Shown here: piece by piece, positions 1 through 26,370 of the stretch | Position numbering within the stretch: position 1 is the first letter of the stretch | How the letters are laid out: each line of letters begins with the position of its first letter | DNA from: a virus | Virus record (IMG/VR): IMGVR_UViG_3300037156_000064 | Location: 1-26,370 of that record | Strand: one strand, 5' to 3' | Length of the DNA: 26,370 nt | The notes under the pieces: model-generated | What the model was told of the DNA's origin: nothing | Databases searched by the model: none | What the model saw: the letters and a program-made list of their open reading frames with translations, nothing else | Made by a program: the position numbers and the translations under genes

Positions 1-1437
1 TCCGTAGTACCAGGTGACAGCGCCGCCATAGCGCACGTCGACCTTGGACGAGCCCTCGAAATTGGCGATGACATAGAAATTATTCTCGGTCGAGCCGTTC
101 ACCGGCATCAGCCAGATGAACTCGGAAAACTCGCGGTTGGTGCCCGCCACGATCTTGCCGGTCTGCGCCGTATTGAGGATGCTGAAGATGTAGGTGCGCA
201 CATCGCACGGCATGTCGGTGACGACGCCGTTGTACCATTGGAAGCGGCCGTTCCCCATCCATGCGGTGAGCGCCCCGGTCGACGCCGCCGCGCCGGGGCT
301 GATGATCTGGATGTTGGTCGCGATCATCGTCTGACCGAAAATGAACGGCGCACCGACGTAACGCACCGAGGTTAGCGCCAGATCGGTGAACACCAGGATT
401 TCCGTAGTGGTCTCGATAGCGCACATGAACTCCGAGCCGGTTGACAGATCTAAGCTGCCAGCGCTGTTGATCTGGGTCCCTACCCAGTCGATCAGCGATT
501 CGGTGCTGGCCCAGCGCATCAGCAGGCGATCCTGTACATTCGAGCCGACTGGGTTGCAGCCGAAGACCATGATGTGCCGGTCATTGTTGCTGACGAGCAC
601 CTGCCGGGCGATGATCGGTGCCTGGTTGCTGCCAGCGAGCGAGGTGATATTGACGGCGCGCGTGCCGACGCTGCCCGACATGTCCTTGTAGTAGATCCCA
701 CCGTCGCGCACGTTGAACAGCAGATCCTGCCCGTAGCTGTCCTGAGTCCATAGGCGCAACTGGTTGGTCTGCACGAAAGTCGTCGAGCCGGTCCCCCAGC
801 CGTAATAGCCCCATGGGCCGGTGCCCCAGCCATTGCCCATGATGCCGGTGTCGAGACCGACATTGATCTGGTAGTTGGCGACCGCGCTGCTGCCGCCGCC
901 TGACGTGCTGCTCGTCGCTGTCGTCGCCACCGTGATCGTGTAGGTGTTGGCGTCGATGATCTGGGTGATCTGGTGTTCTTGATTGATGTTGGCAGCGGGC
1001 ACGCCGCCGAAGGGACCCGTCGCGGCGGAAAAAGTAACAAAGTCGTTGACCACGGCGCCGTTGGCCGCGTCGGTAACGGTGATCGTCTTGGTCCCGATCG
1101 TCGTGGCGAACGGGTCGGCGCCCATCGTATCGACGGTCAGGCGGATCGGGGTGATGTCGACCGGGTTGGCGCCATAGACCAGATAGTATTTGAGATTGGT
1201 GCCAGTGGCATAGAACTGCGTGCCGTTCAGCGTCGAGAAGCCGAACAGGCTGCGCATGGTACCGAGCACCGGCGTCGAGGTGAAGCGCTGCCAGCCGCCG
1301 ATGCTGGTCGGCGTGCCGGTGATCCAGCGCACCAAATTGCAGTCGTACCAACCACCGGTGTTGCCGTAGTCGGTGGTCTCGCGGTTGATCCCCGGCTTCA
1401 GCAGCAGCTTGATCGGTTCGGCGGGCATTCCGGGCAT
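1..1437 (-). CDS. Large virion protein, nozzle/DNA-stabilisation-like (3' end beyond window)
   Basis: An open frame of 479 codons starts at the ATG at 1437 and runs off the left edge without a stop. The N-terminus reads MPGMPAEPIKLLLKPGINRE and continues with TTDYGNTGGWYDCNLVRW and IGGW motifs. I associate this pattern with a widespread podophage structural family that sits near the tail nozzle (P22 gp10-like or T7 gp12-like position); this is recall, not a search. Later parts contain many aromatic and beta-prone stretches and no membrane segment or Cys motif. It begins 1 nt after the stop of the cell-wall hydrolase gene, so it is in the same late operon. Its role in closing the head and extending the short tail is inferred. 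Shorter Arg-rich frames over the same DNA are shadows. Confidence 0.85.
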   Translation of the reverse strand, partial: MPGMPAEPIKLLLKPGINRETTDYGNTGGWYDCNLVRWITGTPTSIGGWQRFTSTPVLGTMRSLFGFSTLNGTQFYATGTNLKYYLVYGANPVDITPIRLTVDTMGADPFATTIGTKTITVTDAANGAVVNDFVTFSAATGPFGGVPAANINQEHQITQIIDANTYTITVATTATSSTSGGGSSAVANYQINVGLDTGIMGNGWGTGPWGYYGWGTGSTTFVQTNQLRLWTQDSYGQDLLFNVRDGGIYYKDMSGSVGTRAVNITSLAGSNQAPIIARQVLVSNNDRHIMVFGCNPVGSNVQDRLLMRWASTESLIDWVGTQINSAGSLDLSTGSEFMCAIETTTEILVFTDLALTSVRYVGAPFIFGQTMIATNIQIISPGAAASTGALTAWMGNGRFQWYNGVVTDMPCDVRTYIFSILNTAQTGKIVAGTNREFSEFIWLMPVNGSTENNFYVIANFEGSSKVDVRYGGAVTWYYG

Positions 1438-1438
1438 G

Positions 1439-3055
1439 CTAGTGGCTCCCCAGCGAGCCAGAGGTCATTTGCGCGGCGGCGCTGGCGTTGTTGTTCGCTG
1501 AGCTGCCGTAATTACCACTGTTGATGGTCAGCACCGGATTGCCGTTGGCAGCGTCATAAGCCTGTGACGGGCTCATACCATAGGCTTGCAACTGCTGCAC
1601 CAGCGTGCTGGTCGGCGCCGGTGCAGCAGCGGCTGGTGCGGGCGAGGCCGGCGAAACGAGCAGCCGATGCGGCGCCACATAATCAGGATTGGCGACCGGC
1701 GCCTGAATGTACTTGGGCGGTGGCATGGCGAGCGCCCCCGAGGCCAGCCCGTTAATGCCGACCGCGCCGGTCGCGCCGCCCGACACGCTCATGCCGCTGC
1801 TGGTAGCTGGCTGGTTCTGCATCCAGGCGGTATAGGCCGGATTGAGCTGTTGCGACAGGATCGTCGCCGGCGCACCATTGCCAGGCTGCGTCGTGTAGGT
1901 CGGGTCGAAGGACAGCGGCTGCCCGGCCGGCAGTTGACTCTGGTCCTTGCTGTTGTTGATCGAACCGTCGGCGTAGTAGCCGGTGCCAAGATCCACGCTC
2001 GAGGAACCGCTGCCGCCGACCGAGTTCAGGAATGAGTTGGACAGCGCCGCCCAGGAATCGCTGTTTCCGGCCGAGCCGCCGATCGGCAGTCCGGTGTTAT
2101 CGACAGCGGGCGGCATCGCTGCCGCGCTTGGATGCCAGCCGGCGGGCAATTGTGCGGTTCCGGCGATGCCCTGACCGGTGTCGAAATAGCTCGGGATGGT
2201 TCCTGGCGTCAACGGCGAAGGCGTGTCGATAGCGCCGTTCGGCAGGTTGTCGTAAATCTGAGGCTGCTGCGAGGGCCGGGTCGTATCGAGCAGCCCGCGC
2301 AGCAATGCCGCGCTGTCGCCCACTGTTGCCGGATGGGCCCCGAGGGCCAGATAGGCGCTCATTGGATCGGCGGTCATCGGCTGCGGTGAACTACCGCCGT
2401 TGAGCTTCGCCGGATCGAAGGCCAGGGCATCGCCGGAGGTGAACGGATTGAAGCCGGGGATATTGAAGGGTTGCGATGGCGCAAGCGGCACGCCCTGGTG
2501 CTGGCTGTCAGTCGGCACTAAGGCGCCGGAGATGGCGCTGAGCGCCGGCGAGCCGTTGATGCCAGTGTAAGCCAACGCGTTACTATCGCTGCCTTGCGGT
2601 ACGTTGGCAGGCGGGACAGGGTGGGTCGTCTGAAAAGTATTGCCGCCAACCGAAACAGTCCCCGGCGATCCATCCGCCCACTGCGTCCCCGGCGTCGTCT
2701 GGCGATAGCTGACAGCGCCCCCAGTGTTATCCGGGACGGCGCCGTTCAGCAATTGCTGGGCGAGTCCGTACGCCTGTTGAAACTGTGGCGACCCGACCGG
2801 GAAGCGCGTATCCGGATGATTTCCCTGCGACGTGGCCTGCGAGCCGATGCCCCATGCCGCGTAGGCGTTGTCCGCCTTGACGACGTTGGTGATGGTGTTG
2901 GAATTCCGCCCGGAATAGCCCCCGCTGTTCAAGCGGTTTAGCACCGTATGGCCTACCGCGCTCATGCCCGCGGTATCGCCCGGATTGGCTTCGCCGAGCA
3001 TAGTCCATGCGAGATTCTGGATGTCCTGCTGGGTCGGCGAAGACTGGCTGGCCAT
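1439..3055 (-). CDS. SleB-like cell wall hydrolase with long low-complexity tail
   Basis: 538 aa. Residues about 10-125 resemble the SleB/CwlJ hydrolase family (Hydrolase_2): NLAWTMLGEANPGDTAGMSA is followed by VGHTVLNRL, then an AYAAWG stretch. Glu22 in the GEA motif corresponds to the conserved acidic residue of that family. These enzymes cleave peptidoglycan. Residues from about 130 to 538 are rich in Pro, Gly, Ser, Ala, Asn and Gln with no recognisable domain, so the protein is far longer than a stand-alone hydrolase. No signal peptide or TM helix is visible, and the neighbours are tail genes. I therefore favour a virion-associated lysin used at entry over a lysis-cassette endolysin. The ribosome site before the ATG is weak (GGATC). 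The gene lies 7 nt after the preceding 146-aa gene. Confidence 0.8.
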   Translation of the reverse strand: MASQSSPTQQDIQNLAWTMLGEANPGDTAGMSAVGHTVLNRLNSGGYSGRNSNTITNVVKADNAYAAWGIGSQATSQGNHPDTRFPVGSPQFQQAYGLAQQLLNGAVPDNTGGAVSYRQTTPGTQWADGSPGTVSVGGNTFQTTHPVPPANVPQGSDSNALAYTGINGSPALSAISGALVPTDSQHQGVPLAPSQPFNIPGFNPFTSGDALAFDPAKLNGGSSPQPMTADPMSAYLALGAHPATVGDSAALLRGLLDTTRPSQQPQIYDNLPNGAIDTPSPLTPGTIPSYFDTGQGIAGTAQLPAGWHPSAAAMPPAVDNTGLPIGGSAGNSDSWAALSNSFLNSVGGSGSSSVDLGTGYYADGSINNSKDQSQLPAGQPLSFDPTYTTQPGNGAPATILSQQLNPAYTAWMQNQPATSSGMSVSGGATGAVGINGLASGALAMPPPKYIQAPVANPDYVAPHRLLVSPASPAPAAAAPAPTSTLVQQLQAYGMSPSQAYDAANGNPVLTINSGNYGSSANNNASAAAQMTSGSLGSH

Positions 3056-3062
3056 GGCTAGG

Positions 3063-3503
3063 TCAAAGATCCTTAGCTTTCAACCAAAGGGCCGTCGCTT
3101 GCACCAAAGGAATGCCGCTCGCCGCGATCAAGAACTGCGTTTCGGCGTCGGCCCAATTTATCCCCGTTGTTGTTTCTTCGTACCAGATGGTGGCGAGCGC
3201 TTTCTGCGTCGGATCGGCAATCTTGGCGACGACGGACGCCACGAAATCCACGGGCTGGCCGCCAAAAGTCAACAAGGCCTGTCGGAGTTGGCGCATTGTC
3301 AGCGGATAGTCGGCGGGATTGGTCGATGCCACGGGGGCGACGTATGGGTCGGGGGTTTCCTTCCCTAGCGCGGCGAGCACATCGGCAACCCCGTTTGATA
3401 GGCGGAAATCGCCTTTAAAGGTAGCCGGAACGGTTCTATCCACGCCGCTAGTGTCGATCAGATGCACCGTAGAATTGTCGGCAGATGCGTACTGGCAAAG
3501 CAT
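3063..3503 (-). CDS. Tail-fibre-associated small protein (putative fibre chaperone/adaptor)
   Basis: 146 aa, start ATG directly after the TAA of the tail fibre gene (TAAATG). The C-terminal half contains LTMRQLRQALLTFGGQPVDF, then a helical segment with KIADPTQKALATIWYEE and a final hydrophobic helix. This resembles the short DUF4376/XkdW-type helical domains often encoded immediately 3' of phage fibre genes. That likeness is from memory and only moderate. The N-terminal half looks like a small beta domain (VHLIDTSGVDRTVP). A role in fibre folding or attachment is inferred from position. Confidence 0.65.
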   Translation of the reverse strand: MLCQYASADNSTVHLIDTSGVDRTVPATFKGDFRLSNGVADVLAALGKETPDPYVAPVASTNPADYPLTMRQLRQALLTFGGQPVDFVASVVAKIADPTQKALATIWYEETTTGINWADAETQFLIAASGIPLVQATALWLKAKDL

Positions 3504-5264
3504 TTAGGTCATCCTCGATCCGGTGAATAAAAGTTTTCCGGTAGTGTTCAGCATAAAGAAAGTGCCAGAAAAACCAGTCGATGAACTGTTGGTATTTGTT
3601 GCATTCAGATTAGAAAATAAAGAAGACGCAGAAGAAAATACAAGCGCTGTAATACCAGATGATGCCGATCCTGGGTTTACCTGAAAATCTGCGAGATTGC
3701 TGTACGCTATGCCAGTCGGGGGTGTTCTAGCTGGCACTGGAAACACTATAAAGGCGATTGCAGTATTACCACCAAACATTGATATGGTACCTATCGCGGC
3801 AGCTCCCGCTGCGGTATTGTTTATCGCCGGAAGATACCTTTGGCAGTCACTTAACGCTTTTCGGATATCCACTGGCACCCAAGGGGGCGCTACGCCGGTA
3901 TTGTCGGGATCGGGCGCGAAAATGAAATCGCCGGTGCGGACAACATTGGCTGTGTTGTCGAGGATGTTCTTCTGCGTTGCAGAAGCGAAATAAGTTGAGC
4001 CGCTCCAAGTCGAAGCCGAGCCACCGGTAATAGTAGCGCCAGCGGCGAGCACGATGTCGAGCGTGATCAGCGTGTCGTTGTTCACCGTCCAGGTGCCGCC
4101 GGTGTCGCCGGGGATGACCACAGTGATATTCTCAGGCGTGTTGGCAGCAGTCGGCGTGAACGGGATGGCGATGTGTCGATTACCGGGCTGGTTCTGACCG
4201 TGCACATTGTAAGTGCCCGCCGGGCCGCTGAACAGGAAAGTGCGCGTCGCCGAGACGGCGTTCGCCGTGCCGTATTGCAGGTCGGCGGCGTTGAGGCCCT
4301 CGATCTTGGTAGTCAGCGTCACGGAATCAGACCCGCCAAGCGAGGCCTTGGAGGTCGTGCACTTGTATTCGACCTGATGCGCGGAACCGTTGATCGTCGG
4401 CCCGGCGATCTGCTGCACCGACATCGCTGCCGTCGCGGCGGTAAAATATAGAGCGCAATTGTCTGTGGCAAAATAGCCGGTGGTCGTGCCGAGCGTCGTA
4501 CCGTTCTGAACCGATACCTCGCACGCAGGATTGTACTCGCGGTTGGTGCGCTGGCGCGATACCGGCGTCTGGGTGTCCCACGACGCCGCGCCGGTTCCCG
4601 AGATCGACACGCAGGTCAGCGTGGCTATCTGGCCGCCTTGTATCTTCTGAATCAGGTTGGCGCCGGACGACTGGACGGTCAGTGGGTTGGTACTGCGGTT
4701 CCTGATCTCGTAGGATTTGCCAAGGAACAGCGTCGAAGTTACCGGCAGCACCACGGTCTGCGCTGTCGTGCCGGTGAACTCCTGCAGGTTGAAGCTCGCA
4801 GAGGTAAGCGTCGTGGTACCGCCGGCCGTAGCGGTGGTGGTAAAAGATTCGGTGCGGTAGCCGACCAACCCGCCGACAACGTTTACGCCATCGCAATACA
4901 CCCATCGCGATTGCCCCGGTGGAACCAATGAGCCTGTGCCGCCGGACGTCGTGACGTTGACCGCGAAGCCGCCAGTGGTCGAGTTCTGGATCAGATAGGT
5001 CTTGTTGGCCGTTGGCACGACAACATTGCGCTGCGCTGTCATCGCGCCGGTCAGGATGACCGTAGCATTGCGCGATTGATCCGATCCGCCATTCACGGCC
5101 GTCAGCGTCAGAGTGGTATCGCCTTCGGCCACCGACAGCACGCCGCAGATGGCTTGCTCAAGCAGCGTACCAAGGTTGGTGTTAGTGGTGGTACCCCAGG
5201 TGCCCGACTGATCGCCGGTAGCCATCAGTTCGAGACGAAGATCCGGTGAATAGCTACTTGTCAT
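3504..5264 (-). CDS. Tail fibre / receptor-binding protein
   Basis: 586 aa. The N-terminus contains DLRLELMATGDQSGTWGTTT followed by NTNLGTLLEQAI, a motif I recognise from many phage tail-fibre attachment domains. The middle is Thr/Gly/Ser-rich beta-structure. Residues about 250-430 read like a carbohydrate-binding-module type beta-sandwich. The end has IRKALSDCQRYLP, a motif frequent in fibre C-termini. The C-terminal ~110 codons (about 3510-3860) are visibly richer in A+T than the rest, as expected for an exchanged receptor-binding tip. A GAGGG ribosome site lies within the end of the preceding gene, 7 nt away. The gene is followed without gap by the 146-aa candidate partner. Host receptor unknown. 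Confidence 0.82.
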   Translation of the reverse strand: MTSSYSPDLRLELMATGDQSGTWGTTTNTNLGTLLEQAICGVLSVAEGDTTLTLTAVNGGSDQSRNATVILTGAMTAQRNVVVPTANKTYLIQNSTTGGFAVNVTTSGGTGSLVPPGQSRWVYCDGVNVVGGLVGYRTESFTTTATAGGTTTLTSASFNLQEFTGTTAQTVVLPVTSTLFLGKSYEIRNRSTNPLTVQSSGANLIQKIQGGQIATLTCVSISGTGAASWDTQTPVSRQRTNREYNPACEVSVQNGTTLGTTTGYFATDNCALYFTAATAAMSVQQIAGPTINGSAHQVEYKCTTSKASLGGSDSVTLTTKIEGLNAADLQYGTANAVSATRTFLFSGPAGTYNVHGQNQPGNRHIAIPFTPTAANTPENITVVIPGDTGGTWTVNNDTLITLDIVLAAGATITGGSASTWSGSTYFASATQKNILDNTANVVRTGDFIFAPDPDNTGVAPPWVPVDIRKALSDCQRYLPAINNTAAGAAAIGTISMFGGNTAIAFIVFPVPARTPPTGIAYSNLADFQVNPGSASSGITALVFSSASSLFSNLNATNTNSSSTGFSGTFFMLNTTGKLLFTGSRMT

Positions 5265-5271
5265 CTAGCCC

Positions 5272-6102
5272 TCATGTCGGCACTGGAACCCATCCGCCTG
5301 ACCCTCCCGCGCCGATCGGCGCCCAGCCTGCCGACCCGCCGTCGGCGATCGGCACCCAGTTGCCCGGGGGCCCTGGTGGATTGACCTGCCAGATCAGCAC
5401 ATTTCCTACCATGCCGGCGGTAGAGACGCCAGTCGGGTAGATGTTGGCGAAACCCTTGCCAATACCGGCTATGGCGCTGACTGAAGCAATGGTGCCGGTG
5501 CCGAGGAAATAGGCCATACCGGTGCCGCTCAGCGCGCTGACCGAGGCGATCGTGCCAACGCTGGTATTGATGCCGGTACCGACAGCCGCCAAGGTGGACG
5601 TCGACAGCAGCGTTCCGACAGCTTGGTATAGTGGCGACACGCCGCTGAGCGAGCTTACCGAAGTAACGGTGCCGACAGCGGTGGCAGTGGAGGCGCCAAC
5701 GCCACTCAGCACGCTAACTGAAGCGACGGCGCCAACGCTGGCCGCCGTGGCGGCGCCGACAGCACTCAGCGCACTGGTAGAGGCGATCGTACCGGTGCTA
5801 GCGGCTAGCTCTGTTCCGACGCCGGCCAACACGCTGGTCGAGGCAATCGTGCCGACGCTCTTCGCTGTAGCGGCTCCAACGCCATTGAGCGCGCTGGCGA
5901 CGGCGATGGTGCCGACAGTGGTCGCGGTGGACTTGCCGGTAGCCGCGAGCGCACTGGTCGAGGCGAGCGTGCCCGTGCTGGCGTCGGTGGCCCGCGCCGT
6001 GGCGCCGATGCCCCAGGTGCCGCTACCCCAGCCGCCAATGCCCCATCCGCCGGGGAGCGATGAGCTCGATGCTATCGTTCCTACGGCGGTGACAATGGCC
6101 AT
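5272..6102 (-). CDS. Structural protein made of ten ~20-residue repeats
   Basis: 276 aa. After MAIVTAV the chain is built of repeats of the form G-T-I-A-S-x-S-A-L-S-G-V-G-x(6)-V. The first copy is interrupted by a Gly/Trp-rich insert (GGWGIGGWGSGTWG). Nine further copies occupy residues 44-222, eight of exactly 20 residues and one of 19. The C-terminus is a second low-complexity segment with NWVPI, GWAPI and GWVPV motifs around Gly-rich spacers. There are no Cys residues, very few charges, and no TM or signal peptide. A regular 20-residue period suggests a beta-solenoid or stacked-sheet fibre, which is inference. It sits directly before the tail fibre gene in the late operon, so a tail appendage or shaft is the best guess. 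No known family is recognised. Confidence 0.75.
   Translation of the reverse strand: MAIVTAVGTIASSSSLPGGWGIGGWGSGTWGIGATARATDASTGTLASTSALAATGKSTATTVGTIAVASALNGVGAATAKSVGTIASTSVLAGVGTELAASTGTIASTSALSAVGAATAASVGAVASVSVLSGVGASTATAVGTVTSVSSLSGVSPLYQAVGTLLSTSTLAAVGTGINTSVGTIASVSALSGTGMAYFLGTGTIASVSAIAGIGKGFANIYPTGVSTAGMVGNVLIWQVNPPGPPGNWVPIADGGSAGWAPIGAGGSGGWVPVPT
5437..5973 (-). repeat. 60-bp tandem repeats encoding 20-residue units
   Basis: Nine consecutive in-frame units inside the 276-aa gene, each 60 bp except one of 57 bp. At DNA level the copies share strings such as gaggcgatcgt and gccaacgct on the plus strand but differ at many positions, so the array is old or selected at protein level. 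It is not a CRISPR array: there are no conserved repeats with unrelated spacers, and the period is coding. Confidence 0.8.
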
Positions 6103-6106
6103 GAGA

Positions 6107-6304
6107 CTACTTCTGGTTCAGGGTCGCCTGGAAACGTTCGCGGGCGACCATCTTGCGCTCGAGGATGACGGCCGGATCAGTTACGCCCTCGGCGGTGCAC
6201 TGCACAACAGCCGCGTGCATCGCGGCTTCGAGATTGCGGGCGTTCTGCGGATCGGAACCCGGGCTGCTGCCGACGATGGTTCCGGTGGCGGCTACGATTG
6301 GCAT
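6107..6304 (-). CDS. Small hypothetical virion-operon protein (65 aa)
   Basis: 65 aa starting MPIVAATGTIVGSSPGSDPQ and ending in an amphipathic helix with AAMHAAVVQCTAEGVTDPA and ILERKMVARERFQATL. The opening VAATGTIVGSS is similar in style to the GTIASSSS start of the next gene, so the two may share an N-terminal segment. I chose the ATG at 6304 over the TTG two codons upstream because GAAAGAGA lies before it and ATG is the normal start here. Function unknown. It is preceded by the AT-rich repeat cluster. Confidence 0.6.
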   Translation of the reverse strand: MPIVAATGTIVGSSPGSDPQNARNLEAAMHAAVVQCTAEGVTDPAVILERKMVARERFQATLNQK

Positions 6305-6307
6305 AAT

Positions 6308-6428
6308 CAAGTATCTCTTTCGTTGTTTACTTGTTGTACCAAGTATAGTTCAAGTATAGTCAAGTCAAAACGATCGTAGTCGCGGTCGTCAATTGTGGAG
6401 TAACGCCGTTTCCTGTAACTATACTTGG
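6308..6428. repeat. Cluster of CAAGTATA-type direct and inverted repeats
   Basis: Plus-strand copies: caagtatct (6308-6316), ccaagtatagtt (6339-6350) and caagtatagt (6351-6360). The inverted copy aactatacttgg at 6417-6428 is a perfect 12-bp complement of 6339-6350, 66 nt apart. A further short inverted pair (acttg/caagt, 6329-6344) encloses a gtac core. The sequence is AT-rich in a GC-rich genome. It spans the gap between two late genes and the last codons of the 142-aa gene. The role is unknown: operator, processing hairpin, or scar of an insertion. Confidence 0.5.
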
Positions 6429-6788
6429 AGATATCGCGCCAGCGCCAAGCAACACGCCGGCTGTCGTGGCAAGCGTGCCGATACCCATGTAGGTCGCCGT
6501 ACCCGACCCGCCGATGCCGGCCGGGAAGGTTATCGCGGCCACCGGGCTGCTGCTGCCGACCGTCGACGCCGTCCAACCGCCGGTGGTGCGCGCCACGGCG
6601 ACGCGCGCGTAGCTGGTGTAGGTTACCTCGCTGGTCGTCTGGCTGCCAGCCGTCGGGTCGGCGGTGTGCAAGCTGACATAGATGTTGGTGAGCGGCGAGG
6701 TCACCGTGTTGTCGGCGATGCTGGCCCAATTGGTTGCGTTGAGTAAAAGTTTCAGGATGTTATTGTCGGTCGTCGGGGAAAAAGTCAT
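6360..6788 (-). CDS. Conserved small phage structural protein (142 aa)
   Basis: 142 aa: TDNNILKLLLNATNWASIAD, then TNIYVSLHTADPTAGSQTTS and EVTYTSYARVAV, then a beta-rich end. The pattern of an N-terminal helix, a YVSLHTADP motif and SYAR is one I know from small phage proteins near tail or fibre genes, with no assigned biochemical role. A strong AGGAGG ribosome site sits 5 nt before the ATG and overlaps the stop region of the 147-aa gene upstream. Related in style to that gene; both probably encode beta-sandwich virion components. Confidence 0.65.
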   Translation of the reverse strand: MTFSPTTDNNILKLLLNATNWASIADNTVTSPLTNIYVSLHTADPTAGSQTTSEVTYTSYARVAVARTTGGWTASTVGSSSPVAAITFPAGIGGSGTATYMGIGTLATTAGVLLGAGAISPSIVTGNGVTPQLTTATTIVLT

Positions 6789-6797
6789 GTCGTCCTC

Positions 6798-7241
6798 CTA
6801 GACGAGCCGGATGATGGCGTTGTTGACGTCGGCGGTCGGGAAAATGATGGTCATGTCGGCAGCCGTTGTGGTCTTGTCGGCACCGAAATTGAGCACGAGA
6901 AAAGCCGCGCCGGAGGCGGTGCTGTCATAGATCAGCGCGCCGGAGGCGGTGATGGTGACGTTCGAGAACACCAGATCGGCGAAATCGCATATCGCCGTGG
7001 TACCGGAACTGATCGGCGTCACGCTGGTCAAGGCGCTGCCGCCGGCTGAATAATTGGTGCCGCTCGCCTCGTCGGCGCCCATGTCGGAGTAGTTGGTCGT
7101 GCCCGCGCCATAGGTGCCGGTGATCGACGCCTGCGCACGGAACAACGCCAGCTTGATCGTGTCGGTACTATTGGTCAGGTTGTAAAGCTTGGTCAGCAAT
7201 CCGACCTTCATACTGGTGCAAAACGCCTGGCTAACTGCCAT
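6798..7241 (-). CDS. Conserved phage structural protein (147 aa)
   Basis: 147 aa. It starts MAVSQAFCTSMKVGLLTKLY, followed by TIKLALFRAQASI and then DFADLVFSNVTITASGALIY and a terminal NNAIIRLV. This belongs to a family I recognise from many tailed phages (QAFCTSFK... KIALY... DFAD... ITARGALIY), annotated as hypothetical or structural. It is predicted to be mostly beta, without TM or signal sequence. AGGAG lies 7 nt before the ATG, inside the end of the preceding gene. Probably part of the tail or fibre attachment, by position only. Confidence 0.72.
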   Translation of the reverse strand: MAVSQAFCTSMKVGLLTKLYNLTNSTDTIKLALFRAQASITGTYGAGTTNYSDMGADEASGTNYSAGGSALTSVTPISSGTTAICDFADLVFSNVTITASGALIYDSTASGAAFLVLNFGADKTTTAADMTIIFPTADVNNAIIRLV

Positions 7242-7532
7242 TCAAAGGCTCCTGATCAAGGCGGCAGCGCGGCTTTCACCGGCTTCTTCTAGGATATTGC
7301 AGACGGTCGTATCACGGCTCCGCTGCGCCTGGGCGAGGTAATGGCGCAGCACTTCCTCGATCCGCGTCCGATAGGCCTCGGCCTGGTCGCGGATCGCCGG
7401 CGGCACGTCCGGCCCGACGAAGAGGATCTTGGCCATCGCCATACGCGTCAGCTCGTCGGCGTTGAGGCCACGCCCCACAGTCGTGTGCACGGTAACTTTT
7501 CCAGCCTGTGCGCCTGTCACTACGCCTAGCAT
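7242..7532 (-). CDS. Conserved helical phage protein (96 aa)
   Basis: 96 aa. A short beta N-terminus is followed by GRGLNADELTRMAMAKILFV and GPDVPPAIRDQAEAY, then an amphipathic helix ending AGESRAAALIRSL. The GRGL..EEL..MA..KI..V motif followed by PPAIRDQA recurs in a small conserved phage family of unknown role that I associate with head-tail or tail genes. It starts right after the TAA of the 51-aa membrane protein (TAAATG) and is followed without gap by the 147-aa structural gene, so the three are likely co-translated. Confidence 0.7.
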   Translation of the reverse strand: MLGVVTGAQAGKVTVHTTVGRGLNADELTRMAMAKILFVGPDVPPAIRDQAEAYRTRIEEVLRHYLAQAQRSRDTTVCNILEEAGESRAAALIRSL

Positions 7533-7688
7533 TTAGTGGCTCTCCATCCAGCGCTTACGCTCCCAGAACGTACCAGTCTTCCGACCGTCATGGAAACCGT
7601 TTCGACGGCCAGATCGGTAGCCTGCTATCCGGCCAAAGATGTAACCGAACAGCGCGAACCCGGTGCAAACTGCGATCTGCGCAAGCAT
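7533..7688 (-). CDS. Single-TM micro-protein (51 aa)
   Basis: 51 aa, below the length usually called. It begins MLAQIAVCTGFALFGYIFGR: one hydrophobic helix (about residues 4-20) followed by a strongly basic tail (RSGRRNGFHDGRKTG, then FWERKRW). The positive-inside rule predicts N-out/C-in. The ATG overlaps the TGA of the adaptor gene (TGATG), and AAGGA lies 5 nt upstream, which supports real translation. Both ends fit the neighbours exactly. The function is unknown. A holin-like or membrane-anchoring role is possible, but no endolysin or spanin lies beside it. Confidence 0.7.
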   Translation of the reverse strand: MLAQIAVCTGFALFGYIFGRIAGYRSGRRNGFHDGRKTGTFWERKRWMESH

Positions 7689-8356
7689 CACGGTCCTTCC
7701 GGATGGCGCAGCTCGCCGCCGCGGTAGGTATCCTTGCGATCGCGCCCTTCGCCAAGGTTCTTCAGCGCGGCACAGGCGCTAACAAAGCGCGCTTCGTAGG
7801 TGTCACCCATGCTGTCGATGCCAGCGGTCTTCTTCATCCACGAGCTGGCCTCGGACAAGGCACCGTAGAGTAGCGCATCGTAGGCGTGCTCGCTGAGCCA
7901 AGTGCCAGTCGGGTTATCCACCAGCGACCCAGGCCGGTAAAAATAGTTTAACTCGCAGGCGTAGGCGAGATCGGGTGTCGGCCCCATCAGGATGCTGGTC
8001 GTGTCCGCGTCGGCATCGAACAACGAGTAAGCGAAAGGGGTGCCTTTAGTATTCGGGTTGGGCCAGACCTGCCGGATATAGCTCACGTCCTTGTTGAGCA
8101 GATAGCTGTAATCGCCTGTTACCGGATCGATAACCGCCAGACTGGCTGGGGCCAGGAAATCAGCCGGCAGCGCGAGATACGGGCTACCGATGTCTAGATT
8201 ACCAGTAACCCCACGGCGAAACGAAGGTAACTGTACGACAAACCAAATTCTTTCTTCAGATTCCTGAACAAAGCGAGGGATCATAGCGATAAAATCGTCG
8301 CTGTCGTAGGTAGTATACGACCTAACGTCCGACGTTATTACCGCGAGAGTGGTCAT
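7688..8356 (-). CDS. Head-tail adaptor-like protein (222 aa)
   Basis: 222 aa. Motifs in order: FIAMIPRFVQESEERIWFVV, then YLALPADFLAPASLAV, MGPTPDLAYACELNYFYRP, and a helical end with WLSEHAYDALLYGALSEASS. This order (FI..AE.RI, YLALP.DFL, GPTPD..Y.....Y, LLYGAL.EA) matches the phage adaptor proteins that join portal and tail, of the kind named for phage SU10. The match is from memory. It lies downstream of the connector and upstream of tail genes, consistent with head-tail joining. The ribosome site is weak (GAAGAAG, within the end of the preceding gene). Confidence 0.72.
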   Translation of the reverse strand: MTTLAVITSDVRSYTTYDSDDFIAMIPRFVQESEERIWFVVQLPSFRRGVTGNLDIGSPYLALPADFLAPASLAVIDPVTGDYSYLLNKDVSYIRQVWPNPNTKGTPFAYSLFDADADTTSILMGPTPDLAYACELNYFYRPGSLVDNPTGTWLSEHAYDALLYGALSEASSWMKKTAGIDSMGDTYEARFVSACAALKNLGEGRDRKDTYRGGELRHPEGP

Positions 8357-8359
8357 CGA

Positions 8360-8566
8360 CTACTTCTTCGGCATGAAGGGATCATCGCCATTGACGAAAT
8401 CCGCCTGCGGCGAGCCGACAGTGGCCGAGTTGAGGCACTCACGATCACGCGCGGTAGCGATCGGCGGCGCGAGTTGCGGTGAGATGCCGTAGCGCGGGAT
8501 CGGCGCACGGCGTTCCTTGAGGCGGGGAGCCGCGGCGCCCCAACCCTTTTTGTTGACTATTTCCAT
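8360..8566 (-). CDS. Small hypothetical protein (68 aa)
   Basis: 68 aa, basic N-terminal half (VNKKGWGAAAPRLKERRAPI) and a Pro-rich middle, ending GDDPFMPKK. It begins 2 nt after the stop of the 45-aa Lys/Gly-rich gene with a GGGGAAG ribosome site, and ends 3 nt before the adaptor gene. No motif recognised. Tight packing on both sides and the usable ribosome site are the evidence that it is real. Confidence 0.6.
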   Translation of the reverse strand: MEIVNKKGWGAAAPRLKERRAPIPRYGISPQLAPPIATARDRECLNSATVGSPQADFVNGDDPFMPKK

Positions 8567-8568
8567 GG

Positions 8569-8706
8569 TTACTTCTTCCCCTTGGGCATGCCCATCTTGC
8601 CGGGCGTCTTGCCGCCGACAGCGGCGGCCTTTTCGAGTCGCCCAGTGCCGCCGCCGGCGCCGCCGGTCATGTTGGCCACCGACTTTTTCATCATGTTCTT
8701 CGCCAT
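8569..8706 (-). CDS. Small Lys/Gly-rich protein (45 aa), sister of the one at 11748
   Basis: 45 aa: MAKNMMKKSVANMTGG, a Gly-rich middle, then LEKAAAVGGKTPGKMG and a KGKK end. AGGAG lies 7 nt before the ATG. Strongly basic with no hydrophobic core, so probably disordered and able to bind nucleic acid or acidic partners. Its architecture (MAK-x-M-x-KK start, KGKK end) parallels the 48-aa protein at 11748-11894. Function unknown. Confidence 0.65.
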   Translation of the reverse strand: MAKNMMKKSVANMTGGAGGGTGRLEKAAAVGGKTPGKMGMPKGKK

Positions 8707-8716
8707 CGAGGTTCTC

Positions 8717-9052
8717 CTAGCTGGTGACCACGGTTACCGTGCCGACAAAGCACTGGATTTGTAGCGTATCACCGCCGCCGACCGGCATCCAGCCGAAATA
8801 GGTCGTAGAGCCCTGCACACCGACATCGGGTCGCGGATCGATCAGCGACTGGGGGTCGAAAGTGTCGATGCGCCCGAGCTGAAGCTGCGGCTGGTCGACG
8901 TCGAGGCAAGTACTGCACACGAGTAAGCCGTTTTCTCGCTCGTCATAAATTTCGGCGTGAAGTTGACTTAGCTTATACGAGAAACCACAGCGGTCACAAA
9001 GACCGAGAGCCCAAGGTGGGCGTATAGCATTTGCGCCTCCGGAGGCGGCCAT
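8717..9052 (-). CDS. Zinc-ribbon phage protein (111 aa)
   Basis: 111 aa. Cys19-x2-Cys22 (LCDRCGFSYKLSQL) and Cys46-x2-Cys49 (LLVCSTCLDVDQPQ) form a four-Cys zinc ribbon. They are followed by RIDTFDPQSLIDPRPD and a beta C-terminus. Small phage proteins with CDRCG.. Y.L..L, VC..C.D, and a Pro/Asp-rich stretch ending in PRP are common near head-tail genes; their role is unknown. The ATG directly abuts the TAG of the GIY-YIG gene, and its ribosome site (GAGGA) lies inside the last codons of that endonuclease. The inserted gene therefore supplies, or has preserved, the translation signal of this one. Confidence 0.72.
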   Translation of the reverse strand: MAASGGANAIRPPWALGLCDRCGFSYKLSQLHAEIYDERENGLLVCSTCLDVDQPQLQLGRIDTFDPQSLIDPRPDVGVQGSTTYFGWMPVGGGDTLQIQCFVGTVTVVTS

Positions 9053-9949
9053 CTACTGATCCTCTTCTGGCGCACACCGAATAAAGGTCTTTCCAGTAGC
9101 GTTTTTAGCCGTACCTTTTAATATGCGGCTAACCAAACCTATTCTAAATCCATAGAATCTATCCGCGTTGGACGCCCCCGAAAATACGCGTCCATCATCT
9201 ATACACTTAACTTGTATCTGTCTAGCTTTGAGCGCCTTACCGATATTGGACGCCCACGCAGTGTTCATGGCCTCGCTGGGGTTCTTTGATAGCTCACGTC
9301 GCGCGGCTGACATTTTCTGCCGTGTCTCTACGGAAAGTTGTCGACCGATTTGCCACGCGCTCATTTTCGCGCGAGTTTCTTCGCTATGTTTTTTACCCTT
9401 CGTCCAAGGTACCCGCCCTTTATTCGCGGCGCTGATTTTTTGCCTCGTTTCTTCGGCTACCGCGCGTCCTCGTAGGTTAGAAGGGTGCCCTTTCTGCGCC
9501 GCGCTCATTTTAGCCCGGGTTTCATCGGTATGTTTTCGACCGGTTAAAAACGCGACGCGCTTATCGTGGTGACTGGGCGGCATTTTTCGGCCGCGGTTGG
9601 CATCGCCAATCTTTTTCCGGGTTTCCTCGGGCAGCGTACCGCCTTCACCCCCATAAGAGATATTATACTCCGGCTTATATTTGGCGATGGCCTCGCACTC
9701 GTAAGCCTTAGCGAGCTCCTCGTCGTCTAGGAAATCGAAAAGCACTTCGAAAACGAAGTTCTCTTGGCCGTACTTACGGATGGCGTTGTGCAGGTAGTGT
9801 CCCGGCGCGCCTCGGCCATTAGCAGTCTGCCGATGCTGCGCTTCGCGCTGCTTAAGACCACGTCCGGTATAGCCTATGTACGTGTGCCCATTTACAAGGT
9901 TCTTCGCCTGATAAACAACTACCTTTGGCTCTGTAGCTGGCTTAGCCAT
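9053..9949 (-). CDS. GIY-YIG homing endonuclease with NUMOD3 repeats
   Basis: 298 aa. The N-terminal GIY-YIG domain has VVY at 11-13, YIG at 24-26, a following Arg/Gln/His segment (GLKQREAQHR), the likely catalytic Glu near 84-86 in YECEAIAKY, and KPEYN at 92-96. Five NUMOD3-type DNA-binding repeats follow (EETRKKIGDANRGR-like, about residues 107-217). The C-terminal ~50 residues look like an IENR1/NUMOD1 helix-turn-helix. This is the layout of free-standing phage homing endonucleases related to the Seg family and I-TevI. It separates the connector from the zinc-ribbon gene with 3 nt and 0 nt spacing, so it is a clean insertion and not intron-borne. It is visibly more AT-rich than its neighbours. 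No frameshift seen, so it may be active. Confidence 0.92.
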   Translation of the reverse strand: MAKPATEPKVVVYQAKNLVNGHTYIGYTGRGLKQREAQHRQTANGRGAPGHYLHNAIRKYGQENFVFEVLFDFLDDEELAKAYECEAIAKYKPEYNISYGGEGGTLPEETRKKIGDANRGRKMPPSHHDKRVAFLTGRKHTDETRAKMSAAQKGHPSNLRGRAVAEETRQKISAANKGRVPWTKGKKHSEETRAKMSAWQIGRQLSVETRQKMSAARRELSKNPSEAMNTAWASNIGKALKARQIQVKCIDDGRVFSGASNADRFYGFRIGLVSRILKGTAKNATGKTFIRCAPEEDQ

Positions 9950-9952
9950 TGT

Positions 9953-10702
9953 TTAGCGTCCGTGCGCGGTACGGTACGAACTACTGCGGGGAACAATCTT
10001 CAAGACCGCCTTCTCGCGATCTTCCTGAGCCGCCGCTAAGAAGGTGGCCTCGTAGTCGTCGTGCAACCGGATGATGCGTTGTTCTTGAAACATCACGGCC
10101 CAGCGCGTGTCGGCTCGGTCTGCTGTGAGCACCTTTACTGCGATATAGTACGCCAGACCGGCAATAAGTGCGGGCAAGAACCTGAACGGCACGTCCATGT
10201 TGTTGCCGAAGTCGCCCGGATCATCGATACGGACCAGCGACCAGTAGACCAGCGTGTATGGGCCACCCTCACCGGGCAGCGGCCAGATGTTGGCGACCGG
10301 CGCTGCCTGCTGGCGATCGTACCATACCTCTGTCGGCCGGCCGGTGATGCCGGGATTGGTACGTGTCGCCTGCGTCGAGACGCTGACCCTCGTTAGGTTG
10401 TATCGGGTCGGCCCCGAGTTACCCGCCGTGCCGGGTGGGATCTGAACCATCTGCTCGATCGTGTCGACGATGTCGCTGCCGAGCGTGTACTGGCCGACGC
10501 CGTAAGTAAGCAACTGGGTGCGCTCTTGCACCGTCCAAAGGTTGATCCCACGATTCGACCATTCTAGCATCAACAGGGCGAGACTGCGCCGCGCCGATCG
10601 CATCTCATAGCCGGTACGAACCTCGACGCCACAGCGTTCGTAGGCCTCTTCGATGATCTCTGTAATGTTGAGGTCGAAGACCGTGGTACCTGAAAGGGCG
10701 AT
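9953..10702 (-). CDS. Head-tail connector-like protein, apparent AUC start (249 aa)
   Basis: The frame from 10702 reads (I)ALSGTTVFDLNITEIIEE, AYERCGV, then MRSARRSLALLMLEWSNRGI with NLWTV, and continues to residue 249. SGT..F....I..I..EA..RCGV followed by R.ARR.L......W...G.NLW is the conserved start of a podophage connector/tail-tube family I recognise. The first AUG (10603) would remove the first 33 residues, including that motif. No ATG, GTG or TTG exists in frame between the UAG of the upstream gene (10712-10714) and 10603. AUC at 10700-10702 sits 5 nt after a perfect AGGAGG. I infer initiation at AUC. Alternatives: an ATG-to-ATC sequencing error, or UAG readthrough, since the upstream gene is in the same frame. 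Confidence 0.8.
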   Translation of the reverse strand: MALSGTTVFDLNITEIIEEAYERCGVEVRTGYEMRSARRSLALLMLEWSNRGINLWTVQERTQLLTYGVGQYTLGSDIVDTIEQMVQIPPGTAGNSGPTRYNLTRVSVSTQATRTNPGITGRPTEVWYDRQQAAPVANIWPLPGEGGPYTLVYWSLVRIDDPGDFGNNMDVPFRFLPALIAGLAYYIAVKVLTADRADTRWAVMFQEQRIIRLHDDYEATFLAAAQEDREKAVLKIVPRSSSYRTAHGR

Positions 10703-10714
10703 AGCAGCCTCCTA
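10700..10714 (-). promoter_or_regulatory. Strong ribosome site with AUC start, overlapping a UAG
   Basis: Minus-strand TAGGAGGCTGCTATC: the stop of the 166-aa gene (TAG) contributes the first bases of AGGAGG (10708-10713), followed by a 5-nt spacer and ATC at 10702-10700. The spacing is ideal for initiation at ATC and for no other codon nearby. It also couples the two genes, because the terminating ribosome would already sit on the site. Confidence 0.7.
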
Positions 10715-11212
10715 CCGCCAGGAAACCGTGATATCGGGGGCGCCCGTAGTTACGATCGTCAGCCCCGTGGAAAATGCGATATCGTACTGGAACGGTCCCG
10801 ACAAATTTAAGCTGTTGATGGTGGCGATCTTGGTGCCGGAACCCACCAGGCTGTCATAGACCGTCGTCACCGAGGCGACCGTGCCGTCGGCATTGATATT
10901 GACCAGGTGCAGCACACCAGCGCCGGATTTGACCGTCGTAGTCGTCGAGGTCGTGATGTTGGTAAACGAGAATCCCGCCTGCTGGGTGGTAATCGTCGAC
11001 TGGTCGCTTGGAAAGGTTACCGAGACACTACCAGCCATGGTCTTCTGGCCGAGCGGTCCGGCGATGGTGATATCCGAACCGCTGGTTGGATTGCCAGAGC
11101 TATCGACCAGCGTGACGGCGGGCACATAGACGTTGTTCTTGCCCGCGCCGCTGGCCAGCGCGACCAGGAAACCGGCAAACCAGTCCTTGGAGGCGAACTT
11201 ACCGAGGGCCAT
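10712..11212 (-). CDS. Putative virion structural protein (166 aa)
   Basis: 166 aa. A helical start (MALGKFASKDWFAGFLVALA) is followed by beta-rich, Thr/Ser/Val/Gly-rich sequence ending DITVSWR. Segments such as KNNVYVPAVTLVDSSGNPTS suggest a beta-sandwich. There is no Cys, TM or signal sequence. GAGG lies close before the ATG, and AGGAAA a little further up. It is read in the same frame as the connector, and its UAG is the only stop between them. Not recognised beyond its composition; a decoration or joining protein by position. Confidence 0.6.
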   Translation of the reverse strand: MALGKFASKDWFAGFLVALASGAGKNNVYVPAVTLVDSSGNPTSGSDITIAGPLGQKTMAGSVSVTFPSDQSTITTQQAGFSFTNITTSTTTTVKSGAGVLHLVNINADGTVASVTTVYDSLVGSGTKIATINSLNLSGPFQYDIAFSTGLTIVTTGAPDITVSWR

Positions 11213-11216
11213 GGCC

Positions 11217-11747
11217 TCAGATTTCCTGCCAGATCAGCGAGCAGGTGAACAGCCCGGTCTGCGCTACCGACCCGCAGAGGAAGGCGATCTGCCCTGGCGG
11301 CAGGATCAGCGGGGTGTCGAGCCATTGCCAGCCATTGAACACGCCAAGCCCGGGTGTCGCCGACTCGTTCGACCTACCGAGCCACAGGACGCCCGTGCCG
11401 CCACCGGCGAGCGTTGCCGTCGCCGGGATGAACGACATCACCGAACTGGTACCGGCGCCAAGATAGGCGTTCTTGGGTGTCCCTGTCGTCGCGGCGGTGA
11501 TCGCCGCGCCGGAGGTCACCTGGTTACCTGCGGCCTGGTTGGCGATACCGAAGGTGCCGAGCGCGATGGTACCCGAGGTAAAACCGATCGAGACGCCAAG
11601 CAGCACCGCGTTCTTGGTGGTGTTGGTATTCCACAGCCCGCAGGTTACCGCCGTGCCGGTGGAAATGGGCAGCGCCACGCCGGCGGCGGCCGTCGAACCG
11701 ATGAAGACGTTGCCGGCGAGAACGTCGGCGTAAGCGAGGGAGGCCAT
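11217..11747 (-). CDS. Putative virion structural protein (176 aa)
   Basis: 176 aa, rich in Gly/Ala/Thr/Ser with alternating hydrophobics: MASLAYADVLAGNVFIG at the start, AVLLGVSIGFTSGTIALG in the middle, and LDTPLILPPGQIAFLCGS near the end. The PPGQI..L turn is typical of phage beta-sandwich appendage or decoration proteins. It starts directly after the TAA of the 48-aa Lys-rich gene. No catalytic motif. Function inferred only from position between the capsid block and the connector. Confidence 0.6.
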   Translation of the reverse strand: MASLAYADVLAGNVFIGSTAAAGVALPISTGTAVTCGLWNTNTTKNAVLLGVSIGFTSGTIALGTFGIANQAAGNQVTSGAAITAATTGTPKNAYLGAGTSSVMSFIPATATLAGGGTGVLWLGRSNESATPGLGVFNGWQWLDTPLILPPGQIAFLCGSVAQTGLFTCSLIWQEI

Positions 11748-11894
11748 TTACTTTTTGCCCTTTCGTTTGGCATTCATGGCCGCGAGGCCCTTCTTGTCGG
11801 CTGCCAATTCCTTGGGCGAGCCCTCTTTACCTTCCTTGCCGCCCTTGGTGTCGGCGGCGGACTTCTCGTATTTCTTCATCGTCATCTTGGCCAT
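11748..11894 (-). CDS. Small Lys-rich protein (48 aa)
   Basis: 48 aa: MAKMTMKKYEKSAADT, a GGKEGKEG stretch, SPKELAADKKGLAAM and an NAKRKGKK end. AAGGAG lies 8 nt before the ATG, and the stop directly abuts the next ATG, so translation is well supported. Highly basic and probably disordered. It resembles the 45-aa protein at 8569-8706 in start, end and composition. A DNA- or RNA-binding, or packaged internal, role is possible but unproven. Confidence 0.68.
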   Translation of the reverse strand: MAKMTMKKYEKSAADTKGGKEGKEGSPKELAADKKGLAAMNAKRKGKK

Positions 11895-11906
11895 GGTCTG
11901 TGCTCC

Positions 11907-12878
11907 TTACGCCGCGTTGGTGCCGATGCCGGTACCGCTGCTCGGCGCCGCGCCGGTGACAATGACGCCGGTGCTCGTCGATAGCTTGGTCACGTTGGCG
12001 CCGAAGCATTCCGGATCGAGGATGATCTGGCCCACGGTCAGTGTGGACGCCAGCTGGATCGCCTGGGCTGGGACCGCGCCGGCGGCCTTGTTGTTGATGA
12101 ACCCGCAGCGCTTGAACAGCAGCATGCGCTCGACGTCAGTGGCGCCGCCCGAGTAGACCAGGTTATTGGCAGTGTTGACCGCCTGGGTCCAGAACAGGCA
12201 GTCCGAAAACTTCACATCGCGGCAGACCGAGCTGGCAGTGACGATGTTTTTGGTCAGCAGCAACGCCGGATGCAGCGAGGTCGCCACGACGGCGTCCGCC
12301 AGCGAGCCAAAGGTGCAATTACTGAACTGGGCGCTGTCGCCATTGACCACGGCATGTGCGGCGGTGGTCAGGTCGAGGTGCGAGGATAGGTAGAACTCGC
12401 AATTGACATATTGCGCGTACTCGCCGCCCTCGGCCAGGGCGTAGAGGCCTTGAGCCACGCTCGAGTTGGAAATGACCTTCAGGTTGGTGAAAGTGTTGCG
12501 CGTGCCGGTGTTAATGATGGTGGCGAGGTTGGTCGCGCCGGTGGTCGCCGTAATCGAGATCTTGGCGCCCTGGCCGTACTGGCGCATGGCGCCATCGAGG
12601 CCGATGAAATGCACGCGATTATTGGTCACCGCGAGCGACGCGCTCAGCACGTTGTCGGTCGAGCCGCCACGGATGGCGATGATGTCGTCGTTGTTGTTGT
12701 TCACCCGGCTGTAGGCGTATGCCAGCGTCTTGAAAGCCCTGCCAGGGTTGCTCCCCGTGCCGGAATCGTTGCCGTTCGTCGCGTCGACGAAATAGACATT
12801 GCCGAAGGTGGTGGGGATGGTGCCGTTACCGACGGGCAGGCCGCCGAACTGGAACAGGCCATCTGCAAAGGTGGTCAT
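11907..12878 (-). CDS. Right-handed beta-helix protein (pectin-lyase-like fold)
   Basis: 323 aa. NVYFVDATNGNDSGTGSNPG followed by RAFKTLAYAYSRV is the typical opening of DUF1565/pectin-lyase-like beta-helices. Successive rungs follow (TFTNLKVISNSS, YVNCEFYLSS, FSNCTFGSLA, DVKFSDCLFW, LFKRCGFINN), each ending in an F/V-x-x-C-x-F-type strand. A short C-terminal Gly/Ser/Thr tail follows. Such proteins form trimeric tailspikes, depolymerases or capsid appendages; no catalytic acid cluster can be assigned by eye. The gene is the first after the double terminator region 3' of the capsid gene, with a weak AAAGGG ribosome site, so it may have its own promoter in 12895-13002, though none is convincing. 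Confidence 0.75.
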   Translation of the reverse strand: MTTFADGLFQFGGLPVGNGTIPTTFGNVYFVDATNGNDSGTGSNPGRAFKTLAYAYSRVNNNNDDIIAIRGGSTDNVLSASLAVTNNRVHFIGLDGAMRQYGQGAKISITATTGATNLATIINTGTRNTFTNLKVISNSSVAQGLYALAEGGEYAQYVNCEFYLSSHLDLTTAAHAVVNGDSAQFSNCTFGSLADAVVATSLHPALLLTKNIVTASSVCRDVKFSDCLFWTQAVNTANNLVYSGGATDVERMLLFKRCGFINNKAAGAVPAQAIQLASTLTVGQIILDPECFGANVTKLSTSTGVIVTGAAPSSGTGIGTNAA

Positions 12879-13002
12879 GGATGACCCTTTCGTTTCTGCA
12901 AAACTCGCCCTTTCCTCGTTGCAGCAGCACCGTCCGGACCCGGCAAGAAAGGGCTATATGGTTCCGATAAGCTCTAGGAGTACGCCGCTTGCGGACAAAA
13001 AG

Positions 13003-13026
13003 AAAGGCCCTCGTTGGAGGGCCTTT
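13003..13026 (-). terminator. Rho-independent terminator
   Basis: Stem aaaggccctc (13003-13012), loop gttg, stem gagggccttt (13017-13026): a perfect 10-bp GC-rich stem. On the minus strand it is followed by CTTTTTGTCC, a usable U-run. It lies after the endonuclease VII remnant and before the beta-helix gene. Between here and that gene (12879-13002) I see no gene. Confidence 0.82.
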
Positions 13027-13043
13027 GGAAGTTAGTTGGGAGG

Positions 13044-13078
13044 CCTGAAGGCAGAGGGAGGAGGAGACTGCCTTCAGG
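13044..13078. other. Perfect 11-bp stem with purine-rich loop
   Basis: cctgaaggcag (13044-13054) pairs perfectly with ctgccttcagg (13068-13078) around a 13-nt loop (agggaggaggaga on the plus strand). There is no U-run on either side, so it is not a classical terminator. It overlaps the stop codon of the endonuclease VII remnant. It could be an mRNA-stabilising 3' hairpin or part of the remnant's old flank. Confidence 0.6.
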
Positions 13079-13202
13079 TGGTGAGGAGCTTACCGTGTTT
13101 GACGAGGTACGCAATAGCCTTCTTGAGCGTGTCCGGGTCGTCTTTGAAATTCCCTAGCCCTTGATTGCAGGCTTGGCACAGCAGCCCACACCTAATCCCG
13201 GA
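13074..13202 (-). pseudogene. Remnant of an endonuclease VII-like HNH gene (C-terminal end)
   Basis: An open minus-strand stretch reads (S)GIRCGLLCQACNQGLGN, then FKDDPDTLKKAIAYLVKHGK and a TGA at 13074. GLLC..CN.GLG.F.DDP..L..A..YL is the hallmark C-terminal motif of the Phage_endo_VII (recombination endonuclease VII) family. The second zinc-binding CxxC is kept. The N-terminal zinc ligands and the catalytic D-H-x-H region are absent, there is no start codon or ribosome site, and the DNA upstream is the capsid-gene terminator. I therefore call it a decayed fragment of an inserted nuclease gene. The protein similarity is clear by eye. Confidence 0.8.
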
Positions 13203-13207
13203 AACAG

Positions 13208-13232
13208 AAAGGCCGCCTTGTGGGCGGCCTTT
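13208..13232 (-). terminator. Rho-independent terminator after the major capsid gene
   Basis: aaaggccgcc (13208-13217), loop ttgtg, ggcggccttt (13223-13232): a perfect 10-bp stem. On the minus strand it is followed by TTTCTGTTTCC. It lies 23 bp past the capsid stop and would end or attenuate the highly expressed head operon. It shares its AAAGGCC outer stem with the terminator at 13003-13026, so one may be a diverged copy of the other. Confidence 0.85.
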
Positions 13233-13255
13233 CAAAACAAAGGTATTTCAAACGG

Positions 13256-14179
13256 TTAGTTACCAGCAGAAGCCCAAATGGCCAGACAATCGGAGACACC
13301 AAAGGCGTACCTTTCTCTGATTTTATAGCGAAGGTTGCCGGTGTCAAAATCCCCGTCGTTGTCTTCCGAGATCGGAACACGATTGAAATACTTGAAACCT
13401 TCAGGCACGTCAGTCAGCAGGCCCCAAAAATTGGTATCGGTCAAATAGTGGTTGACCGTGAACCCTTCAGGTACCGCCGCCGAGGTGCGAACCGCGTTGA
13501 TGTCGTTGTTCGCGGTACCCGGCATAAGTTGCGTCTCAAGCGTACGCATCGCCGTGTACTGGTTGTCGACCGGCACGAGCATCTTGCGCACGCGCGCATT
13601 GATGAGCTTGCCGCGATCGTCCGTCCACTTGGCGATCTGGATGGTCGCCGCCTCGACGGCCGTCTCGTTCAGATCCGCGGCGGTCGAGGAAATGTTCGAG
13701 ATGGTCGGGCCCGCCACCTGCGGGTGGGCCGAAGAGAACAACGGCACGCTGTCGCCGACACCATAGCCGCCCGACGCCAGCGCCGTGAAGCCGTTGTTGA
13801 TGACGTTGGCGGCGTTGATATTCTTGGTGTTGGCCATGGAGCGGGCCATTTCACGCACATACCGTGCCGACAGCGAGTCGTAGAGGTTGTCTTCGAAGGC
13901 TTCCTGGGTCAGCGCGAAGCCCATCGAGTAGGTGAGCATCGTGTAACGGGTGGTGTAGCCTTCCTGGGCGGTGTCGAAGAAGGTTGGGGCCCCTTCCTGC
14001 TTCTGCGGAGCAGTCGCAAAGCCGGTGACCTTCTGGTCTTCTTCGAACGAGCGCTCGGACGAGTGCTCTGTATAGAGTTCCGCGTACTCCATCTCGTAGC
14101 GCGCGTATTCCATGCCGAACAAGGCATTGAGGCCGGGAAGCAGCTCGTGAAGGAGTTGAGCTCGGGAAATTGCAGCCAT
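13256..14179 (-). CDS. Major capsid protein
   Basis: 307 aa. It opens MAAISRAQLLHELLPGLNAL, then FGMEYARYEMEYAELY. Later motifs include TFFDTAQEGYTTRYTMLTYS, EAFEDNLYDSLSARYVREMA, KWTDDRGKLINARVRKMLVP, PEGFTVNHYLTDTNFWGLLT and DFDTGNLRYKIRERYAFG. This series matches the HK97-fold major capsid proteins of many tailed phages (ELLPGL.ALFG.EY.RY is diagnostic to me). AGGAG lies before the ATG, as expected for an abundant protein, and a strong terminator follows the stop. It is preceded by scaffold and capsid-associated genes. No N-terminal prosequence or in-frame protease is seen, so maturation probably relies on the separate scaffold. Confidence 0.93.
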   Translation of the reverse strand: MAAISRAQLLHELLPGLNALFGMEYARYEMEYAELYTEHSSERSFEEDQKVTGFATAPQKQEGAPTFFDTAQEGYTTRYTMLTYSMGFALTQEAFEDNLYDSLSARYVREMARSMANTKNINAANVINNGFTALASGGYGVGDSVPLFSSAHPQVAGPTISNISSTAADLNETAVEAATIQIAKWTDDRGKLINARVRKMLVPVDNQYTAMRTLETQLMPGTANNDINAVRTSAAVPEGFTVNHYLTDTNFWGLLTDVPEGFKYFNRVPISEDNDGDFDTGNLRYKIRERYAFGVSDCLAIWASAGN

Positions 14180-14195
14180 TTGTCAGACTCCTTTC

Positions 14196-14777
14196 TTAAA
14201 TGCCGGTAGCTGTGAACAGCTGCTGGTTGTTGTTGAAGACCACGAGCACATCGGTGAAAGCGTCACCCCAGGCATTGTTGGGCGTTTCGACCAGGCCGAC
14301 GACACGCAACGGCAGCGACGAGGTGTTGTTGATCGACGCGACGTTCAGCGAGTTACGGCTCTTCTGCGGGAAGGTCGTATTGCCGGCGGTCTGGTTGATC
14401 GAGGCGTTGTCCATCAGTGCCGTCATCGGCACTGGACCATCCCCCTGAATGGCGAACACGCTCCATGCGAAGGTTTGCACCTTGGCGTAGACGGTGTAGC
14501 CCGTGGTGATCGAAGCTGGCCAGCACTGCGAGTCGAGCACATAGCCGAGCGACGGATTGACATAGCGGCAGCCGAGGAAAACGCCGAGGGGCGTCAGCGT
14601 ACTGGTGCCGGTGTCCTTCTGGATGGTGCCGTCAGCGGCAACCTTAACCACGTCACCATAAAAAATCGAGGTGCTGTAGCCGTCGAGAATAGTCCAGGTG
14701 TCGAAACCCTGGGTATTGTAGCTGGCACCATAGTTGGTCACCGGTACCATCCCGTAAGGGAAGGCGGAAGCGGACAT
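14196..14777 (-). CDS. Capsid-associated structural protein (193 aa)
   Basis: 193 aa: SAFPYGMVPVTNYGASYNTQ, then SIFYGDVVKVAADGTIQKDT, LGVFLGCRYVNPSLGYVL, and near the end LPLRVVGLVETPNNAWGDAF and TDVLVVFNNNQ. The order PYG..PV, I..GD.V...DGTI, GVF.G..Y and RV.G....P.NAWGDA...V.V identifies a conserved family that lies beside the major capsid gene in many phages, probably a decoration or vertex protein. AGGAGG lies 6 nt before the ATG. The gap to the capsid gene is 16 bp, so the two are expressed together. Confidence 0.75.
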   Translation of the reverse strand: MSASAFPYGMVPVTNYGASYNTQGFDTWTILDGYSTSIFYGDVVKVAADGTIQKDTGTSTLTPLGVFLGCRYVNPSLGYVLDSQCWPASITTGYTVYAKVQTFAWSVFAIQGDGPVPMTALMDNASINQTAGNTTFPQKSRNSLNVASINNTSSLPLRVVGLVETPNNAWGDAFTDVLVVFNNNQQLFTATGI

Positions 14778-14801
14778 GAAGTCCTCCTGAGAGTTGGCGC
14801 G

Positions 14802-15293
14802 CTATCGCGTATAAGTGAACGTTTGGCGGCGTTTCTCAGCAACCTTCAACATGGCCTTCTCACTGTTGTCGCGCAGGAAAGCGTTGTCCGCATCTTCGGT
14901 CTTCTGCCGGGTAAAGTTGGCATAGTACGCGCGGCGCTTCTCTGAAAGTTCGGCCGGCTGCTTGCATAAAACCAAGCCGCCGATCTCAATGAGTCCCTTG
15001 TATTTCTGATCGCCAAAACCGACACCAGCCGCGATCTCCGGATGATCTTCGACACGAACTGTCTCCCAGCCTTCGCGGAGTCGTTTCTGGAAAAGCCCAT
15101 GTTCGGACTTGTCGTGAATCGACACCACGCACCACCGGAAAACCCAGCCGTCAGACGGTTCGGGATCCGGAAGGATTGAGCTGGGCTGATATTCGAGCCC
15201 TCTATCCATGGATGCACGGGTTTCGAGCTTCCGCGGCGTGCGGGTCTCGGGAGCCTCGTCGAAACCCCAGGGATCGTGTGCCGTGTCGCTCAT
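14802..15293 (-). CDS. Conserved head-operon protein (163 aa)
   Basis: 163 aa. DGWVFRWCVVSIHDKSEHGL, then FQKRLREGWETVRVEDHPEI, LIEIGGLVLCKQPAELSEKR, RAYYANFTRQKTEDADNAFL. W.YRW......D.....K.LREGWE.V...DHPE, then EIGGLVLCK.P.E......AYY form a conserved family placed between scaffold and capsid genes in many phages, of unknown mechanism. The ATG overlaps the scaffold stop by ATGA. It is charged and helical at its C-terminus, without TM. Likely a head-assembly factor or minor head protein. Confidence 0.72.
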   Translation of the reverse strand: MSDTAHDPWGFDEAPETRTPRKLETRASMDRGLEYQPSSILPDPEPSDGWVFRWCVVSIHDKSEHGLFQKRLREGWETVRVEDHPEIAAGVGFGDQKYKGLIEIGGLVLCKQPAELSEKRRAYYANFTRQKTEDADNAFLRDNSEKAMLKVAEKRRQTFTYTR

Positions 15294-16303
15294 TGCGCGC
15301 CTCTCAGTTTGGCCTGGTAATCAATTTTGGACCTCGCATAATCCTGCGGGGTCACGCCGAGCCGCTTGGCGAGGGCCAGCTCAGACCGGGTCAGTTCCAC
15401 CGTTCGCGCGGGGTTCGGGTTAGAGCCAACATTGGGTCGGCCGCCGTCTACCACCGTGTTCGATCGACGGGGCATGGAACGCTCCTCGTCGAAAGGTTGA
15501 TGATCTGGATATACCGCTTTCAAGCGCTTGTCCAATTCGCGTGTATAAGCTTCGCTATTCGGGTCGACGCCTTTGTTGGTCAGCTCCTGGTTGATATGCA
15601 GTGCCTCGCGGCTGCGCTCGTCCTTACCAGTCGGATCGAACCAGTCATTGCGCTTTACCCAGTCCAGGGCGCGCGGCGCGATACTTGGTGCGACACGCTG
15701 CTGCGGTACCGGCTGGACCGGGGCAGCGGGTGCCGCCGGCATCGCGGCTGCCCGGGTATTGATGGCGATCAGTTCCGACTGTGCCATGCTCAAATCGCCG
15801 GTGGCCTTGGCCATCGCCGCGCTGTTGCCTTCGGCGTGCGCCTGCTCGAGCCGGCGCGTGGCGTCGGTGATGCGGTTCTCGCGGTCGGCGCGCATGCTTC
15901 CGAGCAGGGCGTTGTTACCCGACTCGGTAGTTAGCCGTAGCCGCTGCAATTCCGCTTCCTGCGACTGGATGCGCTGGGCGGCGACGCCCAGCTCGCGTTC
16001 GGCGGCTTCGCGGGCGCGCCGGTTCTTGTGTGTCTCAGCGCTCAGCCGCTTAATGCGCTTCTGGGCGTTGGTCGAGTAGTTGCGCAGGTCGTCTTCCTGG
16101 TCGGCGAGCGAATCCCCGGTCCATTCGGTGTCACCGCCGCGATCGGCGGCTGGCGTATCATCGACTTCGACGATCTGGAACTCGTTAGGATCCTTGGCGT
16201 CTAAGTCGACGTTGACGCGATCCGGCAGGCTGTCGTCATCACCGGGGATGTCGTGCAGCTGCGTCGTCGGCCCGGTGCGCGGCTGGAATTTGCCCTTAGC
16301 CAT
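15290..16303 (-). CDS. Capsid scaffolding protein
   Basis: 337 aa. An acidic N-terminus (residues 1-70) is followed by a long coiled coil (about 75-185, rich in Glu, Arg, Gln and Ala), a Pro/Ala linker (about 187-208), then ALDWVKRNDWFDPTGKDERS and YTRELDKRLKAVYPD, and a basic, Ser/Asn-rich C-terminus with SELALAKRLGVTPQDYARSK. A W..RNDWF....D..S..A..I...L...G.D..S..Y..ELD.RL core after a coiled coil is typical of phage scaffolding proteins, which template procapsid assembly and are then lost. It lies between portal and capsid genes as expected. It overlaps the 68-aa gene by 8 nt and the 163-aa gene by ATGA. Confidence 0.82.
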   Translation of the reverse strand: MAKGKFQPRTGPTTQLHDIPGDDDSLPDRVNVDLDAKDPNEFQIVEVDDTPAADRGGDTEWTGDSLADQEDDLRNYSTNAQKRIKRLSAETHKNRRAREAAERELGVAAQRIQSQEAELQRLRLTTESGNNALLGSMRADRENRITDATRRLEQAHAEGNSAAMAKATGDLSMAQSELIAINTRAAAMPAAPAAPVQPVPQQRVAPSIAPRALDWVKRNDWFDPTGKDERSREALHINQELTNKGVDPNSEAYTRELDKRLKAVYPDHQPFDEERSMPRRSNTVVDGGRPNVGSNPNPARTVELTRSELALAKRLGVTPQDYARSKIDYQAKLRGAQ

Positions 16304-16502
16304 AGACGGCGCCCTCCATCAACTCAGGATAGTATTTCTCCATGGCCTTGACGTTCATGCGCGCTGAAATATGGCTCTTTCCATCGCTGCTAAACAAGTA
16401 CGTGACCTCATACTCGTCAGGCGGGTATTTCTTGGCCAGCTCCGTAGCGATAATGTCGAAAATGGTCCTCTCTAGCGCGTCATAGCCTTCTTCGCTTGGC
16501 AT
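16296..16502 (-). CDS. Small head-operon protein (68 aa)
   Basis: 68 aa: MPSEEGYDALERTIFDIIAT, ELAKKYPPDEYEVTYLFSSD, then GKSHISARMNVKAMEKYYPE. A compact alpha/beta composition. The start at 16502 is fixed by a perfect AGGAGG 6 nt upstream and by a TAATG overlap with the stop of the GroES-like gene. A longer frame reaching further upstream in the same phase lacks such a signal. Function unknown. Confidence 0.75.
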   Translation of the reverse strand: MPSEEGYDALERTIFDIIATELAKKYPPDEYEVTYLFSSDGKSHISARMNVKAMEKYYPELMEGAVYG

Positions 16503-17020
16503 TAGAGACCTCCTACTTCGGCACCTTCGGGCACCGTGCCAACGATCTGGTCGTCGCTGAGCATACGATATTCGACCATTTCGCCCGATTCCAGGTCCTT
16601 GGACTTGAATCGCATGCCGGAGTAGCGCGAAAACATCACCATGTCGCCGACCTTGCACCAGGGCTGGCCATCGGGAAAGCGTTTTGGATCTTTATAGCAG
16701 AGCGGACCTTGCGCCAGCACCATGCCGACGACGGCGGCGGCGCGATCGCTGATATTGGTAGCGATCGGGATGATGATGCCGCCCTTGGTCTTTTCGGCCA
16801 TCGTCGGCAAGGCGATGAGCATGTTGTAGCCTACCGGATCGGGCAGGATGACCATGGTGGTGTCGGAATCTAGGTCCGAAGGGGCGTCGGGCGTATTCGG
16901 TGTGCGCTCCGCCAGGTCGAACTTGGGTATCGGGGCTGAACCGATCTTGGGAAAGCTGGAAAGCGAAGTGCTTCCGAGCATCGCAGCGTCATTCTTCGGC
17001 ATCTGGTAGGTCTTCTCCAT
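16502..17020 (-). CDS. Phage GroES-like co-chaperonin
   Basis: 172 aa. An N-terminal extension of about 60 residues (Pro/Ser/Thr-rich) precedes a Cpn10 domain at about 63-165. GYNMLIALPTMAEKTKGGII aligns with the GroES start and mobile loop, whose GGI plus hydrophobic triplet is kept as GGIII. Then AAVVGMVLAQG, CKVGDMVMFSRYSGMRFKSK, and the C-terminal EYRMLSDDQIVGTVPE aligns with the GroES ending. It would cap host GroEL and could enlarge or retune the chamber for capsid proteins, as T4 gp31 does (known for T4, inferred here). The start at 17020 overlaps the upstream gene by 32 nt; ATG at 17002 has GGAGAAG upstream and may be the real start. It sits between portal and scaffold genes. Confidence 0.85.
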   Translation of the reverse strand: MEKTYQMPKNDAAMLGSTSLSSFPKIGSAPIPKFDLAERTPNTPDAPSDLDSDTTMVILPDPVGYNMLIALPTMAEKTKGGIIIPIATNISDRAAAVVGMVLAQGPLCYKDPKRFPDGQPWCKVGDMVMFSRYSGMRFKSKDLESGEMVEYRMLSDDQIVGTVPEGAEVGGL

Positions 17021-17189
17021 ATTGGTGAGCCAAGGCTCGTTGTTCGGCCAGAAATTGTTCGAGTTCTTTCAATACCCGGTAACGGGCTACCAGTGAAGCA
17101 TACGCCGGATAGTCCTTGGCGTCACCACGCAGCATGCGTTCGGTGACGTCAGCGATCTTGAGGGAGACTTCCTTGTCGATCGTGCTCAT
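16989..17189 (-). CDS. Small helical protein (66 aa)
   Basis: 66 aa: MSTIDKEVSLKIADVTERML, then YPAYASLVARYRVLKELEQF and a QYGEDLPDAEE end. Almost wholly helical and charged. The ATG overlaps the previous stop by ATGA. Small helical proteins of this type are often found after the portal gene, but I do not recognise a family. Overlap with the GroES-like gene suggests coupled translation. Confidence 0.65.
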   Translation of the reverse strand: MSTIDKEVSLKIADVTERMLRGDAKDYPAYASLVARYRVLKELEQFLAEQRALAHQYGEDLPDAEE

Positions 17190-17548
17190 GCGGTGTAGCG
17201 TTTCACTACGGCCAGTCGGGCGCGGACGTACACACGGTCTGGCAGATCATCTGTCGTGAAAGAATAGCCGTCCTTGTACCATTCCACGGTCGGCGGGACG
17301 CGCCATTCAACAACTTTTGCGCACTCGCTGCGCAAATATTCTGCCAGCCCACGGTCAAATTGCAGTTGAGCCGAGCGTTCCGCCTCCTGCTCCGCGCCGA
17401 GCGTAATCGGAGTGGTTGGTGGGTGCTCGCCTTCTGGTACGATAGCGCCATTGATCATGGTTACGTAAGATGTGCCATTCTTGGTTGTCGCTTTCGGCCG
17501 TCCCAGGCGAAAAGTCACCCCGGGGTAGGACATTTCCGCTTCGGTCAT
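17186..17548 (-). CDS. Hypothetical portal-adjacent protein (120 aa)
   Basis: 120 aa, overlapping the portal stop by ATGA. Segments include VTFRLGRPKATTKNGTSYVT, AEQEAERSAQLQFDRGLAEY, and the beta-like VEWYKDGYSFTTDDLPDRVY near the end. No family recognised, no TM or Cys cluster. Packing between portal and the 66-aa gene, with 4-nt overlaps on both sides, supports it as real. A minor head or packaging accessory role is inferred only from position. Confidence 0.65.
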   Translation of the reverse strand: MTEAEMSYPGVTFRLGRPKATTKNGTSYVTMINGAIVPEGEHPPTTPITLGAEQEAERSAQLQFDRGLAEYLRSECAKVVEWRVPPTVEWYKDGYSFTTDDLPDRVYVRARLAVVKRYTA

Positions 17549-20046
17549 CAGGCGGCCCCTGTAGGTTGCTGAGCGGCGGCTTCACTGGCGGCGTTGGCGA
17601 TGAGCAGCTTAGCCATATGCCCCATGACACCCTGCGTGAGGTCGGATGAGATGCGCGCACCCTCGATCTCCTGGTCGCTGAGCGCCGTCTTGGCGGTCAG
17701 CTCGGCGGCGAGCACGGCGCGATCGGTTTCCGACATCTCGCGGAAGATCATCTGCAAGGTGTTGGCGAGGCGATCCTGGCCCTTGGCGTCGAGGCCGGCC
17801 ATGCCGAGGATGAACTTGTGCTGCTCGGCTTGCTGTTTGATGTCGAGCGCGCGGGTTTCGTTCTGGATCACCGGGTCCTGCAGGTTCTGTTGGATCTTTT
17901 GCTGTTCGGCGTCGGCGCTGTTCTTGCTGAACAGCTTCTCGGCCGCCTGCGCCAGCACGCCGGACAGATGATACTCCACATCGTCGGGCAGCGGCTGGTC
18001 TGGCGGCGGCAACGGCACGCCGGTCTGCTGCTCGATTTCGTTGCGGTACTCAAAAGCCATGTGCTCGAGCACGTGCGCCTGCAATGCCGCCTGGATGCCG
18101 GGCGCCGCTGGATTGTTAGTCAACAGCTTAACTATCTGCGGATCCTGCGCCGCGGCCATGTGCACGGTGATGTGCGCCTTGTGATCCTGCATCGGCCCGG
18201 CCTTGACCGGCTGGCTGTTGATCAGGTGCATGTTCTCGGTGACCGGATCGGCCGGCAGCACCTGGGCCTTGGGTGGAATGTAAAGGCTCGCCTTGTTGCT
18301 GCCGAGCACGCCGATCATGTCGGTATGGAGCGCCGGCAGGTCATAGATTTGCGGCGCGGTCTGCGACAGCTGGATGATCGCCTGCAACACCATGATGCGC
18401 TGCGCCATGGTGGTAGCGTTCGGGTCGGCTACCGGGATAACGCTGACCTTCTGGTAGTCGTAGTCCAGCTTGCGAGTGGACTGCGCTTCCTGCGGTTCGA
18501 GCTCGAACGGGTAGGGCTGATCGCTCATGAAATCATGGACGATCTCGGCGATCACCTTGTATTCGTTCTTGAAGCTCTCGTAGAGCCGCTGCTGCACGGC
18601 GCTCATCACCTTCATGCTGCGCTCGATGATGGCGAGCGTCGTGCCGACCGGCATGTTCTGGCCAGTCATGTCGGTGATCTTCATGTCGGCAACCGAGCCG
18701 ATGCGGCGCCCTTCGTCGACGATCTGACCGAGCAGGGCGGCGAGGACGGTGGATGGCTCCTTATATGGCAGCGGGAAGAAGCTCTGCTGCAAGGTGTCCA
18801 TGCCGACGTCGACATCGCGCCACTCGCCGGGGCCGATCGGCGTCGAATCGTCCTTGACCCGGGCCGCCTTGGTCTTATAGCCGGCCGGCAGGTTGGAGAG
18901 CGTGCCGGCGTCGACCAACTGGCGCAGGATCGCCGTGGCGCTCTCGGTCAAGCCGCCAAGGATGTTGATCAGGCCGATGCCGTAGGGGCCGAAACCCGGC
19001 ATGTACTTATGCTGGACGAGGTTGACCTGGCGATCGAAGGCCGGGTCGCCCTGTTTCCAGTTGCGCCGGATCGCCAAGACCTTCTGGCTCACCGTGTCGA
19101 CGGTGATGACGTAGGGAATCGGCAGCTTGCTGGTGTTGAGCGGGTCTTCCTCGAAATAATAGTCGATGTTCGACTCATAGAGCCGATGCAGGTAATCTTC
19201 GCTGGTATTGGTGTTGGACCGACCCTCGATGCGGTCCTTTTCCTCGATGATGTCGTCGGTCTTGACGATACCGGTGCTGATGTCGCCGACATCGCGATAG
19301 AAGCCTTCGGCGATCTGGGCTTCGATCCAGTTTTTCGTCTTCAGCAGGATGATGGCGAAGCGTTCGGTACTTTCGAGGCTCGCAGCGCTGTAGGGCATGA
19401 CGACATGCTCGGGCAGCACGTATTCGGCGGCTGGCAGCTTGCGTCGTGTGTCGAAGCGGAACTTGCGGAAGGCTGTGCCGGCTAAGGGCAGGTTGAACAG
19501 CAACATATCGGTCTCTTGCCGATAGCCTTTGATCTTCTCGCAGGCGAGCCAGTTGAGGTCGGTCTCGACGCGGCGCGCCTGGGCTTCCTTCTCGTCGGTG
19601 ATCCGGCCGATGATCTCGGTCTTCACCGGGCCGCTGGCCGGGAAGATGTCCATCATCTCCTGGGCATTGAAGCGGATGACGCTCTCGAGCAGCATCGGGT
19701 GGAAAGCGCCGCAGGCATTTTCCCACGGCTCGGTGCGCTGCTCGTATTTGAGGCCGAGCAGCGTCAGGCCGCGGGCGTAGGTCTGGCGCCACTCCATGCG
19801 GGAGCGGTCATCTTCGTCGGTCAGCCGGACGATATCGCCGCCAAGGCGCCCAAGGTCCTGGTCGCTGAGCAGATCGCATAGGTTGCCGTCGAAAGCGATG
19901 TTCGCGGCGGGGGGTTTAGGCTCGCCGTCGAGGTGCACCATGGCGCTGCCGTCAGGATTGTACTGCACAGCGGCCTTGTCGAGGTTGCTTTCGTCCTGGT
20001 CAGCCCGGGCTATACCGCCGCTGCCGATGCGCGAGATGTCGGCCAT
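17548..20046 (-). CDS. Portal protein
   Basis: 832 aa from ATG 20046, which overlaps the previous TAA (TAATG). A TTG seven codons upstream is in frame but less likely. The N-terminal half contains SRMEWRQTYARGLTLLGL, YEQRTEPWENACGAFHPMLL and ESVIRFNAQEMMDIFPA. The core has LLGQIVDEGRRIGSVADMKI and GTTLAIIERSMKVMSAVQQR, a long helix like the portal stem/crown. The C-terminal third is helical, with QQKIQQNLQDPVIQNETRAL and KQQAEQHKFI, and ends in Ala/Gln-rich sequence. Size and order fit the large P22-type podophage portals, the 12-mer vertex channel that docks terminase. It follows terminase and precedes scaffold and capsid. A long plus-strand frame over the same DNA is an antisense shadow. 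Confidence 0.87.
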   Translation of the reverse strand: MADISRIGSGGIARADQDESNLDKAAVQYNPDGSAMVHLDGEPKPPAANIAFDGNLCDLLSDQDLGRLGGDIVRLTDEDDRSRMEWRQTYARGLTLLGLKYEQRTEPWENACGAFHPMLLESVIRFNAQEMMDIFPASGPVKTEIIGRITDEKEAQARRVETDLNWLACEKIKGYRQETDMLLFNLPLAGTAFRKFRFDTRRKLPAAEYVLPEHVVMPYSAASLESTERFAIILLKTKNWIEAQIAEGFYRDVGDISTGIVKTDDIIEEKDRIEGRSNTNTSEDYLHRLYESNIDYYFEEDPLNTSKLPIPYVITVDTVSQKVLAIRRNWKQGDPAFDRQVNLVQHKYMPGFGPYGIGLINILGGLTESATAILRQLVDAGTLSNLPAGYKTKAARVKDDSTPIGPGEWRDVDVGMDTLQQSFFPLPYKEPSTVLAALLGQIVDEGRRIGSVADMKITDMTGQNMPVGTTLAIIERSMKVMSAVQQRLYESFKNEYKVIAEIVHDFMSDQPYPFELEPQEAQSTRKLDYDYQKVSVIPVADPNATTMAQRIMVLQAIIQLSQTAPQIYDLPALHTDMIGVLGSNKASLYIPPKAQVLPADPVTENMHLINSQPVKAGPMQDHKAHITVHMAAAQDPQIVKLLTNNPAAPGIQAALQAHVLEHMAFEYRNEIEQQTGVPLPPPDQPLPDDVEYHLSGVLAQAAEKLFSKNSADAEQQKIQQNLQDPVIQNETRALDIKQQAEQHKFILGMAGLDAKGQDRLANTLQMIFREMSETDRAVLAAELTAKTALSDQEIEGARISSDLTQGVMGHMAKLLIANAASEAAAQQPTGAA

Positions 20047-20279
20047 TATTTGGGGGTCTCGATCCAAGGTGTTTTATCGCTGATGTCGAGCGACAACCAA
20101 CTGTCCTCGGCCAGCTTGACCACGATACTTTCGGCTTCAGCCAGACTGTCGGTTATTTCGCCGCCTGCGAACATGTTGGTGACGTCGAACACCGCGCCAT
20201 CCGCATCCATAGCGCACAAAAAACCGGCGATGTCGTGAAATATGCGCACTATATCCGGTGCCTGCGAGGTGTCAGCCAT
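20046..20279 (-). CDS. Small hypothetical protein (77 aa)
   Basis: 77 aa: APDIVRIFHDIAGFLCAMDA, DGAVFDVTNMFAGGEITDSL, then AEAESIVVKLAEDSWLSLDI. Acidic, mixed alpha/beta. AAGGA lies 8 nt before the ATG. It overlaps the preceding 72-aa gene by 8 nt and the portal start by 1 nt, so the three are coupled. No family recognised. Confidence 0.62.
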   Translation of the reverse strand: MADTSQAPDIVRIFHDIAGFLCAMDADGAVFDVTNMFAGGEITDSLAEAESIVVKLAEDSWLSLDISDKTPWIETPK

Positions 20280-20490
20280 CCGATCGCATCCTTGGGCCTT
20301 CCCAGATGCTTTTCGTGCCGTTCAGGATCGTGCAGTTGTAAGCGGGTGAGCCGCGTTCACCGAACTCGGTCAGGATGTTGATCAGCACCCGGTTCAGAAG
20401 GGCGGCTTCTTTCAGCGTAACTTCCATCGAGCACCATTCCGACCACTTCATGAAGAATTCTTCGGCGGTCATGTTTATGGTTTCAGCCAT
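20272..20490 (-). CDS. Small hypothetical protein (72 aa)
   Basis: 72 aa: INMTAEEFFMKWSEWCSMEV, TLKEAALLNRVLINILTEFG, then ERGSPAYNCTILNGTKSIWE. Helical N-terminal two thirds. AGG lies 7 nt before the ATG, and a candidate promoter lies just upstream. It is the first gene after TerL and starts the portal sub-operon. Function unknown. Confidence 0.6.
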   Translation of the reverse strand: MAETINMTAEEFFMKWSEWCSMEVTLKEAALLNRVLINILTEFGERGSPAYNCTILNGTKSIWEGPRMRSDG

Positions 20491-20510
20491 GCTTTAACCT
20501 ATTGACGTAA

Positions 20511-20539
20511 GTTATTGAAATTGGTAGTCTATCGGTCAA
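20511..20539 (-). promoter_or_regulatory. Candidate sigma70-type promoter for the portal operon
   Basis: Minus strand: TTGACC (20539-20534), 17-nt spacer, AATAAC (20516-20511). The -35 matches the consensus at five of six positions and the -10 at four of six. It lies in an AT-rich 72-bp gap, one of the few gaps in this operon, 20 bp before the ATG of the 72-aa gene. Not proven; phage-specific promoters cannot be excluded. Confidence 0.35.
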
Positions 20540-20562
20540 AAAAGGAAAAGCGGCCGCTCGGG

Positions 20563-22233
20563 TCAATAGTACCTCCGGCGGCGAGCGCGGGGCTGGTCGC
20601 GCTCTTCTTCTTCATCGTGTTCGGTACGGATCAGGCCGCCGGCGCGAAAGCGCAGCAGGGCCTGGACGGTCGAGTCTACCAAGTCATCAGCCATACCGTT
20701 GGGAAACTCCGCACATTCGTTAACGACGTCCTGTGCAAACCTCTTGTCAGGGCACCACACATACCCCGATGCGAATACGTCGGCAACGAGATTTGCGCGC
20801 GCGATCTTATCGTTGGGTAGCGCGCGCGTGCCCCGGCTCGACCCGGCAAAGTCTTCCGCCGGTATGCCCATTGAGCGAAATTCCTGCAGAAGCTGCATCC
20901 CGGCGGACTTATTTTCGATTAGCAGGCTGTCAGGCATGGTTTCCTCGTAAAACTTCTTGGCCTTGTCCTTCAGCTCCGGGAACTCCATACGGCGCTTGAA
21001 CGAGCTCATCAGGAACAAATTGTTAATGGTCTTGCCGGTCTTCGGATCTTCGGCCTTGAACACCCCCCATTCAGTCATGGCGCTTGGATGGCTCCGGTCG
21101 TTCTTGGTGCTGGCGCAATCCCAGGACTGGATGATGAAATCGCAGGCGGGGGCGTCTCCCTTGGCCCATGCGACGGCGTGCTGCGGACCAGGGCAAGACG
21201 TGCGGCCTTCTTTAAGGTCTACTTCCTTATCCTCCCCCCACACCTTCCAATACTCGCGTTTTAGAATCGCGCTCTGTTCGCTGGTCGGTTGCTGTTGATA
21301 CTGGGCCCGAAATTTTAACGGCCCGATTTCCTCCCGTGTGTCTTGGAGAGATTTCAGCGACCAATAGCCAGGCCACATAGCCCGTTCGGTTTCAAGCCCC
21401 TCGTCGAGAATGGCGGGCAGCTCGATGACCTCCCAGCGGTCGCCGCTGTCACCTTCGGAGCGCTGTTGCATTTTGTCGATTAGACGGCCAGTAAGATCGC
21501 GCCGAGACCAGCGAGTCATGACGATTAGCAGGCTAGCGCCAGGCTGAGCGCGTTGCCGAATGCCCGATGTGTAATAATCATACACCCCATCAAAGATAGC
21601 CGGATTGTATTCAGCTTGTTTAGCCTGCTGCTCATCGTGCGGATCATCAATAACGCCAAGATCGAACCCGCGACCAGTCACCCGGCCATTTACTCCGATG
21701 GCAAAATACGAACCTCCTTTATTTGTATGCCACTCGGCTGCTGCTTTAGAATCAGCGGCTAGTCTTATGTCAGGGAATATTTCACGATAGGCCGACACAC
21801 TCATAGTGTCGTCAGAGTCTTTGTCCAAGCCATCGAGTATGTTTCTTACTTGGCGACCAAAGCCAGCCGCCAGACTTTCAGTATTGGCGACTTCAATAAT
21901 CTTTTTGCGCGGGAATTTCCCAAGGAACCATGCCGGCAGCAGAATAGACGCAAACTGGCTCTTGGTATGGCGTGGACCGAGGTTTACGATAATTCTCTTG
22001 CCGCGCTCATAAACTACTTTCTCGAAGGCTTCCGCCATTATTTTATGGTGCGCGCCTAAAATAAACTCCGGCCACACCTGTTCAACGAACGGGATAAAAT
22101 GATCCCTGGCGTCTTGCCGTTTCTTCAGCTTGGCGCGCGTTTCAAGCAGCGTGAGTACGCGCGCCTTCTGCATAGGATCGAGCAGATGCAGATTACGGAT
22201 AGCAAACTGTAAATCGTTCTCGGAAAGGCTCAA
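20563..22233 (-). CDS. terL: Terminase large subunit
   Basis: 556 aa. ATPase domain: Walker A-type loop GPRHTKS at 86-92, Walker B VIDD at 194-197 (LGVIDDPHDE), coupling segment LLIVMTRWSRRD about 235-246. The nuclease domain (RNase H fold) has Asp372 in SWDCAS, Glu440 in LLIENKSAG and the Asp516-Asp520 cluster in NGMADDLVDS. It ends in a basic RRRRYY tail. It translocates DNA into the procapsid through the portal and cuts concatemers. The start is TTG at 22233, overlapping the stop of the 53-aa HTH gene by TTGA, with GGAAG 8 nt upstream. Length and motif order are normal for the family. Confidence 0.95.
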   Translation of the reverse strand: MSLSENDLQFAIRNLHLLDPMQKARVLTLLETRAKLKKRQDARDHFIPFVEQVWPEFILGAHHKIMAEAFEKVVYERGKRIIVNLGPRHTKSQFASILLPAWFLGKFPRKKIIEVANTESLAAGFGRQVRNILDGLDKDSDDTMSVSAYREIFPDIRLAADSKAAAEWHTNKGGSYFAIGVNGRVTGRGFDLGVIDDPHDEQQAKQAEYNPAIFDGVYDYYTSGIRQRAQPGASLLIVMTRWSRRDLTGRLIDKMQQRSEGDSGDRWEVIELPAILDEGLETERAMWPGYWSLKSLQDTREEIGPLKFRAQYQQQPTSEQSAILKREYWKVWGEDKEVDLKEGRTSCPGPQHAVAWAKGDAPACDFIIQSWDCASTKNDRSHPSAMTEWGVFKAEDPKTGKTINNLFLMSSFKRRMEFPELKDKAKKFYEETMPDSLLIENKSAGMQLLQEFRSMGIPAEDFAGSSRGTRALPNDKIARANLVADVFASGYVWCPDKRFAQDVVNECAEFPNGMADDLVDSTVQALLRFRAGGLIRTEHDEEEERDQPRARRRRYY

Positions 22234-22391
22234 ATTAGGTGCTTCCAGACGGAGCGTTCTTTTATGCCGCCGACATGGCGCCGACTTATACCGAAACGAT
22301 CGGCGATAGCTTCATGGCTACCTTTAGCGGCTCGTACGGATCGCCGCGCAATTGCAGCGCGCGCGCTGTCGAGAAGCTTTTCGTCGATCAT
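22230..22391 (-). CDS. 53-aa helix-turn-helix protein (candidate small terminase or regulator)
   Basis: A 53-codon frame with no space on either side: its ATG (22391) follows directly after the TAG of the 219-aa gene, and its TGA overlaps the TTG of terL. It reads MIDEKLLDSARAAIARRSVR, then AAKGSHEAIADRFGISRRHV and GGIKERSVWKHLI. HEAIADRFGISRRHVGGIKE is a clear helix-turn-helix of the IA.RFG.S...V..I..G..W type found in phage regulators, small terminases and as a tail on homing nucleases. The terL-coupled position suggests packaging-site recognition, but it is far shorter than known small terminases. It could also be a leftover DNA-binding domain. No separate ribosome site seen. Confidence 0.75.
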   Translation of the reverse strand: MIDEKLLDSARAAIARRSVRAAKGSHEAIADRFGISRRHVGGIKERSVWKHLI

Positions 22392-23051
22392 CTAAGTAGG
22401 GCGCTTGAACAACCGGTCGAGGAAGAATTCCCAGCGCTCGCTCAGGCTGATCGGCATGCGCCATTCGCGCCGAAACTGGCGCGAGGTCTTATCGTACCAG
22501 CTACCGGGGCTGAAGTAGTAGGGCGATTTGGCGCGGAACGGCCCCCCGTCGCGCTTCCAGTAGGCGACGAGTTCCTTGCGTAGACCGGCTGTCGTCCATT
22601 CCGGCATGTCGATGCTACGCAATAAAACATTGGCTTCGGCTATGCGGTCCTGGTCTAGCGCGCAATATAGCGGGCTATAGAAATCCTCTAGCTTGGCTAG
22701 GACCTCGTCACGGCTGTCGCTGAGGTAGGTCGGCTTGCCGTCGGATCCGGTTTTCCAGCCAGATACGACGAACTCCTCGCCTTGCACCTGCTGCGCGTCG
22801 TTCTGGGCCTTGAGTTGCGCCTCGTGCTCCAGCGCCTTGGCTTCCGGCAGTCGATAGAGCACGAGATGCGGGTCGTTGTTCAACAGCGTTGGCGTGCCGT
22901 TCGGCCAATCGGCAACGGTGACTGGGACCGGTTCCCAGCCTTGACTCACAACCGTGCCAACATTCAGGTTGTCGGGGCCGCTACAGGTTCCTCGCAGGGG
23001 AGTGCGAAACCAGAAGCGAGTGCGCACCCACCGGTAGCGGTACTCGGTCAT
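22392..23051 (-). CDS. Hypothetical phage protein (219 aa)
   Basis: 219 aa: TEYRYRWVRTRFWFRTPLRG at the start, a middle with KALEHEAQLKAQNDAQQVQG, and a C-terminal half rich in aromatics and Arg (RKELVAYWKRDGGPFRAKSP, then PGSWYDKTSRQFRREWRMPI). No family recognised. It begins 1 nt after the stop of the Pro-rich gene and its stop abuts the 53-aa HTH gene, so it belongs to the terminase transcript. Its basic, aromatic C-terminus could bind DNA. A small-terminase role is possible but not supported by motif. Confidence 0.65.
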   Translation of the reverse strand: MTEYRYRWVRTRFWFRTPLRGTCSGPDNLNVGTVVSQGWEPVPVTVADWPNGTPTLLNNDPHLVLYRLPEAKALEHEAQLKAQNDAQQVQGEEFVVSGWKTGSDGKPTYLSDSRDEVLAKLEDFYSPLYCALDQDRIAEANVLLRSIDMPEWTTAGLRKELVAYWKRDGGPFRAKSPYYFSPGSWYDKTSRQFRREWRMPISLSERWEFFLDRLFKRPT

Positions 23052-23052
23052 G

Positions 23053-23895
23053 TCAGTTCAGCTTCGGCTTGACCGGGTAACCGCCGGCGTTCTTGGCCTC
23101 GCCATTCTCACTGGCGACGGCTGGCGAGCCGGCTGCCTGCCCGACGTCGAGCGGATAGCCGGTGGAGGTCTTGGCCTGGTCGCTGCCTTCGGTGACAGGC
23201 GTCGGAGCGCCCCAGCTGGTAGTCCCCTGGACGTAGGGGTGCGGTGTCGTCGGCGGCTGCGGGTTGGCGTCGACGGTCTCGGCGCTGGCGCGGTTGTCAG
23301 GCTGGCCGAAGGTAGCCGCCGGGGAAACCGGTACCGCGGGGTCGGCCTTTAGCTGACCGAAGGTGGCGGTGGCTGGTTGGCCACCCACATCTATGGGATC
23401 GTGAGCAGGCACAGGTGCGAAAGTAGGATCCGGCATCTGGTACTCAGTCGAATAATCCGTGCCTTTAACAGGCGCGTTGGTCGGCGGTGCACCATGGTAG
23501 TCCCCCTCCGGTAGACGGCTAAGACCGCTCTTCAGCAGCTCGGCGAGCGGACCGTTGGGCTGCAAGTTGGTCGGCGTTTCATTCTCCCAGTCGGGCTTGG
23601 GAGTGTCAGGCATATCCGGGGTGACAGGCATGACCTTGACCGGCTCTATCGTCGGTGCGACCGGCGGCGAGAACGGGGCGTTGGGAACCGGGACCTGGCT
23701 TGGGGCGGCCGGCGGGATCGGCAGGATGTCCTTCAGGTCGTCGGCACTGAAATAGGCCGCGGCGCCGGGGGCGGCGCGTTCGAGAGCCTGGCGGTCGGGC
23801 GCCCGGGCAATCGGGATGCCGGCATGATCGACGGCGATGTGGTCATGGCCAAGGTTGTGCAGGAATTCGTTCTTGAAGATGTCGCGGATATGCAT
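23053..23895 (-). CDS. Pro-rich disordered protein (280 aa)
   Basis: 280 aa. N-terminal ~50 residues are ordered (MHIRDIFKNEFLHNLGHDHI). The rest is Pro/Ala/Thr/Gly-rich with short internal echoes: ATFGQLKADPAVP and AATFGQPDN, then STGYPLDVG and NAGGYPVKP. There is no TM or Cys. I chose ATG 23895 because GGAG lies 7 nt upstream. The frame continues upstream to 24114 but there overlaps the metallopeptidase gene in another phase and has no start signal; ATG 23964 is a weak alternative. The role is unknown; such proteins are often linkers or internal virion proteins. Confidence 0.65.
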   Translation of the reverse strand: MHIRDIFKNEFLHNLGHDHIAVDHAGIPIARAPDRQALERAAPGAAAYFSADDLKDILPIPPAAPSQVPVPNAPFSPPVAPTIEPVKVMPVTPDMPDTPKPDWENETPTNLQPNGPLAELLKSGLSRLPEGDYHGAPPTNAPVKGTDYSTEYQMPDPTFAPVPAHDPIDVGGQPATATFGQLKADPAVPVSPAATFGQPDNRASAETVDANPQPPTTPHPYVQGTTSWGAPTPVTEGSDQAKTSTGYPLDVGQAAGSPAVASENGEAKNAGGYPVKPKLN

Positions 23896-23956
23896 TGGTC
23901 TGCTCCATTGGTGGTTAAGTTGGTTCAATAGGCGGTAGCTATTTTCGTTGCGTTGG

Positions 23957-24355
23957 TCACGCATCGGGCTTTTTCCAGGGTCGCTTGTGATTGTCCTGGT
24001 GCGCTTGGACGATGCACTGCACCATGGCGTGCAGTGTGTAGGCTTCGAACTCACAGCTCGGGGTTTTCTCGCCGATGCTCTCACGAATATGCCGCCAGGC
24101 GTGCTGGCATTCATGCGCGATCAGGCCGACGGTTTGTGCCAAGGATCGGTTTTGGCCGCCAGTAAGGGTGATCAGGATGAGGTCTCGGCTATCGTCGGGA
24201 GTGTCAGTCCAGTGCATGCAATTGCCGGCGGTTTCTGGAAACGGCTCGACGTCGACCTTGCACTCCTTGAGCGTGGCGCGCCAGCAAGCTCTCGGCACGT
24301 AGCCTACGCGCACCGGCAAGAAGCCCAGATCGACCCAGACAGTGTGCTTCTTCAT
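23957..24355 (-). CDS. Small HExxH metallopeptidase-like protein (132 aa)
   Basis: 132 aa. GLIAHECQHAWRHIRESIGE carries HECQH at 81-85, an HExxH zinc site, followed 16-18 residues later by Glu102/Glu104 in CEFEAYTLHAM, a possible third ligand. The HE..H.....G......E.AY layout matches a group of short phage proteins annotated as putative metallopeptidases. The first 60 residues include LGFLPVRVGYVPRACW. No signal peptide, so a cytoplasmic or virion-internal role is likely; substrate unknown. It overlaps the winged-helix gene by ATGA. Confidence 0.7.
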   Translation of the reverse strand: MKKHTVWVDLGFLPVRVGYVPRACWRATLKECKVDVEPFPETAGNCMHWTDTPDDSRDLILITLTGGQNRSLAQTVGLIAHECQHAWRHIRESIGEKTPSCEFEAYTLHAMVQCIVQAHQDNHKRPWKKPDA

Positions 24356-24726
24356 TCGGTTTTCCAGTACCGCGGGCCCTCGTCCTCATCGAGGATGGCC
24401 CAGGGATCCAGCGGCTCCTTGCTGATGGTTCGGCTTATGTCAGTCGGCTTCATCGAGCGGGCGCTGAATTTGGGGTGCTCGATCAAGCCGCGTTTCCTGA
24501 GCTCGGCGAGGGCCTGGCGCACTGTCGTGCTGGAACAGCGACAGGCGATTTGCAGTTCATACTGGCTGGGGCCGAGGCCGATCTCGGTGTTCTTCTCGTT
24601 CTTGAGCTGGCCAGCCTTCTGCAGGCGCTCATCGCCGGCTCCGCCCCACCAAAAATATTCCCGGATCGCTTCATAAATTCTGATGTGATATTCGGACATT
24701 TCAGGGATGACTAGATGCTCAGCCAT
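24352..24726 (-). CDS. Winged-helix DNA-binding protein (124 aa)
   Basis: 124 aa. Residues about 10-85 look like a winged helix of GntR/MarR style: YHIRIYEAIREYFW, then LGPSQYELQIACRCSSTTVR and QALAELRKRGLIEH. The recognition helix is probably STTVRQALAELRKRG, followed by a wing and an acidic C-terminus (ILDEDEGPRYWKTE). It lies between the methyltransferase (8-nt overlap) and the metallopeptidase (ATGA overlap). A transcriptional regulator of the accessory or packaging genes is the simplest reading. A phage replication-initiation or terminase-small role cannot be excluded. Confidence 0.75.
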   Translation of the reverse strand: MAEHLVIPEMSEYHIRIYEAIREYFWWGGAGDERLQKAGQLKNEKNTEIGLGPSQYELQIACRCSSTTVRQALAELRKRGLIEHPKFSARSMKPTDISRTISKEPLDPWAILDEDEGPRYWKTE

Positions 24727-25372
24727 CGCGGTTCAGCCAGCCGAGTGTCGGCGGTCCTTTGTGGCCGTGCGTCCAGATGAACCAGGCGAAATCTTCGGTG
24801 CCACCGCCCGGCTCGAGGCCGGCCTCTATCACTGGGCCCGGAGGCATGCTGGGGCGTGGGGTGAGCACGAGTACCTTGGTCAGCGGGGTGGTCTGAAGAT
24901 AACGCGCCTTGTCGGCGCCCGTCATCCATGGAAGCGGAAGCAGCAAGGCGACCTTGTTGGTGGCGTTATCGAGCGCCTTCCTGACGAACTCGAAATCGAC
25001 TGTGTGTCGGGATTTGGTTGTCGCCTTACCGCATAGGCCGAAAGGCGGGTTCGAAACGATATTATCGGTTTCGAAATCGGCGTCGAGGAAGTTCTCCTCT
25101 TCGGCGCACTCCTTGCACCGCTGGATCAGATCGTAGCCGAGCACCTTGACGATGCGGTTGTCGCCAACCAGCGCGGCTTTCTGGCGGTGAGCGCGGCCAG
25201 CGCGAACGATTCGGCCGCTACCGCAGGCCGGGTCGACTACCGTGCCTTCGAAATGCTCGGTGGCGAACAGGCGTTTGCTGACCCAATCGGGTTCGATATA
25301 GTAGTCGTCCGGGTGTCGCTCGAATAAATGAGCGCGCTTTTCGATTGCGGTTAACTCCAGCATGTCGGTCAC
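24719..25372 (-). CDS. DNA N6-adenine-type methyltransferase
   Basis: 217 aa. Motif I (SAM binding) is VVDPACGSGRI at about 45-55 and motif IV is NPPF at 108-111 (DNIVSNPPFG), which marks an amino-methyltransferase acting on adenine N6 or cytosine N4. The N-terminal ERHPDDYYIEPDWVSKRL is common in orphan phage methyltransferases. No separate target-recognition domain fits in this size. The start GTG 25372 overlaps the upstream stop (GTGA) with GAGA upstream; ATG 25363 is an alternative. It probably protects phage DNA from host restriction. The upstream nuclease-like gene is its only possible restriction partner here, and that pairing is speculative. Confidence 0.85.
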   Translation of the reverse strand: MTDMLELTAIEKRAHLFERHPDDYYIEPDWVSKRLFATEHFEGTVVDPACGSGRIVRAGRAHRQKAALVGDNRIVKVLGYDLIQRCKECAEEENFLDADFETDNIVSNPPFGLCGKATTKSRHTVDFEFVRKALDNATNKVALLLPLPWMTGADKARYLQTTPLTKVLVLTPRPSMPPGPVIEAGLEPGGGTEDFAWFIWTHGHKGPPTLGWLNRDG

Positions 25373-26166
25373 GTAAAAGTCTCTCGTGCTAGGTCAAAGG
25401 TCAGCAACTCAAACCGTTTTTTACCGCCGCTCTTCGGTCCCATACGGTTCGTTCCCGCTTCCGCATGAGGTGCGAACAGCTCCATTATGGATTTGCAATC
25501 TGTTAAACTGATGTACGCAACTTGCCTTATGTCGAGCGCGACTAGCGCTACGATGTCGACATCGGCAGCAGTGTATCCCTTAGTCACCGTTTTTCCGGTC
25601 CCAAGCCGGCTGGCCCGCCGAATAGTGAACTTGTAGACGGCTCGCGCGTCATTAGTCCTGGTCGAAGGCCGCAAAGGTCTGCGCCGTGGAACCGCGCTTG
25701 ATTTTACCGCCACGCGGAGCAGTCGTCCGTTGACGTCGACCACCACGTCATAGGGCAGCCCCTGGGCAACTTGGTAAGCGTTCCATCCGGCCAGCAGCAG
25801 ATCGGCGCACACAATGTGCTCTCCGGCGTCACCGAGCTGCAGAGCATTTCGGGTCTCGTAAATGATCGGGGTGTACATGGGCGGCAGAATTTGAGGCGCG
25901 TTCGATTTTACCGGTTTAGGCCACACCTTTGTGTGCCCTACCCACCGGTTTATGCAACCGCAGGATTTCGCGTGGTGCAAAGCATGCGTGGATATAGTGG
26001 TCAACTTTCCGCAGGCGCAACGGCACAGCCAGCGGATATGCCCATCATTGGCTCGATCGTAAGGTTTCAAAACGTCAAGGACGCCAACTTTTTTACCCGC
26101 CCAGTCGCGCGCGTTCGGCGAGAGCCGAATAGCTGGGGCGTCTATGTCGAAGGCGGCGAGGTCCAT
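25369..26166 (-). CDS. Zinc-finger / PD-(D/E)XK nuclease-like fusion
   Basis: 265 aa from ATG 26166, chosen because GGAG lies 9 nt upstream; a TTG ten codons further up keeps the frame but lacks a ribosome site. Residues about 45-72: RWLCRCACGK followed by SCGC, the C-x-C-x-C...C-G-C zinc motif common at the ends of phage HNH and AP2-type homing nucleases. Residues about 113-156 resemble PD-(D/E)XK resolvase-like nucleases (PDDEXK_5 type): Glu116 in GEHIV, Asp140 in LPYDVVVDV and Lys155 in RVAVKS. The usual Gln/Glu two residues before Lys is Ala, so activity is doubtful. A basic C-terminal region follows. Likely a mobile nuclease or its inactive descendant. Confidence 0.65.
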   Translation of the reverse strand: MDLAAFDIDAPAIRLSPNARDWAGKKVGVLDVLKPYDRANDGHIRWLCRCACGKLTTISTHALHHAKSCGCINRWVGHTKVWPKPVKSNAPQILPPMYTPIIYETRNALQLGDAGEHIVCADLLLAGWNAYQVAQGLPYDVVVDVNGRLLRVAVKSSAVPRRRPLRPSTRTNDARAVYKFTIRRASRLGTGKTVTKGYTAADVDIVALVALDIRQVAYISLTDCKSIMELFAPHAEAGTNRMGPKSGGKKRFELLTFDLARETFT

Positions 26167-26223
26167 CCGGTTTGGCTCCATGATGTTGGAGCGCAAGCCA
26201 GTAGCACAGCGTTAGGCTGGCGT

Positions 26224-26370
26224 CTAGCTGCGGTCGCGGAAGCCTTGAGCCTCCGGCAATAAATCGATGGCGGCAAGGGCGTCGCGGGACGGCACGACGC
26301 CGTGGTTCTGGCACCACTGCAGGATAGTTCGGCGGTTGCCGTCCCAATGCTCGACGAGGTCGAAGGCGCC
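26224..26370 (-). CDS. C-terminal end of a gene running off the right edge
   Basis: 48 codons open from the window edge to TAG at 26224-26226: AFDLVEHWDGNRRTILQWCQ, then NHGVVPSRDALAAIDLLPEA. Helical with good residue composition for this genome. The competing frame at 26093-26347 is Arg/Pro-rich and overlaps the next gene, so I reject it. It ends 57 nt before the next start. Function cannot be judged from this piece. Confidence 0.55.
   Translation of the reverse strand, partial: GAFDLVEHWDGNRRTILQWCQNHGVVPSRDALAAIDLLPEAQGFRDRS

Follow-up and report, generated by a model that had tools for sequence, protein, structure and literature searches.

The adaptor gene and its surroundings

The window, by which we mean the whole 26,370-base stretch of DNA analysed here (an IMG/VR record), belongs to a tailed phage and holds a head module with terminase, portal and capsid. 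The adaptor gene and the features that bear on its start site are listed below (SD, Shine-Dalgarno sequence).

9053..9949, minus strand: GIY-YIG/NUMOD3 homing endonuclease gene, directly after the adaptor gene; a relative lies behind an ATC start in L237
9953..10702, minus strand: adaptor (connector) gene, an open frame of 249 codons counted from the ATC, with its stop at 9955-9953
10601..10603, minus strand: first canonical in-frame start, an ATG at codon 34, without an SD; rejected as initiator
10700..10702, minus strand: predicted ATC start codon, matching the ATG/GTG position of homologues; ATC in the relatives L217, L218 and L233, ATT in L226
10703..10707, minus strand: spacer CTGCT, 5 nt, of identical length across the relatives with ATC or ATT
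10708..10713, minus strand: SD AGGAGG, 5 nt before the ATC (-10.2 kcal/mol)
10712..10714, minus strand: in-frame TAG that ends the upstream gene, overlaps the SD and closes the frame 3 codons ahead of the ATC
10712..11212, minus strand: upstream gene for a putative virion protein of 166 aa, in the same frame as the adaptor; not the adaptor's neighbour in L217 and L218
13256..14179, minus strand: major capsid protein gene, used as bait for near relatives

The adaptor protein matches PHROG 12985 (E 2.5e-21), and the Pfam family SU10_adaptor (PF24175) is matched by 41 of the 46 aligned homologues, the window protein itself falling below threshold. An AlphaFold2 model (pLDDT 82, residues 1-10 at low confidence) is closest to the portal-tail adaptor chains of phages VP1, A4, GP4, N4, crAss001 and SU10, with a best E of 1.5e-7 and TM-scores of about 0.4-0.5. 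The label "connector" in the original prediction thus denotes the right kind of protein, but judging from the profile matches and the model the most fitting name is SU10-like portal-tail adaptor, a predicted head-tail joining ring. The window and its relatives with ATC or ATT starts have one adaptor copy of this PHROG 12985-type family per record. A second window protein with an SU10_adaptor match (7688-8356, E 3e-18) has an ordinary ATG and a weak SD.

No canonical start at the conserved N-terminus

At the start site, the minus strand reads TGGCGG-TAG-GAGG-CTGCT-ATC-GCC-CTT-TCA-GGT. As had been predicted from the letters of the window, there is no in-frame NTG codon between the TAG (10714-10712) and the ATG at codon 34 (10603-10601), and a canonical in-frame start is unavailable at the N-terminus that homology demands. 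The prediction had also aligned the ATC with the family's initiator, and indeed the aligned codon is ATG or GTG in the best 80 homologues of the first search (at most 47% identical), except for L039, which is an incomplete contig, and L005, which starts at an ATG 8 codons upstream. The arrangement of a perfect AGGAGG, a gap of 5 nt and an ATC was likewise described correctly, with the correction that the ATC itself sits at 10702-10700. The pairing energy of this SD is tied for second among the 32 window genes, and the N-terminal peptide predicted from the AUC start is (M)ALSGTTVFDLNITEIIEEAYER. A hairpin predicted at window positions 10694-10726 (GGCGGUAG...CUAUCGCC; -12.4 kcal/mol, z -1.3) would cover part of the SD and the AUC, but it is neither significant nor conserved in the relatives.

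Translation from a downstream canonical codon, the AUG at 10603 in the window, would give a shortened adaptor. Codon 34 is the first in-frame NTG not only in the window but also in L218 and L226; the site is not common to the relatives, however, as the first NTG lies at codon 11 in L217 and in L233 (TTG), and an SD is absent at 10603. Initiation there would also sacrifice helix 1 (residues 13-24 in the model) and the residues E19, A20, E22, G25 and G31, invariant in the alignment, all of which are encoded before codon 34. The original prediction had named homologues that start at the equivalent of this AUG as evidence that would count against it, and none was found. We consider a downstream start very improbable.

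Relatives keep ATC or ATT at the same codon

Near relatives were sought in other IMG/VR datasets with the neighbouring major capsid protein as bait, so that the choice of relatives was blind to the start codon. Four were found, from four other IMG datasets, and at the codon in question they have ATC (L217, L218, L233) or ATT (L226). Their adaptor proteins are 85% (L218), 76% (L217), 60% (L233) and 57% (L226) identical to that of the window, and with the window they are the only five adaptors with ATC or ATT that we found. Their frames are intact, at 231-249 codons. Among the window, L218 and L217, whose proteins are 76-85% identical, 45-66% of the codons for identical residues differ, which argues that the shared ATC does not merely reflect recent common descent and that the genes are under purifying selection.

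The rest of the family uses canonical starts. When the profile hits at all loci were considered, 209 of 218 had a canonical start that coincided with the aligned position or lay close to it, the remaining nine being one incomplete locus, two misplaced by a partial profile match (with an ATG present), one GTG (a Planktothrix/Synechococcus phage, 7 codons in) and the five adaptors with ATC or ATT. Across the roughly 220 family members, all complete starts other than these five are thus ATG, GTG or TTG. A collection-wide pattern scan returned 120 hits, all of which belong to the family and have a canonical start a few codons further up. No close relative came from looking for DNA identical or nearly identical to the site, or from a search with the upstream protein.

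The recurrence of the arrangement in separate phage genomes rules out a sequencing or assembly error behind which the true genome would have ATG at 10702-10700. Such an error might have been suspected, given that the window is an assembled, incomplete virus record, that a single base separates ATG from ATC, and that about 210 homologues have NTG here. It would, however, need to have recurred at one codon across five assemblies, since contigs from other datasets show ATC three times and ATT once at this codon with equal SD spacing; we give it next to no credence. An equally negligible probability attaches to the idea that the gene, having lost its start codon, no longer works or is not needed. 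Mutation of the start is a common first lesion, but the frames are intact, the protein is conserved over synonymous divergence, and the records hold no second copy of this adaptor family that could stand in for it.

The relatives also bear on a possible fusion of the adaptor to the upstream protein through readthrough of the UAG at 10714-10712, a reading suggested by the upstream gene of the window, which shares the adaptor's frame and stops at exactly that UAG. In L218 and L217, by contrast, the upstream gene stops 67 and 142 nt before the ATC, respectively, while the nearest in-frame stop is a TGA in L233 and, in L226, a TAA directly before the ATT. Because the upstream gene and its stop vary in this way between the relatives, a readthrough fusion is not an option common to them. 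No homologue carries such an extension, and TAG serves as an ordinary stop elsewhere in the window; readthrough is, in our estimation, slightly less credible still than a downstream start. Recoding of TAG was considered separately and rejected, since translation with table 11 leaves the window genes intact and TAG is the stop of several of them. The block TAGGAGGCTGC[TC]ATC is kept in L217 and L218 despite their earlier upstream stops, which indicates that the SD and the ATC belong to the adaptor and not to whichever gene happens to end upstream. In the same two genomes a leader of about 45 nt before the SD (L217:14172-14216, L218:12497-12541) is well conserved, though the upstream genes differ.

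In summary, the prediction that the gene truly starts at AUC, after a perfect SD, is supported by relatives in which this codon is again ATC or else ATT. We conclude from these comparisons that translation of the adaptor very probably begins at AUC 10702-10700.

A strong SD accompanies the ATC and ATT starts

All five adaptors with ATC or ATT have [A/G]GGAGG (AGGAGG or GGGAGG), spaced 5 nt from the start, and their SD energies of -10.2 to -11.0 kcal/mol compare with a median of -4.5 kcal/mol in 169 distinct homologues with NTG starts. GGAGG occurs in only three of these 169, two of which have a non-AUG start, namely HTVC027P (TTG) and Planktothrix phage Pag-Yong1/Synechococcus phage MinM2 (GTG). 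With relatedness ignored, the association between a strong SD and ATC or ATT has a Fisher p of 4e-8 in the family, and of 0.002 within the clade described below when the endonuclease start of L237 is counted. In independent pairs taken from the tree, the strong SD goes with ATC or ATT in four of four (p 0.125), too few for significance alone; when all non-ATG starts are included, the six informative pairs all agree (p 0.03), while the SD is equal in four further pairs. The tightest comparison is between L226 (ACAGGAGGCGTAA-ATT) and L221 (ACAGGTGGCATAG-ATG), with proteins that are 93% identical: L226 combines AGGAGG with ATT, whereas its sisters L221 and L235 combine AGGTGG with ATG. Within the clade, a scan for an SD with ATC or ATT elsewhere turned up no family-supported genes besides the adaptors and the endonuclease of L237; in most of the remaining hits a real ATG comes directly afterwards.

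The window falls within a ten-member clade (support 100/100) that contains all five adaptors with ATC or ATT and five with ATG. At least four changes of start state are needed within this clade, and there may have been several gains of ATC or ATT or several losses, as the tree leaves both directions.

Around L237, the endonuclease genes add a further observation. L217 and L237 have relatives of the window endonuclease (9053-9949) close to the adaptor, at differing positions. The GIY-YIG/NUMOD3 endonuclease ORF at L237:7103-7993 opens with AGGAGGCTTAA-ATC-ACC-GTT-TCC-GGC-CTC, that is, with an ATC behind AGGAGG; its protein begins ITVSGL..., and an early NTG is absent. This opening is similar to that of the adaptor (IALSGL in L217), while the L237 adaptor itself comes after the endonuclease and has its own ATG and a weak SD. 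We infer that in L237 a homing endonuclease gene would have been inserted just behind the adaptor's ATC start.

A proposed mechanism and its possible regulation

The weakness of an AUC or AUU start is probably compensated by the near-perfect SD. In the mechanism we propose, the duplex between AGGAGG and the anti-SD would hold the 30S subunit in a position where the AUC occupies the P site, and fMet-tRNA would initiate there despite a mismatch at the third codon position, which IF3 disfavours. The strong SD would offset part of the resulting loss, so that output might come close to that of the AUG with weak SD in the sister phages.

A further possibility, which we regard as rather unlikely, is that the AUC start is a regulatory device, with adaptor output set by the IF3 level or ribosome state during infection or by coupling to upstream termination. 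Non-canonical starts are repressed by IF3 (PMC5472188), sigR and infC work in this manner, and in S. aureus AUU and AUA starts yield about 10% of the AUG level, in one case depending on the medium (PMC13009471). In the window, L226 and L233, moreover, the SD either overlaps the upstream stop or lies right beside it. Against such a role, this tight upstream stop is missing in L217 and L218, the sister phages manage with AUG and a weak SD, and there is no phage IF3 or near-relative tRNA to act as helper: nine related records contain no phage-encoded IF3, and the one phage-encoded tRNA among ten records is in the distant record of L228, leaving a helper role unsupported. A bolder extension would make the initiation codon an evolving control knob, with repeated switches between AUG with a weak SD and AUC or AUU with a strong one, the latter state tying adaptor synthesis to IF3 level or ribosome state late in infection; this would be the first such control of a virion part, and we judge it marginally less likely even than the regulatory device as such.

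Leaving regulation aside, the AUC start with its compensating SD would be a mechanism of a known kind, and what is new, as far as can be told, is its setting in a phage virion gene and the repeated switching. A limited search of the open-access literature brought up no phage virion gene with an AUC or AUU start, which is weak evidence of absence. The adaptor offers a conserved AUC or AUU start in such a gene, with close relatives that have AUG. Starts outside ATG, GTG and TTG escape standard gene callers, and annotations will consequently truncate or misplace the genes that have them. Pairs in which the start codon changes along with the SD are in addition a natural experiment on how initiation strength is split between the SD and codon pairing, and they bear on whether phages use IF3-sensitive starts.

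Comparison with known non-canonical starts

In E. coli, infC and pcnB start at AUU, and infC is autogenously controlled by IF3. The adaptor shares with these genes a natural start of the AUC/AUU type, but its link to IF3 is only inferred, and its product is not IF3, so a feedback loop of the infC type does not arise.

In Streptomyces, infC starts with ATC and sigR with GTC behind a conserved ribosome binding site, AGGAGGTG, and IF3 represses starts other than AUG, GUG and UUG (PMC5472188). As with the adaptor, a non-NUG start is combined with a strong ribosome binding site conserved among relatives, and a minority of relatives use an alternative codon (GTT in Streptomyces, ATT among the adaptors). 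The Streptomyces genes differ in that they encode cellular regulators for which the IF3 effect is demonstrated, whereas the adaptor is a predicted phage virion gene; moreover, half of the adaptor's close relatives use ATG.

The S. aureus genes cvfC1 (AUU), ccpN (AUA) and infC (AUA) have extended SDs, and their starts are known from Ribo-Ret evidence and from the reporters mentioned above (PMC13009471). Like the adaptor, they show short spacing and conservation across species, but they are cellular genes of a low-GC Gram-positive organism, while the adaptor is known from metagenomic contigs.

The nearest parallel within the adaptor family itself is gp64 of the cultured Pelagibacter phage HTVC027P, which has a non-AUG start directly after TAGGAGG. 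The annotated TTG of gp64 is, however, a standard start, the spacing is 4 nt, and the protein is distant (about 34-37% identity). At this locus (L250:2985-3003) the TTG follows CTCGTAGGAGGC, a sequence that resembles the block of L217 and L218.
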